A DNA stretch of 64,000 nt from Saprospira sp. CCB-QB6 (GTDB lineage: Bacteria; Bacteroidota; Bacteroidia; Chitinophagales; Saprospiraceae), in NCBI RefSeq assembly GCF_028464065.1, contig NZ_CP116808.1, positions 3,377,501-3,441,500 of the forward strand. The letters are read 5' to 3'. The translations under genes and the position numbers were made by a program. This document shows positions 1 to 64,000 of the stretch, in pieces; position 1 is the first letter of the stretch; each line of letters begins with the position of its first letter. The notes under the pieces were generated by a model that worked only from the letters and a program-made list of their open reading frames with translations, did not search any database and was not told the DNA's origin.

Positions 1-5
1 TCATC

Positions 6-1799
6 TTAGTCTGTTTGATTGACGCTATAAGCCGTTTCTACAAGATCACGGTAAAAGCCATCAGGGTTTTGCATCAAAGTTTGATGATCGCCCATTTCCA
101 TTTTTCGGCCTTTGTCCAAAACCAAAATCTGGTCCGCATGCTGAATGGTAGAGAGGCGGTGGGCAATAATAATAGAGGTCCGTTTGGCAATCAATTTCTC
201 AATAGCATATTGAATAATGCTCTCGGTTTCGGGATCAATAGCCGAGGTGGCCTCATCTAAAATTAAGATATCGGGATCAAAGACCAACGCCCGAACAAAA
301 GAAATCAATTGTCGCTGCCCCATAGATAAAGTGGCGCCTCTTTCCATCACCTGATAATCATAGCCGCCAGGCAGGCGTTCAATAAACTCATCTGCACCAA
401 TCATTTTGGCGGCCGCAATCACCTCTTCCTTACTAATACTTTCATCTCTTAGGCAAATGTTTTCATAAACAGAGCCCGAAAAGAGAAAGACATCCTGAAG
501 CACAATGGCAATGCGGCTGCGTAGGCTGGCCAGCTCATAATTCCGAATCTCGACATCATCAATAAAGATTTCTCCCTTATGGATTTCATAAAAGCGGTTG
601 ATGATGTTAATAATGGTGGTCTTCCCTGCTCCAGTACTCCCCACAATGGCCATAGTTTGGCCTGCGGGCAGCTCAAAATCGAGCCCTTGTAGAATCCATT
701 TCTCTACCTCCTCGGGCTTTTTATCTTGCTCATAAGAGAAAAATACCTCCTTGAAGCGGATGCGGCCCTCTAGTTTGTCCACTAGCTGCTCGCCATTATT
801 CTGAATTTGTTTGTTGCTATCAATCAAATTAAAAACTCGGTTTCCCGCCACCAAGCCCATTTGCAAGGAGTTGAATTTATCGGCCAGCATCCGAACGGGG
901 CGGAAGAGCATGCCCAAATAGAGCGGAAAAGCCACCAATACCCCAATACTCACCTCTTCACTAAGGACCGATTGGGCGCCATACCAAACCATAAGGCCCA
1001 AAGAGCCCGCCGATAGGATTTCGACCATGGGAAAGAAGATCGCATAGTAAAAAATAGAGCGGATGTTGGCATCCGTATAGCGTTTATTGATCGCATCAAA
1101 CTTCTTAAGCTCTTGTTGTTCGGCATTAAAGATCTGAACGATGCGCATGCCCGTGATGCGTTCTTGCAAAAAGGCATTCATCTTAGACACTTCGGTCCGC
1201 ACATGCTCATAAGACTTCTTAACGGCCTCCTTAAACCAATAAGAGCCCCAGATGAGCAGGGGCATAGTGGTCAGACAGACCAGGGTGAGGCTCCAACTCG
1301 AGTAAAGCATCACGCCCAACACAAAAATGAGGGTTAAGATATCAGCCACAATCGTAATGGCCCCCTGCGAAAAGACCGTGTTGATCGTTTCGATATCATT
1401 GATCGTGCGGGTGGTAGAGGTGCCAATAGGCGTGCGGTCAAAGTAAGTGAGCCGCAGGCTATTGATATGTTTAAAGACCCGAAGCCGCAGATCCTTAATC
1501 ACCGATTGGCCCAAAAGGCCCGTAATGTAAGTAAAGAAATATTGCAAAGCGCCCTCAAAGAGTAGGACGCCAAACAAAAGGCCTACTATCCAGAGTAGAC
1601 CTTCATAATTGCCGGCTAGAATGTATTCATCTACACTCAATTGGACCAAATAGGGCCTTAAAATGGCCACTGGGGCCAAGACAATAGAGAGCGTAGCGGC
1701 CGTAATAAAGATAAATTTGTAGGGGCGAACCAATTTGAGCAAGCGAAAAAATAGCTGCCGATCGGCATAGCTGCCCCCTTCTTGTTTAGCGTTAGACAT
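6..1799 (-). CDS. ABC exporter, fused permease-ATPase (MsbA/MdlB type)
   Basis: A 597-residue half-transporter, expected to work as a dimer in the inner membrane and export a lipid, drug or peptide. Residues 1-330 hold the hydrophobic six-helix permease part. The ATPase follows, with Walker A GSTGAGKTT at 387-395, the signature LSMGQRQL and Walker B ILILDEAT. Length and order fit the exporter family. The start lies 10 bases after the stop of the small gene upstream (1809-2120), so the two probably share a transcript. The substrate cannot be read from the sequence. Confidence 0.93.
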   Translation of the reverse strand: MSNAKQEGGSYADRQLFFRLLKLVRPYKFIFITAATLSIVLAPVAILRPYLVQLSVDEYILAGNYEGLLWIVGLLFGVLLFEGALQYFFTYITGLLGQSVIKDLRLRVFKHINSLRLTYFDRTPIGTSTTRTINDIETINTVFSQGAITIVADILTLIFVLGVMLYSSWSLTLVCLTTMPLLIWGSYWFKEAVKKSYEHVRTEVSKMNAFLQERITGMRIVQIFNAEQQELKKFDAINKRYTDANIRSIFYYAIFFPMVEILSAGSLGLMVWYGAQSVLSEEVSIGVLVAFPLYLGMLFRPVRMLADKFNSLQMGLVAGNRVFNLIDSNKQIQNNGEQLVDKLEGRIRFKEVFFSYEQDKKPEEVEKWILQGLDFELPAGQTMAIVGSTGAGKTTIINIINRFYEIHKGEIFIDDVEIRNYELASLRSRIAIVLQDVFLFSGSVYENICLRDESISKEEVIAAAKMIGADEFIERLPGGYDYQVMERGATLSMGQRQLISFVRALVFDPDILILDEATSAIDPETESIIQYAIEKLIAKRTSIIIAHRLSTIQHADQILVLDKGRKMEMGDHQTLMQNPDGFYRDLVETAYSVNQTD

Positions 1800-1808
1800 G
1801 CAGTTGGT

Positions 1809-2120
1809 TTAGCGGATATGCACAATTTCATCATAAACACGAAGGGACTTCAAAAGGTTGAAATCCTGTTCGCTTTTACAAATCAGTTGGAGCCCGATAA
1901 ATTTCTGATTCTCGTGATTGTTAATGAAGTCCATTTTTAGGACCTCCTCAATTTCCCAGCTGCCCAGCTCTTGGCCCAGCTCAGTCACTAGTTGCATTCC
2001 GGCCTTCACCTGGCCTTCTTCAATATCGCCAAGGATGACAATGCGAAGTTTTTTCAAAAATCCGTAGACCACCCGAACGCGGAAGCGGTTTTCTGCGGGT
2101 TTAGCTTGTTTTTTAGACAT
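1809..2120 (-). CDS. Conserved-looking small protein upstream of the ABC exporter
   Basis: A 103-residue soluble protein starting MSKKQAKPAENRF. It has no signal peptide or membrane segment and mixes charged and aliphatic residues like a small alpha/beta domain. I do not recognise the family. It lies 10 bases upstream of the exporter gene on the same strand, so cotranscription is likely. A GC-rich intergenic element (2148-2269) lies just upstream of its start, so its promoter is in or beyond that element. Confidence 0.7.
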   Translation of the reverse strand: MSKKQAKPAENRFRVRVVYGFLKKLRIVILGDIEEGQVKAGMQLVTELGQELGSWEIEEVLKMDFINNHENQKFIGLQLICKSEQDFNLLKSLRVYDEIVHIR

Positions 2121-2147
2121 AAGGTTGTTGTTTAGTAGTTGTTTTTT

Positions 2148-2269
2148 GGGGGCTGCCCCAGCGCAAGGCGCTGGGTCGGGCTGTGTCGCAGCTCGCTGTT
2201 CGCTCGGCCCTGCGCCGCCTTCGGCGGCTGGGTCTGGCCCTTCGGGCCACTGCTATCCATCCCTCAGCC
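2148..2269 (+). repeat. GC-rich intergenic element, copy 1 (forward)
   Basis: Begins TTTTTTGGGGGCTGCCCC, holds the core GCTCGCTGTTCGCTCGGCCC, a variable hairpin (CCGCCTTCGGCGG), GGTCTGGCC and ends CTCAGCC. It lies between aspartate kinase and the small gene 1809-2120. Forward means the strand reading CTCGGCCC then GGTCTGGC. Confidence 0.85.
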
Positions 2270-2286
2270 AATTGAGCAGATTGGGC

Positions 2287-2341
2287 AAAGAGGGGACAAG
2301 CCCCTCTCAAAAGCAGGGCGCTTTGCGCCCTGCAAGGGCAA
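2287..2341 (-). terminator. Hairpin pair behind aspartate kinase
   Basis: Two perfect stem-loops lie just behind the aspartate kinase stop: GAGGGG/CCCCTC and GCAGGGCGC/GCGCCCTGC. On the minus strand the second is followed by TTTT, so it may terminate transcription. They may equally belong to the neighbouring GC-rich element. Confidence 0.45.
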
Positions 2342-2344
2342 AGT

Positions 2345-3619
2345 TTAGGACCAAAGGGCCTCGGCGGCAATGAGCAATTGGCTTGTACAGCCAATATGCT
2401 CCTCCAGTAAAATCTCTTTATTTTGTCGAAGCATGTTGAGGGCTTCTTCTGTTTGGTGGCGCAGGCTAATGAGCTGTAGATCGCTGCGCAGTTCGGTCAT
2501 ATAGGTTTGGGCCAATTCTTCGAGTAGGCCGCCCAGCTTTTGGGGCTCATAATTGATGCAAACCGAAAAGGCGAGGGCCGTATTTTGGGTCATATTGACC
2601 TTAATGCGGTGTTTGGCAAAGCTCGCAAAGAGGGCCGAAAAGCGGGCCTCATCCACAAACTGAAAATCCTTGGCCTTAATCTTTAGTAGGGCCTGTTCCT
2701 TTTTGACCACAAAGATGGGGGGATATTGATCTACCTCTTCTGAAGAGACCAAGCTTCCTCTTTCTTGGGGCTGGACAAAAGATTTGACCCAAAGGGGAAT
2801 ATTTTTGTTTTGAAGGGGACGCAATGTTTTGGGGTGGATCACCTGTGCGCCATAATAAGTCATCTCGATCGCCTCGGCATAAGAAATATTGTCGAGTAGG
2901 ACCGTTTTGTCAAAGATACGGGGATCTGCATTGAGGAGGCCGGGGACATCCTTCCAAATCGCTAGGCGGTCGGCATTGAGGCAAAAGGCAAAAATGGCGG
3001 CTGTATAATCAGAGCCTTCTCGGCCAAGGGTGGTGGTAAAGTTTTCGCTACTGCTTCCGAGGAAGCCTTGGGTAAGGACCATTTGGCCTTGGGGAAGAGC
3101 GGGAACAATTTTTTGGATGCGGCTTTGGGTTTCGGCCCAATCTACTTGCGCATCGCGATAGCTATTATCGGTTAGGATACAATCGCGGACATCAAGCCAG
3201 TGGGTGGGCAGGCCTTCCTCATTGAGGTAGGCGGCCAAGATTGTGGTAGAGAGCAGTTCGCCCAGTGAGACAATTTGATCGTATAGATAATCGTAGCTAT
3301 CTTGGGGTTCTTCTTCGAGGATCCATTCTACATCTACAAAGAGGTCGTTGATCTCATCATAGATAGGATGTTGAGGGTTCTCAAAGAGGCCTTGGAGCAG
3401 TTCTAAATGGTGTTGTCGGACGCCTTGGAGCAAAACCTCTGCTTGGCCTGTTTGTTGCACATAGGCCTGCACTACTTTCTCTAGTGCGTTGGTAATTTTA
3501 CCAGAGGCAGAGACTACAACCAGGGGTTGTTCTTGCTGGTATTGGCGAAGGATTTGGACCACATTTTTGATTGCGGCAACATCTTTAATGGAGGCGCCAC
3601 CAAACTTGAAGACAGGCAT
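2345..3619 (-). CDS. lysC: Aspartate kinase (monofunctional)
   Basis: Phosphorylates aspartate, the first step towards lysine, threonine, methionine and diaminopimelate. The 424-residue protein starts MPVFKFGGASIKD, with the family KFGG motif at residues 5-8. It has the substrate motif GREGSDYTAA and DVPGLLNADPRIF, both typical of aspartokinases. The last 130 residues or so fit the regulatory ACT region. No homoserine dehydrogenase domain is attached. The gene stands alone between two GC-rich elements in opposite orientation (2148-2269 and 3835-3948). Confidence 0.93.
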   Translation of the reverse strand: MPVFKFGGASIKDVAAIKNVVQILRQYQQEQPLVVVSASGKITNALEKVVQAYVQQTGQAEVLLQGVRQHHLELLQGLFENPQHPIYDEINDLFVDVEWILEEEPQDSYDYLYDQIVSLGELLSTTILAAYLNEEGLPTHWLDVRDCILTDNSYRDAQVDWAETQSRIQKIVPALPQGQMVLTQGFLGSSSENFTTTLGREGSDYTAAIFAFCLNADRLAIWKDVPGLLNADPRIFDKTVLLDNISYAEAIEMTYYGAQVIHPKTLRPLQNKNIPLWVKSFVQPQERGSLVSSEEVDQYPPIFVVKKEQALLKIKAKDFQFVDEARFSALFASFAKHRIKVNMTQNTALAFSVCINYEPQKLGGLLEELAQTYMTELRSDLQLISLRHQTEEALNMLRQNKEILLEEHIGCTSQLLIAAEALWS

Positions 3620-3834
3620 AAGGGCAATTTATTAAATAAGGTAAAACTTGTTCTTGCTCACTCTTGGAAAAGCGCATAGGGCAAAGAGTGCTTGATCTGC
3701 CTGCAAAAGTACAATGAACTAAGCTAAAAACTAGGCATCTTCTAGTTGAAATGCTAATTTTGCGCAAGCAGGCGGCTTTTTTTACATTTGGGAGGCTGGG
3801 TAAAGGCCAAATAGCGGTCGGACCCCTTCCATTT
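3620..3834. other. Divergent intergenic region, no gene seen
   Basis: This lies between aspartate kinase (minus) and the OmpA-like gene (plus). Apart from the GC-rich element that follows, it is plain AT-rich sequence. It should contain the aspartate kinase promoter, but I could not place one with confidence. Confidence 0.5.
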
Positions 3835-3948
3835 GGCCTAGCGATGTGCAGCAGTGGCCCGAAGGGCCAGACCCAGGCGGCGCAGCCGCCGCAGGGCCGA
3901 GCGAATAGCGAGCTGCGAAACGTAGCGCCTGCCGCAGGCAGGAGGCCC
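3835..3948 (-). repeat. GC-rich intergenic element, copy 2 (reverse)
   Basis: Starts GGCCTAGCGATGTGCAGCAG, then GGCCCGAAGGGCC, a hairpin built on GGCGGC/GCCGCC, AGGGCCGAGCG and a terminal palindrome GCCTGCCGCAGGC before GGCCCAAAAAA. Reverse complement of the copy 1 skeleton. Confidence 0.85.
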
Positions 3949-4013
3949 AAAAAACGGTTGAACAGAAAAGAGCGCCTTAGAAGGGGCGGCAAACATAGAC
4001 CAAAAAATAATAT

Positions 4014-5180
4014 ATGAATCGATCAACATTAGTGGCTTTGGCATTAGTTGCGTTTTGCGGGATGCTTAGGGGCCAGACAGAAATCATTTATTTGGAGAAT
4101 CCCTCATTTGAGGACGAGCCGCGTCCGGGTTGGCAGCCTCGGGGATGGATAGATTGTGGATTTGCGGGGGAGTCGCCTCCCGATGTACAGCCTTTTGGAG
4201 GCTTTGGGGTGACGCAGGCGGCCCATGATGAGAACACCTATTTGGGTTTGGTGGTGCGAGATAACAAGACTTGGGAGGCGGTAAGTCAGCGATTGGCTAG
4301 GCCGATAAAAGAGGGGCAGTGTTATCGGTTCAGCATCTATTTGGCGCGATCTGCGCAGTATGTGAGTCCGACCAAGTTGAAGCCCAATGAGTTGACCAAT
4401 TTTAACAAGGGGGCGATTTTGCGGATTTATGGGGGGAATTCTCCTCGGGACAAGGCGGAATTGTTGGCCAGTAGTGATATGGTGACGCATACGGATTGGC
4501 GGCCGTATAAATTTGAGTTTACGCCTAAGAAAAGCTATCGCTATTTTGTGTTAGAGGCCTATTATAAGACGCCGACCATGTTTTATTACAATGGGAACTT
4601 GTTGTTGGATAATGCTTCGGAGATCTACAGCTGTGAGATTCCGGAGGAAGAGCCGGACAATCCTATATTGGCGCAGGTAGACCCTAAGGATCGGAAGGTC
4701 AATGTAAAGCCATCGCCTAAGGAAGATCCGATTTTGCCCAAGGAAAAAGAGGAGCCTAAGGAAGCGCCTAAGGAGGTAGACCGAGGGGATTTTAAGGGGG
4801 ATTTGAAGGCAGAGGATTTGGCTTTGGGGGATAAATTTCGTTTGGACAACTTGTATTTTCAGGCAGATTCTTCGAGTATTACGCCTGCTGCGGCTTTGGA
4901 GTTAAACGAGTTGGTTGCCTTTATGAAAAAGAACAAGGGGGTATCGATAGAAGTTGGGGGGCATACCAATGGTTTGCCTACGCATGAGTACTGCGACAAC
5001 TTATCGGAGGATCGGGCGAAGAGCATAGCGCGTTATTTAACGGCCAAGGGGATTGATCGTCGTCGGATTAGTTATCGGGGGTATGGCAAGCGTCAGCCCA
5101 TAGCGGACAATGAAACTCGGGAGGGGCGGAAGCGCAACCAGCGGGTAGAAATAAAAATTACGAAATTGGAGACGAACTGA
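4014..5180 (+). CDS. OmpA-family envelope protein with N-terminal beta-sandwich-like region
   Basis: A 388-residue secreted protein, probably outer-membrane or periplasmic and bound to peptidoglycan. Residues 1-21 are a signal peptide ending RGQ. Residues 22-205 (ENPSFED..., LLLDNASEIYSC) resemble carbohydrate-binding jelly-roll modules of Bacteroidota surface proteins; that part is inference. Residues 220-265 are a Pro/Lys/Glu linker. The C-terminal 120 residues are an OmpA domain with VGGHTNGLP, LSEDRAKSIARYL and the GYGKRQP and NQRVEI motifs. A strong terminator follows at 5207-5236, so it looks monocistronic. Confidence 0.9.
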   Translation: MNRSTLVALALVAFCGMLRGQTEIIYLENPSFEDEPRPGWQPRGWIDCGFAGESPPDVQPFGGFGVTQAAHDENTYLGLVVRDNKTWEAVSQRLARPIKEGQCYRFSIYLARSAQYVSPTKLKPNELTNFNKGAILRIYGGNSPRDKAELLASSDMVTHTDWRPYKFEFTPKKSYRYFVLEAYYKTPTMFYYNGNLLLDNASEIYSCEIPEEEPDNPILAQVDPKDRKVNVKPSPKEDPILPKEKEEPKEAPKEVDRGDFKGDLKAEDLALGDKFRLDNLYFQADSSSITPAAALELNELVAFMKKNKGVSIEVGGHTNGLPTHEYCDNLSEDRAKSIARYLTAKGIDRRRISYRGYGKRQPIADNETREGRKRNQRVEIKITKLETN

Positions 5181-5206
5181 CTCTTTGATTAAGAGTAAAT
5201 TAGCGA

Positions 5207-5236
5207 GCCCCCTTGAAAAAGGGGGCATTTTTTTTG
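5207..5236 (+). terminator. Rho-independent terminator
   Basis: GCCCCCTT-GAAA-AAGGGGGC followed by an A and nine T residues, 26 bases behind the OmpA-family gene. Confidence 0.85.
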
Positions 5237-5244
5237 AAAAAAGG

Positions 5245-5276
5245 TTTGGACAAATCAGAAAGCCGTCTTATATTTG
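5245..5276 (+). promoter_or_regulatory. Bacteroidota-type promoter of the tRNA cluster
   Basis: TTTG at 5245-5248 and TATATTTG at 5269-5276, separated by 20 bases, match the Bacteroidota consensus TTTG-N19-21-TAnnTTTG. The first tRNA begins 11 bases downstream. Confidence 0.7.
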
Positions 5277-5286
5277 CAACGCACTC

Positions 5287-5378
5287 GGAGGAATGGGTGA
5301 GTGGCTGAAACCACCAGTTTGCTAAACTGACGTACTTCGAAAGGGGTACCGCGGGTTCGAATCCCGCTTCCTCCGCCA
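5287..5378 (+). tRNA. tRNA-Ser (GCT), copy 1
   Basis: The acceptor stem GGAGGAA pairs with TTCCTCC. The anticodon loop TTGCTAA gives anticodon GCT (serine AGC/AGT). It has a long variable arm and a GGTTCGAATCC T arm. The gene body is 89 nt and CCA is encoded (5376-5378). Confidence 0.96.
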
Positions 5379-5397
5379 GATTTGGCTTCGGCCAATT

Positions 5398-5472
5398 CGG
5401 GCTTTGGCGCAGTTCGGTTAGCGCGCCTGCTTTGGGAGCAGGAGGTCGCAGGTTCGAATCCTGCAAGCCCGA
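5398..5472 (+). tRNA. tRNA-Pro (TGG), copy 1
   Basis: 75 nt with acceptor stem CGGGCTT/AAGCCCG. The anticodon stem CCTGC/GCAGG encloses TTTGGGA, giving anticodon TGG. The T arm is GCAGGTTCGAATCCTGC. CCA is not encoded. It lies 19 bases behind the first tRNA-Ser. Confidence 0.96.
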
Positions 5473-5478
5473 CATATT

Positions 5479-5518
5479 AAAAGGTCCTAATTATCGTAAA
5501 GATGATTGGGACTTTTTA
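5479..5518 (+). terminator. Imperfect terminator-like hairpin after tRNA pair 1
   Basis: AAAAGGTCC and GGGACTTTTT flank an AT-rich loop and form an imperfect stem ending in a T run. It may end transcription of the first tRNA pair. Confidence 0.5.
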
Positions 5519-5539
5519 AACTACATTCAGAAAACACTC

Positions 5540-5631
5540 GGAGGAATGGGTGAGTGGCTGAAACCACCAGTTTGCTAAACTGACGTACTTCGAAAGGGGT
5601 ACCGCGGGTTCGAATCCCGCTTCCTCCGCCA
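5540..5631 (+). tRNA. tRNA-Ser (GCT), copy 2
   Basis: Reads identical to copy 1 through the gene body and encoded CCA. The immediate upstream bases (ACACTC versus GCACTC) are also shared, so the duplication extends slightly beyond the gene. Confidence 0.96.
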
Positions 5632-5652
5632 GGCAATTGGCTTCGGCCAGTA

Positions 5653-5727
5653 CGGGCTTTGGCGCAGTTCGGTTAGCGCGCCTGCTTTGGGAGCAGGAGG
5701 CCGCAGGTTCGAATCCTGCAAGCCCGA
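5653..5727 (+). tRNA. tRNA-Pro (TGG), copy 2
   Basis: Same 75-nt structure as copy 1 with one difference, in the variable region (GAGGCCGC here, GAGGTCGC in copy 1). The anticodon is TGG. It is followed at once by a strong terminator. Confidence 0.96.
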
Positions 5728-5733
5728 CGAATA

Positions 5734-5768
5734 AACCCCGATCACGGAAAAGTGGTCGGGGTTTTTTT
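5734..5768 (+). terminator. Rho-independent terminator of the tRNA cluster
   Basis: The stem AAACCCCGATCAC pairs with GTGGTCGGGGTTT and is followed by further T residues. Confidence 0.85.
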
Positions 5769-5806
5769 ATTAGCGTTAATGATTAGATCAATCTTAACTA
5801 GAAGAG

Positions 5807-6265
5807 ATGAAAAACTATAGTCTATTTTTCTTGCTGACCCTGTTACTCCTGTCTTGCAAGTCCACTCAAAATGCATCGGACTCGATTAGTGGAGATGAAA
5901 AGGCGGAAGCCAATAAAAAACAAGCAGCTGATATGGAAGTTGTGAATTTGCAGCCCCTTCAAACTAATTATAAGGTGAAAGAAGGGCAGGAACTAAGGTA
6001 TAGTTTTACTCAACATACCTCTGTAGGCAATACCGGCGAGTTTGAAATTGAGGATTCCTCCATCATTGAATTTAAAGAGAAAACTTTGGACTATAAACTG
6101 AAGATCGATGAAAGCGCAGGGGAGATCCGTCCCGCTGGTGGAGATCAAGCCAAGGCTACCTTTATTTTTGTGGCCAAAAAGAAGGGAAAGACGAAGTTGA
6201 AGATTAAGCAGCTTTTTCGGGGGGCGGTGATGGAGGAGTATGTGATGAAAGTGGTGGTGGAGTGA
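5807..6265 (+). CDS. Small lipoprotein, possibly chagasin-like
   Basis: A 152-residue lipoprotein: the signal peptide ends in the lipobox LLSC, so Cys17 would be acylated. The mature part has a charged linker to about residue 45 and then a compact beta-rich domain. Its end (FIFVAKKKGKTKLKIKQLF, EEYVMKVVVE) resembles the last strands of chagasin/I42 protease inhibitors. That similarity is weak, and the typical NPTTGY loop is not seen. A terminator follows at 6276-6313. Confidence 0.75.
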   Translation: MKNYSLFFLLTLLLLSCKSTQNASDSISGDEKAEANKKQAADMEVVNLQPLQTNYKVKEGQELRYSFTQHTSVGNTGEFEIEDSSIIEFKEKTLDYKLKIDESAGEIRPAGGDQAKATFIFVAKKKGKTKLKIKQLFRGAVMEEYVMKVVVE

Positions 6266-6275
6266 TGGGAAAAGG

Positions 6276-6313
6276 AAATCCCCGAGCACTGGAGTGGTCG
6301 GGGATTTTGTTTT
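6276..6313 (+). terminator. Rho-independent terminator
   Basis: AAATCCCCGA...TCGGGGATTTT followed by GTTTT, directly behind the lipoprotein gene. Confidence 0.8.
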
Positions 6314-6435
6314 GTATAGACTTAAATCTATTGGGCTAGTTTTTTTTCGTGACTTATTTATAATAGTTTTACAGTTAGCTAATTTTTAGTTTGTTGGTTT
6401 TGTGTAGCAAAGCCTTTAATACCTTAGTTGCCATT

Positions 6436-8106
6436 TTATAACCAATCTAATTCATCAAATAAAGACCCTTCATCTTCTTCGGTCTCAGTTTCTTTTGAGT
6501 TTACAAGAAATAAAGTTTTTTTAGCCCTAGTTAGAGCAACATATTTAAGATTTCTTTCTTGAATTCTTTCCCAATCTTGCTGATTATCTCTATAAAGAGG
6601 AAGTGAATCATAATTTATAATAAATACTACATCATTTTCTAAGCCTTTAGCTCTGTGTATTGTAGATAGTTTAATAGCATTCGGACCACCACTAATTAGT
6701 TTTTTTATTCGTTTTAAAAGTTCATCTATTGTATCTATATCTAAGTTAATATACATTTGCTTTTGAATAAATCCTAGTTTTAGATTCAGTAAGTGTATTT
6801 CATAAGCTATGATTTTAGCTTTTTCTGCATTGTCAATAATGTTACTTGCTTCCTTTTCAATAAAGTATATTTTCCTTTTTTTAACTTTATTTAAAAGATT
6901 TTCAAGGTCTTCAGTGCTTTTGAGTTCTTCTCTCGAAAACATAAATCTTAAACTATTTAATACCTCTTTTATATCATCTTCATGTACTTCAACAGTAATG
7001 GATTTGTCAAGCAACATAAATAATAGTTCTAATAGAGGACTCTTGACTCTTGAGATTACTAAATTTCCAGGTTTAACTTTAGAAATAACTTCATTAAAAC
7101 GGATATTATAAATATCTCCTTCCTTATGTTTAAATGGGCTAATATCTTCCCTAAAGTTCTTTGCTAACTCAATTACATTAGAAGGACATCTAAAGCACTT
7201 TGACAGTTTTAGACTTCTTGAATTAGCTAAACTCTTTAATCTATTATAAGAATTTATATCAGCTCCTGCAAAACCATAAATAGACTGATAAGGATCTCCA
7301 ACTGAGAGAACCCGCCCTGTTTTCTTGATGTATTTAAAAGCTACAGCTATTTGAGAATTTGATAAATCTTGACATTCGTCTATGAACAAGAGATCAAATT
7401 TAGTTTGAGGATAAAGTTGCCAGGCATAGGGGAGATACAACATGTCTGCAAAATCAATCTTTTTAAGGTTTTTTGCGATTGTGTTACCTCTGTCAAGTAA
7501 ATAGTTATTGGCTTTCCAATATAGTTTCAGTTTTAAATTAAATTGCGTAGATTCTTGTTGCGTATGGTTAAATATCCCAAAATGAAGCACCATATCCTTA
7601 AAGGCTTCAAAATTATCAGGGGTTAATGTTAGTCTATATTTTGTACAAATTTCTTTTAGCCTGTATTTATATTGATATAAGTAGTTTTTTAAAACTTCTT
7701 TTTGGTTTTTATCCATGGGGTTTTCTGGGATCTCGTCTAATTTCAATAATTCTTTTAGACTATGTTCAGCGTATTTCTGAACGTAATCGTCTATAATTGG
7801 AGTATACTTAAAGTCATCAACTTTATATCTTGAAGTAGAATTAGTATTGAGAATATCAAAGCCTAATGCGTGCATTGTTTTGACAATAATATGGTCAAAG
7901 CCCTTTCTTGCAAATCGGTTCTGAATTTCTTTACGAATACTTCTATTAAAAGCACAAAAAAGAACTTTTTTGCTAGAACCAATATATGTTGCACTTTCAA
8001 TAATTGTTGTAGTTTTTCCAGATCCAGCAACAGCATCAATAATTCCATGATTAGAATCGTACTGTACAAATTGAAAAATACGTTCCTGTTCTTCGGTATA
8101 TTTCAT
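6436..8106 (-). CDS. UvrD/Rep-type superfamily 1 helicase
   Basis: A 556-residue DNA helicase. Motif I AGSGKTT is at residues 27-33; motif II FIDECQD, motif III GDPYQSIYGFAG, motif IV FRCP, motif V STIHRAKGLE and motif VI YVALTRAKK follow in the canonical order. It is shorter than housekeeping UvrD/PcrA (about 700) and more AT-rich than its neighbours. It is the last gene of a three-gene minus-strand set, 39 bases behind the PD-(D/E)XK-like gene. The context suggests genome defence or DNA repair. It is not Gabija as such, because no GajA-like gene is present. Confidence 0.9.
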   Translation of the reverse strand: MKYTEEQERIFQFVQYDSNHGIIDAVAGSGKTTTIIESATYIGSSKKVLFCAFNRSIRKEIQNRFARKGFDHIIVKTMHALGFDILNTNSTSRYKVDDFKYTPIIDDYVQKYAEHSLKELLKLDEIPENPMDKNQKEVLKNYLYQYKYRLKEICTKYRLTLTPDNFEAFKDMVLHFGIFNHTQQESTQFNLKLKLYWKANNYLLDRGNTIAKNLKKIDFADMLYLPYAWQLYPQTKFDLLFIDECQDLSNSQIAVAFKYIKKTGRVLSVGDPYQSIYGFAGADINSYNRLKSLANSRSLKLSKCFRCPSNVIELAKNFREDISPFKHKEGDIYNIRFNEVISKVKPGNLVISRVKSPLLELLFMLLDKSITVEVHEDDIKEVLNSLRFMFSREELKSTEDLENLLNKVKKRKIYFIEKEASNIIDNAEKAKIIAYEIHLLNLKLGFIQKQMYINLDIDTIDELLKRIKKLISGGPNAIKLSTIHRAKGLENDVVFIINYDSLPLYRDNQQDWERIQERNLKYVALTRAKKTLFLVNSKETETEEDEGSLFDELDWL

Positions 8107-8145
8107 AAGGTAATTGTTTTAATTTATTCTAAGTGCTTTCCCACA

Positions 8146-8757
8146 CTACACCCCCTCCACAATCGCCTCAAAGCGAGTTTTCAAATCACTATATTTGATA
8201 GCCTTCAGCCCCAGTTTTTTGAGGCGAGTAAGCCCCAAACTCTTTTGATGGCCTAGTTCTTTGTCCAAAAGGGAAGTTGGAGCCAGATAAAAACACCATT
8301 GGTCCATATCCAGCGGGTTGATCGTTGCTTGATCCTTATGATCCAACAAGCAGAAAATATAAATATCTGCCTGCCTTTTGTATGTTTCCGAGTAATTTCC
8401 ATCCTGCAGCAGCCCTTTAGTAGGCGCAATCCCAAAACGAATACTAGATAGCTTTTTCTGCGCCCATGCTTGGATATAAGCAGCAGATTTTACCTCAATT
8501 TTGACCTTCCCTTTTTCTGTTTGGGTTTCAAAATCATAGGCATCCCACTCTAAACGGGTAGCGGAATTTATGTCTAGCGCCATTTTTACAATGAATTCCG
8601 CCAGAATGCCTCTAGTTCGGTTTTCTATTAAGTTCGATTGATTCCATTTCCAGAAATCCACCAGCTTAAATGCTAAGGATTTGGAGTTGGCTAGAAAAGG
8701 CTTATCCTCCTCTAAACTAGGGATAATATGCTCTGTTTGATAGCTTGCTTTGTCCAT
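8146..8757 (-). CDS. PD-(D/E)XK nuclease-like protein
   Basis: A 203-residue soluble protein. Residues 47-56 (RTRGILAEFI) followed by WDAYDF and KIEVKSAAY give the pattern E...D...ExK of the PD-(D/E)XK nuclease fold. The likely metal ligands are the Asp of YDF and the Glu and Lys of EVK. I do not know a named subfamily. It lies between an EVE/PUA-like gene (107-base gap) and the UvrD-like helicase (39-base gap) on the same strand. A nuclease-helicase pair is typical of defence modules, but that role is inference. Confidence 0.7.
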   Translation of the reverse strand: MDKASYQTEHIIPSLEEDKPFLANSKSLAFKLVDFWKWNQSNLIENRTRGILAEFIVKMALDINSATRLEWDAYDFETQTEKGKVKIEVKSAAYIQAWAQKKLSSIRFGIAPTKGLLQDGNYSETYKRQADIYIFCLLDHKDQATINPLDMDQWCFYLAPTSLLDKELGHQKSLGLTRLKKLGLKAIKYSDLKTRFEAIVEGV

Positions 8758-8864
8758 TTGAAATGGGGTTTATTTTAAGGTTTTGTTGCCATGATTAAAG
8801 TAGAAAAAAACGGGCATAATAGCAGCCTGATCAATCCATTTTATATGCTTTTTGGTATAAAGGC

Positions 8865-9263
8865 TTAGAAGGGGTATCCAATTTCTTCCATTTTGGATAG
8901 CGCAAATTCTTTGGATACCTTTTTTACAGTACTGTAGTTATTCCCTCCTTGTTGGGCATCTTTAATTCCATACCTATGAGAATGATTTCCTACAATCCAG
9001 AGGTTTACGTCAATGACATGGTTCCAGCCTTCTCCTAAATCAGTATCAGTTTTTAATGAGGAGATAGCTCGGCCATAGGCAATAAAGTGCTCTCTAAATT
9101 TGAGAATGAGGATATCTCCATTTTGAATCTCTGTAATTGAACCTTTTTGTGAGTTAGCCGCATGCAGTACGAAGCAACATTTAAGTATACATCTATTTAG
9201 GTTTTCTAAATCATAGCTCTTTTCGGGATCACCTACGCTGCAGATAAAGTAATTTCGCTTCAT
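8865..9263 (-). CDS. EVE/PUA-like small protein (tentative)
   Basis: A 132-residue protein. I chose the start MKRNYFICSVGD at 9263; an in-frame Met at 9299 would add 12 AT-rich residues of no clear merit. The pattern of an aromatic N-terminal strand, INGDILILKF-like text (actual NGDILILKFREHFIAYGRA) and a GWNHVIDVNLWI strand resembles EVE/PUA-like folds that read modified bases. The match is by pattern only. It is the first gene of the AT-rich set with the nuclease-like and helicase genes. The IS lies 83 bases upstream of its start. Confidence 0.55.
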   Translation of the reverse strand: MKRNYFICSVGDPEKSYDLENLNRCILKCCFVLHAANSQKGSITEIQNGDILILKFREHFIAYGRAISSLKTDTDLGEGWNHVIDVNLWIVGNHSHRYGIKDAQQGGNNYSTVKKVSKEFALSKMEEIGYPF

Positions 9264-9337
9264 GTTATTTATTTGAAATTTAAATGATGAATAGAACAAC
9301 TTATTCTCTTAACTCAAATTAAAATATTCTATTTAAA

Positions 9338-9346
9338 GATCCAAAC
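9338..9346. repeat. Target site duplication, left copy
   Basis: GATCCAAAC directly abuts the left end of the insertion sequence and is repeated exactly at 10437-10445. Confidence 0.92.
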
Positions 9347-10436
9347 GGCCTTGTTGCATAAATCTAATAAATTAAAAACCAGCTAATTACAAAAAACCTT
9401 GCGAATTAGGCATAAAAAAAGGGACAAGCCCCGTAGATTTAAGTTTTTTCGACGAACAATAAAACCTCGAGCTGTCCCATGACAAATCTAAAAAAAACAT
9501 ACAGAATTACGCACTAACCAACAGATTTTATACGGCCCAAGGTAAGTTTCTTTTTAATGTTTGGTTCCCGCCTTTGGCAAGCAAAAACCTCATAGCTAAG
9601 CCTTCAAAACGCGGCAGACCTAAAACAATTTCTGATGAATTTATTCGCTATTTATTCCGTTTAAAAGTGCTTTTTTCTTTTGGATATCGACAATTAGAAG
9701 GTATTCTAAAATGCGTTATTTCCAAATATAATTTGGATGCTAAGCCCATATCTTTTACTCAAATATATCGTAGAGTCAAGAAACTAAAACTGAATATTAA
9801 GTCTAAAAAGAGGACTAAAGAAAGATCGGTAGCAATAGATAGTACAGGACTAAAAACAAAAGGACAGGGAGAATGGTTAAGAAAAAAATACTTGGAAAAG
9901 CAGCGCTCTAGCTGGATTAAAGTACATTTAGCAGTGGATGATAAAACAGGAGAAATATTATCTGTAGAGATTACCACAGAGCGAAAAACCGATGCTTCTC
10001 AACTCCCCAAAATGATGAAAAAAATGAAATCCTTGAATATCCGCCAAGTTTATGCAGATGGCGCCTATGACCAAATAAAATGTCGGGAAGCAATTTGTAA
10101 GGCTGGAGCGGTACCGTTTATTCCCCCACGTAAAAATGCTCGCCTAAAAAAAGGAAAAGATGGAGAGCTGGTTGACAGTTATCGCAATGATGATATTTTA
10201 TATATCTGGGAGTTGGGAGCTACTGCTTGGAAACAAGATTTAGGCTATCATCGTCGAAATTTAAGCGAAACTGCAATGATGCGACTCAAGCACTTTTTCT
10301 CTGAACGGCTCTCTTCGCTCAGCTTTAAAATGCAGAAGCAAGAAGTCCTGATGCGTATTCAAATTTTAAATGAGCTTAATGCTGTCAAGTTGGAAGTTGT
10401 TACTAATCAGTAAGTTACGATTTATACAACAAGGCC
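9347..10436 (+). mobile_element. IS5-family insertion sequence, IS903 subgroup
   Basis: A 1,090-bp element. The left end GGCCTTGTTGCATAAATC and the right end (reverse complement GGCCTTGTTGTATAAATC) are inverted repeats differing at one of 18 positions. They closely resemble the known IS903 end GGCTTTGTTGAATAAATC. A 9-bp target duplication, the size known for IS903, flanks it. It carries one DDE transposase gene on the plus strand. It sits just upstream of the AT-rich helicase/nuclease operon. Intact ends and an exact duplication point to a recent insertion. Confidence 0.93.
9479..10413 (+). pseudogene. IS903-type DDE transposase, reading frame broken near the N-terminus
   Basis: The natural start at 9479 gives MTNLKKTYRITH and then a stop at 9515. 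The remaining protein reads in the -1 frame up to the stop at 10413. The later part has the catalytic triad in IDSTGLK, ADGAYD and YHRRNLSETAM, as in IS903 transposase. The N-terminal peptide resembles the family start (KFKITN), so the gene begins at 9479. A run of eight A (9490-9497) just before the break could allow slippage. If not, this is a broken gene. A TTG at 9574 is a weaker alternative start that would lose the N-terminus. Confidence 0.85.
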
Positions 10437-10445
10437 GATCCAAAC
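10437..10445. repeat. Target site duplication, right copy
   Basis: GATCCAAAC, identical to 9338-9346, directly after the right end of the insertion sequence. Confidence 0.92.
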
Positions 10446-10468
10446 TATTTTTATTTCCCGAACTCCAC

Positions 10469-10608
10469 AGGCGGCGAAGCCGCCGCAGGCTGAGGGATAG
10501 ATAGTGGTGCGGCGCAGCCGCAGACCCAGCGGGCGCAGCCCGCGCAGGGCCGAGCGAGCAGCGAGCCACGACATAGCCCGACCCGCCCGCAGGGCGGGGC
10601 AGCCCCCC
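10469..10608 (-). repeat. GC-rich intergenic element, copy 3 (reverse)
   Basis: Reads AGGCGGCGAAGCCGCCGCAG, GGCTGAGGG, a hairpin GTGCGGC/GCCGCAG, a second hairpin GCGGGC/GCCCGC, AGGGCCGAGCGAGCAGCGAG and GGGGCAGCCCC. It lies 24 bases outside the IS. Copies 2 and 3 are the only neighbouring copies in the window with the same orientation. Confidence 0.85.
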
Positions 10609-10690
10609 AAAAAAATAAAAAAAGCAAACTTCATTATCTGCCAACTAATGCTTACTTTAGAACATTAAAATGCAAAAAAAATAGCAAAAG

Positions 10691-11023
10691 ATGGGACTAA
10701 AAGATGCAATTAAAAAATTAGATACGGTGGTCGCAGATTTGACTTCTCTGCATGTGCAAACCTTTACTGGAGATTTGCAAATTGATGTGGAAGGAAAGAC
10801 GTTGCCCGATCTGAAAGCGCAAATTAGCGAAGCGAAGGCCGCTGGAAGTTTGATTTTGGTGGCGGAAACGCTCTCTCAGTTTGATGGAGATTCGTATAAT
10901 TTTGTGGCCAAAGATATGTCTGCTGTGCCTCCTCAAGCGCTCGAAATGCACAAAAATGCCATTACTGCGGGGGTAGAGACGCGGCTCGGTCTAATTGAGC
11001 TTTTCAAAGGGATTTTAGATTAA
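10691..11023 (+). CDS. Uncharacterised small soluble protein
   Basis: A 110-residue protein (MGLKDAIKKLDTVVADLTSL...) without signal peptide or membrane segment. It looks mostly helical, with an amphipathic central part. I do not recognise the family. It ends 3 bases before the next gene (11027), so the two form an operon. The partner has a peptidoglycan-binding-like domain and C-terminal hydrophobic stretches; no joint function is evident. Confidence 0.65.
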   Translation: MGLKDAIKKLDTVVADLTSLHVQTFTGDLQIDVEGKTLPDLKAQISEAKAAGSLILVAETLSQFDGDSYNFVAKDMSAVPPQALEMHKNAITAGVETRLGLIELFKGILD

Positions 11024-11026
11024 GCG

Positions 11027-12463
11027 ATGTTGCTTTCTAAGGAACCATTAGCCGATTTTTCTGGGGATAAATTGGAGCAATTGGGCCAATTTGAGGACTT
11101 GCTTCAGGCCGCAGCCAAAAAGGGAATTGTCGATGCTCCCGATTTTGATCCTAGCAAGACCAATAATAGCCAAGATCAGTATATCCGCCTGAAGACGGCG
11201 GCCAACAGACTCTGGCTTTTGGGCTACCTAAAAACGAAAAAATTAAGGCAAACAAAAGCTAGCCTTAGACGGCTCAAAACGGCTGTGGCCCATTTTCAGC
11301 AAGAAGCGGGTTTTTCTCCCACAGGCGAGCTGGAGGAAGAAAGTTGGTATGCCCTGGAGGAATTAGTGAGTTTTGAGTCCAAGTTCTCTGAAACGCTTTG
11401 GTTTGAGGGACAAGCTATTCGAGCCAATCGTCGTCAGGCCCTTGTTCGAGCAGTTCGGCTGCGGCTTTGGGTGCTGGGTTTGGCCCAAAAAAAACTAGCT
11501 GAGGCCCAATTATGGGATGAATTTAGAGCGCTATTGGGCTACTTGCGGGCCAAAATCGAATTTGAGCGAATTGGCATGAATAAATACAGCATCTTGCAGC
11601 TGTTCGATCAAGATTTTCTGACCAGCTCCATCGCTCATATTATGGGCGATTATGAAGCCTTGCCCTTAGCGCCCAAACAACTTAAAGTTGTTCAGTCATT
11701 TATGGTCAATTGTGCCAAGGTAGAACTTTGGTTGCTGGGCTTTGAAAATATTGAGTTGGATGGGGTGGGGGAGTACCGAGAAGGCGATGAATTGTATATT
11801 GCGATGGCGAGCTATTACCGAAATTTTGAAGGTAAATCGAATTTAGAAGCCAACCGATTGGCCAAGCAGATTCATCCAAGTTTCTTTTTTCGGATGATTT
11901 TGCTCAGCCAAAAAGAGCAAGAAGAAGAGCAGGGAGATGCTAGCCAGTTTGTTTTGGCCGAAATCAATGAACAAGCACAAGTTGAAGAAGCCTACAAATA
12001 TATTGAGGGCAAAAGCCTGAAGCTTTGGGATGGTCTGCAGCGCGTTTGGCGGTGGATTAAGCAATTGGGCCAAAGGCTATTTAAATTTCTACGCAATAAT
12101 CTCTTTATCGCCTTTTATCGCTTTGCCTCTAAAGGCTATAAAATTGCCGAAAAAAGCGTCCGCATTCTTACTAGAACGATTAACATTTATCTGGCAGGTG
12201 GTTTTGAATTATCTGCCGCAAGAGTCAATATCTCCCCCGATTTTGATCTGGAAATTATCTTGTCTAGCTCCATAAAAATAGATTATATTTCCGCCCCCTT
12301 GCTGTCTTTTGCCCAAGGTTTTCGCTTCTCGATTAAAGTTCTCCGTCTATTGATTGATGCTCTGATTGCCTTGATCCAAGGCTTTATTGGCTGGGCAAGG
12401 CTGCTTTATATCTTTGTGAAGAATTATACGAGTTTGAGGGAGCTGTATTTGGGGGTTAAGTAG
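11027..12463 (+). CDS. Uncharacterised protein with peptidoglycan-binding-like domain
   Basis: A 478-residue protein. Residues 60-112 (RLWLLGYL..., AVAHFQQEAGFSPTGELEEE, ESWYAL) match the pattern of the three-helix PG_binding_1 domain. A second similar stretch may occur near residues 140-155 (VRLRLWVLGL). The last 140 residues contain several aromatic-hydrophobic segments, possibly membrane-associated. There is no signal peptide, so export is not obvious and the domain may be a degenerate or phage-type version. It forms an operon with the 110-residue gene 3 bases upstream. Confidence 0.65.
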   Translation: MLLSKEPLADFSGDKLEQLGQFEDLLQAAAKKGIVDAPDFDPSKTNNSQDQYIRLKTAANRLWLLGYLKTKKLRQTKASLRRLKTAVAHFQQEAGFSPTGELEEESWYALEELVSFESKFSETLWFEGQAIRANRRQALVRAVRLRLWVLGLAQKKLAEAQLWDEFRALLGYLRAKIEFERIGMNKYSILQLFDQDFLTSSIAHIMGDYEALPLAPKQLKVVQSFMVNCAKVELWLLGFENIELDGVGEYREGDELYIAMASYYRNFEGKSNLEANRLAKQIHPSFFFRMILLSQKEQEEEQGDASQFVLAEINEQAQVEEAYKYIEGKSLKLWDGLQRVWRWIKQLGQRLFKFLRNNLFIAFYRFASKGYKIAEKSVRILTRTINIYLAGGFELSAARVNISPDFDLEIILSSSIKIDYISAPLLSFAQGFRFSIKVLRLLIDALIALIQGFIGWARLLYIFVKNYTSLRELYLGVK

Positions 12464-12493
12464 TTGTTAGAAGGACATAAAATATGTGTACAT

Positions 12494-13804
12494 TTAGTTG
12501 ATTAAGTTGCAAATTTTTTCTCTCCAATTAAGAAATGATTCATTAAGATTCCCATTTGCTTTTTTATGATAAATAACGTAAAATTCAAGATTTAAATTAA
12601 CTTGATCTAGTTTTTGTTGTTTTCGATATTTTTTTCTTCCATTTATTTGGATGTAATTAATAGTTTTTTCAACTTCTCTCATGAAAAGAAATGTTGAAGA
12701 ACTGTTTTTTTGTGACCAAAGGTAAGTAGCATGAGTATTAAGTAACTCCCAACAATAAAAATTTTTATGCTTACCTTCTACAAAAAAAAGAAATCCAAAA
12801 TTTGGTTGTAACGTAAATTTTAGTTTTTGAGAGTGGATGCTTTGTAAGTATTCGATTTGTAATTTATTTCTGATATTACCATTCAGTATCGATGACATTA
12901 CTTCTAACTCATTTTGTTTTAATAAGCTATTAGGCTTATTATTTATGTTTTTGTCCACCAATGAGAAAATTTCAGCTAGAGAAAATAATGTTGGAGAGTT
13001 AATGTCTTTAAGTTTCAGTATATAGTTAATCCGAAATTGTTTTATAGAATCTATTATGTCTGATGTTATAAGGTCAATTTCTTTAGATGTGGCAGTATAT
13101 TCAATTTTACCATCGTTCATGATAATTGTGATTTCTACTTCAATATAGTCTTTTCCTATTTGCTGCGCAATGTAATTTTTTATATGTTCATAATTAGCTA
13201 ATATATGGTTGTTCTTAACTTCTATGTCTAGAGGATAGAGAAAAGGGGGGGGGAGCATGTAGCTAAAAGAAATAGCTTTTTCTATAAACTTGATGTCTTT
13301 AAAGCATTTTCGAACACTTAGTTTTTTACTAAAATTTACTTTATGGTTCGTTCTTATAGTTTTTTCTAGATGATGCCGGTCATTGTGTATCGGGGGAGCT
13401 TTTTTTATGGGGGAGAGGGCTTCTTCTTCGATTCTGGGAGCTAAGTTAGATACTTGGTTTATAGTTTTTTTGTCTAAAAGATATAAGAGGTCAGATTTTT
13501 TATAGATAGATAGGAAGTGTTCAAAATATGACCAATTTATTTTAAAAAACTCGATCTTAATACTGGGGTCTTTTAATTGCTGTAAGAGAAATTTTTTTTT
13601 ATTATTGGAGCTATAATTTGTTATTTCAGCATTTAAGATATTTTCTTCTTTATTGAATTGGACATGAATGTCAAGGAAAAAAGACTCTTGCTTTTTGAAT
13701 TCCATTGAACCTATAGGTAAGTTTGTTTGGCTAAGGGGGATGAAATCAGTATTATTGATAAAGATTTTATCGTAGACAATTTTTATAGTTTTTTTCACGG
13801 ACAT
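12494..13804 (-). CDS. AT-rich orphan protein of unknown function
   Basis: A 436-residue protein rich in Lys, Asn, Ile and Phe, matching its markedly AT-rich DNA. It has no signal peptide or membrane helix. I recognise no domain or motif. It converges on the preceding operon with a 30-base gap. A run of nine G on the plus strand (near 13248) lies within the frame. Composition unlike the flanking genes suggests horizontal acquisition. Confidence 0.6.
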   Translation of the reverse strand: MSVKKTIKIVYDKIFINNTDFIPLSQTNLPIGSMEFKKQESFFLDIHVQFNKEENILNAEITNYSSNNKKKFLLQQLKDPSIKIEFFKINWSYFEHFLSIYKKSDLLYLLDKKTINQVSNLAPRIEEEALSPIKKAPPIHNDRHHLEKTIRTNHKVNFSKKLSVRKCFKDIKFIEKAISFSYMLPPPFLYPLDIEVKNNHILANYEHIKNYIAQQIGKDYIEVEITIIMNDGKIEYTATSKEIDLITSDIIDSIKQFRINYILKLKDINSPTLFSLAEIFSLVDKNINNKPNSLLKQNELEVMSSILNGNIRNKLQIEYLQSIHSQKLKFTLQPNFGFLFFVEGKHKNFYCWELLNTHATYLWSQKNSSSTFLFMREVEKTINYIQINGRKKYRKQQKLDQVNLNLEFYVIYHKKANGNLNESFLNWREKICNLIN

Positions 13805-13855
13805 AACTTTTTTCTCAAAATAATAAAATATATTTTGATATCATATCTCCCCCAA

Positions 13856-13886
13856 AAAAAACGCCTAGCTCTCACTAGGCGTTTTT
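13856..13886 (-). terminator. Rho-independent terminator (bidirectional)
   Basis: AAAACGCCTAG-CTCTCA-CTAGGCGTTTTTT, a perfect stem with A and T runs on both sides. It lies 24 bases behind the stop of the esterase gene on the minus strand. Confidence 0.85.
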
Positions 13887-13909
13887 TATACTCTTTCTAA
13901 ACCATCTAT

Positions 13910-15169
13910 CTATCTAAAAATCACTTTCCGCTCCAAACGCTGCCCATTTTCTAGCTGTAGCCGCAGAACATACAAACCCGCAGGCAATTGCTCACGCTGA
14001 ATCTCAATTTGCTGAGCAGGTGTTTCGGCCCACTGACGCAACTGACGTCCCTGAAGATCATAAAGTGAAAGCTGTAGCTGTCCCTCTGGCCAGTTGTTCA
14101 AACGGAGAAATACCCGCTCTTGAGCCGGATTAGGAAATACCTGACCTTCTACTACAGGTACCGAAAGCTCATCCAAACCAGCTACTAGACCACAAACCTC
14201 ATTGTGCAAAAACAAAAAGCTGTTGTCCAAAACAGAGTCTTGCCAAGTAGGCACGTTGGGCCCACCAGAAATGTAACTAACGTGATCGTTGCTATTCGGA
14301 ATGGTAATCAATCCATTGGTCAATCCCAACGCATTGGCCTTTTGCGTGATCGTTTCACTACCCTCTACATACACAATGTCAATAGTAAAACCACCCGCAC
14401 TCACAGAGGCATAACCTGGCCCATAAGGCACCACATCATCCCCATCATCATGCACAGAAAATACGGGAGGATCATTCGCATCCATCCAACTCGTACGAGC
14501 CAAAGCTCCAGAATAATTGATGACCGCATGGATTTCAGAAGAATACTGATAGTTCGCAGAACTATTGCCCTCTAAGCCCCCATTATTCTGAATAATCGTA
14601 TCAATATGGCCCGGAATCGGATCATTGGCGTCCAAAAATGCAGATTGCATGGCCGTAATCGCTCCAGCAGAAACGCCCCCAGCAAAAATGTAATTAGTAT
14701 CAATCTGATAAGGATTGCCATTCGCCGCATCTTCCCGCAATTTACGCACAGAAGCTTTCATATCTCCCATCGCTTTTACGGCAACATCTAAAAAATCAAA
14801 AGAATCAGGCACTGGAAAAAATGGCCCATCATACAAACGATAATCAATTGCTGCCGCCACATAACCCTGCTGAGCAGAATAATGACAAAGTGTAGCCAAT
14901 TGATTGCGGTCCCCAGAGATAAAACTCCCCCCAAAGGCCCAAACAATCACCGGCCGATTCGCCTGCTGATCATTCGCCGGATAATAAATATCCATATACA
15001 GTTGCTGCGTATCCCCATTAAAGGTAATGTTCTCCCCAAATTGTACCGCCAAAGCCGTATCAATATCCGTAAAGATCAATTCCCGATAACGCTGTCCATC
15101 ACAGCCATTTTGAGCCGTTAGGCTCGACCCAAAAAACAGGGCCATAAAGAAGTAAATTAGCTTGCGCAT
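13910..15169 (-). CDS. Secreted alpha/beta-hydrolase (carboxylesterase-like) with type IX sorting domain
   Basis: A 419-residue exported esterase/lipase-like enzyme. The signal peptide MRKLIYFFMALFFGSSLTAQ is followed by an alpha/beta-hydrolase domain: the oxyanion motif VWAFGGSFISG and the nucleophile elbow GGVSAGA (GxSxG). Candidate Asp and His residues lie in VFSVHDDGDD and NSNDHVSY. The last 80 residues (VFPNPAQERVFL, SLYDLQGRQL, LPAGLYVLRL) form a type A C-terminal sorting domain for the type IX secretion system. The substrate is unknown. Confidence 0.9.
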   Translation of the reverse strand: MRKLIYFFMALFFGSSLTAQNGCDGQRYRELIFTDIDTALAVQFGENITFNGDTQQLYMDIYYPANDQQANRPVIVWAFGGSFISGDRNQLATLCHYSAQQGYVAAAIDYRLYDGPFFPVPDSFDFLDVAVKAMGDMKASVRKLREDAANGNPYQIDTNYIFAGGVSAGAITAMQSAFLDANDPIPGHIDTIIQNNGGLEGNSSANYQYSSEIHAVINYSGALARTSWMDANDPPVFSVHDDGDDVVPYGPGYASVSAGGFTIDIVYVEGSETITQKANALGLTNGLITIPNSNDHVSYISGGPNVPTWQDSVLDNSFLFLHNEVCGLVAGLDELSVPVVEGQVFPNPAQERVFLRLNNWPEGQLQLSLYDLQGRQLRQWAETPAQQIEIQREQLPAGLYVLRLQLENGQRLERKVIFR

Positions 15170-15308
15170 AAAATATTATGTTGTTAATTAACTGAATGAA
15201 GCAATATTACAAAAAAAAAATCCTTTTGTAAAATTATTGTTAAGTCGCAAACTACTTATGCTATAACTTATTTTGAAGCTCTTCTCTTTTTCATTTTTAA
15301 ATGATTTT

Positions 15309-15424
15309 GGGGCCTCCCGCCTGCGGCGGGCGCTACGCTTTGGGGCTCGCAAGGCTGCTCGGCCCTGCGGCGCTTGCAGCGCCTTGGTCTGGCCCTTCGG
15401 GCCACCCCGCCGCATCGCTAGGCC
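15309..15424 (+). repeat. GC-rich intergenic element, copy 4 (forward)
   Basis: Starts TTTTGGGGCCTCCCGCCTGC with hairpin CCCGCCTGCGGCGGG, then GCTCGGCCCTGC, variable hairpin GGCGCTTGCAGCGCC, GGTCTGGCCC and the end CGCTAGGCC. It lies 28 bases downstream of the HHH gene stop. Confidence 0.85.
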
Positions 15425-15451
15425 AAATGGAATCCCTAGGCTTTAAGCAGC

Positions 15452-16303
15452 TTACCAACTCAAATAAGGCAGCAAACGCTCATAATTTCCACTCCCATCA
15501 TCAAACTCAAAAAAGGTTTGTAATACATGTGGACCATCAAAGGGCTCTTGCTCTTCTCGCCAGCGCACAATGGCCTTGGCCTGCTTCCAATTCAAATAAG
15601 GATGCTTCTTTAGCTCTTCTTCTGTGGCCGTATTCAAATTGATCTTCTTTATATTATGTGGCCGACAATGCAACTTCCCCTTGATTTTCTGATAAGTAGA
15701 ATCGGGCAAGCCATAAAGCTCTGCTACTTGCTCTATCTTGTAAAATCCACCCAGCGCATTCCTAAATTTTACAATTCTCCGCGCATAACCTGGCCCAATT
15801 CCACGAAGCTCTTGCCAGTCTTGCTCATTGGCCGAATTAACCTCCAAACGATCAAATTTGGGCCGACTTTTCCGCTTTTTCTTTTTCCGTTGATAAGACG
15901 CAAAGTTGGCAGGCCGCTCTGGCAACTGAATATAGGGCCGCAAACGAACATAATCCGCACTATCTAAGGTATAAATCTTGGCCAAATCTTCTTTATAGCG
16001 ATACTTCCCGCCCTTCGACCGATAATTGATGATGGACCTAGCCGTCCGGGCCGAAAGCCCCAAGCGCTCCAAATCTGCTTGCTCCGCCAAATTTGGATCA
16101 AATGGAGCCAATACAATTTCTTCTGGGGCCAAGCTATCCTTTGCCTTTTGCTCCAAAAGCAAAACTTCCATCTTTAAAGGCGCTTCTGTTTTGGGCCGCC
16201 AAGACAAATAACTATTGAGCCCGAAGAAAAATAAAATCAATAATAAAAGCGTAAGCGCCGCCGCCCGCTCCGAACGATTGTAGTAGAAGTAATCTTGAAA
16301 CAT
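15452..16303 (-). CDS. Membrane-anchored helix-hairpin-helix (ComEA-like) protein
   Basis: Start taken as MFQDYFYYNRSERAA at 16303 (283 residues); a Met at 16327 would add 8 residues. An N-terminal membrane segment (ALTLLLLILFFFGLNSYL) anchors three helix-hairpin-helix modules, each like ComEA: LERLGLSARTARSIINYRSK, LRGIGPGYARRIVKFRNALG and LKKHPYLNWKQAKAIVRWR. ComEA proteins bind double-stranded DNA outside the cytoplasmic membrane during uptake. Here a DNA-binding role is likely, but competence is not shown. It is bracketed by inverted GC-rich elements at 15309-15424 and 16425-16550. Confidence 0.85.
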   Translation of the reverse strand: MFQDYFYYNRSERAAALTLLLLILFFFGLNSYLSWRPKTEAPLKMEVLLLEQKAKDSLAPEEIVLAPFDPNLAEQADLERLGLSARTARSIINYRSKGGKYRYKEDLAKIYTLDSADYVRLRPYIQLPERPANFASYQRKKKKRKSRPKFDRLEVNSANEQDWQELRGIGPGYARRIVKFRNALGGFYKIEQVAELYGLPDSTYQKIKGKLHCRPHNIKKINLNTATEEELKKHPYLNWKQAKAIVRWREEQEPFDGPHVLQTFFEFDDGSGNYERLLPYLSW

Positions 16304-16424
16304 GATGAGAGATATTGAAGGTGACAAAATCGCTCATTTTGTTTTGGTCCCTAAAGATAAGTTGCTAAAGTTGTAAACGCAAATTTGTTTTTAAATCTAT
16401 GCTTGGAGCGGAGGACTTCCACTC

Positions 16425-16550
16425 GGCCTAGCGATCTGCAGCAGTGGCCCGCAGGGCCGAGCGAGCAGCGAGCTGCGACAACCAGCCTCAAAGAGGCGCC
16501 AGTTCGATGACCGAAGGGAGTAACCGCAGCAGCTTTGCTGCGGAGGCCCC
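16425..16550 (-). repeat. GC-rich intergenic element, copy 5 (reverse, variant)
   Basis: CGGCCTAGCGATCTGCAGCAG, GGCCCGCAGGGCCGAGCGAG, then CAGCCTC/GAGGCGC, CCAGTTCGATGACCG, and hairpin CCGCAGCAGCTTTGCTGCGG ending GGCCCC. The usual AGACC hairpin is missing and a TTCGATGACCGAAGGGAGTA insert is present, as in copies 10 and 16. Confidence 0.8.
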
Positions 16551-16632
16551 AAAACAAAAACGCCTGAGCAACTCGCCCAAGCGTTTTTCTTAGCATCATC
16601 TGCTAGATGAGTGCTCATTTTATTAGATCTAG

Positions 16633-16656
16633 GATGGATGGTTTTCTTGCGGTAGG
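16633..16656. repeat. GGTTTTAACC palindrome behind dnaE
   Basis: GTAGGTTTTAACCTAC is a perfect palindrome of the GGTTNNAACC family seen at about 15 intergenic places in the window. It lies behind the dnaE stop and may act as a terminator. Confidence 0.6.
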
Positions 16657-16686
16657 TTTTAACCTACAGGCAGATCATATTCCCTC

Positions 16687-19600
16687 CTAAGAACTCAACT
16701 TATAATCCAGCCCCAATTTTTTCAGGGCATCCACAAAGGCGTCATCGGCACTAATGCGACGATTTTTAGAGAGTAGGGTGAGCTTCAAGCGCTCTTCTAT
16801 ATCCAGCAAATTGACCTCCAGCTCTTGTTCGCCAGGGTGTTTGCTACAGACATAATCGAGCTGTTCCATCAATTGCTCATTCAGTTGTTGGATGGGCAAA
16901 TTGATGGTGACCCCACGAATTTTCTCCTCAGAAACGGCATCCATCAGGCGGATTTCATTTACTCGGAGTTCAAACTCATATTCGTTATTCCAGCGGGGTT
17001 GATATTTCCCTTTGATGTAAATAACCGCATCTAGGTTGAGCAGATGGCGAAACTTCAGGTAGTTTTCGCCAAAGAGGCCCATTCGGTAGCGGCCCGTATA
17101 ATCTTCTACGGTGACAAAGGCAAAGGATTTCCCCTTTTTAGAGACCCGATGTTCTACCTCGTCTACAATGCCCCCAATGGCTATTTCTCGGTTTTTGTAT
17201 TGGTCCATTTGGTCAATGGGCTTGCACAAGCGCTGCACCGCCAGCTTATAATCATCTAGCGGATGGCCCGAAAGGTAAAAGCCTGCCACTTCCTTCTCCT
17301 TTTTGAGCCGAGCCAATAAGGGCCAAGGATCTGCTTCAGGGACCTTGGGCGGGGGCATGCTTTCCTCCATAGCTGTGGCCCCAAAAAGCGATTGACTAAA
17401 GTCGTTTTTCTGCTTCTGAAAGGCATTCCCATACTTAATGACGGCCTCCAAATAGCTTTGGCGATCATCATAAGGCTGAAAATAAGCGGATCTAGGCAAA
17501 CCAAAGGCATCCATGGCCCCACCCAATACCAAACTCTCAAAGCATTTGCGGTTGGCTGCCCGCAAGTTGATGCGTTGGGTCATATCGACCAAATCGGTGA
17601 AAGCCGCCTCTTCTCTAGCCTCTAAAATAGCCTCTACGGGACCTTGGCCCACTCCTTTGAGGGCCGAAAGCCCAAAGCGGATGCGCCCTTTGGGCGTGGC
17701 ATAGAAATCTAGCTTACTTTCATTGACATCTGGCCCCAAAACATCTACCCCCTGCGCCTTGCATTCTGCAATGAAGAAACTTACACTTTCCATGTTATCC
17801 TTGTTGTGCGAAAGGACCGAAGCCATAAATTCCGCAGGATAATGCGCTTTGAGATAAGCCGTCTGAAAAGCCACAAAGGCATAACAGGTAGAATGCGATT
17901 TATTAAAGGCATAAGAAGCAAAGGCCTCCCAGTCTTGCCAAATCTTTTTCAAAATCTTTTTCGGATGTCCCCGATCTTCTCCTCCCTTTTCAAATTTGGG
18001 AAACATCTCATCAATAAGTTTTTTCTTCTTTTTCCCCATCGCTTTCCGCAAGGTATCGGCTTCGCCCTTGGTAAAGCCCGCCAACTTTTGCGAAAGCAAC
18101 ATCACTTGCTCTTGATAGACCGTAATTCCATAGGTCTCGGCTAAATACTCTTCCATATCGGGTAGATCGTAGAGGATGGGCTTGCGGCCATGCTTCCGAT
18201 CAATAAACTCAGGAATATATTGCAAGGGACCAGGACGGTAAAGGGCGTTCATGGCAATGAGGTCCGCAAAGGTAGTGGGTTCTAAAGCCCGCATATGCTT
18301 TTGCATACCCGCGGATTCGTACTGGAACACCCCCACGGTTTCCCCTCTTTGGAACAACTCATAGGTTTTGGGATCATCCAAAGGGATTTCATCTGGATCA
18401 ATTTCTACCCCATGATTTTCCTTAATCATGGCAATGGCATCCTTGATGATGGTTAGGGTCTTCAAGCCTAAAAAGTCCATCTTGAGCAAGCCCGCATCCT
18501 CCGCTACGGAGTTGTCAAATTGCGAGACCAAGAGGTTGGAATCCTTGGCCACGGTTACCGGGACATAGTTCGTAATATCATCGGGCGTAATCACAACCCC
18601 ACAGGCGTGAATACCCGTACTTCGGATAGAACCCTCTAGCTTTTTGGCGTTGCGAATCATCTCGCCAATGGTGTCTTGGCCAGCGGCCAATTGGCGGAAC
18701 TCTTCGGCCTGCGCTTTTTCATCACTATTGAGTTTGCCCAATAACTTAGGATCTACCCCATCTTTGCCCAAAACCTTTTTGAGGGTGGCGCTCAGATGAG
18801 AAGGAAAGGTTTTGGCCACTCGATCCACCTCGGGCAAGGGCACATCCATTACCCGCCCAACATCTCGCAAAGAAGAACGGGCCGCCATAGAACCATAAGT
18901 AATGATTTGGGCCACCTGGTTTTGCCCATATTTATCAATCACGTATTGAATCACTTTCTCCCGCCCCACATCATCAAAGTCAATATCAATATCGGGCATC
19001 GAAATCCGACTCGGATTGAGGAAACGCTCAAATAGAAGATCGTACTTAATGGGGTCCACATTGGTAATCCCTACACAATAGGCTACGGCCGAACCCGCAG
19101 CAGAACCCCGCCCCGGACCTACCGATACCTTCAACTCTCGAGCTACAGTAGTGAAATCCTGTACAATCAAAAAGTAGCCAGGATAACCCGACTGCCGAAT
19201 GACCTCCAGCTCAAAGTCCAAACGCTCCTTAATAGCTGGCGTGATGGTTCCATAACGACGCTGCGCCCCCACATAAGTCAAATGCCGCAGATAATCATCC
19301 TGGGTCTTAAACTCTTTAGGCAGGGGAAAGGCAGGCAAAAGGACATCTCTGGCCAACGTCAGCTTATCAATTTTATCATAAATTTCCATGGTGTTCGCAA
19401 TCGAATCGGGCCGATCTAAGAACAACTGGTTCATCTGTTGCCGAGTCTTAAAATAGTAATCAGAACTCGAAAACTTAAAGCGGTTTTGGTCCTGTACCAA
19501 AGAACCCGTATTGATACAAAGCAACATATCGTGGGCGGTCCAATCATCCTCCTCTACATAATGCGAGTCATTGGTGGCAATAACTTTTACATCATATTTT

Positions 19601-20217
19601 TTGGCAAACTTCAAGAGCTGTTGGTTGATGTCTTCTTGGCTAATGCCCAGCCCATCAATGTTTTCTAATCCTCGGTGTCGCTGAATTTCAATGTAGAAAT
19701 CCTCCCCAAAAAGGTCGAGCCACCACTTGAGTTTTTGCTCGGCCTCTTCTATTTTCCCATGCATAATCGCCTGGGGAATCTCGGCCCCAATACAACAGCT
19801 CGTTGCAATTAAGCCCTCATGATATTTTTCAATCAGCTCCTTATCTACCCGCGGAAATTTGGAGTATAAGCCCTCCATAAAACCCAAAGAACAAAGCTTC
19901 GAAAGGTTTTGATAGCCCTGCTGGTTTTTGGCCAATAACAACTGATGAAAACGACGGTCGCGCTCTCCCTTGGCCTTAGAAAAACTGCGGCGATGCCGAT
20001 CCTCTACCAAATAAAACTCACAACCCACAATGGGTTTTAGGTTGCGCTTTTCGGCCTCGGCCACAAATTTAAAGGCCCCAAACATATTCCCATGATCGGT
20101 CAGCGCCACGGCTTTCATCCCATCTTCAGCCGCTTTATCCATCATCACCCCAATGTTCGAAGCCCCATCGAGCAAAGAAAATTGCGTATGACAATGTAGA
20201 TGTACAAAATCTTCCAT
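16687..20217 (-). CDS. dnaE: DNA polymerase III alpha subunit
   Basis: The replicative polymerase, 1,176 residues, the normal length for DnaE1. The N-terminal PHP domain begins VHLHCHTQFSLLDGASN and has LTDHGNMFGAF. The palm has GPGRGSAAGS and PDIDIDFDD, which carries catalytic aspartates. Tandem helix-hairpin-helix and an OB fold (IAIGGIVDEVEHRVSK..., FAFVTVEDYTGRYRM) close the protein. It stands alone, with the HHH gene downstream and the first 41-bp repeat locus upstream. Confidence 0.97.
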   Translation of the reverse strand: MEDFVHLHCHTQFSLLDGASNIGVMMDKAAEDGMKAVALTDHGNMFGAFKFVAEAEKRNLKPIVGCEFYLVEDRHRRSFSKAKGERDRRFHQLLLAKNQQGYQNLSKLCSLGFMEGLYSKFPRVDKELIEKYHEGLIATSCCIGAEIPQAIMHGKIEEAEQKLKWWLDLFGEDFYIEIQRHRGLENIDGLGISQEDINQQLLKFAKKYDVKVIATNDSHYVEEDDWTAHDMLLCINTGSLVQDQNRFKFSSSDYYFKTRQQMNQLFLDRPDSIANTMEIYDKIDKLTLARDVLLPAFPLPKEFKTQDDYLRHLTYVGAQRRYGTITPAIKERLDFELEVIRQSGYPGYFLIVQDFTTVARELKVSVGPGRGSAAGSAVAYCVGITNVDPIKYDLLFERFLNPSRISMPDIDIDFDDVGREKVIQYVIDKYGQNQVAQIITYGSMAARSSLRDVGRVMDVPLPEVDRVAKTFPSHLSATLKKVLGKDGVDPKLLGKLNSDEKAQAEEFRQLAAGQDTIGEMIRNAKKLEGSIRSTGIHACGVVITPDDITNYVPVTVAKDSNLLVSQFDNSVAEDAGLLKMDFLGLKTLTIIKDAIAMIKENHGVEIDPDEIPLDDPKTYELFQRGETVGVFQYESAGMQKHMRALEPTTFADLIAMNALYRPGPLQYIPEFIDRKHGRKPILYDLPDMEEYLAETYGITVYQEQVMLLSQKLAGFTKGEADTLRKAMGKKKKKLIDEMFPKFEKGGEDRGHPKKILKKIWQDWEAFASYAFNKSHSTCYAFVAFQTAYLKAHYPAEFMASVLSHNKDNMESVSFFIAECKAQGVDVLGPDVNESKLDFYATPKGRIRFGLSALKGVGQGPVEAILEAREEAAFTDLVDMTQRINLRAANRKCFESLVLGGAMDAFGLPRSAYFQPYDDRQSYLEAVIKYGNAFQKQKNDFSQSLFGATAMEESMPPPKVPEADPWPLLARLKKEKEVAGFYLSGHPLDDYKLAVQRLCKPIDQMDQYKNREIAIGGIVDEVEHRVSKKGKSFAFVTVEDYTGRYRMGLFGENYLKFRHLLNLDAVIYIKGKYQPRWNNEYEFELRVNEIRLMDAVSEEKIRGVTINLPIQQLNEQLMEQLDYVCSKHPGEQELEVNLLDIEERLKLTLLSKNRRISADDAFVDALKKLGLDYKLSS

Positions 20218-20353
20218 CCTTCCTATTTTTTTGAGTGCTACGCAACATACAAAAGCACATTTGGATGGCCAAAGGCTTGCAACTTTTTGTTTTTTTTATG
20301 CCTTCAGACTTGATTTCTTCCTTTTTTTGGCTTTCTATTTTTCGGTTTTTTTT

Positions 20354-20474
20354 GGGGCCCGCGGCCAGCAAGCTGGCCGCCGCTATGCTGTGGGGCTCAC
20401 AGGGCTGTTCGGCCCTTCGCTGGCTTCGCCAGCTCGGTCTGGCGCTGCGCGCCACCCCTCCGCAGCGCTGGGCC
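20354..20474 (+). repeat. GC-rich intergenic element, copy 6 (forward)
   Basis: TTTTGGGGCCCGCGGCCAGC with hairpin GGCCAGCAAGCTGGCC, GTTCGGCCCTTCG, variable hairpin GCTGGCTTCGCCAGC, GGTCTGGCGCTGCGCGCCA, ending GCGCTGGGCC. It bounds the first 41-bp array on the dnaE side. Confidence 0.85.
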
Positions 20475-20530
20475 GCTCATCTTGAGTTGTTACTTTTGGC
20501 TGTCTTCTTCGGCCTTGTTTAGGGCCTCCT

Positions 20531-21010
20531 GTAAAATGCATTTAGCTGTGGCGTTGCGCCACAGCCGTCTGCATCATTACATTTAGCTGTGGCGTTGCGC
20601 CACAGTCGTCTGCATCATTACATTTAGCTCTGGCGTTGCGCCACAGTTGTCTGCATCATTACATTTAGCTGTGGCGTTGCGCCACAGCCATCTGCATCAT
20701 TACATTTAGCTGTGGCGTTGCGCCACAGCCGTCTGCATCATTACATTTAGCTGTGGCGTTGCGCCACAGCCGTCTGCATCATTACATTTAGCTGTGGCGT
20801 TGCGCCACAGCCATCTGCATCGATACATTTAACTAGGGGGATTCCCCCAAGGCGTCTGCATCGATACATTTAACTAGGGGGATTCCCCCAAGGCGTCTGC
20901 ATCGATACATTTAACTAGGGGGATTCCCCCAAGGCGTCTGCATCAATACATTTAGCTAGGGGGATTCCCCCAAGGCGTCTGTATCAATACATTTAACTAG
21001 GGGGAGCTGT
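20531..21010 (-). repeat. 41-bp tandem array 1 (12 units, two hairpin cores)
   Basis: Twelve units at an exact 41-base period (TTTAGCT/TTTAACT at 20541, 20582 ... 20992). The first seven have the core GTGGCGTTGCGCCAC; the last five have AGGGGGATTCCCCC (the final one incomplete). The linker CTGCATCATTACATTTAGCT is shared by all. No coding potential and no unique spacers. On the minus strand the linker reads AGCTAAATGTAATGATGCAG, the same polarity as arrays 2 and 3 on the plus strand. Confidence 0.95.
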
Positions 21011-21013
21011 ATA

Positions 21014-21352
21014 AGGCCCTATCTTTTTTTCTGGACCGCCCCTACTACAAATTAGCTAGCTTGGCTTAGCAGCGAAATATTGGATGCGGTTGTATTTAAG
21101 CCCTTGTCATTTTACCCTAGGGGCAAGCCCCTAGGCTAATAGTAGTAGTCGCCTGCTCCTTCGAGGGGGCTTTTTGTTTGGCTCTATTGGTTAATTGGGC
21201 CCAGATGTAATTTTGTGTATTGCCCCTTAGGTACTAAGTCTATATTTGAAGAGCAAGCAAATAATTGGTAGTTAAAGATTTTACTCGCTTAACTGTTCAA
21301 GCTCAGGAGGAAAGGCGAATCCCCTCGAAGGAGGGGATGATAGATTTAATAG
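21014..21352 (-). repeat. 339-bp noncoding module, copy 1 (inverted)
   Basis: The reverse complement of the modules at 49771-50109 and 57981-58319. The outer parts match closely (GGCCCTATCTTTTTTTCTGG, the GCGAAATATTGGATGCGGTT stretch, CCTAGGGGCAAGCCCCTAGG, the CTCGAAGGAG hairpins). The middle (about 21200-21290) has diverged. No open frame of note. Confidence 0.9.
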
Positions 21353-21412
21353 CCTAGGGCCTTGGCCCTAGGGGGAATTTATATCATATTGGCCTGTAGG
21401 TTGAAACCTGCA
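21353..21412 (-). repeat. Single 81-bp-type unit of composite locus 1
   Basis: CCTAGGGCCTTGGCCCTAGG, GGGAATTTATATCATATTGG and the palindrome CTGTAGGTTGAAACCTGCAG make one inverted copy of the 81-bp unit that forms a 14-fold array at 48.65-49.77 kb. Confidence 0.8.
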
Positions 21413-21433
21413 GCCCATGGCCGAAGGCCAAAC

Positions 21434-21555
21434 GGCCTAGCGATGTGCAGCAGTGGCCCGCAGGGCCAGACCAAGCCGCCGCAGGCGGCGAAGGGCCGAG
21501 CAAATAGCGAGCTGCGGAACGTAGCGCCGCAAGGCGAAGCCGCAGCGGAGGCCCC
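21434..21555 (-). repeat. GC-rich intergenic element, copy 7 (reverse)
   Basis: GGCCTAGCGATGTGCAGCAG, GGCCCGCAGGGCCAGACC, variable hairpin GCCGCCGCAGGCGGC, AGGGCCGAGCAAATAGCGAG, hairpin GCGGAACGTAGCGCCGC and GGCCCC. It closes composite locus 1, upstream of the LRR gene. Confidence 0.85.
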
Positions 21556-21640
21556 AAAAAAATAAAAAGAGATGAACTAAAATGACTAGTGATTAGTTTT
21601 CGACCCTTTAAAACACGGCCAAAAGGCTAAAAAAGATCAG

Positions 21641-23221
21641 ATGAAAAAAATATTACTTATTAGTTGTTGTCTTTGTTTGTCTATGTATTTGTTTGGACAG
21701 AAAAAGCCTGTTATACTCTTTTTACTAGATGACCCGATGATTGAAAAAACGGAGGAAATTCAGGCAAAAATTGAGGCGCAGTCTCTTTCTTTTGAGCTAG
21801 ATACGATTCTGTATAGTAGTGAGTTGTTTAAAGAATATTTTTTGGGCAAAAAAGGGGAGAGCTTTTATCTAATGAATTTTGCTGGCCAACAATACTTATT
21901 TGCAGAAGACTTGGCCCAGGCAGATACGGCTACAGAAGCCCTTGTTTTGCGGGAGCCAATGGATTTTCCCAAGAAAATTGGGCAGCTCAAAAAATTGAAG
22001 TATTTGCAACTTAACCTCAATGGAGATATGGGGGACGAAATTGGCCAATTGCAAGAATTGCAGACGCTTCAGCTTTGGCAAAACCAAGGAGGGCGTTTTT
22101 CTTCGGCCATCAAAAAGCTGCCAAAGCTCGAAAATTTGATACTTTCGGGCTGCTCCAAATTGCCTTGGCAGCTTTATCAGCTTAAATCCTTGAAAAAGCT
22201 AAGCATTGAGCTCAATACAGAAATAACTTTGTCTAGAAGCATCAATCAATTGAGTCAATTGGAGGAGCTGTCTTGGACTTATAGTAGTTTGGAGCGTTTG
22301 GATGGAAATATGGCTGTATTCAAAAGGCTTAAACGCCTTAATTTAGGGCGAAATAGTTTGAATAGCCTTCCTGCTACAATAGGGGGCTGGAAGAATTTGA
22401 GGGAGCTGAGGCTCTCTGAAAATAATCTAGAAACTTTGCCAGCGGCAATCGGGCAATGCCAAGCCTTAGAGCAGCTTATTGTTCAGGATAACGCTTTGGA
22501 GCGTTTGCCCGAAAGTATGGGGCAACTTAAGCAGCTCAAAACCTTAGTGCTACAAGGAAATCAATTGGAGCGCCTGCCCGCTGGCCTTATGCAGGCAGAG
22601 GCTTTGCGCATTTTGGATTTGGGGGACAACCCGCTCAGGCAATTGCCCGAAGAGATAGGAAATTTAAAGCAGTTGGAGGTCCTTAACTTGGGAAAGGATC
22701 AACTTTCGGAGGGGAATCAATTAGTGAGCTTACCCAATAGTTTGGGGCAGCTGCAGCAGTTGGAAAAGTTGATTGTGAACAATAATCGACTAAGCGCTTT
22801 ACCCAACAGCTTGGGAAATTGTCAATCAATACGAGAACTAGAGTTAATCAATAATCGATTGACGGCTTTGCCTAGCAGTTTTGGACAGCTTAAAAAACTA
22901 GAAGTTTTGTTTTTAAGGGGGAATAATCTTCAAGCCTTGCCCGATAGTTTATCTGGACTCCAATCGCTAGAATGGTTAGATCTGTCTAACAACAACCGTT
23001 TGACCGCTCTTCCTGAAGATATAGGAGCGCTAGATCAGTTAAAAAACCTCGATATTTCTGGAACGGGGATTAAGCATCTGCCCAAGAGTATAGAAAATTT
23101 ATATTCACTGGAGTACCTAGTTATCCATAAAGGGCAAATTTCAGAAGAAGAGCTAAGGCAGATCCATAAGTCTCTGCCTTTCTTAAGGACTTACCTCGTT
23201 GAAAAAGAAAATCGACTTTAA
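21641..23221 (+). CDS. Secreted leucine-rich repeat protein
   Basis: A 526-residue protein with a signal peptide (MKKILLISCCLCLSMYLFGQ). From about residue 100 to 510 it is built of roughly 17 leucine-rich repeats of the type LxxLxLxxNxLxxLPxxIGxL, for example LKTLVLQGNQLERLPAGL. Such proteins usually bind other proteins. No C-terminal sorting domain or membrane anchor is seen, so the location is periplasm or outside. It has its own terminator at 23230-23259. Paralogues may exist elsewhere, because LRR genes of this type are prone to repeat exchange (family knowledge). Confidence 0.88.
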   Translation: MKKILLISCCLCLSMYLFGQKKPVILFLLDDPMIEKTEEIQAKIEAQSLSFELDTILYSSELFKEYFLGKKGESFYLMNFAGQQYLFAEDLAQADTATEALVLREPMDFPKKIGQLKKLKYLQLNLNGDMGDEIGQLQELQTLQLWQNQGGRFSSAIKKLPKLENLILSGCSKLPWQLYQLKSLKKLSIELNTEITLSRSINQLSQLEELSWTYSSLERLDGNMAVFKRLKRLNLGRNSLNSLPATIGGWKNLRELRLSENNLETLPAAIGQCQALEQLIVQDNALERLPESMGQLKQLKTLVLQGNQLERLPAGLMQAEALRILDLGDNPLRQLPEEIGNLKQLEVLNLGKDQLSEGNQLVSLPNSLGQLQQLEKLIVNNNRLSALPNSLGNCQSIRELELINNRLTALPSSFGQLKKLEVLFLRGNNLQALPDSLSGLQSLEWLDLSNNNRLTALPEDIGALDQLKNLDISGTGIKHLPKSIENLYSLEYLVIHKGQISEEELRQIHKSLPFLRTYLVEKENRL

Positions 23222-23229
23222 TGCAGCCT

Positions 23230-23259
23230 AGGGCGGGGGAAAACCTCCGCCCTTTTTTT
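23230..23259 (+). terminator. Rho-independent terminator
   Basis: GGGCGGGGG-AAAA-CCTCCGCCC followed by seven T residues, 8 bases behind the LRR gene. Confidence 0.85.
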
Positions 23260-23323
23260 ATGCGCTCCCCAAACTTGGCACAGAATGAGATTGGAAGGGA
23301 GCTTAAGGACAAAATAAAATGCT

Positions 23324-24715
23324 ATGAAAACAGAAGAAAAAATAAGGCTGCTCTATCTCCGTGCGGGCTTTGGCTTGCGTCCTGAGGAATGGGCCAAAAA
23401 AAGAACGGAAAAATTAGGCAAGCAGCTCGATGAGCTCTTTGGAGAGACAAAGGCGCAGCCCTTTGCACCCTTGGCATTTGCTTACCCCAAAGACCCTAAA
23501 AGCTTGACTAAAGAAAAGCGAAAAATGCTGCGCAAAAAGTCGCGAAAACTACGTAATCAGGTCAATAGTCAATGGATAGAGCGGATGATTCGGCCAAAAA
23601 AGGAGAGTCCTTTGCTTGATAAAATGGCTTTGTTCTGGCATGGACATTTTGCCTGTGAGCCTAAATTGCATCATCATGCAGAGGAGTATTTGGCCGTCAT
23701 TCGGCAGCATGCCTTGGGCAACTTTAAGGATTTGCTTCTGGCGGTATCCAAATCTACCGCCATGATTTTGTACCTCAACAATCAGCAAAATCGCAAGAAA
23801 AAGCCCAATGAAAATTTTGCCCGAGAGCTGATGGAGCTTTTTACCTTGGGGCGGGGACATTATAGCGAGCAAGACATCAAAGAATCAGCTAGGGCCTTTA
23901 CGGGCTGGCATTGCGATCCCTTGCAGGCCCAATTTAAGTTTAAGGAGCGGCAGCATGATGCTGAATCCAAGACCTTTATGGACCAAAGGGGCAATTTTGG
24001 TGGCGAGGACATCATCAATATCATTTTGCAGCAAAAGCGCTGCGCTGAGTTTTTGGCCGAAAAACTTTACGCCTTTTTTGTCAATGAGCGAGCGCCCAAT
24101 AAAAAGCATATTGCAGCCCTAGCCGATACCATATATAAGAGTAATTACGATCTCAAAATTAGTCTCCGCTTTTTATTTGAGGCCAAATGGTTTTATCAGC
24201 CAACGCATTTGGGGGCCAATATTAAGAGTCCCGTTATGTTGCTGGTGCAACTTGCCCGCATTCTAGATCTGCGCGCATCGGAGGATTTGGCTTGGTTGCA
24301 GGCTCAGCGGGCTTTGGGCCAAATTCTGTTCAAGCCGCCTAATGTAGCGGGTTGGCCAGGGGGGCGGAGCTGGATCGATCCCAGCCTTTTATTGCTTCGG
24401 CTCAATTTGGCCGCCGTCATTTTTGAGAAAACCGATATTGTATTTCGGCCCAAAGATGATCCCAAAGCGGTCATGCGGGGCAAGGGCTTTAGAAAGTTGG
24501 CGCTTAAGGCCAATATTCAGCCCCTAAAACAGTTGGTTGCTGCAGGAAGTGCAGAAGATATTTTGGTCCAATTGAGTAGTTATTTATTGCCTATTGCGCC
24601 CAAGTTATCAGCCCCAAAATTTCAGGCTTATTTGAGCTTGGCCCAAACGAAAGAAGAACAAATCCAAGCGGCTAGCCTCTTGCTTTTATCTACTCCCGAA
24701 TTTCAAATTTGCTAA
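23324..24715 (+). CDS. DUF1800 family protein
   Basis: 463 residues. It shows the family's signatures: KMALFWHGHFACEPK, NENFARELMELFTLG, KESARAFTGWH, SPVMLLVQLARIL and KPPNVAGWPGGRSW. The family is widespread in Bacteroidota and Planctomycetes and almost always lies next to a DUF1501 gene, as here (10-base gap to 24726). The biochemical role is not established. No signal peptide is seen at this N-terminus. The two genes form an operon between the LRR gene and a pair of inverted GC-rich elements. Confidence 0.92.
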   Translation: MKTEEKIRLLYLRAGFGLRPEEWAKKRTEKLGKQLDELFGETKAQPFAPLAFAYPKDPKSLTKEKRKMLRKKSRKLRNQVNSQWIERMIRPKKESPLLDKMALFWHGHFACEPKLHHHAEEYLAVIRQHALGNFKDLLLAVSKSTAMILYLNNQQNRKKKPNENFARELMELFTLGRGHYSEQDIKESARAFTGWHCDPLQAQFKFKERQHDAESKTFMDQRGNFGGEDIINIILQQKRCAEFLAEKLYAFFVNERAPNKKHIAALADTIYKSNYDLKISLRFLFEAKWFYQPTHLGANIKSPVMLLVQLARILDLRASEDLAWLQAQRALGQILFKPPNVAGWPGGRSWIDPSLLLLRLNLAAVIFEKTDIVFRPKDDPKAVMRGKGFRKLALKANIQPLKQLVAAGSAEDILVQLSSYLLPIAPKLSAPKFQAYLSLAQTKEEQIQAASLLLLSTPEFQIC

Positions 24716-24725
24716 ATCTCCCCTT

Positions 24726-25922
24726 ATGTTGAATCGAAGAAGTTTTCTAAAAAAATCGGCAGTAGTAACGGCAGGCGCTATGTTGTTGCCAGCTTTTCTC
24801 AAGGCCTATCAAAATGATTGGAAGGGGAAAACCGAATTTAAGGGTCGCCGCCTGATTATCCTTCAACTGACGGGAGGAAACGATGGCCTCAATACCTTGG
24901 TCCCTTTTGAAGACGATATTTATTATCAGCAACGTCCCCGCTTGGCCATCCCCAAACCAGAGCTGATCAAATTGGATGAGTTGCAGGGCTGGAACCCCGC
25001 TATGCAGCCCCTGCAAGCCCTTTGGGAAGAGGGCGAATGCTTAATTTTGAATGCGGTGGGTTATCCCGATCCCGATCGCTCGCATTTTCGGTCTATGGAT
25101 ATTTGGCAGACGGGCTCCGCTGCCAATGAGTTTTGGTCCAAAGGCTGGTTGGGCCGCTATTTGGAGCAATTGCCGCAGCCCAAACCCTATACGGCTATCG
25201 AGCTAGACAAGCAGTTGAGTTTGGCCCTAAAAGGGGAGCAGTTGGCGGCTTTGGCCGTAGACAACCCCAAGCAGTTCAAGCGGCAGTTGCAAACGCCCAT
25301 TATCCAAGCTCTTTTGGAGCAGCAACATGCGGCCGAGCACGAGCAATTGGCTTATTTGTACCAAACTTTGGGCGAAACCGAGTCTTCTGCCAGCTACCTA
25401 ATGGAGAAGGCGCAGCTCTATACTTCTTCGGGCGATTATCCCAAAACGGGCTTTGGCAAAGACCTCAAGCAGATGGCCGAGTTGATTGCTGCAGGTTGCG
25501 AAACCCAAATCTATTATGCGAGTTTGACGGGCTTTGACACCCATGCCAATCAAAAAAACAGACAAGCCCAGTTGCTCAAACAATATGCGCAGGCGGTGGC
25601 GGCTCTTCGCCAAGAATTGCGCAAAGCAGGGGAGTGGGAAAATACCCTCATCCTAACGTTTTCGGAATTTGGGCGGCGTTTGGCCGAAAATGGCAGTGGG
25701 GGCAGCGATCATGGCACGGCCAACAACCTTTATTTAATGGGCGGTGGGCTCAAAAAGGCGGGGATTTATAATGCTCCAGCTTCATTAAGCCAATTGGATC
25801 AGGGCGATTTGATTTATGATATTGATTTTCGGCGGGTCTATCAGGCTATTTTATCCGATTGGTTGCAGGCCGATGCCAAGGCGGTATTGGGCCGCAGTTT
25901 GTCCAAGCTCGATATTTTTTAG
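24726..25922 (+). CDS. DUF1501 family protein, Tat-type leader
   Basis: 398 residues. The N-terminus NRRSFLKKSAVVTAG is a twin-arginine export signal. The body has TGGNDGLNTLVPFEDDIYY and FSEFGRRLAENGSGGSDHGT, both hallmarks of the DUF1501 family, which belongs to the alkaline phosphatase/sulfatase-like fold group. It would act in the periplasm together with its DUF1800 partner. The stop is 11 bases before a GC-rich element. Confidence 0.92.
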   Translation: MLNRRSFLKKSAVVTAGAMLLPAFLKAYQNDWKGKTEFKGRRLIILQLTGGNDGLNTLVPFEDDIYYQQRPRLAIPKPELIKLDELQGWNPAMQPLQALWEEGECLILNAVGYPDPDRSHFRSMDIWQTGSAANEFWSKGWLGRYLEQLPQPKPYTAIELDKQLSLALKGEQLAALAVDNPKQFKRQLQTPIIQALLEQQHAAEHEQLAYLYQTLGETESSASYLMEKAQLYTSSGDYPKTGFGKDLKQMAELIAAGCETQIYYASLTGFDTHANQKNRQAQLLKQYAQAVAALRQELRKAGEWENTLILTFSEFGRRLAENGSGGSDHGTANNLYLMGGGLKKAGIYNAPASLSQLDQGDLIYDIDFRRVYQAILSDWLQADAKAVLGRSLSKLDIF

Positions 25923-25933
25923 GGGGAGGATTT

Positions 25934-26051
25934 GGGGCTGCCCCAGCCAAGGGCTGGGTCGGGCCATTGCGCAGCTCGCTGTTCGCTCGGCCCTGCGTCG
26001 CTTTGCTCCTTGGTCTGCCGCCTTTGGCGGCCCTGCTCCAGCCCCTCAGCC
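25934..26051 (+). repeat. GC-rich intergenic element, copy 8 (forward)
   Basis: GGGGCTGCCCCAGCCAAGGG, CAGCTCGCTGTTCGCTCGGC, TGCGTCGC, GGTCTGCCGCCTTTGGCGG and CTCAGCC. It is the left half of the closest inverted pair in the window. Confidence 0.8.
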
Positions 26052-26147
26052 GCGGGCCTTCGGCCCTTTACAGGCGGCAAAGCCGCCTGTGCTGGACCCC
26101 AATTTGCCACCGAAGCCAAAGGCCAAAAGCAAAAAAGAGGGGGGAGT

Positions 26148-26272
26148 GGCCCAGCGCTGCGGAGGGGTGGCCGCAGGCCAGACCGAAGGCGAAACGAAGT
26201 GTAGCCTGAAGGGCCGAACAGTCCTGTGAGCCCCGCAGCATAGCGGCGGCCAGCTTGCTGGCCGCGGGCCCC
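26148..26272 (-). repeat. GC-rich intergenic element, copy 9 (reverse)
   Basis: GGCCCAGCGCTGCGGAGGGG, GTGGCCGCAGGCCAGACCGA, GGCGAAACGAAG stem, AGGGCCGAACAGTCCTGTGA, and end hairpin GGCCAGCTTGCTGGCC then GGGCCCC. Its skeleton matches copy 6 best, inverted. Confidence 0.85.
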
Positions 26273-26541
26273 AAAAAATTAACTAAAAAAGACGGAAAAA
26301 AAGGGAGGCAAAAGCTAGAAAATATAAAAAAGAGAACTAGCTTTACTAAAAGTAAAGAGCGGGAAGCTATAAAATGAAATGGTAGCTATTTACTTGTGAA
26401 TCAAAATATTGTAAAGTTCTTTGACAGTGCTAGGAAAGCGAAAAGACAGGAGTTAATTGCTCCCCAGCTTGGCCGGAAACGGCTGAACGCCCAACTAGCT
26501 TAAAAAGCATTTTAAACCCTAGAATTTAATCTTTTTAAGCC
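26273..26541. other. Intergenic region, no gene seen
   Basis: AT-rich sequence between the inverted element pair and the gene at 26542. I found no open frame, RNA gene or clear promoter. A short imperfect stem GGCCGGAAACGGCT lies near 26472. Confidence 0.5.
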
Positions 26542-27042
26542 ATGCGTATTTTCCTAATTTTGGCCTTAATGGCCCTACAAATGCCCCGGATTTGGGCTCA
26601 AGACGAAGAAATTGATGAGCCAGTAGAATTGACTGCTGAAGATTTGCTCAATGCTCAGTTAGATGTCCATTGTTTTTGTTTGAATGACCTTTATACGGCT
26701 GCGATTTCGCAAGAATTGCAGGATCTCATAGGCAATTTGGCTTATGCGGATGGAGAGGAGGAAGTTCAGGCTGTTTTGGCAGATGTTTCTGCGGAGCAGG
26801 CGAAGAAATGGGCAGAAGACATTAAGGTTTTTTTGAAATCGACCAAAGAGAATTGTTCGATACAAGAGGCTCAGGCGGCTGTGTTGGAAGACTATCCCAA
26901 TTATTGGGAAGTTTTGGCGGCAGAGCAGCTTAAAGATGAGAAGAAGTTGGCGGCAAAATTGGCCGAGCTCAAAAAGGAGAGTTATAGCTGTGCCTTTTTG
27001 GAGGAGGCAAAATCGGCGGCTTTGCTTTTGATGAAGAAATAG
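26542..27042 (+). CDS. Uncharacterised secreted acidic helical protein
   Basis: 166 residues with a signal peptide (MRIFLILALMALQMPRIWAQ). The mature protein is acidic and Ala/Glu/Leu-rich, so probably helical. It has four cysteines, a close pair in VHCFCLND and single ones in ENCSI and YSCAF, which may form two disulfides in the periplasm. No known family is recognised. A terminator follows, so it is monocistronic. Confidence 0.7.
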   Translation: MRIFLILALMALQMPRIWAQDEEIDEPVELTAEDLLNAQLDVHCFCLNDLYTAAISQELQDLIGNLAYADGEEEVQAVLADVSAEQAKKWAEDIKVFLKSTKENCSIQEAQAAVLEDYPNYWEVLAAEQLKDEKKLAAKLAELKKESYSCAFLEEAKSAALLLMKK

Positions 27043-27072
27043 TTCTTTTTGAAGAGAAACATATAAAGCGAG

Positions 27073-27107
27073 AGCGTCCAGAATAAAATTCTGGGCGCTT
27101 TTTTTTG
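27073..27107 (+). terminator. Rho-independent terminator
   Basis: AGCGTCCAGAAT-AAA-ATTCTGGGCGCT followed by a T run. Confidence 0.88.
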
Positions 27108-27201
27108 TTGGGTTAAAAACGGACTGGAAAAAAATTAACATCTCCTTTGTAAATCGTGGGCGAATCTTCTATATTTAGAACCGCAACAAAAAAATAAAAA
27201 T

Positions 27202-27483
27202 ATGGCTGAAATAGGAGATGTGGTCCTCTTAAAATCTGGAGGTCCAGAAATGATCATCAAAAATATTTTGACGGGTAGTGGAAGCAGCCGAGAAAAGGCC
27301 GCTTTGCTAAAGGGATTCAAAAAAGGGGATGTGACCTGTGAGTTTCAGACCGAAGATGCCAAGGGAAATACCAAGCGAACGGTACAAACTTTTAAGGCTG
27401 TTTGTTTGAAAACCCCCGATGGTAAATTTTTGGCTGAAGTAGGTGCCGCAGATGATGACGACGATGATGACGACGACTGGTAG
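27202..27483 (+). CDS. DUF2158-like small protein with poly-Asp tail
   Basis: 93 residues. The opening MAEIGDVVLLKSGGPEMIIK matches the GDVVxLKSGGPxMTV pattern of the YodC/DUF2158 family, followed by VTCEFQTED where that family has CxWF. The tail is nine Asp in a row and a final Trp. There is no signal peptide. The gene lies 40 bases before a longer relative with a far larger acidic tail (27524-28432), so the two look like tandem paralogues in one operon. The function of the family is unknown. Confidence 0.8.
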   Translation: MAEIGDVVLLKSGGPEMIIKNILTGSGSSREKAALLKGFKKGDVTCEFQTEDAKGNTKRTVQTFKAVCLKTPDGKFLAEVGAADDDDDDDDDW

Positions 27484-27523
27484 CCAAATCTTTGACCTTT
27501 AATCCCTGTTTAAACCAAAAAAT

Positions 27524-28432
27524 ATGCAAGTAGGAGATGTGGTTCGCCACAAAGAAAATGATATACTGATGACCATCGTTCGTCTGATTGGAGATAACCA
27601 TGATGATGATGGGAGTGGACAACTTTTTAAGGCTATGGATCGCCGATTAGAACTACAGGGTTTTAGCTTTGGAGATCCCAACTGTATCTGGTTTGAAGGC
27701 CGCCAATTGAAGCAAGGCATCTTTAAGCAAGAAGACCTAGAGCTAGTTCAACTAGAACAAGCTGGGGGCTCAGGGGCCGCAGTCGCAGCCGTTGGAGCTG
27801 CAGCAGCTGGAGCCGCTGCCATCATTGATGATGATGACGATTTTGATTTGGATGATTTGGACCTTGATTTAGGTTTGGATGATGATGATTTGGACCTCGA
27901 TGATCTCGATCTTGGTTTGGATGATGATGATTTGGACCTCGATTTGGACCTTGATCTAGATGAAGATGATCTGGATTTAGGTGATTTGGACCTTGATTTA
28001 GATGATGACGATGATCTCGATCTTGGTTTGGATGATGATGATTTGGACCTTGATTTAGATGATCTCAACCTCGATGACCTAGCCGATGATTTGGACCTTG
28101 ATGATCTAGACTTCGATGATGACGAGGAGGATGATCTCGGCTTTGATATGGATGAAGATATTGATGATCTCTTTGGGGATGATGATGATGATGATGATGA
28201 TCTATTCGGAGACGATGATGACGACGACGATGATGATGATGACGACGATGATGATGATGATGACGACGACGATGATGATGATGACGACGACGATGATGAT
28301 GATGACGACGACGACGATGACGATGATGATGATGACGACGATGACGATGATGATGATGACTTCGACTTTGGAGATGATGATGATTTAGGAATGGATGATG
28401 AGGATGATTTTGATTTGGACCTAGATTTTTAG
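27524..28432 (+). CDS. DUF2158-like protein with about 200-residue Asp-rich domain
   Basis: 302 residues. Residues 1-78 resemble DUF2158 (MQVGDVVRHKENDILMTIV, PNCIWFEG). Residues 80-101 are an Ala/Gly stretch with a short hydrophobic end. From 102 on the protein is almost only Asp, Leu and Phe: LDLDDLDLDLGL-like repeats to about 215, then a run of 50 Asp codons (28211-28360), then FDFGDDDD and a DLDLDF end. GAT and GAC alternate irregularly in the run, so it is not a simple triplet expansion. Very high negative charge suggests binding of cations or basic proteins (inference). A terminator follows at once. Confidence 0.82.
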   Translation: MQVGDVVRHKENDILMTIVRLIGDNHDDDGSGQLFKAMDRRLELQGFSFGDPNCIWFEGRQLKQGIFKQEDLELVQLEQAGGSGAAVAAVGAAAAGAAAIIDDDDDFDLDDLDLDLGLDDDDLDLDDLDLGLDDDDLDLDLDLDLDEDDLDLGDLDLDLDDDDDLDLGLDDDDLDLDLDDLNLDDLADDLDLDDLDFDDDEEDDLGFDMDEDIDDLFGDDDDDDDDLFGDDDDDDDDDDDDDDDDDDDDDDDDDDDDDDDDDDDDDDDDDDDDDDDDDDFDFGDDDDLGMDDEDDFDLDLDF

Positions 28433-28440
28433 ATGATATC

Positions 28441-28473
28441 AAAAAGCAGGAAGCGATTAGCTCCTGCTTTTTT
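28441..28473 (+). terminator. Rho-independent terminator
   Basis: AAAAAGCAGGA...TCCTGCTTTTTT directly behind the Asp-rich gene. It overlaps the apparent upstream part of the methyltransferase frame, which supports the later start at 28484. Confidence 0.8.
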
Positions 28474-28483
28474 ATTTTGGCTT

Positions 28484-29197
28484 ATGCAAGACTTTCAATT
28501 TAAGCAGTTTGTAGTACGTCAGCGTTTGGCGGCTATGAAAGTGGGGACTGATGGAACTTTATTAGGGGCTTGGGCTAATTTTTCGGGCCAAACTATTTTA
28601 GATGTTGGTTCTGGGACGGGTTTAGTGGCCTTGATGCTAGCGCAGCGTTTTGCAGCGGCTCAAATTGATGCTATAGAAATCAATCTACAGGCGGCAGAAG
28701 AGGCAGAAAAGAACTTTGCGGCTAGTCCTTGGGCTCATCGTTTGGCATTGCATGCGCAAAGTCTGCAAAGGTATCATTCCGATCAAGGCTATGATTTAAT
28801 TGTCAGTAATCCGCCTTTTTATCCCGAAGCACAATTTTCTAAGGCGTTGGACCAAGACCGTCGGCAGGCTCGTTCTAGCTTAAGCTTGAGTTTTGAAGCC
28901 CTTTTGGCAAATAGTCTTCGGCTTTTGGCGCCATCGGGGCAATTGGCTATTATCTTACCTACAGCTCAGGCCCTTTATTTAAATGAATTGGCCCAGCAAG
29001 CGGGTTTGTTTCTATACCGTCGTTGCGATTTTATCAGCCGCTTGGGTAAGGCTCCCAAACGCCTACTTTTGCAATGGGGCCAAATGCCCATAGAAAAGCC
29101 CCAACAGCAAGAAATAATCATGCGTCAGGGCCCTCCAGATTATGCCTATGCCGATAGTTATCGGCTATTGTTGAAAGATTTTTTGACTATTTTTTAG
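28484..29197 (+). CDS. trmN6: tRNA1(Val) (adenine37-N6)-methyltransferase-like
   Basis: 237 residues from MQDFQFKQFVVRQRLAAMKV. The upstream in-frame ATG at 28433 is rejected because the terminator at 28441-28473 lies between. The SAM-binding motif is LDVGSGTGLVALML and the amino-methyltransferase motif IV is VSNPPFYPE. The TDGTLLGAW stretch before motif I is typical of YfiC/TrmN6, which methylates A37 of a valine tRNA. It converges on the vWA-like gene and overlaps it by 11 bases. Confidence 0.88.
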   Translation: MQDFQFKQFVVRQRLAAMKVGTDGTLLGAWANFSGQTILDVGSGTGLVALMLAQRFAAAQIDAIEINLQAAEEAEKNFAASPWAHRLALHAQSLQRYHSDQGYDLIVSNPPFYPEAQFSKALDQDRRQARSSLSLSFEALLANSLRLLAPSGQLAIILPTAQALYLNELAQQAGLFLYRRCDFISRLGKAPKRLLLQWGQMPIEKPQQQEIIMRQGPPDYAYADSYRLLLKDFLTIF

Positions 29198-31022
29198 CCT
29201 TTTGAATAAACTGATGGTTTTTAAGTAAAAAACGAAGTCCACTCAACTCAATCACATCACCGTCATCCTTTTTAGAAAGATCCCAAAGGTCTTGGGTAAG
29301 CGTATGCACTGAGCCACCTGTTCGGTGGGCAATAGTTAGGTATTCAGGGTTGGGTAAAGGCGTTTTGGGATAAAACTCATTGCCTTCTTCCCAACCACAA
29401 AGTATAACTCGAATAGGACAATTGAGCTGATAAAGCAAAGCCATATCTCGAACAGGAGAAAAAGCATCAGCAATCAAAATAATCTCTTCTAAACTATCTG
29501 TTCTTAATGCTTGGGCCGCCAAAAGGGCCTCAATGTCATTTTCAGGCGCATCTCCACCCGCTCGACGAACACCAGAAGCCTCTTTTAATCGGCCAATGAT
29601 TTCTTCTAAATTGATGACTTTACCCTGGCAATAGTAAAGTCCACCTGTTCTACCTAGAACTTTATGGCTATTCATTTCATTATCCCCATCATTAAAAAAG
29701 ACATACTTATTATCAGTGGCTTTCATGAGATTGAGGCTATGCCAAAGCAAAATTTCCTCAAAATAAGGCGACATACTTGCTGTTACATCGGTCACAATAA
29801 TGCGCTTCTCCCAAACATCTTGCAAACGAAGTAAACTTGCCAAAATGGGTTTTTTATAATGGTTTTCAAGTACTTTGGGGTTTAGTCTCAAACTATCTTT
29901 GAGGATTTTACTTTTCTGCTCAATTAACTTTCTGATCTTAAAGGTCTTAATTCCCCTTAGATCTAACTTGGTAAGCATGGGGTCTAACGCTTTATTTCTT
30001 TCTTCTTCTGCCTGAATGGCTCTCATATTGGCTTCGGCTTGGGCCAATAAATCTGCCCGCAAAGAGTCATTGAGCCGATTGAGCGCCGCCTGCTGCGCAA
30101 AGCTTTTGAGCCAATCACGAGAACTAGGCGCCTGATAAAGTAAATCCAATTCATAAAGCTCGTAGCCTTCTGCACAGACAATTTTCCGCTCTTCAAAATG
30201 TGGATTATAAGCAGTGCTAAATAAATAGGTCTTCCCCAAAGGAAGTAACAATTGAGCTAATCCCCCCTGATTCGTAAACGCCGTAAAACGCTCTCCACTA
30301 GCAGGATCTAAAGCCTCTACGGGCTCATTGGGCACATTTTGACCCTCCAAATCCATATACCTGAAATTAACTAGGCCATGGCTGCGACTCGGAAATTTTT
30401 CATAGCCTTTTTTACGCTCAAAAAGAACCTGCTCTTCCCAATAATCTTGCCCCCCCAATTTGATTTCTGCATAATTGGGCGCCTTGGCAAAGCTTAAAAT
30501 ATAATTACTATGCTTGGGCAAGTCTATCTCCAAACGCCCAGCTTCAATCCAAAGTAAAGAGTCTTTGCCCGTTTTTTTATCCTGTATTCGTACCCGCTCT
30601 CTAGCCGAATAAGGACGCTGCTGATGATTGATGAGTTGAATCTTTAAGTGGCAAAGCTCCTCATTTCGCTCAATAACAGGACTCCCCTCCCCATCAAAGG
30701 GAATTTGAATGCGATGTTCCTGAAATTCACCCGCCTCAATGTTAATGTTGGCAATCAAATTACTCTCTCGAACATATAACTCATAACGACTGTTGATCGG
30801 CAGCAAACAGTTGGCTTTCCCCTCCTTATCCGTCGCAAATTGCCAACTCTCTTTAGTGCCAACTCGCTGTAACCGAAAGGCCAAAGATGGAAAACGAGCC
30901 TTGGTTTCTGGATGTACAAACTCTAAGGTCAATAGGGCTTTACTCGGAGAAGGCCCCGGCTGCCCCATCAAGCTAAAACCGAAAAGCATAAACAAAAAAC
31001 AAAGGGTGTATACTTGGTGCAT
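29187..31022 (-). CDS. Secreted protein with C-terminal von Willebrand A-like domain
   Basis: 611 residues from MHQVYTLCFLFMLFGFSLMG, a clear signal peptide; the longer frame from 31070 would bury it. Residues 25-330 look like repeated beta-sandwich modules. A helical, charged part follows (about 330-410). The C-terminal 200 residues resemble a vWA domain: the strand IIVTDVTASM gives a MIDAS-like D-x-T-x-S, with later HTGGSVHTL-like text (actual HRTGGSVHTL). vWA domains bind metal and mediate protein contacts. No sorting domain is seen. Confidence 0.75.
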   Translation of the reverse strand: MHQVYTLCFLFMLFGFSLMGQPGPSPSKALLTLEFVHPETKARFPSLAFRLQRVGTKESWQFATDKEGKANCLLPINSRYELYVRESNLIANINIEAGEFQEHRIQIPFDGEGSPVIERNEELCHLKIQLINHQQRPYSARERVRIQDKKTGKDSLLWIEAGRLEIDLPKHSNYILSFAKAPNYAEIKLGGQDYWEEQVLFERKKGYEKFPSRSHGLVNFRYMDLEGQNVPNEPVEALDPASGERFTAFTNQGGLAQLLLPLGKTYLFSTAYNPHFEERKIVCAEGYELYELDLLYQAPSSRDWLKSFAQQAALNRLNDSLRADLLAQAEANMRAIQAEEERNKALDPMLTKLDLRGIKTFKIRKLIEQKSKILKDSLRLNPKVLENHYKKPILASLLRLQDVWEKRIIVTDVTASMSPYFEEILLWHSLNLMKATDNKYVFFNDGDNEMNSHKVLGRTGGLYYCQGKVINLEEIIGRLKEASGVRRAGGDAPENDIEALLAAQALRTDSLEEIILIADAFSPVRDMALLYQLNCPIRVILCGWEEGNEFYPKTPLPNPEYLTIAHRTGGSVHTLTQDLWDLSKKDDGDVIELSGLRFLLKNHQFIQKAKK

Positions 31023-31200
31023 AATTTTTATTGGCTTTGGTAGTGTGTTTTGGATTGGCCTAAACTGCAAGCTTTAGACCAAAGCGGGGAACTCTCTGGG
31101 CGCTTGGATTTCAAAAATATAATAATTTTATATCCAAGAGAAAAAGAATCTAAAGGAGCAGACAGCATATTTATTAACTGTTTTATGCTTATTTTATTTT

Positions 31201-31409
31201 GGGGCCTCCTGCCTGCGGCAGGCGGTTACTCCCTTCGGTCGTCGAACTGCGGCCTAAAGGCCTTGTTGTCGTTCCGCAGCTCGCTGCTGTTTTGGGGCCT
31301 CCCGCCTTCGGCGGGTCGCTACGCTCTGCAGCTCGCTGCTCGCTCGGCCCTTCGCCGCTTTCAGCGGCTCGGTCTGGCCCTACGGGCCACTGCTGCGCAT
31401 CGCTCAGCC
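31201..31409 (+). repeat. GC-rich intergenic element, copy 10 (forward, with duplicated head)
   Basis: The head GGGGCCTCCTGCCTGCGGCA with GGTTACTCCCTTCGGTCGTC and CAGCTCGCTGCTG is followed by a second complete element beginning TTTTGGGGCCTCCCGCC at about 31293. That one has GCTCGCTCGGCCC, hairpin GCCGCTTTCAGCGGC, GGTCTGGCCC and CGCTCAGCC. Confidence 0.85.
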
Positions 31410-31619
31410 AATTGACGACTCTCTTATCCCTTTTTACTAAACAATTGTTCCAAAGAAGACGTTAATTTATCCTTATTTGGGACCTTTTTGCCCAAACTTT
31501 TTGTAATTATTGCAGGCTTTTCTTATAATCATTCCCGATTTAGCAAAAAATTACCGCTAACGCAGAGAAATAGCCCAAAACAAGCCAACCAACAAAAAAT
31601 AATTTCAACGCTCGCCACT
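31410..31619. other. Upstream region of the 130-residue gene, nothing further seen
   Basis: AT-rich sequence. An in-frame ATG at 31488 exists, but the translated stretch before 31620 has no signal-peptide character, so I treat it as untranslated leader. Confidence 0.5.
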
Positions 31620-32012
31620 ATGAAAGCATTCTTTCTATCTAGCTTACTATGCCTAGCCTTTGGCTTTTCTACTCAAGCACAACAAACTGCCGAACTGACA
31701 CAAAACGAAGAGAGTATTAATTGGGCTGCTTTTGAAACAGAACTAGATGAAAGCTCAGAAAATTGGAGCTTGCACATTGATCAAAATCGCAAAAAACTTT
31801 ATATCGATTTTGAAGCCCTTGGAGGAAAAATGAGCCGCTTAAGCCTTTCTTCAGATGAAGACCAAGCTATTGTCGCTATTGATGACCACCTCTTCGATTT
31901 GCCAACTAACACAATCTATGAGTTGGACCTTTCAAAACTTGAGAAAGGAAATTATACGCTAGTTCTGCATAGTTATACAGAACGTATCCAAAAGGCTATC
32001 TCAATCGATTAA
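31620..32012 (+). CDS. Small secreted beta-rich protein
   Basis: 130 residues from MKAFFLSSLLCLAFGFSTQAQ, a signal peptide. The mature part (WSLHIDQNRKKLYIDFEALG, YELDLSKLEKGNYTLVLHSY) looks like a single beta-sandwich of the kind found as the C-terminal sorting module in type IX substrates, but standing alone. This is a pattern-based guess. It lies 5 bases before the HU/SPOR gene, so the two form an operon. Confidence 0.75.
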   Translation: MKAFFLSSLLCLAFGFSTQAQQTAELTQNEESINWAAFETELDESSENWSLHIDQNRKKLYIDFEALGGKMSRLSLSSDEDQAIVAIDDHLFDLPTNTIYELDLSKLEKGNYTLVLHSYTERIQKAISID

Positions 32013-32017
32013 CTGCT

Positions 32018-33079
32018 ATGCCTACCCCAAATCTTCTTCCCCTAATGGCTGAAATTCTAGAGCGCTACCCCCGCCTTATTGTTCCGGGTTTAGGTGCTTT
32101 TGAATGGCAATATCAATCTGCTAGTCTGGAGAATAAGGGCCAACTTTTACAGCCTCCTAGCTACAGCCTTATATTTAACCCCGAACTACAAGAAGATCCT
32201 CTAAAATTACTAGAAAATAAACTGGTCCAAAAGGAATTTTTGCCCCTTGAGGAAGCGCAACAAACTATTGCACATTTTGTAGCAGAGCAAGCCCCTTTAC
32301 CTGTTCGGGCCAAAGATGGTTTACTCCCTAGTTTGCAGGCGACCTTTAAAGATCAGCCTATTTTGGCCCAAAATTACTATCCCGAAATTAACTGCCAACC
32401 CATTTTACGCCAAAAATCCTATTTGGAAAAAGGAGTTATTTTAGAGGGACGTAAAAAGAAAAGCGCTAAAGCTTGGTATGCTATGGCGGGCTTAGGCCTT
32501 TGTCTAGCCACGGCTTTAGTCACAGCTCCTTGGTGGGGCCCACAACCTGAGGCAAATACTACGCCTATGCCTTCTATTCTCCCTTTGGTTACAGAACAAC
32601 AAGAAGCTTATTTTGGCTTGATTCAAATGCAGCGCGAACAGCTGAAGAATGAAATAGCTGAAGAAGAACTTTCTGAAGCTTTGGCTAGCGGCCAAATGGG
32701 AATTCCATTAGAAGAGAAGATCGCAGAGGAACAAACTTCTCCCTTACAAACTACTTCTGCAGGAAGCTTGAGTAGCCCTTTGGCCCAAGAAGAACCAACG
32801 ATTGCCGAAAAAACGCCCAAAGAAATTCAAGAAGAAATTTCGCCTAAGCATTTGGATCAAAAGATTGTAGTTATTGGCGTTTTTCAAGAAGATTTTAATA
32901 CCGAACGGAATAAAGCAGAGCTAGAAGCTATGGGCTACAAGGTCCAAGTGAAAAAGCTATACACGGGTCTTTTTCGTGTAGCAGCTTTGGTTCCTGCTCA
33001 TCCACATAGCCGCTTTGAACAAGAGCTGAGTCGCATTCGCCAAGAGGTTATTGCTCAGGCTTGGGTAGCGGAGGAATAA
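32018..33079 (+). CDS. HU-CCDC81 / SPOR domain membrane protein
   Basis: 353 residues. The N-terminal 130 residues (ERYPRLIVPGLGAFEWQY, YSLIFNPELQEDP, ILAQNYYPEI) match the bacterial HU-CCDC81 architecture found in Bacteroidota. A membrane helix follows (AWYAMAGLGLCLATALV), then an acidic/Gln linker and a C-terminal SPOR-like domain from about residue 285 (VVIGVFQEDFNTERNKAELE). SPOR domains bind denuded peptidoglycan at division sites. The end overlaps the convergent shikimate kinase gene by 32 bases. Confidence 0.85.
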   Translation: MPTPNLLPLMAEILERYPRLIVPGLGAFEWQYQSASLENKGQLLQPPSYSLIFNPELQEDPLKLLENKLVQKEFLPLEEAQQTIAHFVAEQAPLPVRAKDGLLPSLQATFKDQPILAQNYYPEINCQPILRQKSYLEKGVILEGRKKKSAKAWYAMAGLGLCLATALVTAPWWGPQPEANTTPMPSILPLVTEQQEAYFGLIQMQREQLKNEIAEEELSEALASGQMGIPLEEKIAEEQTSPLQTTSAGSLSSPLAQEEPTIAEKTPKEIQEEISPKHLDQKIVVIGVFQEDFNTERNKAELEAMGYKVQVKKLYTGLFRVAALVPAHPHSRFEQELSRIRQEVIAQAWVAEE

Positions 33080-33569
33080 GGGCCAACAACTCTTCTAATT
33101 GATTTCCACTAAAGTGATAAGGCGCCTGAATATAATAAGGGCGCCTTTGGGTCCAGAACTGCTCAATAAATAGTTGCCGTTCTGGACCTTTTTTTTGGGC
33201 CAATAGGGGCCGTCCTTCTGCCTCTTGGGCCAGACGCTCCTGTAAAATGGCTAAAGGTGGGTCTATAAAAATAAGTTGGGTGGAGCTACTCAATAAAAGA
33301 GGGAGAATGTCTGCTTGGCAGGGCGTGCCCCCGCCCAAAGCTAAAACAAAGGCCTCTTGTTGGTCCAACAACTCTAATAAATAGCTTTTCTCTTTAGCTC
33401 TAAAATAGGTTTCGCCTTTTTGGACAAATAATTCGGGAATACTACAGCCTTCTTGCTGTTCTATATACTGATCGAGATCAATAAATGGATGTTTTAATGC
33501 TTGGGCCAATTTTTGGCCCCAATAGCTTTTGCCTGCGCCCATAAAGCCCATTAAAATGATTTTCTGCAT
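33048..33569 (-). CDS. aroK: Shikimate kinase
   Basis: 173 residues from MQKIILMGFMGAGKSYWGQK, the normal length. Walker A is GFMGAGKSYWG. DLDQYIEQ and FRAKEKSYL give the shikimate-binding Asp and Arg, and ALGGGTP is the glycine loop. It phosphorylates shikimate in aromatic amino-acid synthesis. The frame is open upstream to 33803, but only because it runs through the GC-rich element at 33592-33737, so the longer start is rejected. It lies behind HMG-CoA reductase on the same strand. Confidence 0.93.
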   Translation of the reverse strand: MQKIILMGFMGAGKSYWGQKLAQALKHPFIDLDQYIEQQEGCSIPELFVQKGETYFRAKEKSYLLELLDQQEAFVLALGGGTPCQADILPLLLSSSTQLIFIDPPLAILQERLAQEAEGRPLLAQKKGPERQLFIEQFWTQRRPYYIQAPYHFSGNQLEELLALIPPLPKPEQ

Positions 33570-33591
33570 ACTTAGGTTTTTTGCGTAGAGC

Positions 33592-33737
33592 AGGCCCGAA
33601 GGGCCGCAGGCTGAGGGATGGAAAAGGGTGGCCCATAGGGCCAGACCCAGCAAAAAAAGCGCAGCTTTTTTTGCGAAGGGCCGAGCGAGCAGCGAGCTGC
33701 AGAGCGTAGCGACCCGCCTGTAGGGCGGGGCAGCCCC
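33592..33737 (-). repeat. GC-rich intergenic element, copy 11 (reverse)
   Basis: GGCCCGAAGGGCCGCAGGCTG, GGCCCATAGGGCCAGACC, long variable hairpin GCAAAAAAAGCGC/GCGCTTTTTTTGC-type, AGGGCCGAGCGAGCAGCGAG, hairpin CCCGCCTGTAGGGCGGG and GCAGCCCC. It separates the HMG-CoA reductase and shikimate kinase genes. Confidence 0.85.
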
Positions 33738-33744
33738 AAAAAAG

Positions 33745-33781
33745 AAAAAAGCCCCAGACCTAAAGTTGGTTTGGGGCTTTT
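33745..33781 (-). terminator. Rho-independent terminator behind HMG-CoA reductase
   Basis: On the minus strand AAAAGCCCC...GGGGCTTTTTT ends in a T run, 3 bases behind the stop. Confidence 0.8.
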
Positions 33782-33783
33782 GC

Positions 33784-35166
33784 TTAAGATTTTTTTCGCT
33801 CAATCATGATAGGAAGTGGCAGGGGCATTCCTTCAGGTGTAGTGCGCAAAAGTTGGATAAACTCTCGGACAGAGCTGAAAGAGACCAATTTATCGGCAAA
33901 GTAAACCAAAGCTTCTTTGACCTCTTTTTCGGTAGCTTCTAGGTGATTGAGAATATTCATCAGGTGCATTTTCATGTGGCCCTTTTGGATCCCTGTAGTC
34001 ACTAGAGAACGAACGGCGGCAAAGTTTTGGGCTAGGCCAGTAGCTGCAATAACCTGCATGAGTTCCTCGGCAGAAGGTTGGCCGAGTAGTTCTAGAGAGC
34101 GTTTGGCCATAGGGTGTAGGGCGGTGAGTCCACCAACTGTACCCACGGCCAAGGGAATATCTAGCCAAAACTTGAAGATGCCATCTTTGCATTCGGCAAA
34201 AGAGAGTGAGCGGTATTTCCCATCGCGGGCGGCATAGGCGTGACCGCAGGCTTCTACGGCTCTAAAGTCGTTGCCTGTGGCAATAACCACGGCATCAATT
34301 CCATTAAAGATGCCTTTATTGTGGGTGGTAGCTCTGTAGGTATCTATGCGAGCGATATTGAGGGCCTTTTCAAATTTGCGGGCAAATTCTTCGGCGGGCA
34401 TATCGCCATCGCAGAAATTGCCGAGTTCTTCGATGGGGCATTCTACGCTAGCGCGGACGAGACATTCTGGAGTATAGTTAGACAAAATGGCCATAATAAT
34501 GGTCAGTTCTCTTTCTGCTGTAGGCAGTTGCTCTTGGCTGCTCATAAATTGCTTGAGGCTGCGGGCAGATTCTTCCAAAACAGAATTGATGAAGTTGGCC
34601 CCCATCGAGTCGCAGGTCTCAAAAGTCATTTGTAGCTGGAAGTAGTTGGGCTCTAGATCGCTCATATCGAGCAATTCAATATCTAGAATTCCTCCGCCAC
34701 GTTTGCGCATATTGGCGGTAATATGTGAGGTTTCGGTATGAATGAGTTCTTTAATTTTGGGCATAAGCGCTTCTAGGGTTTTGCGCTTACCTTTCCAATC
34801 AAAATGAACTTGGCCCACCTTTTTTGTGGCAAGAATCTCCGTTTTGAATCCACCCCGATTGAGCCAAAACTTGGCTGCGGCAGAAGCAGCGGCTACAACC
34901 GAACTTTCTTCGATAACCATGGGCACACAATAAACCTCATCGTTAATTTTGAGATTGGGGAGCACGCCATAAGGCATATAAAAGTTAGTGATGGTGTTTT
35001 CGCTGAACTCATCAAATATCTTTTGTTTTTGAGGGTCTCCGTACCAAAAGCTTTTGAGCTCTCGGGCGACTTCTTCGGGATGTTTGAAAAAGTTTTCGAC
35101 CAACCAGCGTAATTTTCCTCGTTTAGATTTTTTAGAAAATCCAGAAACTATCTTCGGATTTTTCAT
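33784..35166 (-). CDS. mvaA: Hydroxymethylglutaryl-CoA reductase, class II
   Basis: 460 residues. The catalytic region has PMVIEESSVVAAASAAA with the active-site Glu, the DSMGANF motif (MGANFINSVLEE) and an N-terminal ENTITNFYMPYGVLPN stretch typical of bacterial class II enzymes. Class II enzymes act in mevalonate synthesis in Bacteroidota and Gram-positive bacteria and in mevalonate breakdown in others. The neighbouring type 2 IPP isomerase gene on the same strand supports the biosynthetic role. There is an 81-base gap to that gene. Confidence 0.93.
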   Translation of the reverse strand: MKNPKIVSGFSKKSKRGKLRWLVENFFKHPEEVARELKSFWYGDPQKQKIFDEFSENTITNFYMPYGVLPNLKINDEVYCVPMVIEESSVVAAASAAAKFWLNRGGFKTEILATKKVGQVHFDWKGKRKTLEALMPKIKELIHTETSHITANMRKRGGGILDIELLDMSDLEPNYFQLQMTFETCDSMGANFINSVLEESARSLKQFMSSQEQLPTAERELTIIMAILSNYTPECLVRASVECPIEELGNFCDGDMPAEEFARKFEKALNIARIDTYRATTHNKGIFNGIDAVVIATGNDFRAVEACGHAYAARDGKYRSLSFAECKDGIFKFWLDIPLAVGTVGGLTALHPMAKRSLELLGQPSAEELMQVIAATGLAQNFAAVRSLVTTGIQKGHMKMHLMNILNHLEATEKEVKEALVYFADKLVSFSSVREFIQLLRTTPEGMPLPLPIMIERKKS

Positions 35167-35247
35167 AGGCTATATTTTTTTAAGAGAATAGTCTTGTTTG
35201 GTTTAGAACGACAAGCTCGTTTAGAATGCTTCCTATTAGAGAAGAGA

Positions 35248-36324
35248 TTAGTCTAGCACCCGCAAATACTGATGGGCTAATTCTAGCCCTTGAATTTGTT
35301 GTTGCAAAAAGAGCTCTAAATCTTCATAGCTACCGCGAGCATGTCGGAGTAGGGCTGAAGCTTGACCATAAACGGCGGGGAGTTTAGACTTTTGGCAAAG
35401 ATAGTAACCGTCAAGAAAGTTTTTTATGCCTCCAGAGATGATTAACTGATCGCAGACTAATTTATCGCCTAGTTCTTCGACTAGTTCATTGACAAATTCG
35501 AGCATTTGCTGGGCCGAGTGGCCAATATGCGTCAAGGGCTCGTAGGCTGTTTTTAGGCTTAGGTCGGCTCGAAGAAGTTCTAGCAAAGCAAAATTGGTGC
35601 CGCCACTGGCAGCAAAATCTAAAGCGGCTAAGGGGAGCTGCAAAAGTTGTCTTAAACTCTCTTTACCCATTCCTTGACCAACTTCTTTCACAATGAGTGG
35701 AATTTGTGGTAAGGTTTCAAGTAGGCGCTCTATAGTTTGTATAGGAGCATAACGGAAGCGATCGCCTTCAGGTTGCAACCATTCTTGAAAAGGGTTAACA
35801 TGTATGATAAGACCATCCGCTTGGAGTTTATCAATAAGGCGAAGAATAAGATCCGTCTTATTATTATCGAGTAGCTGTTCTAGCTGGGCAATGCCAAGGT
35901 TGGCATAAAGTGGAAGATCATAGCCCAAAATAGGGCGCATTTGAAAATCAGCCAAAAAGCGGTCATCTGTCAAAAGGCCTCTGCAGCTGCCAAGACCCAT
36001 TCCAAAGCCAAATTGCTTGGCTGCACGAGCTAAGTTCTCATTGATGGTTTTGGCCAAATCGGTACCTCCTGTCATACTAGAGACCCAAAGCGGGGCTCGA
36101 AAGCGCTTGCCCAAAAAGTCTTGCTCCTTTAGAGCAGCTTCTTGATGGCTAGATAATAGCGGTTCATAGCTAAAGCGAGGATCAAGGCTACTAGCGGCCA
36201 CCTGAGAGGAGAAAGCTAGGGCAATATGGTCCTGTTTACGGCTTACTGCGGTTTTGTCTTGGTCTTCAAACAAATTAGTAGATATTTGGTCGTTTTTTAA
36301 TGAGATTAACGCTAAGGGCAACAA
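35248..36324 (-). CDS. fni: Isopentenyl-diphosphate delta-isomerase, type 2
   Basis: 358 residues. It has the type 2 signatures: SRKQDHIALAF near the N-terminus, PLWVSSMTGGTDLAKTIN, GFGMGLGSCRGLL and IISGGIKNFLDGY, consistent with an FMN-binding TIM barrel. It converts IPP to DMAPP. It is followed on the same strand by HMG-CoA reductase, so both serve the mevalonate pathway. The N-terminus has about 25 extra residues before SRKQDHI; a later start would lose little, but no better Met exists. Confidence 0.93.
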   Translation of the reverse strand: MLPLALISLKNDQISTNLFEDQDKTAVSRKQDHIALAFSSQVAASSLDPRFSYEPLLSSHQEAALKEQDFLGKRFRAPLWVSSMTGGTDLAKTINENLARAAKQFGFGMGLGSCRGLLTDDRFLADFQMRPILGYDLPLYANLGIAQLEQLLDNNKTDLILRLIDKLQADGLIIHVNPFQEWLQPEGDRFRYAPIQTIERLLETLPQIPLIVKEVGQGMGKESLRQLLQLPLAALDFAASGGTNFALLELLRADLSLKTAYEPLTHIGHSAQQMLEFVNELVEELGDKLVCDQLIISGGIKNFLDGYYLCQKSKLPAVYGQASALLRHARGSYEDLELFLQQQIQGLELAHQYLRVLD

Positions 36325-36406
36325 ATTTAGTTTTTTTAGCTTATCTTTTGGGCCTTTTCGGACACTTTTGAGCGTCTGCCATTGACCTTAATCAGAAAAT
36401 AAATAA

Positions 36407-36440
36407 AAAGCAGTAAATTGAAAAATCAACTCACTGCTTT
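36407..36440. repeat. Inverted repeat upstream of the isomerase gene
   Basis: AAAGCAGT and ACTGCTTT flank an 18-base AT-rich loop between two divergent genes. It could be a terminator of an unseen transcript or a regulatory site. Confidence 0.4.
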
Positions 36441-36550
36441 GACTGCTGAATCAACAATATTTGCTTCTTTTAACAACCGCTTTAAAATGAATGTTTAAGA
36501 GCAAGACAATTTCTTTCTTTGGTGGGTAAATTTGAATTTTAAGCACTAGC

Positions 36551-37819
36551 ATGTCACAGTTTGAACAATTTAGGCGTTTGGCCCAAGAAATAAAGGCAGA
36601 ACCCGCTTTAAGCCTCCTTAGCTTTGAATGCTTCGAGCCCGTCGATCCCTCAAAATTGACTCAATTAGAAACCGAAAAGGGCCTTAACCTCCCGCCCGAA
36701 CTCAAAGCTTTTTATCTGCAAAGCAATGGCCTGCAATTGCGCTGGGCCTTTAAAAATAATCACTTGGCTGGCCCAAAAGGCCTACAAGCCTGGAATTACC
36801 CCCAACAAGCTTTTCGAGAAGAAGAAGGTAGTTTCTTTTTATTGCCCCTAGAACAACTGTTGGCCCCCAGCCCTTACCTCAAAGAACTCTTGCGTCCCCA
36901 AGAAGTTATTCAGTTTGCTGGTCAAGCCATCTCTCTAGCCGATTTTTACGGCCAAATGTACCCCCTAGACGCCTTTTCCTCTTATTGTATACAGGCCATT
37001 TATTTCGGCCAACCCCAAGCCCCTCTCTATTTTGCCGATGAGCATGGACTGCAGTTTGAAGCCGCTTTTCCCATTTCTGTAGCCGATTATTTTAAGTTCG
37101 TTTTGCAAACAAAGGCCCTATCTAGCGCCCGTCAAGCCTATTTGCAGGCCCCCAGCCCGCCCCTCCAAGAATGGAGCAAAAAAGACTGGACCAATTTGGC
37201 TAAAAAACACCAATTCAAACAGCTGGTCTTTGAACAAGAATTTCCCTTAGCTGGACAAGCTGGCAGCGATTGCTCTACAATCAAAAGCGCCGCTATGCGC
37301 CAAAGAGCCGAACAATCTCCAGCCATTACCGAAGAGGAATGGCAGCAAATTGTCTTGGCCCATCAAGATTTTTTGCGAGCCGGCGGAGCAGGCGGCCAAT
37401 GGAAAATGATGCAACTGATGGGGCAGGTTTTTGGCGCCTACCAACTGGGCCGAGAACTCCAGAAAGGCCAACAAGCTATTCTAGATATGCGCCGACTCGC
37501 TCCCGAGCTAGACCTAGAAGAACTGCAAATGCCCTATGCCTCTTTTTGCGGCGCCTGGCTCAAATACCTCAATTTTAGCGAAGCCCAATTACAGTTTTCG
37601 CTCTTTACCGACGCTATGCTGGAAAAAGCCATATTTGCCGAGGCCCAACTGGCCGGTAGCGATTTTTCCCGGGCTTGCCTCCGCGGCGCTAGCTTCCTCA
37701 ATGCCAATTTACAAGGGGCCGATTTTGAACTGGCCGACCTCCGTGGGGCCGATTTCCGTGGCGCCATCCTAACCGATGCCCGCTTTCCCGGCGCCCAACT
37801 AGAAGGGGTCCTCCGCTGA
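36551..37819 (+). CDS. SMI1/KNR4-like protein with C-terminal pentapeptide repeats
   Basis: 422 residues without signal peptide. Residues 25-190 resemble SMI1/KNR4 domains (LTQLETEKGLNLPPELKAFY, LQSNGLQL, then ISVADYFKFVLQ). SMI1-fold proteins are often immunity proteins against contact-dependent toxins (family knowledge). Residues 340-418 are pentapeptide repeats of the A(D/N)LxG type (AQLAGSDFSRACLRGASFLN), a right-handed beta helix. The fusion is unusual. No toxin gene is adjacent, so an immunity role is only possible. Confidence 0.82.
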   Translation: MSQFEQFRRLAQEIKAEPALSLLSFECFEPVDPSKLTQLETEKGLNLPPELKAFYLQSNGLQLRWAFKNNHLAGPKGLQAWNYPQQAFREEEGSFFLLPLEQLLAPSPYLKELLRPQEVIQFAGQAISLADFYGQMYPLDAFSSYCIQAIYFGQPQAPLYFADEHGLQFEAAFPISVADYFKFVLQTKALSSARQAYLQAPSPPLQEWSKKDWTNLAKKHQFKQLVFEQEFPLAGQAGSDCSTIKSAAMRQRAEQSPAITEEEWQQIVLAHQDFLRAGGAGGQWKMMQLMGQVFGAYQLGRELQKGQQAILDMRRLAPELDLEELQMPYASFCGAWLKYLNFSEAQLQFSLFTDAMLEKAIFAEAQLAGSDFSRACLRGASFLNANLQGADFELADLRGADFRGAILTDARFPGAQLEGVLR

Positions 37820-37851
37820 TTTGATACCATATATATAGTGTAAGATTTTTT

Positions 37852-37966
37852 GGGGCCTCCTGCCTGCGGCAGGCGCTACGTTCCGCAGCTCGCTGCTCGC
37901 TCGGCCCTGCGCAGGCAAAGCCTGCTGGGTCTGGCGCTTCGCGCCACTGCTGCCCATCGCTAGGCC
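37852..37966 (+). repeat. GC-rich intergenic element, copy 12 (forward)
   Basis: TTTTTTGGGGCCTCCTGCC with hairpin GCCTGCGGCAGGC, CAGCTCGCTGCTCGCTCGG, variable hairpin GCAGGCAAAGCCTGC, GGTCTGGCGCTTCGCGCCA and CATCGCTAGGCC. It lies 32 bases behind the SMI1-pentapeptide gene. Confidence 0.88.
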
Positions 37967-38581
37967 GTTTGGCCTTCGGCCATAACTGCGGGTTTCAACC
38001 CGCAGCCAATTTCGGGACAGATTAGCTGACATTTAGCCGCTCTTTGGCCTGCAGCTTAAAAGCCGCAGGACCTGAAAAACCGAATAGCTCTTTTCTTAAC
38101 TAAAGCAGGGGCTTTTAAGCCGCTGCGGCGAGCAAGATGATGGCCCAACAAGATTGGCTGCGGCCTTTAGGCTGCAGAAATAGGGATTCTGGCTCCCAAT
38201 TGTTAAGGATTTGTTAAAAACGAAAATAATGTAACAAAATCAAAAAGAGCAAAAGTTCGGTCTGGCGGTGAACTAGTTCGGTCTGGAGAGACTGTTCAGG
38301 ATTTTGAGTATCCGAATAAAATTTGGGCCTTTAGCTTGTTAGGATTTGGCCAATAGTCGCCTAGGGGCTTGTCCCTAGGCGCAGGAAGTGGCGCACACAA
38401 AATTTTAAACAGTCTCTGCTTGTATTAGCATTCGTTATGGGCCGATGGTTTTAACCATCGGCCCCATTTTATTGCGCTTAGTATGGCCGCTTTGGTTGCT
38501 GTGGGTTTTAACCCACAGGTATCCATATCATATAGTAGATAGCAGGCAGGTATTTAGGCTAGGTCTAGACCGACAGATAGC
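37967..38581. other. Noncoding region with scattered palindromes
   Basis: It holds several small palindromes: GCGGGTTTCAACCCGC, a CCTAGGGGCTTGTCCCTAGG hairpin (about 38360-38380), GGGCCGATGGTTTTAACCATCG and GTGGGTTTTAACCCAC. Parts recur elsewhere: CGCAGGAAGTGGCGCACACA reappears in altered form at about 59107. No gene is seen. Confidence 0.6.
38430..38525 (+). repeat. Two-hairpin repeat module, copy A
   Basis: A hairpin GGGCCGATGGTT/AACCATCGGCCC, a spacer ATTTTATTGCGCTTAGTATG and a second hairpin CTGTGGGTT/AACCCACAG. It closely matches 53930-54022 and, with altered stems, 48596-48675 and 57856-57940. Confidence 0.8.
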
Positions 38582-38713
38582 AGGCGGCGAAGCCGCCGCA
38601 GGCCTAGGGGCCTGAAAGGGTGGCCGAAGGCCAGACCAAGCCAGCTTGCTGGCGAAGGGCCGAGCAGGCTTGCGAGCCCTGCAAGGGCCCGGCCGCCGCA
38701 GGCGGCAGGCCCC
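38582..38713 (-). repeat. GC-rich intergenic element, copy 13 (reverse)
   Basis: AGGCGGCGAAGCCGCCGCAG, GGCCTAGGGGCC, GTGGCCGAAGGCCAGACC, variable hairpin GCCAGCTTGCTGGC, AGGGCCGAGCAGGCTTGCGAG, hairpin GCCGCCGCAGGCGGC and GGCCCC. With copy 12 it brackets 0.6 kb of noncoding sequence. Confidence 0.85.
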
Positions 38714-38955
38714 AAAAAACATAAAAAAAGAAGGATTTTGATAGGCGAGGGCTAGAGAGTAGACAAAATTTGCTAAAAAGTTTACCAAATAATTATTAGC
38801 TTGACGTAGTATTGTAAAGGATAATTTGGTTGAAAAGCGGTTTTGTAGAAAAAAATTGGCCGCAATGGTGAAAAAACTTTAGTATAGTCTTTTGACTATA
38901 TAGATATTTATATATATTTATCCCCAGATAAAAGAAACAACTAAAATCTTCGCCT

Positions 38956-40182
38956 ATGAAAACCTTATTACGCTTAATTGTACTGCTGTTAATTATGAGC
39001 AGTTCCACGCAATTGTGGTCTCAGGAAGTAGATCATAGTTACAAGCCATTAAAATTGAATTTGAACGAGGATGGCAGCAAATACATTCGCTTCATTACTT
39101 GGCATCAGGTCTGGGGAACGGCCCAAACCAATAGTCAGGACCAGGTCGAAGTAGATTTGATGTTGCGTCGTTCTCGGTTTTTGGCCTATGCGCAGATTTC
39201 GCCTCGCTTTTTGATCTTGACGCATTTTGGATTGAACAGTTTGACGGCGGCCAATATGCACCCTGTGGGCCAGGCTACTACAGCCAGTTTATTTTTGCAT
39301 GACGCCTGGGCTGAGTACAAGGTCTACAAGGATTATCTATCGATGGGAGCGGGCCTACACTATTGGAATGGAATTTCTCGCCTGACTAACCAGAGCACCT
39401 TGAATATGTTGACGATAGATGCGCCTCGTTTCAATTGGCCGACAATTGGGACTTCGGATCAGTTTGCTCGGCACTTGGGCGTTTATGCTAAAGGAAAAAT
39501 TGATCGCTTGGATTATCGTTTGGCGGTGAATCAGGCGCTAGTCAATAATTTGGACCAGGCAATTGCTCCAGATACGGCTCAAGCGACCTACCTCAATGAT
39601 GGGGGTTATGTGTATTCGGGTTATCTCAACTATCAGTTTTTGGACAAAGAGTCGAATAAGTTGCCCTTTATGGTGGGTTCTTATTTGGGGAAAAAGAAGG
39701 TCTTTAATATTGGGGCAGGCTTTAATTTGCACCCCAAAGGGACCAGTAGTTTAGATACGCAAGGCGACACCATTTCTCATAATGTTTCTCTTTTTGGTGT
39801 AGATGCCTTTTATGATGCTCCGCTAGGAGAGGGCAAGGGAGCGATTACGGCCTATGGGGTATATTATCGCTATAATTTTGGACCAAATTATCGTCTAGCG
39901 GGCGCTAGTGATGTGGTCGGAACGGGAAATATCTTCTATGTACAGACGGGTTACCTATTGCCTGAATTTAGCTCTTTGGGTCGTCTGCAATTTTACTTGG
40001 CGGGTTCTTATCGCCAGTTTGAAGCCTTTGAAGAGGCGGCCAATGGGGTAACCGTTGGAGCCAATTGGTTTATTCAAGGCCATCATGCAAAAATCTCATT
40101 AGAATATCAATCAAATAAAGCAGCAGCTACGGGGGCTGAGCGTAAGGGCTTAGTTCGTATGCAAGCCGCTGTATTCCTCTAA
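38956..40182 (+). CDS. Outer-membrane porin-like beta-barrel protein
   Basis: 408 residues with a signal peptide (MKTLLRLIVLLLIMSSSTQLWSQ). The mature protein shows alternating hydrophobic strands (FLAYAQISPRFLILTHFGLN, GAITAYGVYYRYNFG) and ends in an aromatic/hydrophobic strand (MQAAVFL), as in phosphate-selective or general porins. It precedes the DUF4212 and symporter genes (20-base gap to 40203) in one operon, so it probably provides outer-membrane passage for the same small substrate. An AT-rich palindromic stretch near 38885-38905 lies upstream. Confidence 0.82.
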   Translation: MKTLLRLIVLLLIMSSSTQLWSQEVDHSYKPLKLNLNEDGSKYIRFITWHQVWGTAQTNSQDQVEVDLMLRRSRFLAYAQISPRFLILTHFGLNSLTAANMHPVGQATTASLFLHDAWAEYKVYKDYLSMGAGLHYWNGISRLTNQSTLNMLTIDAPRFNWPTIGTSDQFARHLGVYAKGKIDRLDYRLAVNQALVNNLDQAIAPDTAQATYLNDGGYVYSGYLNYQFLDKESNKLPFMVGSYLGKKKVFNIGAGFNLHPKGTSSLDTQGDTISHNVSLFGVDAFYDAPLGEGKGAITAYGVYYRYNFGPNYRLAGASDVVGTGNIFYVQTGYLLPEFSSLGRLQFYLAGSYRQFEAFEEAANGVTVGANWFIQGHHAKISLEYQSNKAAATGAERKGLVRMQAAVFL

Positions 40183-40202
40183 CCCTTAAATATTTTACTC
40201 TT

Positions 40203-40487
40203 ATGGAAGAGAACAACTTGCAAAATAAGGAGGCCCACGAACAGAAAATGAAGGCCTACTGGCGCGAGAACCTGCGCTACTTGCTCATTCTATTGGTCAT
40301 TTGGTTTTTGGCTTCTTTTGGGGCTGGGATACTCTTTGCGCCAAGCCTAGATAGTATCCGCTTAGGGGGATTCAAACTTGGGTTCTGGTTTGCCCAACAA
40401 GGTTCTATTTATGTCTTTGTCATTTTGGTTTTTGCCTATGTCTGGTTGATGAACCGCCTAGACAAAAAGTATGGACTAGACAAATAA
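40203..40487 (+). CDS. DUF4212 small subunit of a sodium:solute symporter
   Basis: 94 residues with two membrane helices (YLLILLVIWFLASFGAGILF and GSIYVFVILVFAYVWLM) and the family ending NRLDKKYGLDK. DUF4212 proteins are found directly before large symporters of the acetate/organic-acid type, as here (25-base gap). It is probably an integral partner of the symporter. Confidence 0.92.
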   Translation: MEENNLQNKEAHEQKMKAYWRENLRYLLILLVIWFLASFGAGILFAPSLDSIRLGGFKLGFWFAQQGSIYVFVILVFAYVWLMNRLDKKYGLDK

Positions 40488-40512
40488 ATTACTGCCTTAA
40501 AATCTTAAAACA

Positions 40513-42333
40513 ATGATGAATTATCTATTTGCTGGCTTACCACTTTTATCGGTGCAAAGCTGGACCTATATCTTAGTCGGGCTGACTTTTAGCCTTTATA
40601 TCTTTATCGCTATTTGGTCAAGAGCCTCTTCTACCAAAGACTTCTATGTAGCTGGCGGAGGTGTTTCGCCCCTCACCAACGGGGCCGCCACTGCTGCCGA
40701 CTGGATGTCTGCCGCCTCATTTATCTCTATGGCGGGACTGATTTCCTTTATGGGCTATGATGGTGGGGTTTACCTCATGGGCTGGACCGGTGGATACGTG
40801 CTTTTGGCGCTGACCATTGCTCCTTACCTTCGTAAGTTTGGTAAGTTTACTGTACCCGATTTTATCGGAGATCGCTATTACTCTGGCACCGCTCGCTTGG
40901 TGGCTGTTTTGGCCGCTATCATTGTCTCTTTTACTTATGTAGCTGGACAAATGCGTGGGGTAGGGGTAGTTTTCTCTCGCTTTCTAGAAACCTCTATCGA
41001 ATGGGGGGTAGTCATCGGGATGTTGATCGTATTTTTCTATGCCGTTTTGGGTGGTATGAAAGGAATTACCTACACGCAGGTAGCTCAATACTGTGTCTTG
41101 ATTTTTGCCTTTATGGTGCCCGCTATCTTTATTGCGATCCAGATGACTGGAACGCCTATTCCCCAGCTTGGCTTTGGAGGAACACTAGAAGATGGCACTT
41201 ATCTCTTAGATAAATTGGATACCCTGCATCAAGACCTCGGTTTTCATGAGTATACCTCGGGCAAAAAGAGCATGATTGACGTTTTTGCCATCACTTGTGC
41301 TCTGATGGTGGGTACTGCGGGACTCCCTCACGTAATCGTGCGCTTTTTTACCGTACCCGATGTGCGCTCAGCTCGCCTTTCTGGTGGTTATGCACTTATC
41401 TTGATCGCTATTCTATATACCACAGCTCCAGCCATTGCTGCTTTTGCTCGTACCAACCTCTTACAAACGGTCTATAATGAAGACACCAAAGAGCATGTAG
41501 AGTACAAAGCGATGCCCGACTGGTTCAAGAAGTGGGAAGAAACAGGCCTAGTGGCTTGGTCAGATAAAAACAATGATGGCCGTATTCAGTATGTTGCTGG
41601 TCCCGCCATCAAAGGCAAAACGCCTACTTTTGCCGAAGACAATGGCGCCAATGGCGAACGTCTAGTCACCAACCCTGATGAGTCAAGCAAAAACGAACTC
41701 TATATCGACCGCGATATTATGGTGTTGGCTAACCCTGAAATTGCCAACCTCCCGAACTGGGTGATTGCTTTGGTTGCTGCAGGGGGATTAGCCGCCGCTC
41801 TTTCTACGGCTGCAGGTCTACTGCTCGTAATTTCAACTTCTATTGCGCATGATTTGCTCAAAATGCAGCTTATGCCCAATATTTCTGAGAAAGGAGAGCT
41901 TTTGGCTGCTCGAATTAGTGCCGCCTTTGCGGTGGTAGTTGCCGGTTATTTCGGGATCAATCCTCCAGGCTTTGTGGCTGCAGTTGTTGCCTTGGCCTTT
42001 GGTTTGGCTGCCGCCTCTTTCTTCCCCGCCATTATTCTGGGGATCTTCTACAAACGAATGAACAAAGAAGGTGCAATCGCTGGTATGGTGGTCGGTTTAG
42101 GCCTTATGCTTTACTACATGCTCAACTTTAAGTTCAATATGTTTGGCCCCACTACTGCAGAAGATTGGTGGTTCGATATCTCACCCGAAGGCTTCGGAAC
42201 CGTCGCCATGGTGGTCAACTTTATAGTATCTATCGTTATTTGCCAGTTTACTCCAGCGCCGCCGCTAGAAGTACAGCAAATTGTAGAAGAGATTCGCATT
42301 CCTTCTGGAGCAGGCGAAGCTCAAGATCACTAA
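40513..42333 (+). CDS. Sodium:solute symporter, ActP-related (acetate or similar acid)
   Basis: 606 residues with about 13 membrane helices. Family motifs include STKDFYVAGGGVSPLTNGAA, ADWMSAASFISMAG and GTAGLPHVIVRFFTVPD. An insertion of about 90 residues between helices (residues 320-410, YNEDTKEHVEY..., SDKNNDGRIQY) is typical of the DUF4212-linked subgroup. It is last in the porin-DUF4212-symporter operon. The neighbouring CrbS-type kinase and acetyl-CoA synthetase suggest acetate or another short-chain acid as substrate (inference). Confidence 0.92.
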   Translation: MMNYLFAGLPLLSVQSWTYILVGLTFSLYIFIAIWSRASSTKDFYVAGGGVSPLTNGAATAADWMSAASFISMAGLISFMGYDGGVYLMGWTGGYVLLALTIAPYLRKFGKFTVPDFIGDRYYSGTARLVAVLAAIIVSFTYVAGQMRGVGVVFSRFLETSIEWGVVIGMLIVFFYAVLGGMKGITYTQVAQYCVLIFAFMVPAIFIAIQMTGTPIPQLGFGGTLEDGTYLLDKLDTLHQDLGFHEYTSGKKSMIDVFAITCALMVGTAGLPHVIVRFFTVPDVRSARLSGGYALILIAILYTTAPAIAAFARTNLLQTVYNEDTKEHVEYKAMPDWFKKWEETGLVAWSDKNNDGRIQYVAGPAIKGKTPTFAEDNGANGERLVTNPDESSKNELYIDRDIMVLANPEIANLPNWVIALVAAGGLAAALSTAAGLLLVISTSIAHDLLKMQLMPNISEKGELLAARISAAFAVVVAGYFGINPPGFVAAVVALAFGLAAASFFPAIILGIFYKRMNKEGAIAGMVVGLGLMLYYMLNFKFNMFGPTTAEDWWFDISPEGFGTVAMVVNFIVSIVICQFTPAPPLEVQQIVEEIRIPSGAGEAQDH

Positions 42334-42345
42334 TACTAAGGATTT

Positions 42346-42486
42346 GGGGCCTCCGCTGCGGCTACGCCTTGCGGCGCTACGTTTCGGGGCTCGCAGGTCT
42401 GCTCGGCCCTTCGCCAGCAAGCTGGCTGGGTCTGGCCTGCGGCCACCCTTGCAGGCCCCTAGGCCTGCGGCGGCTTCGCCGCCTGC
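42346..42486 (+). repeat. GC-rich intergenic element, copy 14 (forward)
   Basis: Starts 13 bases behind the symporter stop: TTTGGGGCCTCCGCTGCGG, GCGGCGCTACG, CTGCTCGGCCCTTCG, variable hairpin CCAGCAAGCTGGCTGG, GGTCTGGCCTGCGGCCA and GGCGGCTTCGCCGCC. Confidence 0.85.
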
Positions 42487-42555
42487 AAAACGCAAAAAAA
42501 CTTTGTAAGGGCCTAATATAGAATTAGTTCTTAATATATTAGTTAGTAGGTTTGT

Positions 42556-42600
42556 AAGGAGAATAAAGCAGTTGACACTGCTTTATTTCTCCTTTTTTTT
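42556..42600 (+). terminator. Strong Rho-independent terminator of the symporter operon
   Basis: AAGGAGAATAAAGCAG-TTGACA-CTGCTTTATTTCTCC followed by eight T residues. The 16-bp stem has one interruption. Confidence 0.9.
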
Positions 42601-42692
42601 GTGGGCCAAATTATTATTATGTAAATAAATCTTTTCCCTAAAATTATATAGGTATCTAATTTTTTATATATTGGGAAAAATGATTTATACCT

Positions 42693-42890
42693 ATGCAAAA
42701 GCAGCGATTGATTAGTTGGTTTGGCTGTTGTTGTCTACTCTTCAGTTATCCTATTGTCAAGAGTTTCAATCAGCCAGAATTGGTATTTGGAGTATTACCG
42801 CTCTTTTATGCTTATGTGCTTTGTCTATGGCTGCTCGCATTGCTAGGTTTATATTGGATCTTGAAGCAAGAAGACGAAACCACTAAATGA
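42693..42890 (+). CDS. Small two-helix membrane protein upstream of the sensor kinase
   Basis: 65 residues with two membrane segments (LISWFGCCCLLFSYPIV and FYAYVLCLWLLALLGLYWIL). The stop overlaps the start of the kinase gene (ATGA at 42887-42890), so the two are translationally coupled. Small proteins of this kind often precede symporter-type proteins (compare DUF3311 in other families); I could not assign a family. It may assist the symporter domain of the kinase. Confidence 0.75.
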   Translation: MQKQRLISWFGCCCLLFSYPIVKSFNQPELVFGVLPLFYAYVLCLWLLALLGLYWILKQEDETTK

Positions 42891-45574
42891 GCGCTGCCCA
42901 ACTTGCCATTCCGGTAGCTCTGTCCTATTTGGCTTTGCTCTTTATTTTGGCTTATTGGGCCAACCGAAGAGCAGAGAAGGGGAGGAGCTGGACCGATAAC
43001 CCTCTGGCCTATAGCCTGTCTTTAGCTGTATTTTGTACAGCCTGGACCTTCTACGGGAGTGTAGGGAAAGCAAGTAGTAGTGGTCCCGTTTTTCTGACTA
43101 CTTATCTCGGCCCGCTTTTGCTCTCGCCTGTTTGGTATTTGCTTTTGCGGCAGATGATTCGAGTATCCAAAAAACAAAGAATCAGTTCTATTGCCGACTT
43201 TATCTCGGCCCGTTACGGAAAAAGTGGTTTTTTGGGTGGTTTGGTTGCCTTTATTGCCTTTGCCTGTGTAGTGCCTTATATCTCTTTGCAGCTCAAAGCA
43301 ATTACGGTCAGTCTTAATATTCTCATTGGTTATGATCCCGCAACTACGGACTTTAGCCAGATGACTATTTTGGGCGATACGGCTTTTTTTATTGCAATCA
43401 TTCTAGCCATTTTTATCATCTTTTTTGGTACACAAAACCTAGATAGCAGTAAACGCCGAGATGGCCTCATGGCGGTAATCGTCTTTGAGTCTGTCTTTAA
43501 GTTGATCACCTTTTTGGTCCTTGGCTGCTACGTGGCTTATGGCCTCTACGATGGACCTGGAAGTATCTTTCAGGCGGCCTTAGAAAAAGAGGAATTGCGG
43601 CCCTTACTTACCCTAGAAGGGGGTGAGGATTTAGGTTATTGGGATTGGTCTTGGTTCATTCTTATCTCTATGTCGGCTATTTTGTTTTTGCCTCGGCAAT
43701 TTCAGGTGGCAGTTGTAGAAAATAGCAATGAAAAGCACTTAAAGATGGCGAGTTGGTTCTTTCCACTTTACCTATTGCTCATCAATCTCTTTGTTCCGCT
43801 AATTGCCATTGCTGGCTTACTCTATTTTGAGGGCCAAGCTTATGATGCGGATTCTTTTGTGCTTAGTCTGCCTTTGGCAGAGGGCCAAGATGCCTTGGCG
43901 CTGCTCTCTTTTTTGGGGGGCTTAGCTGCCGCTACAGGGATGATTATTATTGCGACTTTGGCCCTTTCGACTATGGTTACTAGCAATTTGTTGATTCCTA
44001 TATTGATTCGAACAAAGGCCATTGATTTGAATAAGGCCCAGCAGCTGAGTAGCAGTATTGTCTTTGCTCGGCGGGCTGCCGTTGCCTTTACTATTCTTTG
44101 GGCCTATATCTACTTTAAGATCATTGCCAACTCTACGCCTTTGGTCGATACGGGTTGGGTTTCTTTTGTGGGGATAGCCCAATTGGCCCCCGCTATGTTA
44201 GGAGGACTCTTCTGGCGCTCGGCTACCAAAATGGGGGCTAAAGCAGGAATTCTGGCGGGTTTTATGGTTTGGGGCGCTATGCTTCCGCTGCCAGCACTTT
44301 GGCCAGAATGGGCCAATTTATTGGCCGATAGCGAACAGCATCCCGTTCCTAGAGCCGCCTTTTGGAGCTTACTAACAAATCTTATTTTTTATGTGGGGGT
44401 CTCGCTGAGAAGTAAGCCCTCTTCTTTGGAGCTGACACAGGCAGCCCTCTTTATTGATGATGAGGACCACTCGCCTTTTGCCGAGCCCGATGAAGATGAC
44501 CATAGCCAAATCCTCAATCACGATATTGTGGCCCTTTTGAGCCGCTTTATGAGTGAACAGGCCCTAGAGTGGGCCCAACAGTTCTTTGAAGAAAAAGGAA
44601 TCGCTTATCAACCGATGAGCTTAGCGAATAATCAATTTATTCAGGCGGCCGAAAATACCCTAGGTGGAGTGCTCGGTACTGCCTCTGCTCGAGCAATCTT
44701 TGCCAGTATGGTCAAGCAAAAGCCTATAGGACAAAAGCAGCTCTTTAAGATGTTGCAAGAGACCGAGGCCTTGTTGCGCTATACTCGAGAAATTGAAAGT
44801 AAATCGGCCATTTTGCAGCGCACCCAAGCCGAACTCCAACAAGCCAATGAACAACTCAAAGAATTGGCCCAGATGAAAGACGATTTTGTAAGTACCGTAA
44901 CTCATGAGTTGCGCACCCCGCTTACCTCTATCCAATCGCTGAGTCAAATCCTCAAAGAGCGGAAAGATAGTCTGCCCGCTGAACGACAAGCCCAGTTTCT
45001 GGCTGTCATCTTTAAGGAGAGCCAACGCTTAGGCCGCCTCATTGATGAAGTTTTGGATTTTCAGCGCTTGGAACAACGCAAAATGAGCTTTAGCTACTCC
45101 CGCTTTTTAGTCCAAGAATTACTCTCTGATGTCTTACTGATTTTGGAAGAGTCGATTAGCCAAAATGGGGTGGATGTAGATAATAAATTAGAACAACTAC
45201 GGCCCAACTATATTATTGAGGCTGATTATGATAGATTAAAACAGGTATTGATTAACCTGATTTCTAACGCCATTAAGTTTAAGCAGGCCAAACGACCACT
45301 TAGAATACAAATTGATGCGGAGAAAAATGGCAAAGAGCTGATTTTCTCGGTTTCAGATAATGGCATTGGAATCCCCAATGAGCTGCACCAATCTATTTTC
45401 GAGCAGTTTAAACAAGGGCAAATGCCCAGCCGCGACAAGCCCAAGGGCAGCGGCCTAGGGCTTGCCATCTGCAAGAGAATTATTGAGCAGCATCGGGGCC
45501 ATATTTGGTTGAGTAGTCAACCCAATTTTGGCTCTACCTTTTATTTCTCCTTACCGCTAACAACAAAAAAATGA
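42887..45574 (+). CDS. Sensor histidine kinase with sodium:solute symporter input domain (CrbS/CbrA type)
   Basis: 895 residues. Residues 1-510 form a symporter-like domain of about 13 helices. A short region and a coiled coil (TQAELQQANEQLKELAQMKD) lead to the DHp domain, with the phosphorylated His at residue 673 in THELRTPLTS. The ATPase domain has DNGIGIPNE and GSGLGLAICKRI. In Vibrio and Pseudomonas, CrbS-type kinases control acs and acetate use (known). Here the kinase is followed by a receiver-only regulator (4-base overlap) and the acs gene, which fits. The symporter domain may sense or carry the acid. Confidence 0.93.
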   Translation: MSAAQLAIPVALSYLALLFILAYWANRRAEKGRSWTDNPLAYSLSLAVFCTAWTFYGSVGKASSSGPVFLTTYLGPLLLSPVWYLLLRQMIRVSKKQRISSIADFISARYGKSGFLGGLVAFIAFACVVPYISLQLKAITVSLNILIGYDPATTDFSQMTILGDTAFFIAIILAIFIIFFGTQNLDSSKRRDGLMAVIVFESVFKLITFLVLGCYVAYGLYDGPGSIFQAALEKEELRPLLTLEGGEDLGYWDWSWFILISMSAILFLPRQFQVAVVENSNEKHLKMASWFFPLYLLLINLFVPLIAIAGLLYFEGQAYDADSFVLSLPLAEGQDALALLSFLGGLAAATGMIIIATLALSTMVTSNLLIPILIRTKAIDLNKAQQLSSSIVFARRAAVAFTILWAYIYFKIIANSTPLVDTGWVSFVGIAQLAPAMLGGLFWRSATKMGAKAGILAGFMVWGAMLPLPALWPEWANLLADSEQHPVPRAAFWSLLTNLIFYVGVSLRSKPSSLELTQAALFIDDEDHSPFAEPDEDDHSQILNHDIVALLSRFMSEQALEWAQQFFEEKGIAYQPMSLANNQFIQAAENTLGGVLGTASARAIFASMVKQKPIGQKQLFKMLQETEALLRYTREIESKSAILQRTQAELQQANEQLKELAQMKDDFVSTVTHELRTPLTSIQSLSQILKERKDSLPAERQAQFLAVIFKESQRLGRLIDEVLDFQRLEQRKMSFSYSRFLVQELLSDVLLILEESISQNGVDVDNKLEQLRPNYIIEADYDRLKQVLINLISNAIKFKQAKRPLRIQIDAEKNGKELIFSVSDNGIGIPNELHQSIFEQFKQGQMPSRDKPKGSGLGLAICKRIIEQHRGHIWLSSQPNFGSTFYFSLPLTTKK

Positions 45575-45939
45575 ACGCTAAAATCTTAATCGTCGATGAT
45601 GAAAGCAGCATCCGACTAGCCCTAGAGTTTTTGATGCAGGACCAAGGCTATGAGGTGGCGACCGCCGCCAATGGCCAAGAAGGCCTTGAAAAAGTAGCCG
45701 AATTTGGTCCCGACCTGATTATTCTAGATGTGATGATGCCCATTATGGACGGCTTGGAAATGGCTAAAGAAATGCGCGCTCAAGGGCTAGCCCCCGAAGC
45801 CGTGATTCTTTTCCTGACCGCCAAAGGCCAAGAACAAGACCGATTGGCTGGCTATGCCCATGGCGGCGATGCCTACCTCGCCAAACCTTTCGAAAACCAA
45901 GGCTTGGTGGAGCTTATCGCCGATATGCTCGAAGACTAA
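45571..45939 (+). CDS. Receiver-only response regulator
   Basis: 122 residues, a single CheY-like domain: acidic pair DD at 9-10, phosphoacceptor Asp53 in ILDVMMPIMDG, FLTAKG and the Lys in YLAKPF. It has no DNA-binding output domain, unlike CrbR of proteobacteria, so control of acs must be indirect or through protein contact. Its ATG overlaps the kinase stop codon by 4 bases. Confidence 0.94.
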   Translation: MNAKILIVDDESSIRLALEFLMQDQGYEVATAANGQEGLEKVAEFGPDLIILDVMMPIMDGLEMAKEMRAQGLAPEAVILFLTAKGQEQDRLAGYAHGGDAYLAKPFENQGLVELIADMLED

Positions 45940-45959
45940 ACCCCACTTTTGCAGTGGAC

Positions 45960-46100
45960 AGGCGGCGAAGCCGCCGCAGGCTGAGGGATGGAAAGTGGTG
46001 CGGCAAAGCCGCAGACCGCAGCCAGCTTGCTGGCGAAGGGCCGAGCAGAACTGCGAGCCACGACACAGCCCGACCCGAGCCAAAGGCGAGGGGCAGCCCC
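45960..46100 (-). repeat. GC-rich intergenic element, copy 15 (reverse)
   Basis: AGGCGGCGAAGCCGCCGCAG, GGCTGAGGG, GTGCGGCAAAGCCGCAGACC, variable hairpin GCCAGCTTGCTGGC, AGGGCCGAGCAGAACTGCGAG and GGGGCAGCCCC. It lies between the regulator and acs, 48 bases before the acs start. Confidence 0.85.
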
Positions 46101-46147
46101 AAAAAAAGAATTTAAAATTTCACTTACCTGACAAAATAGTTTCTAAT

Positions 46148-48049
46148 ATGGAACACCAAATCAACAGCTGGGAAGAATACGAAAAAGTATATGCAGAAAG
46201 CGTAGCTAATCCAGAGGCTTTTTGGGCCAATGTGGCCGAAAGTTTTTCATGGAAAAAGAAGTGGGATAATGTCCTTTCTTGGAATTTTGAAGGCCCCGAT
46301 GTCAAATGGTTTGAGGGAGCCGAATTGAATATTACGGAGAACTGCCTAGATCGTCATTTGGCGGAAAGAGGCGATCAGACCGCAATTATTTGGGAACCCA
46401 ACGGACCGAAAACCCCTGAAGTTCGATTGACTTACAAAGAGCTACACGCTAAGGTTTGCCAAATGGCGAATGTGCTCAAGTCTTATGGCGTGGTGAAGGG
46501 CGATCGGGTTTGTTTGTATATGCCTATGATTCCCGAATTGGCGATTGCTACCTTGGCTTGTGCTCGTATTGGGGCCATTCACTCGGTGGTTTTTGCTGGT
46601 TTTTCCGCTAATGCTTTGGCCGATCGTATCAATGATGCGCAAGCCAAGGTGGTCCTTACTGCCGATGGCTCTTTGCGTGGTGCCAAAGTGATTCCTTTGA
46701 AGGATATTGCCGATGAGGCTTTGAGCCATTGCCCTTGTGTAGAAACCGTATTGGTGGCTAAGCGCTGCGATAAGTTTTGCCATATGCAAGAGGGTCGCGA
46801 TGTTTGGTTGAAAGAGGCGATGGATGCGGCGAGCACCGATTGTCCCGCCGAAACCATGAGCGCAGAAGATATGCTCTTTATCCTCTATACTTCGGGCTCT
46901 ACGGGTACCCCTAAAGGAGTGGTACATACTAGCGCGGGCTATATGGTGTATGCCTATTATAGCTTTATCAATGTTTTTCAGTATCAACAAAATGACATCT
47001 ATTGGTGTACGGCAGATATTGGATGGATTACTGGCCATACTTATATCGTTTATGGTCCTTTGTTGGCTGGTGCTACTACCGTTATGTTTGAGGGCGTTCC
47101 CACCTGGCCCGATGCTGGCCGCTTCTGGGCGATCTGCGATAAATATGAGGTGAATCAATTCTATACCGCCCCCACTGCTATCCGCGCTTTGATGGCTAAA
47201 GGCCTAGAATATGTAGCTCCTTACCGCTTGAGTTCACTCAAGGTTTTGGGTTCGGTTGGAGAGCCGATCAATGAAGAGGCTTGGCAATGGTACAATAAGT
47301 ACATCGGTAAGAGCCAATGCCCCATTGTAGACACTTGGTGGCAAACGGAAACAGGCGGAATCATGATTTCTCCTTTGCCCAATATTACCCCCCTCAAACC
47401 AACCTATGCCACTCGTCCCTTGCCCGGTATTCAACCCTGCTTGCTCGATGCCGATGGCAATGAATTGACCGAAAACAATATTGAAGGCCTCTTGGCCATC
47501 AAGTTCCCTTGGCCCTCTATGTTGCGCACCACTTATGGCGATCACGATCGCTGTAAACAGGTGTACTTCTCTATGTTTGAAGGCAAATACTTTACAGGAG
47601 ATGGCGCCAAACGCGATGCCGATGGCAATTATCGCATTATTGGCCGCGTAGATGATGTAATCAATGTTTCTGGCCACCGCCTAGGTACTGCCGAGCTCGA
47701 AAATGTGATCAATGAGCACGATATTATCGTAGAATCTGCCGTAGTGGGCTACCCGCATGAGATTAAAGGCCAAGGTATTTTTGCCTTCGTCATTATTCAA
47801 GAGGAATGTAGCCAAGAAGCCCTAGAGGCCGAACTCAAAGAACTTATCAATACCGAAATTGGCCCCATCGCCAAACCCGACCGCATTCAGGTGGTTTCTG
47901 GCCTTCCCAAAACCCGATCGGGCAAAATTATGCGCCGTATCCTCCGCAAAATCGCTAGCGGTGATGTGAGCAATCTCGGAGATACCTCTACTTTACTCGA
48001 CCCCTCTGTGGTGGAAGAAATCAAAGAAGCTGTACTCGGAACAGTATAA
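46148..48049 (+). CDS. acs: Acetyl-CoA synthetase (acetate-CoA ligase)
   Basis: 633 residues from MEHQINSWEEYEKVY, the normal length. A frame open from 45854 only reads through the GC-rich element and is rejected. Motifs: YTSGSTGTPKGVVHTSAGY (AMP binding), DTWWQTETGG, SGHRLGTAELE and the C-terminal KTRSGKIMRRIL, whose Lys is the acetylated control site in this family. It activates acetate with ATP and CoA. The upstream kinase-regulator pair and symporter operon make an acetate uptake and use locus. Confidence 0.96.
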   Translation: MEHQINSWEEYEKVYAESVANPEAFWANVAESFSWKKKWDNVLSWNFEGPDVKWFEGAELNITENCLDRHLAERGDQTAIIWEPNGPKTPEVRLTYKELHAKVCQMANVLKSYGVVKGDRVCLYMPMIPELAIATLACARIGAIHSVVFAGFSANALADRINDAQAKVVLTADGSLRGAKVIPLKDIADEALSHCPCVETVLVAKRCDKFCHMQEGRDVWLKEAMDAASTDCPAETMSAEDMLFILYTSGSTGTPKGVVHTSAGYMVYAYYSFINVFQYQQNDIYWCTADIGWITGHTYIVYGPLLAGATTVMFEGVPTWPDAGRFWAICDKYEVNQFYTAPTAIRALMAKGLEYVAPYRLSSLKVLGSVGEPINEEAWQWYNKYIGKSQCPIVDTWWQTETGGIMISPLPNITPLKPTYATRPLPGIQPCLLDADGNELTENNIEGLLAIKFPWPSMLRTTYGDHDRCKQVYFSMFEGKYFTGDGAKRDADGNYRIIGRVDDVINVSGHRLGTAELENVINEHDIIVESAVVGYPHEIKGQGIFAFVIIQEECSQEALEAELKELINTEIGPIAKPDRIQVVSGLPKTRSGKIMRRILRKIASGDVSNLGDTSTLLDPSVVEEIKEAVLGTV

Positions 48050-48083
48050 GTTCCATAGATTTTAATCTTTGTAATTAGTTGTA

Positions 48084-48117
48084 AAGCCATGTAGTCTGGA
48101 ACTGCATGGCTTTTTTG
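48084..48117 (+). terminator. Rho-independent terminator of acs
   Basis: AAGCCATGTAG...ACTGCATGGCTTTTTT, 35 bases behind the stop. Confidence 0.85.
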
Positions 48118-48144
48118 GTAACTATTTTTCTGATTTTGGTTTTT

Positions 48145-48443
48145 GGGGCGTTACTCCTTTCAGTCGTCGAACTGCGCCCTAAAGGGCTTGTTGTCGCTGC
48201 GGCTTCGCCTTGCGGCGGTTACTCCCTTTGGTCGTCGAACTGCGAACTAAAGTTCTTGTTGTCGTTTACTTCGTCGAACTGGCGCCTCTTTGAGGCTGGT
48301 TGTCACAGCTCGCTGCTGTTTTGGGGCCTCCGCTGCGGCTTTGCCTTGCGGCGCTACGTTCCGCAGCTCGCTATTCGCTCGGCCCTGCGGCGGCTTTGCC
48401 GCCTTGGTCTGGCCTGACGGCCACTGCTGCACATCGCTAGGCC
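48145..48443 (+). repeat. GC-rich intergenic element, copy 16 (forward, extended head)
   Basis: Three head segments containing TCGTCGAACTG (CAGTCGTCGAACTGCGCCCT, TGGTCGTCGAACTGCGAAC, CTTCGTCGAACTGGCGCCTC) precede a complete element from about 48323. That has CTCCGCTGCGGC, CAGCTCGCTATTCGCTCGG, variable hairpin GGCGGCTTTGCCGCC, GGTCTGGCCTGACGGCCA and CATCGCTAGGCC. It opens composite locus 2. Confidence 0.85.
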
Positions 48444-48655
48444 TGCGGCCCTTCGGGCCTGCTACATGGGGCTGTAGGTTAAAACCTACAGCAAGCAAGG
48501 TATTGCTCCGCAATATTTTTTATGAAATGCGGGTTGAAACCCGCATTGATTTAAATCTTTTGGCCTTAGAACTGGCTGTTTTCCTCTACGTATATGGGCT
48601 GAAGGTTTTAACCTTCGGCCCATTTTATTAGGCTTTGCATGGCTTCCCTTTTTGC
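48444..48655 (+). repeat. Chain of paired hairpins in composite locus 2
   Basis: CTGTAGGTTAAAACCTACAG, GGTATTGCTCCGCAATATT, GCGGGTTGAAACCCGC and GGGCTGAAGGTTTTAACCTT with GGCCC. At the same positions in locus 3 the stems are CTGTGGGTTAACACCCACAG, GGTATCGCTTTGCGATGCC and GAGGGTTAAAACCCTC: different bases, pairing kept. Confidence 0.85.
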
Positions 48656-49770
48656 TGTGGGTTTCAACCCACAGGCCAATAGGATATAAATTTTCCTCCT
48701 AGGGCCAAGGCCCTTTCACCCATCTCCAATGAAGCCTGTAGGTTTCAACCCACAGGCCAATAGGATATAAATTTTCCTCCTAGGGCCAAGGCCCTTTCAC
48801 CCATCTTCAATGAAGCCTGTAGGTTTCAACCCACAGGCCAATAGGATATAAATTTTCCTCCTAGGGCCAAGGCCCTTTCACCCATCTCCAATGAAGCCTG
48901 TAGGTTTCAACCCACAGGCCAATAGGATATAAATTTTCCTCCTAGGGCCAAGGCCCTTTCACCCATCTTCAATGAAGCCTGTAGGTTTCAACCCACAGGC
49001 CAATAGGATATAAATTTTCCCCCTAGGGCCAAGGCCCTTTCGCCCATCTCCAATGAAGCCTTTAGGTTTCAACCCACAGGCCAATAGGATATAAATTTTC
49101 CTCCTAGGGCCAAGGCCCTTTCACCCATCTTCAATGAAGCCTGTAGGTTTCAACCCACAGGCCAATAGGATATAAATTTTCCTCCTAGGGCCAAGGCCCT
49201 TTCACCCATCTCCAATGAAGCCTGTAGGTTTCAACCCACAGGCCAATAGGATATAAATTTTCCTCCTAGGGCCAAGGCCCTTTCACCCATCTTCAATGAA
49301 GCCTGTAGGTTTCAACCCACAGGCCAATAGGATATAAATTTTCCCCCTAGGGCCAAGGCCCTTTCGCCCATCTCCAATGAAGCCTTTAGGTTTCAACCCA
49401 CAGGCCAATAGGATATAAATTTTCCTCCTAGGGCCAAGGCCCTTTCACCCATCTTCAATGAAGCCTGTAGGTTTCAACCCACAGGCCAATAGGATATAAA
49501 TTTTCCTCCTAGGGCCAAGGCCCTTTCGCCCATCTTCAATTAAGCCTTTAGGTTTCAACCCACAGGCCGATATGATATAAATTTTCCTCCTAGGGCCAAG
49601 GCCCTTTCACCCATCTCCAATGAAGCCTTTAGGTTTCAACCCACAGGCCGATATGATATAAATTTTCCTCCTAGGGCCAAGGCCCTTTCACCCATCTCCA
49701 ATGAAGCCTTTAGGTTTCAACCCACAGGCCAATAGGATATAAATTTCCCCCCTAGGGCCAAGGCCCTAGG
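48656..49770 (+). repeat. 81-bp tandem array, 14 units
   Basis: GTTTCAACCC recurs at 48661 and every 81 bases to 49714 without a length change. Each unit has the palindrome TGTAGGTTTCAACCCACAG, GGCCAATAGGATATAAATTT and the hairpin CCTAGGGCCAAGGCCCT. Units alternate CATCTCC/CATCTTC, and a variant (TTTCGCCC) recurs 324 bases apart (49021, 49345), so blocks of four units were copied. Loci 1 and 3 hold a single unit. Confidence 0.95.
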
Positions 49771-50109
49771 CTATTGAATCTGTCATCCCCTCCTGCGAGG
49801 GGATTTGTCTTTCCCCCTAAGCTTGAACAGTTAAGCAAACAAGATCTTCAATAAACTTCTTTCTCTTTCTCTTGAAACATAAGAATTAGGAGCTAGGAGC
49901 CAAGACCGAAAATTTCGTCTGGGCCTAGTGAATCAATAGGGCCAAACAAAAAGCCCCCTCGAAGGAGGGGGCGACTATTACTATTAGCCTAGGGGCTTGC
50001 CCCTAGGGTAAAATGAGAAGGGCTTAAATACAACCATATCCAATATTTCGCTGCTAAGCAAGCTTAGCTAATTTGTAGTAGGGTGGGTCCAGAAAAAAAA
50101 GATAGGGCC
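49771..50109 (+). repeat. 339-bp noncoding module, copy 2
   Basis: Nearly identical to 57981-58319 and of exactly the same length. It contains hairpins CCCCTCCTGCGAGGGG, GCCCCCTCGAAGGAGGGGGC and CCTAGGGGCTTGCCCCTAGG, and the stretch CCAATATTTCGCTGCTAAGC. It has no ORF with plausible coding character. Confidence 0.93.
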
Positions 50110-50490
50110 TTAGACAGCCTCCCCAAGCTAATTGTAATTTGCAGATTGGGCTGGGCGTCACGCCCAAGCTAATTGTAATTTGCAGATTGGGCTGGGCGTC
50201 ACGCCCACGCTAATTGTAATTTGCAGATTGGGCTGGGCGTCACGCCCACGCTAATTGTAATTTGCAGATTGGGCTGGGCGTCACGCCCACGCTAATTGTA
50301 ATTCGCAGATTGGGCTGGGCGTCACGCCCACGCTAATTGTAATTCGCAGATTAGCTGGGGGAATCCCCCCAGCTAAATGTAATGATGCAGATGCCTTGGG
50401 GGAATCCCCCTAGCTAAATGTAATGATGCAGATGCCTTGGGGGAATCCCCCTAGCTAAATGTAAGGATGCAGTCGCCTAGGGACAAGCCC
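50110..50490 (+). repeat. 41-bp tandem array 2 (9 units)
   Basis: Units start near 50129 and repeat at 41 bases (one step of 40). Five have the core GGGCTGGGCGTCACGCCC, one has GCTGGGGGAATCCCCCCAGC, and the last units have CTTGGGGGAATCCCCCTAG and a GCCTAGGGACAAGCCCCTAGGC variant. The linker is CTAATTGTAATTTGCAGATT in the first part and GCTAAATGTAATGATGCAGA in the last. Confidence 0.93.
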
Positions 50491-50727
50491 CTAGGCTAAT
50501 CAAATAGAGTCAGCCCTCTGCGAGGGCCTCAACTGCTGATATAGACGCTCTTGCTAAGTCATTCTAGCAGCGAAGGTCCTTATCCAAAGGCCCTCTTTAG
50601 AGGGCTGTCTGAAAAAGTTAGCCTAGGGGCTTGTCCCTAGGCGCAGGAAAGGGGCCGCAGGAAAAGCAAGCCCCCCAACAACAAAAAAGGCCCAAACCCC
50701 TCGGTTTGGACCTGTTCGATCGCTATG
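50491..50727. other. Noncoding tail of composite locus 2
   Basis: It contains CCTCTGCGAGGG-type and GCCTAGGGGCTTGTCCCTAGGC hairpins and CCAAACCCCTCGGTTTGG (50692-50710), which on the minus strand may terminate hsdS. No gene is seen. Confidence 0.6.
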
Positions 50728-51954
50728 CTATTTCCCCTCATAAAAGTAGGCCTGCAATAAGGCCCCAAATAAATCCTCCGCCGATTGCTGGGCCGACTGA
50801 ATGAGCGCCTTTTGCCGCTCTATCCGCTCTACCAATTGCGCAAATTGCTGCTGTAAAGGAAGTGGAGGGAGGGCAACAGACAAAGAAAGAAACCCTTTTT
50901 TAGAAATATTTTTCATACTCCCACTTGTTCCAGTTGCAATCTGTTGTAGTGTTAGCATAAAACTTTCCATAGAGATTGCCTTAGCTAACCAAATAGTAGA
51001 ATGCTCTTTATCCCCTTTTTCAGTCATCCATAATCGATCAGGTAAATAAAGGTTGTCATAATCCTCTTTTATATAAGCAGATTTCCCAACCAATTCGGAC
51101 GTATTCATTCTACTAATAATAATACTACCTGCTTTAGGATTTAATTTGGCTCTAGAGAGCTCTTCATCTTTAATTACTTTAGCTTCTAATGGATTAAAAG
51201 CTCCAGAATAAACACAACTGGTTTTTAATATCCCTTTACGTTCTTTAGAGTAAGTCGTATCAGTTGAATTAACAGATGTTCCTGCATTTAATTTCTTAAT
51301 CAGCTCCCCTAACTTCACGACCTCCCAGCCCTTAGGATTGAGCACAGGATCCCCAAACATATCCAGAAAGCTGGCCGCCAGCAAACGATCATAATCCGCT
51401 AGGCTTTGGGCCAAGGCCTGTCGAAGCTTATCCGCTCGATCGAGCTGGGCCGCTATGGCCTTTTGCGCTGGTAAGGGGGGGAGGGGGATGGAAACCTCCT
51501 TTAAGTACCTTGTTAATTGGAGATTTATAATACCAGTTGTTTTATTCTGGTACAGGTTAGTAAGCCCTACCTTATGAATATAAAACAAATAGTAGAACAA
51601 GAACTTCTGATCTAATTTCTGATCATTTTTAGCTCTTAATATAGATGTAAAATTATTGCACAAATAAGTGCCTTCTTCTTTGAAGAAAACAACCCGTCCA
51701 ACAGGCTGCTTGGGGCTTCCTCCAGACTTTTCTATAATTACATCTCTTTTGCGTAGCTGCTTTTTCTCGACTTTGGTTTCTGGAATATCTCGATATGCTA
51801 CACCTTTCGTTAAATCAACTTTACCTTCATTGGTAAAATTGGTAGTGCGAATTACACCTATTTTTCTATCTGTTGGGTCTGTTCCCCATTCCCCTGAAAT
51901 AGGTTTTGTCAGTACCTCCCCCAGCTTTACCTTTTTCCAATCTCTCTTCTTCAT
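50728..51954 (-). CDS. hsdS: Type I restriction-modification specificity subunit
   Basis: 408 residues in the usual S-subunit plan. The first target-recognition domain (1-165) ends at the conserved helix PLPPLPAQKAIAAQLDRADK. The second (210-370) starts NPKGWEVVKLGELI and ends PLPLQQQFAQLVERIERQKA. The recognition domains are more AT-rich than the helical spacers, as expected from exchange of specificity. It sets the DNA target of the HsdM/HsdR complex. It is the last gene of the set, 213 bases behind hsdM with a GC-rich element between. Confidence 0.95.
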   Translation of the reverse strand: MKKRDWKKVKLGEVLTKPISGEWGTDPTDRKIGVIRTTNFTNEGKVDLTKGVAYRDIPETKVEKKQLRKRDVIIEKSGGSPKQPVGRVVFFKEEGTYLCNNFTSILRAKNDQKLDQKFLFYYLFYIHKVGLTNLYQNKTTGIINLQLTRYLKEVSIPLPPLPAQKAIAAQLDRADKLRQALAQSLADYDRLLAASFLDMFGDPVLNPKGWEVVKLGELIKKLNAGTSVNSTDTTYSKERKGILKTSCVYSGAFNPLEAKVIKDEELSRAKLNPKAGSIIISRMNTSELVGKSAYIKEDYDNLYLPDRLWMTEKGDKEHSTIWLAKAISMESFMLTLQQIATGTSGSMKNISKKGFLSLSVALPPLPLQQQFAQLVERIERQKALIQSAQQSAEDLFGALLQAYFYEGK

Positions 51955-52031
51955 TTCTTTGATTTATTTGGCTAAACAATTGGGCCTCAGCGGCAAGGGG
52001 GCGCAGCCCCCTTGGGCCCGTTAGGGCCATT

Positions 52032-52160
52032 GGCCCAGCGCTGCGGAGCGGGTGGCCGTCAGGCCAGACCAAGGCGGCGCAGCCGCCGCAGGGCCGAGCG
52101 AATAGCGAGCTGCGGAACGTAGCGCCCGCCGCCCCAAATTGAAGGGCGGCCGCGGGCCCC
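52032..52160 (-). repeat. GC-rich intergenic element, copy 17 (reverse)
   Basis: GGCCCAGCGCTGCGGAGCGG, GTGGCCGTCAGGCCAGACC, variable hairpin GGCGGCGCAGCCGCC, AGGGCCGAGCGAATAGCGAG, CGCCCGCCGCCC...GGGCGGC and GGGCCCC. It starts 7 bases behind the hsdM stop and splits the hsdM-hsdS transcript. Confidence 0.85.
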
Positions 52161-52167
52161 AAAAGCA

Positions 52168-53673
52168 CTAATCTAGAAGCTGCTGCAAATCAGCAAGTTC
52201 TTTTAGGCTCGTTTGTAAATCCTGCTGAATCTTTTGGATAATCTCTTGGGGCGGATCATAGGCCACGGCCTCATATTGAATCTCTTTATAGCGGTTGATC
52301 GAGAGATCGTAATCATTTTCTTGTAGCTCAGCAAGGGGCACCATAAAGGACTGCTCGGTACGGCTGCGGTTCTCCTCCTGTTCCAGTTTGGCCCAGCGTT
52401 GCAAAATATCGGGCAGGTTATTCTCTTCATGGCTTTGGGCTTGGCCCTCTTTGCCCAAAAACTGCCGCTTATCATCTAGGGAAAAGCCATCGGCCTGCAT
52501 ATCATAGAACCAGACCTTATCGGTGCCGCCCGCATTGGTTTTGGTAAAAATCAGGATGGCCGTGCTGACCCCCGCATAGGGTTTGAAAACGCCCGAAGGC
52601 ATAGAAATAACGGCCTGTAGCTCCTGTTTTTCCACCAACTGCTGGCGGATTTCCTTATGGGCCTTGCTGCTGCCAAAGAGAACGCCATCGGGGATAATGA
52701 CCGCCGCTCTACCGCCATTTTTGAGTAGGCGAAGGATTTGGGCCAAAAAGAGCAATTCCGATTTGGTGGTCTTGACCATCTTCGTGAGTTCCTCATCCAA
52801 ATCATCCTTGTCCACCGTCCCCTTAAAAGGCGGATTGGCGAGGATGAGCGAGCAGCTCTCTTCTAGGTCGGCATTTCGGGGCGAAAGCGCATTGATATCG
52901 CGCAACAAAGGCTGCTCGATGCCGTGCACAAAAAGGTTCATGGCGCCCACACGGACCATAGTGGGATCAAACTCTAGGGCCGAGAACATCTTGCTGCGGA
53001 AATGCGCTTGGTTTTCGCTTTTGACCAAGGCATCTTTATGGTTTTTGCGGACATAATCGGCGGCCTCTACCAAAAAGCCCGCGGTACCCGCCGAGGGGTC
53101 GCAAATGGTATCTTGTACATTGGGTTGCATCATGTCCACCATCAGGCGGATAATGTGTCGGGGCGTGCGGAACTGTCCATTTTTCCCTGCCGAAGAGAGT
53201 TTAGATAAGAGATACTCATAGAGGTCCCCCTTGGTATCCGAGTCCTTATAATTGACCGAAGAAAGGGCCAACACCACCTGATCCAGCAACTTAGCGGAGG
53301 GGATCATAAAGCTGGCATTTTGCATATAGCGGGCAAAGATCGAGACATTTTCCTTAGCCTTCCCTTGTGAAAGTTCTTCTCGCATAAAGGGGAAAACCTC
53401 ATCGCGCATCTTTTCGAAGCGTTCTTCGGGGTTCATTTGTTTGAGGTTCGACCAGCGGAGGCTCTCTTGTTCTTCTTCAAAAAAGACCTTTTTCTCATAG
53501 CCTTCGCCAAAGAGGGCGGCCAGTTGGTCTTGTGCATTTTGGCGCATATCGAGTTCCTGCAAAAACATCAGGTAAGTCAGTTGCTCGATTACGGTCACGG
53601 GGTTGGTCACCCCACCCGACCAGAAGTAATTCCAAATTTTATCTATATCGTTGCGTAATTCTCCAGTAATCAT
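52168..53673 (-). CDS. hsdM: Type I restriction-modification DNA methyltransferase subunit
   Basis: 501 residues. An N-terminal HsdM helical domain (DKIWNYFWSGG, LTYLMFLQELD) precedes the N6-adenine methylase core, with SAM motif CDPSAGTAGFLVEAA near residue 190 and catalytic LANPPF near 280. It methylates host DNA at sites set by HsdS and is part of the restriction complex. The order is hsdR-hsdM-hsdS on the minus strand with 381 bases between hsdR and hsdM. Confidence 0.96.
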   Translation of the reverse strand: MITGELRNDIDKIWNYFWSGGVTNPVTVIEQLTYLMFLQELDMRQNAQDQLAALFGEGYEKKVFFEEEQESLRWSNLKQMNPEERFEKMRDEVFPFMREELSQGKAKENVSIFARYMQNASFMIPSAKLLDQVVLALSSVNYKDSDTKGDLYEYLLSKLSSAGKNGQFRTPRHIIRLMVDMMQPNVQDTICDPSAGTAGFLVEAADYVRKNHKDALVKSENQAHFRSKMFSALEFDPTMVRVGAMNLFVHGIEQPLLRDINALSPRNADLEESCSLILANPPFKGTVDKDDLDEELTKMVKTTKSELLFLAQILRLLKNGGRAAVIIPDGVLFGSSKAHKEIRQQLVEKQELQAVISMPSGVFKPYAGVSTAILIFTKTNAGGTDKVWFYDMQADGFSLDDKRQFLGKEGQAQSHEENNLPDILQRWAKLEQEENRSRTEQSFMVPLAELQENDYDLSINRYKEIQYEAVAYDPPQEIIQKIQQDLQTSLKELADLQQLLD

Positions 53674-54054
53674 AAAGCTATTTTTTTGAGGGGGGAATAT
53701 AGGAAGTTTTTTGTTGGGGCGGGGGGATTTTTTGTTTAGTTGTTTTTGTGGGGGGGGGCTTGGGTCATATATCTCATTTTTCTTATTATTTCCCTTCCAT
53801 GCTTACAGCCCTGGGCTGAAGCCCAGGGTTGTTGACTGAGCGAACTGACGGACTAAAGTCCTTGTTCGCTTTTCTATTCTAAGGCTATTCACTATAGTAA
53901 GAAAATGATCCCAAGCCGTTTATTCGTAGCCGTTATGGGCCGATGGTTTTAACCATCGGCTCATTTTCATTGCGCCTAGTATGGCCTCTTTTGTTGCTGT
54001 GGGTTTCAACCCACAGGTACTATGAAATGCCAATAGTCGCCTAGGGGCTTATCC
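53674..54054. other. hsdR-hsdM spacer with hairpin repeats
   Basis: It contains G runs near 53710-53760, a hairpin CCCTGGGCTGAAGCCCAGGG (53809-53828), a GACGGACTAAAGTCC stem, the two-hairpin module and a CCTAGGGGCTTATCCCTAAG repeat that runs into the 3' end of hsdR. No gene is seen. Confidence 0.65.
53930..54022 (+). repeat. Two-hairpin repeat module, copy B
   Basis: GGGCCGATGGTTTTAACCATCG, ATTGCGCCTAGTATGGCC and GTGGGTTTCAACCCAC, nearly the same as 38430-38525. Beyond it both copies continue to CCAATAGTCGCCTAGGGGCTT (after 13 bases here). Confidence 0.8.
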
Positions 54055-57000
54055 CTAAGCCGGTTCCGTATTCTTATTTATGGCCTTAATGAGGTCTACA
54101 AGGCCATGAGCATGCCCGCCGAAGAGCTCTATTAAATTGCCATGGTGATTGAAGGGCTCGCCCATAATATCTTGGGGGGGTAAATAGCCATTGGTCACAA
54201 AATGTTGCACAATCAATTGGACTAGGGCCAGTTGTTGGGCATTCCATTTTTGTTCTTGCAGATAATCGGCAAAAGCGTTTTGGACGGCTGCGGGATCTAG
54301 ACCAATAATCGAGCGGATGAATCGGCCCAAAGAGAGCTCGCCTTGTTCGGCTTGCAGCTCTTCTTTTTTGCCTTGGGTTTGCTCAAGGATAAAGCGTTCT
54401 AGGGCTTCTACCTCGGCTAGGGTCAGGGGCTGATTGCTATGCAGCTTTTGCAGATAAAGCTGCTCCTTATTTTCGGTCAGTAGGCGGTAGAGTCGTTGTT
54501 TGTAGGGTTCGGAATAGCCACCGCCATAGCCTTCCATTTCTCTTTCTTCTGCTCCAGTTAGTTCATCGGCAAAATGGCTATAAATGGCTTTCTTTTGCTT
54601 TTTATCGAGCAGGCGGAGCAGTTCTCGGAGTTCTAGGCGGGCCGTTTCTAGTCCCCAGAAATCGAGGGCCTCAATAGCGCCGATTTGGCGCAATTCTCTA
54701 ATGAGTGTTGCTTTTTCTCGGATCTGTTTGATATTGCCTTTTTGGGCCAGCAGATCGAGGCTTTCGCGCAGGCGGTTGGCCTTTTTGCTTCGGTCTTTAT
54801 TTTTTAGGAAAAGCAATTGTAGTTGCCAAATCATTTGATCGAAGCGGCGGGCGCCCAGATCGCTATCCTGATTGACCTGAGCGGCTAGGGGGGCTAGCTC
54901 GTCTACAATTTCCTTCAGCTCTTTGCTATTGAGTTGATCCCAGCGGCTGCGCTGTTCATACTTCTTATAGATGGGGTAAACCGCTTTAACCTCAATCTGA
55001 TGCAGGTCTAGGGCCATTAGGGCCTGCCAGGCCTCATCTCTTAGGGCCTTTTGATGGGCCAAAAAGCGTTCATCTTCTTGATAATCTAGATGATTGAGGG
55101 CTTGGGCAATCTCTAATTTGAGTTTATAGGCTCGCTCCTCCATAGAGGGGCTGCGGCTGCCTTGGCCCTTATCAAATTCCGCCTCGAAGAAGCTTACATT
55201 ATCGCAGACATCAAAGATGTAGAAGAAGGTTTTATCTTGGCTGGGCCCAAAGAGGTCGGGCGCTAGGCGGGTGCCTCTACCCAGCATCTGCCAGAACTTG
55301 GCATGAGAGCGGACCTTTTTGTAGAAGACCAGATTGACAATTTCGGGTACATCTACGCCCGTATCGAGCATATCGACCGAAATGGCAATTTGGGGCAATT
55401 GGTTGGGGTCTTTAAAGCGATCGTAAAGCGATTCCACATAATCCTTAGCGCTATAAATGGTTTCGGCTAGATCGGCTTGGGCCGGAAAAAGCAGGTCAAA
55501 GCGCTGTTTGAGGAATTTAGCATGCTTGGTATTCTTGGCAAAGATGATGGTTTTGCCCAGTTTATCGCCTTGGTCGACCTTTAGGCCTTTTTCCATTAGT
55601 AGATTGAGGATTTTATCGGCCGTAGGGGCATTGAAGAGGCGGACATCTAGCTCGCTATTGGCGATAGATTCGGGCATTTCCTCTTCTTCCTCATTCATGA
55701 AGCTATCTTCATACTCTTCTTTTTCGGCCGCGCTGAGGTCCTTATAATGCACGCCTTCATTGGTAATTTGGGTGCTGCCATCTACGATGATAGGCGGAAC
55801 CAGATAATTGGCCTCCACAGCAGCTTTGAGGGGATACTCAAAAGTGGGGTTTTCATTGGCGCAATGAAAGAGCTGATAGGTATTGCGGTCCACCTGATCT
55901 TGGGGGGTAGCCGTTAGGCCGATTAGGATGGCATCAAAATAATCAAAGATGGCCTTATACTTTTTATAGACGGAGCGGTGGGCCTCATCCACAATAATAA
56001 AATCGAATTGGGCAATGCCAAATTTTCGACCCTCCTCTCGGTTGAGGTAGTTGAGCATAGTCGGATAAGTAGAAAAGACCAGGCGGGCGTGTTCTTCGCC
56101 TTCTTCCTTCTTATCGAGCAGACTAAGGCTGCTGTAGTTTTCTAGGTGGTTTTTAAAGGCATGTTGGGCTTGCTTGACTAAACTGCGGCGGTCGGCCAAA
56201 AAGAGAATGCGTTTGGCCCAGTTGTTTTCAAAAAGGACCTTGGCTAAGGCGGCAGCCGTACGGGTTTTTCCGCTACCGGTGGCCATAGACAAAAGCACGG
56301 CCCGCTCTCGGTTTTCTAGGGCTTGGTTTACGCTCAGGATGGCCTGTATTTGGTAGGGGCGACCAGCAATATTGGGGTCGGGCCCTACGGTCTCAATAGC
56401 TTGGCGCTGCTTGTGTTTATAATGTAAACTCTGTAGCTCTTCTCGGCTATAAAAGCCGAGGATGCGGCGTTCTGCCTTATAAAATTGATCGTCAATGATT
56501 GTGGTTTCTAGGCCATTGCTCAAAAAGATAATGGGGCGGCGGCCCGTATCTCGTTCTAGGGCATCCGCATATATTTTGGCTTGTTCCTTTCCCTTTTCTG
56601 GATCTTTCGTAATGGATTTAGCTTCGAGGATGGCCAGGGGTAGTCCCTTTTCATCAAAGAATACATAATCGACAAAGCCGTTGCGGCCGGGCAGCATTTG
56701 GTTAAGCTTATATTCTTGAGCGACTTGTCGATTATCCTCTAGGTTCCAGCCCGCTTCTCGCAGCATCTGGTTAATATAGAGGTCGCGACTTGCTTTTTCG
56801 CTTCGCACCTCTGGCGCTAGGCCAGGTTCCTCGCCTTTTTTCAGCAGATTGGCGCGGTTGCGTTCTTTTTGGGCCTTAAACTGTGCGTTTTCTTCTTTTA
56901 GTCGCTGGTGTTCTGCCTCAATCTTCTTGAGTCGTTCCAGCTCCTTGAGGATAGTTTTTTGTTTGTCCTCAAAGGTTTTTTCAAGTTGGGCCAATTCCTT

Positions 57001-57456
57001 TCGGCTCAACTCTTTTTGTTCGGCTCCGCCTAGGGGCAGATGCTCATCGGACCAGCTATGAATGGGCATAGCCTCATTGGCCGAATAGCTTCGGGCCAGC
57101 CAATTCATAAAGCGGAAAACATTTTTCAGGGCTTCTTTGGCTTCCGAAGCATTGATCGCCTGAGCGCTATGGGCGGCGGTATTTCCAATTTTGCGAATGT
57201 AATCTAGGTCCCGCTGCATAGAAGGTCGCAGCATTTGCTTAAAGCTAGGCTTTTGCAAAAGACCAAAAAGGGTTTCATCCAGATAACGTTGGCCCAAATC
57301 TTCATCATGGTCATAGAGCCAATAAACGGTCAGTTCTAGGGTCAATCGGCTATAAAAAGCAGCCGTACGAGGGGCGGTCAATAGATGTTTTTCGGCCTCT
57401 CTGGCTTGGGTATATAGCTGGGGCCATTCCTTTTTGAGGAATTGGAAGTTACTCAT
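54055..57456 (-). CDS. hsdR: Type I restriction enzyme R subunit (EcoEI-like)
   Basis: 1,133 residues. Residues 1-125 form a DUF4145-like helical domain and 155-205 a coiled coil. The nuclease core has Asp263 and Glu278-Ala-Lys280 (LPLAILEAKS), a PD-(D/E)XK site. The translocase follows: Walker A ATGSGKT 392-398, DEAH 490-493, GLTATPQ, and motif VI in MLGRGTRLAPDL. The C-terminal part is of the EcoEI R type. It cuts unmodified DNA after ATP-driven translocation. The last codons and stop lie inside a dispersed hairpin repeat, so its C-terminus may be altered. Confidence 0.95.
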   Translation of the reverse strand: MSNFQFLKKEWPQLYTQAREAEKHLLTAPRTAAFYSRLTLELTVYWLYDHDEDLGQRYLDETLFGLLQKPSFKQMLRPSMQRDLDYIRKIGNTAAHSAQAINASEAKEALKNVFRFMNWLARSYSANEAMPIHSWSDEHLPLGGAEQKELSRKELAQLEKTFEDKQKTILKELERLKKIEAEHQRLKEENAQFKAQKERNRANLLKKGEEPGLAPEVRSEKASRDLYINQMLREAGWNLEDNRQVAQEYKLNQMLPGRNGFVDYVFFDEKGLPLAILEAKSITKDPEKGKEQAKIYADALERDTGRRPIIFLSNGLETTIIDDQFYKAERRILGFYSREELQSLHYKHKQRQAIETVGPDPNIAGRPYQIQAILSVNQALENRERAVLLSMATGSGKTRTAAALAKVLFENNWAKRILFLADRRSLVKQAQHAFKNHLENYSSLSLLDKKEEGEEHARLVFSTYPTMLNYLNREEGRKFGIAQFDFIIVDEAHRSVYKKYKAIFDYFDAILIGLTATPQDQVDRNTYQLFHCANENPTFEYPLKAAVEANYLVPPIIVDGSTQITNEGVHYKDLSAAEKEEYEDSFMNEEEEEMPESIANSELDVRLFNAPTADKILNLLMEKGLKVDQGDKLGKTIIFAKNTKHAKFLKQRFDLLFPAQADLAETIYSAKDYVESLYDRFKDPNQLPQIAISVDMLDTGVDVPEIVNLVFYKKVRSHAKFWQMLGRGTRLAPDLFGPSQDKTFFYIFDVCDNVSFFEAEFDKGQGSRSPSMEERAYKLKLEIAQALNHLDYQEDERFLAHQKALRDEAWQALMALDLHQIEVKAVYPIYKKYEQRSRWDQLNSKELKEIVDELAPLAAQVNQDSDLGARRFDQMIWQLQLLFLKNKDRSKKANRLRESLDLLAQKGNIKQIREKATLIRELRQIGAIEALDFWGLETARLELRELLRLLDKKQKKAIYSHFADELTGAEEREMEGYGGGYSEPYKQRLYRLLTENKEQLYLQKLHSNQPLTLAEVEALERFILEQTQGKKEELQAEQGELSLGRFIRSIIGLDPAAVQNAFADYLQEQKWNAQQLALVQLIVQHFVTNGYLPPQDIMGEPFNHHGNLIELFGGHAHGLVDLIKAINKNTEPA

Positions 57457-57565
57457 GTTTGTCTGTTTTGTTCTGCCCTGAAAATAATTAAAAATGCTTC
57501 AAGAACTACAAAGAAAACAGACTTTTGTCCAGCCTATCTAGAATCTAATATTTTTTTGATGTTTT

Positions 57566-57722
57566 GGAGCCTCCGCTGCGGCTTCGCCTTGCGGCGCTAC
57601 GTTGCGCAGGCTCGCTGTTACTTGCTTCGCTGCGTCGGCTCCCGGTGGTCGGGTCGCTCGGCCCTGCGGCGGCTTTGCCGCCTTGGTCTGGCCTGACGGC
57701 CACTGCTGCACATCGCTAGGCC
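57566..57722 (+). repeat. GC-rich intergenic element, copy 18 (forward)
   Basis: GGAGCCTCCGCTGCGGCTTC, GCGGCGCTACG, an insert CTTGCTTCGCTGCGTCGG/CCCGGTGGTCGGG, CGCTCGGCCCTGCGG, variable hairpin GGCGGCTTTGCCGCC, GGTCTGGCCTGACGGCCA and CATCGCTAGGCC. It opens composite locus 3, upstream of hsdR. Confidence 0.85.
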
Positions 57723-57980
57723 GATACTGTGGGTTAACACCCACAGCAATCTGGTATCGCTTTGCGATGCCTTATAAATGAGGGTTAAAACCCTCATTGA
57801 TCTAAATCTTTTGGCTTTTTATCTTTCTCACTTAGTCAATCGACCCTCTTTTAGCTATGGGCTGAAGGTTTTAACCTTCGGCCCATTTTATTAGGTTTTG
57901 CATGGCTTCCCTTTTTGCAGTGGGTTTCAACCCACAGGCCAATAGGATATAAATTTCCCCCCTAGGGCCAAGGCCCTAGG
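57723..57980 (+). repeat. Hairpin chain and single 81-bp unit of composite locus 3
   Basis: Collinear with 48444-48740 of locus 2. It has CTGTGGGTTAACACCCACAG, GGTATCGCTTTGCGATGCC, GAGGGTTAAAACCCTC, the GGGCTGAAGGTTTTAACCTT hairpin, GTGGGTTTCAACCCAC and CCTAGGGCCAAGGCCCTAGG. Only one 81-bp unit is present here. Confidence 0.9.
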
Positions 57981-58319
57981 CTATTGAATCTGTCATCCCC
58001 TCCTGCGAGGGGATTCGTCTTTACCCCTGAGCTTGAACAGTTAAGCAAACAAGATCTTCAATAAACTTCTTTCTCTTTCTCTTGAAACATAAGAATTAGG
58101 AGCTAGGAGCCAAGACCGAAAATTTCGTCTGGGCCCAATTAACCAATAGAGCCAAACAAAAAGCCCCCTCGAAGGAGGGGGCGACTATGACTATTAGCCT
58201 AGGGGCAAGCCCCTAGGGTAAAATGAGAAGGGCTTAAATACAACCGCATCCAATATTTCGCTACTAAGCGAGCTTAGCTAATTTGTAGTAGGGTTGGTCC
58301 AGAAAAAAAAGATAGGGCC
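57981..58319 (+). repeat. 339-bp noncoding module, copy 3
   Basis: Same length as copy 2 and differs from it at only scattered positions. One change keeps pairing: GGGGCAAGCCCC here, GGGGCTTGCCCC there. Direct orientation relative to copy 2, 8.2 kb apart. Confidence 0.93.
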
Positions 58320-59080
58320 TTATGCACCCTCCCCACGTCAATTGTAATCTACAGATTAGCTGGGGGAAATTCCCCACGTCAATTGTAATCTGCAGATTAG
58401 CTGGGGGAAATTCCCCATGTCAATTGTAATTTGCAGATTAGCTCTGGGATTTTCCCAACGTCGATTGTAATTTGCAGATTAGCTCTGGGATTTTCCCAAC
58501 GTCGATTGTAATTTGCAGATTAGCTCTGGGATTTTCCCAACGTCAATTGTAATTCGCAGATTAGCTCTGGGATTTTCCCAACGTCAATTGTAATTTGCAG
58601 ATTAGCTCTGGGATTTTCCCAACGTCAATTGTAATTTGCAGATTAGCTCTGGGATTTTCCCAACGTCAATTGTAATTCGCAGATTAGCTCTGGGATTTTC
58701 CCAACGTCGATTGTAATTTGCAGATTAGCTCTGGGATTTTCCCAACGTCAATTGTAATTCGCAGATTAGCTCTGGGATTTTCCCAACGTCAATTGTAATT
58801 TGCAGATTAGCTCTGGGATTTTCCCAACGTCAATTGTAATTTGCAGATTAGCTCTGGGATTTTCCCAACGTCAATTGTAATCTGCAAATTAGCTGGGGGA
58901 AATTCCCCCTAGCTAAATGTATCAATGCAGATGCCTTGGGGGAATCCCTCTAGTTAAATGTAATGATGCAGATGGCTATGGCGCAACGCCACAGCTAAAT
59001 GTAAGGATGCAGACGGCTGTGGCGCAACGCCAGAGCTAAATGTAATGCTGAAGATGCCTTGGGGGAATCCCCCAAGCTCC
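58320..59080 (+). repeat. 41-bp tandem array 3 (18 units, several hairpin cores)
   Basis: Eighteen units at 41 bases from about 58338. The core is GCTGGGGGAAATTCCCC in the first units, then GCTCTGGGATTTTCCCAAC in the central block, GGGGGAAATTCCCCC once more, and finally CTTGGGGGAATCCCTC, CTATGGCGCAACGCCACAG, CTGTGGCGCAACGCCAGAG and CTTGGGGGAATCCCCCAAG. The last four share cores and linker (GCTAAATGTAATGATGCAGA) with array 1. Confidence 0.95.
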
Positions 59081-59152
59081 CTGATAAATAAAATCCTAGC
59101 GGCAAGGAAGGGGCACAGACAAAATTTCAAACAGAGTTTTTTATGCGTGTAG

Positions 59153-59294
59153 AGGCGGCGAAGCCGCCGGCTGAGGGATGGATAGGGTGGCCCGCAGGGC
59201 CAGACCGAGCAAAAATGCGCAGCATTTTTTGCGAAGGGCCGAGCGAGCAGCGAGCCCGGAACAGCCCGACCCGACCGAAGGGAGGGGCAGCCCC
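59153..59294 (-). repeat. GC-rich intergenic element, copy 19 (reverse)
   Basis: AGGCGGCGAAGCCGCCGG, GGCTGAGGG, GGCCCGCAGGGCCAGACC, variable hairpin GCAAAAATGCGC/GCATTTTTTGC, AGGGCCGAGCGAGCAGCGAG and GAGGGGCAGCCCC. It closes composite locus 3. Confidence 0.85.
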
Positions 59295-59384
59295 AAAAAA
59301 GAAAAGAAGGGAAAAGAATTGTAACGATTGGACAATTTGGGCAATATGAAGGAGAAAGACATTTATCACTAAAAACCTAGGCCT

Positions 59385-59549
59385 ATGCGTTATTTAATCA
59401 TTTTGAGCTGTATTTATTGTTTTAGCATATCGCTTTGGGGGCAAGACAAATATCAAATTTTTTATGTTTCGGGCAAGGCGGATTTAAGCGCAGAGCAGCA
59501 GGCTGATTTGACTAAGATTTTGCGGGCGCACACGGCCTATCGCTGTTAA
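59385..59549 (+). pseudogene. Truncated paralogue of the OmpA/coiled-coil protein
   Basis: 54 codons: a signal peptide ending LWGQ, then DKYQIFYVSGKADLSAEQQA and DLTKILRAHTAYRC before a stop. It matches the start of the protein at 59824 (LAQDKYQLFYAPNAYSLTAK, QQADLTKILRARP) and then breaks off where that protein continues its OmpA-like domain. The remainder of the paralogue is missing, so this is a gene remnant joined to unrelated sequence. Confidence 0.85.
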
Positions 59550-59550
59550 T

Positions 59551-59730
59551 CAAACACTATCTTTCAGGCTGTCTAGAAAATCAGTAACTAAGGTTGTTGG
59601 GATTAAGTGTCAAGATGGCCAATATCAATTTGGATGGATAGAAGGCAAAGGAAAAGAACTAAGAGGGATGAACATAGAGTTTGAATCTCTGACTAAAGAG
59701 GAGCTTCAAACCCGTTTGAGATCGCTTTAA
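59551..59730 (+). pseudogene. 3' fragment of an unknown gene
   Basis: An open stretch in another frame without a start codon. It reads QTLSFRLSRKSVTKVVGI, KCQDGQYQFGWIEGKGKELR, GMNIEFESLTKEELQTRLRS, L and stop. It looks like the natural C-terminal end of a protein whose front is missing. The join to the truncated paralogue is near 59530-59550. I do not recognise the family. Confidence 0.55.
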
Positions 59731-59823
59731 TTTTTCCTGTTGGGCCACTAGAAGCTGTAACAATTGCTTTTCTTGCCCTTATAAGAGAAATAGCATAAAA
59801 CCTTAACCCCTAAATTGTAGCCT

Positions 59824-62112
59824 ATGCGATATTTACTTTCCTTGAGTTTTATTTTTTTGCTGCCCCTAGCGCTTTTGGCGCAGGACAAATACCAGCTTTT
59901 TTATGCGCCCAATGCTTATAGCTTGACCGCAAAACAGCAGGCCGATTTGACTAAGATTTTGCGAGCGCGGCCTTTGTCTGTCTTAAAAATCCAGCCCTTT
60001 ACCGATGATTTGGGAAGCGATATAGACAATGAGGTTTTGGCCGAGAATCGAGCAAAGACCATTATTCAGTTTGTTCAAGAGTTGGGCTTTAAGCAGCTAC
60101 AATTTGAGCAATTGCCCTATGAGCGACAGCCTTTGAATGGGCAATTGCCTATAGCGGAAGCTCGGCAGCAGTTGCGTCGGATTGATCTCTATTTTTACAA
60201 TACAGAGGAATTTGAGGAAGTCAAAAACAATGATGTTTGGGCTTCTTTTTATGCCGGTCAGCGCAAAAAGGCACAGCAGTTCTTTAGCTTTTCGGCCCAA
60301 AAAGGAAAGTTTATTCAGGGCAAGGAGGGAATTCAAATTGACATCCCAGCTAATAGTTTTCTGCTTGCCAATGGCAAAACCTATCAAGGCCAAGTCAGCT
60401 TGGTTTTGCAAGAGGCCCTGAGTATGAAGGACATGATTTTACAAAATCTAACCACCACCTCCAATGGAGAGTTGATTGAAACGGGAGGCATGATTTATTT
60501 GGCCGCTAAGGGCGAAAATGGAGAGGAGTTGCGCTTGGCTGAGGGCAAAAAAATAACTCTAGGGTTCCCAGGAACAGCAGCGGCTTTGCCCGGCATGCAA
60601 ATTTTTCAGGGCCCGCATACGGCCAACCCGCATAGCGATATTAACTGGCAGGCCACGGGCAGCCAGCAAATATGGGCCAGGGAGAGGGAAGGCCAGAGAG
60701 GACTAGCCTTCTTGGATAGTAGCTATTTCGCCCGCCAAGAAGAATTGATTTACTTAACTAAGGAGCCCATCTTGAGCCTTAGAAATAAAAGAGCATTGAA
60801 CTCCTTTAAGCTGCGCTTACCTCGGCTAAAGGTAGAGCGAACTTTTGTTGATTTTGATGCCTATTTGGCCAAAAAATACCCAAAGAAAAAGGGCGAAACA
60901 GAGGAAGTTTATCAGCAAAGAATTGGCAAAGAACAACAACAAGCCCGCAAAAGCTACAACAATAAAAAGCGGCAATGGCGAAAAAAATATAAGACCTACC
61001 AAAAAGATAGTACCGCTTATGCCAAACAGCGTAACCAATACGCAGCAGAGCAAAAGGCCTATAACGATTTTTTGAATGAGGAACATCAGGAGGCCAAGGA
61101 GCTTTTAGCTTATCTGCAAGCATTTAGCCATGAGCGCTTGGGCCAGCTGCTCTCAGAACAGACAGAATATCTGCTGCAGTGCTACAATTTGGATGAGTAT
61201 GGTCGACATAAATCTACCTTAGGCGGTCACCAAGAGCTCTTGCCTCTTTATCAAAATCAGAAAAAAGGTGACTTTACCGCAGAAATTGCAGCCGTTGAAG
61301 GCCTACGCCCAGAGTTTGATGCTGATGCTTATCAAAAGCCAATGGAAAATTATATCGGTTTTTTGAAAAAATATTACGAAAAAGAAAAACAGAATTGGAC
61401 CGAAGAAATAGAGGAGGAAGAAAAGGGGAGGAAAAAGGAGAGTGAGCTGGTTTGGAAAAAAGATATGGAACTGGAAGCCCTGAAAATTAAACTAGCGTAT
61501 TTGCTCAAAGAAGAACTTCGGGGATTTAGTCCTGAGGGCCAAAAGAAATATCTAGCACTGAAGAAGCAGTTGAACAAGAAAAATATTGAGAAAACTAATA
61601 GGAATTGGCGCACAGAGGCTTATAGCAACTGCTTGCACCTGAGCCTACAAGCCGAGACCGCACAGCAAAAGGCAGCCAAACTTTGCCAGCGAACGGATAG
61701 CCTGGATGCTGAAATATTGGCCAAAAAAGATCGCTACGGTATCTTAAAAGAAGAGGAGGCCAATAAAAAAGTACTGAGCCAAATGGAGATTTCTGGCCTC
61801 GGCTGGATCAATTGCGACCGCTTCTTAAATGATGATGTTGATAAAATGAATTTGACCTTGGCCAATGCCTCTACCAACACGCAGTACTTCCTGATTTTTA
61901 AGAATATAAATAGCATTATGCGGGCCAACTCTCAGGCGGCTTTTAGCAATGTGCCCAAAGCTTATCAAGCTAAATTGATCGGCATAAAGTATCTGGGCGA
62001 TCAATTAGAATTTATGAAAATGGAAGCCAAAATAAGCGATTTACAAAATATGGAGGGGGAATTTAAGCCCATAAATGATAAAGAGTTAGCAGCTGAATTA
62101 GAAGCTCTCTAA
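59824..62112 (+). CDS. Large envelope protein: OmpA-like N-terminal domain plus coiled coil
   Basis: 762 residues with a signal peptide ending LALLAQ. Residues 25-135 resemble an OmpA-type peptidoglycan-binding domain (LTKILRARPLSVLKIQPF, NEVLAENRAKTIIQFVQELG, EARQQLRRIDLYFY). Residues 160-270 (IQIDIPANSFLLANGKTYQG, IETGGMIYLAAKGENGEELR) resemble the ZU5-like sheet found in Bacteroidota surface proteins. From about 340 to 620 it is highly charged and coiled-coil-like (Lys/Glu/Gln-rich). Function unknown; probably a scaffold linking envelope layers. A remnant paralogue lies upstream at 59385. Confidence 0.8.
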   Translation: MRYLLSLSFIFLLPLALLAQDKYQLFYAPNAYSLTAKQQADLTKILRARPLSVLKIQPFTDDLGSDIDNEVLAENRAKTIIQFVQELGFKQLQFEQLPYERQPLNGQLPIAEARQQLRRIDLYFYNTEEFEEVKNNDVWASFYAGQRKKAQQFFSFSAQKGKFIQGKEGIQIDIPANSFLLANGKTYQGQVSLVLQEALSMKDMILQNLTTTSNGELIETGGMIYLAAKGENGEELRLAEGKKITLGFPGTAAALPGMQIFQGPHTANPHSDINWQATGSQQIWAREREGQRGLAFLDSSYFARQEELIYLTKEPILSLRNKRALNSFKLRLPRLKVERTFVDFDAYLAKKYPKKKGETEEVYQQRIGKEQQQARKSYNNKKRQWRKKYKTYQKDSTAYAKQRNQYAAEQKAYNDFLNEEHQEAKELLAYLQAFSHERLGQLLSEQTEYLLQCYNLDEYGRHKSTLGGHQELLPLYQNQKKGDFTAEIAAVEGLRPEFDADAYQKPMENYIGFLKKYYEKEKQNWTEEIEEEEKGRKKESELVWKKDMELEALKIKLAYLLKEELRGFSPEGQKKYLALKKQLNKKNIEKTNRNWRTEAYSNCLHLSLQAETAQQKAAKLCQRTDSLDAEILAKKDRYGILKEEEANKKVLSQMEISGLGWINCDRFLNDDVDKMNLTLANASTNTQYFLIFKNINSIMRANSQAAFSNVPKAYQAKLIGIKYLGDQLEFMKMEAKISDLQNMEGEFKPINDKELAAELEAL

Positions 62113-62118
62113 TCCATG

Positions 62119-62143
62119 AGCCATCCTTAGGATGGCTTTTTTT
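62119..62143 (+). terminator. Rho-independent terminator
   Basis: AGCCATCC-TTA-GGATGGCT with a T run that merges into the start of the following GC-rich element. Confidence 0.85.
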
Positions 62144-62266
62144 GGGGCTGCCCCGCCCTTCGGGCGGGTCGGGCTGTTCCGGGCTCGCTGCTCGCTCGGC
62201 CCTTCAGGCTTCACTTCGTTTCGCCTTCGGTCTGGCCTGCGGCCACCCGCTCCGCATCGCTCAGCC
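62144..62266 (+). repeat. GC-rich intergenic element, copy 20 (forward)
   Basis: GGGGCTGCCCCGCCCTTCGG with hairpin CCCGCCCTTCGGGCGGG, GGGCTCGCTGCTCGCTCGGC, a GGCTTCACTTCGTTTCGCC stem, GGTCTGGCCTGCGGCCA and CATCGCTCAGCC. It lies between the coiled-coil gene and the exonuclease gene. Confidence 0.85.
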
Positions 62267-62386
62267 GCTCCTCTTTTTTCTTTTGCTCGGGCGGCAGCTC
62301 TTCGGCCCTTTAGACCACAAAAGTTGTTTTTTTTTGGCCCTACTCCCGCTTTTTTAATAGCTTTAGCGCTCATAAAAAAAACAAAG

Positions 62387-63007
62387 ATGAACTATCTAGT
62401 ATTTGATTTGGAGATGACGGGCACCGAGCCCGGCTGGCATGAGATTGTACAAATTGGGGCCGCCATTTATGATGAAAATTGGGAGAAAAAAAGTAGTTTT
62501 TTAACCAATGTCTATCCCGAAAATGAAGAGAGCTTCTCGCTGCCCGCCTTAGAAGTACATGGCCTAACCCTAGAAATTCTAGACGAGGCCCCTATGCTAC
62601 ACGAGGCCATAGAAGCTTTTGAAAACTGGGCTGTCACTACCGTTTTGGGACACAAAAAATGGCAGGAACATCAAAAGCCAGGGGCACTCAAGCGCCTAGT
62701 GGTCTGCGGGCAAAGTGTGCATTACGATATCAACTTTTTGCGTTTTGCCTATATGGACCTCAAGCAGCCTTATCCTTTCTCCTTTAAAACCATTGATTTA
62801 TATCAGCAGGCCTATTTCTTGTTCCGTTTGCTCCGAGAAAACGGACAGCCTACTTCTAAGGGCCTTAGCCTAGGCGCCCTATCCGAGTATTTTGGTTTGG
62901 AACGAGAAGGCGATATGCACAATGCCCTAGAAGATGCGGAATTGACTGCAGCCTGTTTGAAGGAAGTCTTTAACTATTTGCCCAAATTTAAGTACGATCC
63001 AACTTAA
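62387..63007 (+). CDS. DnaQ-like 3'-5' exonuclease
   Basis: 206 residues from MNYLVFDLEMTGTEPGWHEI. The frame is open from 62132, but that stretch is the GC-rich element. DEDDh motifs: FDLEMTG (Asp and Glu), the GQSVHYDINFLRF Asp, and HNALEDAELT, with the last His and Asp. It resembles stand-alone DnaQ-type exonucleases (proofreading epsilon, RNase T, oligoribonuclease group). The exact substrate is not clear. It ends 20 bases inside the convergent aminotransferase gene. Confidence 0.88.
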   Translation: MNYLVFDLEMTGTEPGWHEIVQIGAAIYDENWEKKSSFLTNVYPENEESFSLPALEVHGLTLEILDEAPMLHEAIEAFENWAVTTVLGHKKWQEHQKPGALKRLVVCGQSVHYDINFLRFAYMDLKQPYPFSFKTIDLYQQAYFLFRLLRENGQPTSKGLSLGALSEYFGLEREGDMHNALEDAELTAACLKEVFNYLPKFKYDPT

Positions 63008-64000
63008 AGAACTGGAAAATCTGATCGATAATAAATTGCTGTTCTTGAGCTTGGAGCTCAAAAAAGAGGGGGAGCCGTAGCAGGCGGTCGGCATAGCGCT
63101 GAGCCTGTGGCAGTTTGCGGCCATCGTGTTTTGGTCCATAAAATGGACTAGCATGTAGGGGGAGATAATGAAAAACAGCATGAATGCCAACGGCTCTGAG
63201 CGCTTGTATCAGGGCCGTTCTTTCGTCTAGACTCCTGCAAATAAGGTAAAAGAGATGGGCGTTATTGCTGCTGTGTTCTGGAATATTAGGCAGTTCGATC
63301 AGGCCTTTTTGGGCCAGGGGATAAAGGGCTTCAAAGTAGCGGTTCCAGCGTTCTTTGCGGGCATTTTGGATCTGGTCGAGCTCTTCCAATTGGGCAAAGA
63401 GAAAGGCCGCTACGGTTTCGGAGGGCAAAAAAGAAGAGCCTAGGTCTACCCAGCCATATTTATCGACCTCTCCCCGAAAAAAGGCGGCCCGGTTGGTGCC
63501 TTTTTCCCAGATGATTTCAGCTCTTTGGGCCAGTTTAGGCTCATTGATGACGAGCAGTCCACCTTCTCCAGCAATAATATTTTTGGTCTCATGAAAAGAG
63601 AAGCAGGCCAATTGGCCAAAGCTGCCGAGGGGCTGCCCTTGATAATAGCCATCAATGGCTTGGGCGGCATCTTCAACTAGGGCAATTTGATACTTTTGGC
63701 AGAGGTCCATAATCTCTTGCATAGGGCAGGCCATGCCGGCATAATGGACCAGCACTAGGGCTTTGGTCTTTTCATTGATGAGGGGCAAAATAGCTTGGGG
63801 ATCGAGATTGGGGTGTTGGGCCTGAGAATCGACAAAGCGAATATTGGCCCCACGGAGCACAAAGGCGTTGGCGGTAGACACAAAAGTATAGGAGGGCATA
63901 ATGACCTCATCGCCAGGCTGGATGTTGAGGAGTAGGGCGGCCATTTCGAGGGCATCGGTGCAGGAGGTGGTCAGCAGGCATTTGTGGAAGCCATAGCGCT
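62988..64000 (-). CDS. wecE: dTDP-4-amino-4,6-dideoxygalactose transaminase-like (partial)
   Basis: The 5' end lies beyond the window: the frame stays open to the last base, reading RYGFHKCLLTTSCTDALEMA before the first internal Met. It is a DegT/DnrJ/EryC1 aminotransferase. The PLP region reads VEDAAQAIDGYYQG and FSFHETKNIIAGEGG, with the Schiff-base Lys in ETKN. EKGTNRAAFFRGEVDKYGW matches WecE of enterobacterial common antigen synthesis closely. It makes an amino sugar nucleotide for surface polysaccharide. 337 codons are present, of about 375 expected. Confidence 0.9.
   Translation of the reverse strand, partial: RYGFHKCLLTTSCTDALEMAALLLNIQPGDEVIMPSYTFVSTANAFVLRGANIRFVDSQAQHPNLDPQAILPLINEKTKALVLVHYAGMACPMQEIMDLCQKYQIALVEDAAQAIDGYYQGQPLGSFGQLACFSFHETKNIIAGEGGLLVINEPKLAQRAEIIWEKGTNRAAFFRGEVDKYGWVDLGSSFLPSETVAAFLFAQLEELDQIQNARKERWNRYFEALYPLAQKGLIELPNIPEHSSNNAHLFYLICRSLDERTALIQALRAVGIHAVFHYLPLHASPFYGPKHDGRKLPQAQRYADRLLRLPLFFELQAQEQQFIIDQIFQFFKLDRT

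Follow-up and report, generated by a model that had tools for sequence, protein, structure and literature searches.

The window, a 64,000-nucleotide stretch of a Saprospira sp. CCB-QB6 contig, contains three repeat loci at 20.35–21.56, 48.15–50.49, and 57.57–59.29 kb. When re-read, they lie where a sequence-only reading had placed them. Their shared order, from a GC-rich element through GGTTNNAACC hairpins and a 339-bp module to a 41-bp array, is correct, as are the inversion of locus 1 and the closure of loci 1 and 3 by an opposite GC-rich element. The 81-bp unit attributed to all three forms a tandem array at locus 2 (13.7 copies), whereas loci 1 and 3 contain one partial unit each. The loci had been described as one composite superelement. 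Instead, they are mosaics of several repeat families and part of something larger than noted: their outer parts belong to a genome-wide family that frames them, hereafter the A element, and their interiors match repeats that flank TnpA-Y1 (IS200-type) genes.

Locus 1 begins at its outer end with an A element on the plus strand (20354–20474, covariance-model match of 102.6 bits), with a T-run and GGGG to its left; the orthologous site is occupied in three other strains. On the minus strand follow a 41-bp hairpin array (20539–20995, a tandem repeat of 11.1 copies), a 339-bp module (21009–21346, 85% to the locus 2 copy), a GGTTNNAACC hairpin (21395–21415), and the closing A element (21434–21555, 102.8 bits). 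The 339-bp module is missing from the corresponding site in three other strains. The GC-rich start of locus 2 has two parts on the plus strand: the element of the shared family occupies 48323–48443 (110.7 bits), and a different GC-rich hairpin stretch precedes it (48140–48322). A hairpin extension like the latter also lies inside another A copy (L069, 3771–3933). At the place corresponding to the opening A element of locus 2, three strains likewise carry an A element (L059 5179–5290, L060 5206–5321, and L061 8427–8538).

The remainder of locus 2, all on the plus strand, comprises a GGTTNNAACC hairpin chain that matches TnpA-Y1-flanking repeats (48471–48676), the 81-bp tandem array (48655–49767), a 339-bp module (49776–50115), tandem 41-bp hairpin arrays (50122–50472), and a repeat of about 120–180 bp with CCTAGGGG hairpins that matches a TnpA-Y1 flank (50471–50654). 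Type I restriction-modification genes for the specificity, methylase, and restriction subunits lie between loci 2 and 3 on the minus strand (50728–57456). Locus 3 opens with an A element on the plus strand (57566–57722, 75.2 bits) and continues on that strand with a GGTTNNAACC hairpin chain (57725–57935), a 339-bp module (57986–58322, 95% to locus 2), and tandem 41-bp hairpin arrays (58330–59062). An A element of the GGGGCTG/CAGCC subtype on the minus strand closes it (59169–59294, 63.7 bits). The GGTTNNAACC hairpins of loci 1 and 3 and the stretch preceding the locus 2 A element were read directly from the letters.

Architecture and distribution of the A element

The A family comprises 32 base pairs in nine helices and is mostly 92–160 nt long. 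Short, fixed linkers (CGCTA-GTT, GCTCGCTATTCGCTCGGCC, GTCT, and CACA-CGCT) join stems that are free in sequence, provided that their arms are Watson–Crick complementary. In Saprospira, the element is usually preceded by a T-run and stands singly or as an inverted pair: 25 of 26 close neighbors in the sample are in +/− order, and all 15 further composite loci carry A at both ends in that order. The 97 copies in the 304 kb sampled correspond to approximately one per 3.1 kb, which extrapolates to about 1,300 copies per genome and 4% of its length. A was found in 32 of 199 Saprospiraceae genomes and, phylum-wide, in 3 of 395 genomes, the present one included. The first copy-count pattern was too strict, giving 3 matches in 13 genomes; among the scored candidates of genome G018, 143 of 150 match A. 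A viral origin is set back by the absence of an exact match to one A core pattern in viral contigs. A helper gene near A is likewise disfavored, as ten proteins beside it in low-copy genomes (three single-match loci and one other) carry no transposase or recombinase domain.

The placement of A bears on whether it is a host chromosome element, such as a gyrase or nucleoid-protein site that absorbs supercoils and is selected at each site, for which BIME–gyrase sites offer the comparison. A occupies 74 of the 155 intergenic gaps called from mechanical ORFs, and its spacing is more even than random gap choice would give (CV 0.62 versus 0.85, P = 0.0005). Its sites are common to several strains, and each of two Saprospira plasmids has 16 A-matching places, as such an element would predict. 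However, even spacing would also arise from one-per-gap insertion with self-avoidance. Moreover, no A match came from two draft Saprospira genomes, G003 (63% complete) and G004 (90%), and the matches per genome across the family range from 1 up to large counts that are themselves lower bounds, unlike a needed part of the chromosome. We consider a host function selected at each site unlikely. The strand of A shows no bias with respect to GC skew (16/13 versus 9/8, p = 1.0), which leaves lagging-strand insertion without support. Among 72 islands, 30 were mapped in another strain, none with a gap below 131 bp; neither movement of A nor a clear empty site of the kind expected for a MITE was seen.

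Compensated pairing in the A stems

In the A stems, 777 cells are changed on both sides and 98.2% of cells are paired, versus 225 and 79.5% in shuffles; none of 500 shuffles was as high. Covariation was likewise observed in 67 copies of four genera and in 20 copies of 14 genomes. Alignments A2–A6 were fitted to the model, which favors pairing, and the structure-free alignment A1 agrees with them. Of the pairs that changed at orthologous sites, 190 of 257 are compensated when both flanks are required and A is masked (strict rule), and 462 of 600 when one flank is enough (loose rule); the changes include several-base replacements of whole stems. The DNA-fold z-scores are modest and variable, with a mean of −1.9 and a range of −6.2 to 2.2.

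Across 143 Saprospira copies, the pair cells comprise 4302 Watson–Crick, 9 G-T, 12 A-C, and 70 other combinations (4393 in total, invariant pair excluded), and wobble cells account for 0.2–0.3% on either strand, rather than the G-U share normal for covariation in structured RNA. In other strains, terminator-like hairpins that lie outside A contain 855 Watson–Crick, 68 G-U, and 30 A-C cells, a G-U share of about 7% (68/953). The G-T:A-C ratio of A differs from that of these terminators (Fisher p = 0.026), while the comparison with 54 such cells of the genome's own terminators is not significant (p = 0.13).

The rarity of wobble argues against A being a structured RNA, either regulatory or a SINE-like RNA template, whose folding would account for the compensation. 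This reading can appeal to the multi-helix plan with conserved unpaired linkers, typical of RNA, and to RNA-parameter folding, in which one strand folds better; this is the drawn strand in only 45 of the 143 Saprospira copies and in 7 of the 51 from other genera. Orthologous wobble changes lean toward G-T over A-C on the drawn strand (12 versus 4 in the strict set, 23 versus 15 in the loose set), and copies of other genera lean to the opposite strand (6 G-T versus 15 A-C). Either lean leaves room for RNA, but the two point to opposite strands. The orientation of A relative to genes is balanced (27 same, 25 opposite), and four tRNAs alone reach the Rfam gathering score in the window, with every match in the tested stretches below threshold. 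The rare wobble, the orientation balance, and the lack of an Rfam match at gathering score set back an RNA gene or riboswitch, and an RNA identity for A is improbable. Terminator function fares no better, since A comes after its T-run and 15 of 92 classified copies sit between divergently oriented genes. The conserved pairing that had been proposed for RNA or DNA hairpins is strongly confirmed, and compensated Watson–Crick stems favor folded DNA over RNA.

Pairing could also persist without function. In passive palindromes, template switching or mismatch repair within extruded hairpins would copy one arm to the other, and conversion between copies would keep the linkers alike. The nearly complete Watson–Crick pairing of Saprospira A and the whole-stem replacements at orthologous sites fit this idea, and the accessible parts of two papers discuss template switching as one cause behind inverted repeats that are actively maintained in other systems (PMC6649704, PMC7202029). 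However, the P2 and P0 arms, about 60 nt and 110 nt apart, are strongly linked (normalized mutual information of 0.78 and 0.82, respectively), while the intervening P3, P4, and P5 stems show weak linkage to the enclosing P2/P0 arms (0.04–0.31), with only 0.10 between P5 and the P2 arm a few nucleotides away. Such a span of mostly independently varying hairpins is an unlikely template for arm copying, and the pattern is not accounted for by one conversion tract, which sets back single-tract gene conversion as the sole cause of the paired changes. The modules of A are not all independent, since P0 and P1 are linked at 0.55–0.67 and P2 with its outer pair at about 0.4. Furthermore, the linkers are alike across genera while the stems are unlike, an outcome that conversion within one genome cannot yield. 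We regard purely passive palindromes as a rather doubtful explanation.

Interior modules match the flanks of TnpA-Y1 genes

The 339-bp module occurs in at least 18 loci of its own genome rather than in three (11 near full length, 1 interrupted, and 6 partial), a lower bound because 18 of 112 first-look candidates were scored. A search of 39 other genomes found no close copy of the module, only fragments no longer than about 100 bp in three strains. Interior modules are bounded by hairpins on either side. The 81-bp array repeats the junction between a GGTT hairpin and the initial hairpin of the 339-bp module, and composites with several interior families reach over 2 kb. The compensated stems noted earlier are real: in 205 distinct contexts of GGT-TNNM-ACC hairpins, the flanking positions 1, 2, 4, and 5 form 158, 184, 170, and 190 Watson–Crick pairs versus 74, 79, 100, and 119 in shuffles, with modest differences at positions 3 (186 versus 168) and 6 (95 versus 72).

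A match to a known transposon, which the sequence-only reading had named as a result that would speak against it, was found in part, for the interior only, in the form of IS200-type TnpA-Y1 flank repeats. Both ends of the locus 2 339-bp module match tandem repeats beside the genome's own TnpA-Y1 gene (G000, 3945007), and the 81-bp array has short matches to both kinds of TnpA-Y1 flank. Six copies of the CCTAGGGG repeat flank a TnpA-Y1 gene in strain Lewin (best 83%, E = 5e-48). Altogether, interior modules match repeats at six of seven TnpA-Y1 loci, versus a single short match across 80 kb of control tiles. Matches to the ends of the 339-bp module, to the 120-bp repeat, or to the GGTT chain are present in the flanks of L150, L056, L115, L114, and L152, and the L149 flank matches by one hairpin; L151, from strain DSM 2844, has no interior-module match. 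The TnpA-Y1 genes are low-copy and flanked by dispersed interior repeats, an arrangement resembling a REPtron. All four scanned proteins pass the IS200 model NF033573; against the REP-transposase model NF047646, three fall below the cut-off and one is unlisted. In two of the four, the Y---Q--HH motif of subclass 1.2 is present; the table of a 2018 survey (PMC6006769) lists no REP for that subclass.

A adjoins some TnpA-Y1 loci. In G018, however, no PF01797 (TnpA-Y1) match was found despite its A copies, and A can therefore do without TnpA-Y1, at least at present. This sets back TnpA-Y1 as the mover of A, and the REPtron-like arrangement does not extend to A itself. A GTAG-type tetranucleotide was not noticed by eye at the foot of A or interior hairpins in the three loci and one further reading.

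The cargo at the same A pairs differs between strains. In three other strains, the interior of one pair is missing from the same pair, and the restriction system of another is missing from its pair and lies at a different location. For each of the 15 other composite loci, at least one side could not be placed in another strain.

Discussion

Taken together, the loci are probably mosaics of DNA elements that work in a folded state, single-stranded or cruciform, and their interior repeats would be REPIN/BIME-like single-strand elements lying within A pairs. A forms the frame, and the space between pair members collects cargo, of which the composite interior is one example. By analogy with the action of TnpA-REP on REPs, we infer that TnpA-Y1 cuts and rejoins the interior-repeat hairpins on single-stranded DNA; the repeats would then accumulate, undergo tandem expansion, and recombine within A pairs. 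A itself may have been spread by a putative structure-reading DNA enzyme. Its pairing appears to be still maintained. What the data show directly is the structure and covariation of the elements, their distribution, the orthology of their sites, the differences in cargo, and the resemblance of interior modules to TnpA-Y1 flanks; cleavage by TnpA-Y1, the single-strand state, the route by which A spread, and the reason for its maintained pairing are proposed. A more far-reaching reading, which we hold only tentatively, is that A represents a new, structure-coded class of DNA read by its single-strand or cruciform fold. In this view, stem sequences would be overwritten at each site without loss of pairing, which is actively preserved, and the inverted pairs would serve as cargo sockets that take up and release even a whole restriction system.

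Most palindromes dispersed in bacterial genomes are single hairpins, which are expected to decay once immobile. The attC sites of integrons are folded single-strand DNA read by structure, with variable stem sequence; A would resemble them in being read by its fold but is multi-branched. In the accessible parts of two reports (PMC3116915, PMC6006769), REPIN/BIME-RAYT systems consist, like A and the interior, of extragenic palindromic repeats in inverted pairs; REPINs show compensatory changes, as A does; and REPtrons have a low-copy HUH transposase gene flanked by repeats, as do the interior modules. In contrast to the single hairpin of a REP, A is multi-branched (32 pairs, 9 helices) and has no established transposase, and unlike RAYTs, the four TnpA-Y1 proteins score as IS200 type and not above the REP-transposase cut-off. 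TIRYTs, as far as the available text describes them (PMC3733652), are also tyrosine transposases flanked by dispersed repeats, sometimes in dimers or clusters (TIRtrons), but their motif GGGGWSAS misfits GGGGCCTC and GGGGCTGC of A. The BOX element of Streptococcus pneumoniae is similarly a noncoding repeat built of modules, with a middle module in variable tandem number between the end modules; the accessible part of its description gives 125 elements of 67–637 bp (PMC3049150), compared with the estimated 1,300 A copies and composites exceeding 2 kb. No earlier description of A was found in the titles and abstract openings of the open literature searched with Saprospira, Saprospiraceae, and general terms, and the WH-T genome announcement does not mention repeats.

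These findings describe a multi-helix DNA element at strain-shared sites, with mostly compensated stem changes and few wobble pairs. For TnpA-Y1 proteins that carry the subclass 1.2 motif, listed without repeats in the survey table (PMC6006769), the interior repeats are candidate substrates. A allows a direct test of whether the cell maintains DNA folds as such, via selection or arm-to-arm copying, and suggests that there is a family of DNA elements that fold, with stems that change in sequence yet stay complementary.

Anatomy of the three loci

The three noncoding composite loci proposed in the sequence-only reading, at 20.35–21.56 (locus 1), 48.15–50.49 (locus 2) and 57.57–59.29 kb (locus 3), were borne out at these positions. 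Their description as three copies of one superelement was not: the own genome has the 339-bp module at no fewer than 18 loci, of which 11 are nearly full-length, six are partial and one is split by another repeat (a lower bound, with 18 of 112 first-look candidates scored). The search in relatives that the same reading had called for recovered the module only in part, as fragments no longer than about 100 bp in three Saprospira strains among 39 other genomes. In the 81-bp array, the amplified sequence is the junction at which a GGTT hairpin meets the module's first hairpin. Fifteen further own composite loci exhibit a common frame, in which one end has a T-run and then GGGGC, and the other end has the reverse complement. 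A covariance model places a GC-rich multi-helix element (denoted as A; 32 pairs in nine helices, with stems P0–P5) at either end of each of the 15 loci, in plus/minus order. Elsewhere in the window, two tRNA gene pairs lie in tandem at 5287–5727; they probably represent a duplication, judging from equal scores of the Rfam tRNA matches.

Abundance and distribution of element A

A regular expression detected 46 copies of A in a 304-kb own sample. An alignment of 39 copies made without structure already contains changes on both sides at 18 of the 32 predicted pairs, and the first covariance model, built from it, identified 211 copies across 675 kb. In the 304-kb sample, of which the window is a part, there are 97 copies (one per 3.1 kb, 4.0% of bases), and the 240 kb beyond the window account for 77 of these; the own genome extrapolates to approximately 1,300. 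In genome scans, all 93 scored candidates matched A in each of the own genome, DSM 2844, Lewin and S. grandis WH-T, and no match was found in the same-genus drafts G003 and G004 (63% and 90% completeness). A second model, combining Saprospira with the genomes G014 and G018 and one G012 copy, detected A in 32 of 199 family genomes and 24 of 112 genera, with from one to at least 19 matches per genome. Phylum-wide, it matched three of 395 genomes: the own, one in the family and, weakly, one in another family. Copies can have escaped the family and phylum scans, in which filters were stricter and only a few candidates were scored in each genome. Two Saprospira plasmids each carry 16 matching places. 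Many purine biosynthesis genes are aboard the Lewin plasmid NC_016936 (L310 10012–18727), where the best match to A falls within the 176-bp gap from purH to the next gene.

Of 155 intergenic gaps, called mechanically, 74 contain A. With respect to genes, its two orientations are in balance (27 same, 25 opposite, 23 convergent, 15 divergent, two inside called ORFs and five at edges), and 46 solitary copies showed no link with GC skew. Close neighbors are inverted with outward T-runs in 25 of 26 cases. Spacing of the islands in the window and the stretches L064–L075 is more even than random gap choice (CV 0.62 versus 0.85, P 0.0005, or 0.001 without the small gaps), which could reflect self-avoidance or a spacing function. 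In stretch L175, a called ORF terminates on the initial base of A; L182, L183 and L188 have a putative stop (TAG or TGA) at the same junction.

Pairing is kept in the stems of element A

The proposal that stems vary in sequence yet keep pairing was confirmed. Across 143 distinct copies, 98.2% of cells (one base pair position in one copy) are paired, against 79.5% in shuffles, and double changes number 777 versus 225, a count reached by none of 500 shuffles. The pair-type count is less clear, with 35 of 500 shuffles. Shifting the partner by one base lowers pairing to 40–58%. Across genera, the closing stem takes forms such as GGCCT/AGGCC, GCATC/GATGC and GCGTG/CACGC, while the linkers remain alike; a 20-copy set in this comparison represents 14 genomes, and one of its copies (L176, which coincides with L082) had been used in building the model. 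Alignments fitted to the model lean toward pairing, and the structure-free alignment A1 agrees. Invariant pairs, including one G-T pair in helix 7, are uninformative either way. Linkage (normalized mutual information) in the 143 copies joins the two arms of a stem even over a distance: the P2 arms, about 60 nt apart, are linked at 0.78 and the P0 arms, about 110 nt apart, at 0.82, whereas the intervening P3, P4 and P5 have only weak linkage to these arms (0.04–0.31), and P5 shows 0.10 with a P2 arm a few nucleotides away. Not all modules are free, since P0 is linked with the adjacent P1 (0.55–0.67) and P2, at about 0.4, with the pair outside it. The pairing itself is kept.

Mismatches bear on whether the folded molecule is DNA or RNA. 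Excluding the invariant helix-7 pair, Saprospira cells comprise 4302 Watson-Crick, 9 G-T, 12 A-C and 70 other pairs (56 C-T). Terminator-like hairpins, detected with a symmetric rule, contain 34 G-U, 20 A-C and 579 Watson-Crick pairs in the own sample; for other strains the counts are 68, 30 and 855 once A is masked, or 122, 46 and 1538 unmasked with more stretches. The G-T:A-C ratio of A differs from that of other-strain terminators (p 0.026) and not significantly from that of own terminators (p 0.13); the terminator rule permits few mismatches, making wobble shares only roughly comparable. The GGT-TNNM-ACC hairpins resemble A, with 31 G-T and 49 A-C at six positions in 205 contexts, plus 167 other mismatches (92 at the outermost position). 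Against a DNA fold stand some wobble leans, which fall on different strands: changed cells between strains include 12 Watson-Crick/G-T and four Watson-Crick/A-C exchanges, leaning to the strand as drawn, and other genera, helix 7 excluded, show 6 G-T and 15 A-C, leaning to the opposite strand. Predicted folding likewise favors the opposite strand in most copies: the drawn one is better in 17 of 143 with DNA parameters and 45 of 143 with RNA parameters. Overall, the evidence favors a DNA rather than an RNA fold.

Orthologous sites and framed cargo

Copies of A occupy shared sites. For 30 of 72 own islands, both sides could be placed in one or more of the other strains, and in no case was the gap shorter than 131 bp, although a gap alone is no proof of a copy; none of the 15 further composite loci mapped on both sides. 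With both flanks required and A masked, orthologous copies were found for 30 of 68 own elements (52 pairs), in which 190 of 257 changed positions are compensated. With one flank sufficient, the numbers are 46 of 68 (95 pairs) and 462 of 600. One site carries GGTT hairpins in WH-T and A in the own genome and Lewin; the WH-T hairpin stretch (L132 400–620) follows the same T-run and GGGGCCC start.

The cargo between paired elements differs. At locus 1, three other strains have both A elements in the corresponding position upstream of dnaE, but the interior (about 900 bp of array and module) is present only in the own genome. Own elements at 48323 and 59169–59294 frame loci 2 and 3 together with type I restriction genes; the counterpart pairs in the three strains are only 126–188 bp apart between the same two neighboring genes, the right-hand one being only about 76% identical between strains. 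The restriction genes, at 50728–57456 in the window, are located differently in these strains. In Lewin, they lie between the elements corresponding to 15309 and 16425, which in the window enclose a single gene, retained at that place in Lewin as well, and the Lewin stretch contains further A copies; in the other two strains they are likewise near dnaE. Recombination between dispersed copies would suffice for relocation of the block. Because parts of the methylase/specificity stretch are 94–98% identical to other strains and much of the rest about 87–91%, the comparison suggests recent exchange.

Interior modules and transposase genes

The interior modules match the flanks of genes for TnpA-Y1, an IS200-type HUH tyrosine transposase. 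The ends of the 339-bp module match (81–89%, about 60 bp) four tandem units of 206–210 bp beside the own gene at G000 3945007, and these contain the same kinds of hairpins; the units are a candidate source of the module. This gene (L150 1500–2950) has the subclass 1.2 motif and the units on one side. The repeat at 50471–50654 matches (75–83%) six copies flanking a Lewin gene. The latter (L056 6560–8070) is placed within a type I system, between its restriction and its methylase genes, and at L029 and L034 the repeat flanking it (about six copies) appears to interrupt the 339-bp module. For the GGTT chain, there are matching repeats at three more TnpA-Y1 loci, and a single matching hairpin at a fourth. 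No match to the interior modules was found at the L151 TnpA-Y1 locus, and in four 20-kb control tiles the sole signal was at one spot, where a single repeat gave two short matches that overlap (33 and 22 bp). All four proteins scanned pass the IS200/IS605 model and none passes the REP-transposase model. The HUH and tyrosine positions are retained, and two proteins carry Y---Q--HH, the motif given for subclass 1.2 in PMC6006769.

TnpA-Y1 cannot generally explain A, because genome G018 has A copies and no PF01797 (TnpA-Y1 domain) match in a draft of 97% completeness and about 430 contigs. We propose that TnpA-Y1 proteins may process the interior hairpins as single strands. A itself would have been spread by a structure-reading enzyme, and either selection or a DNA repair process may still maintain its pairing.
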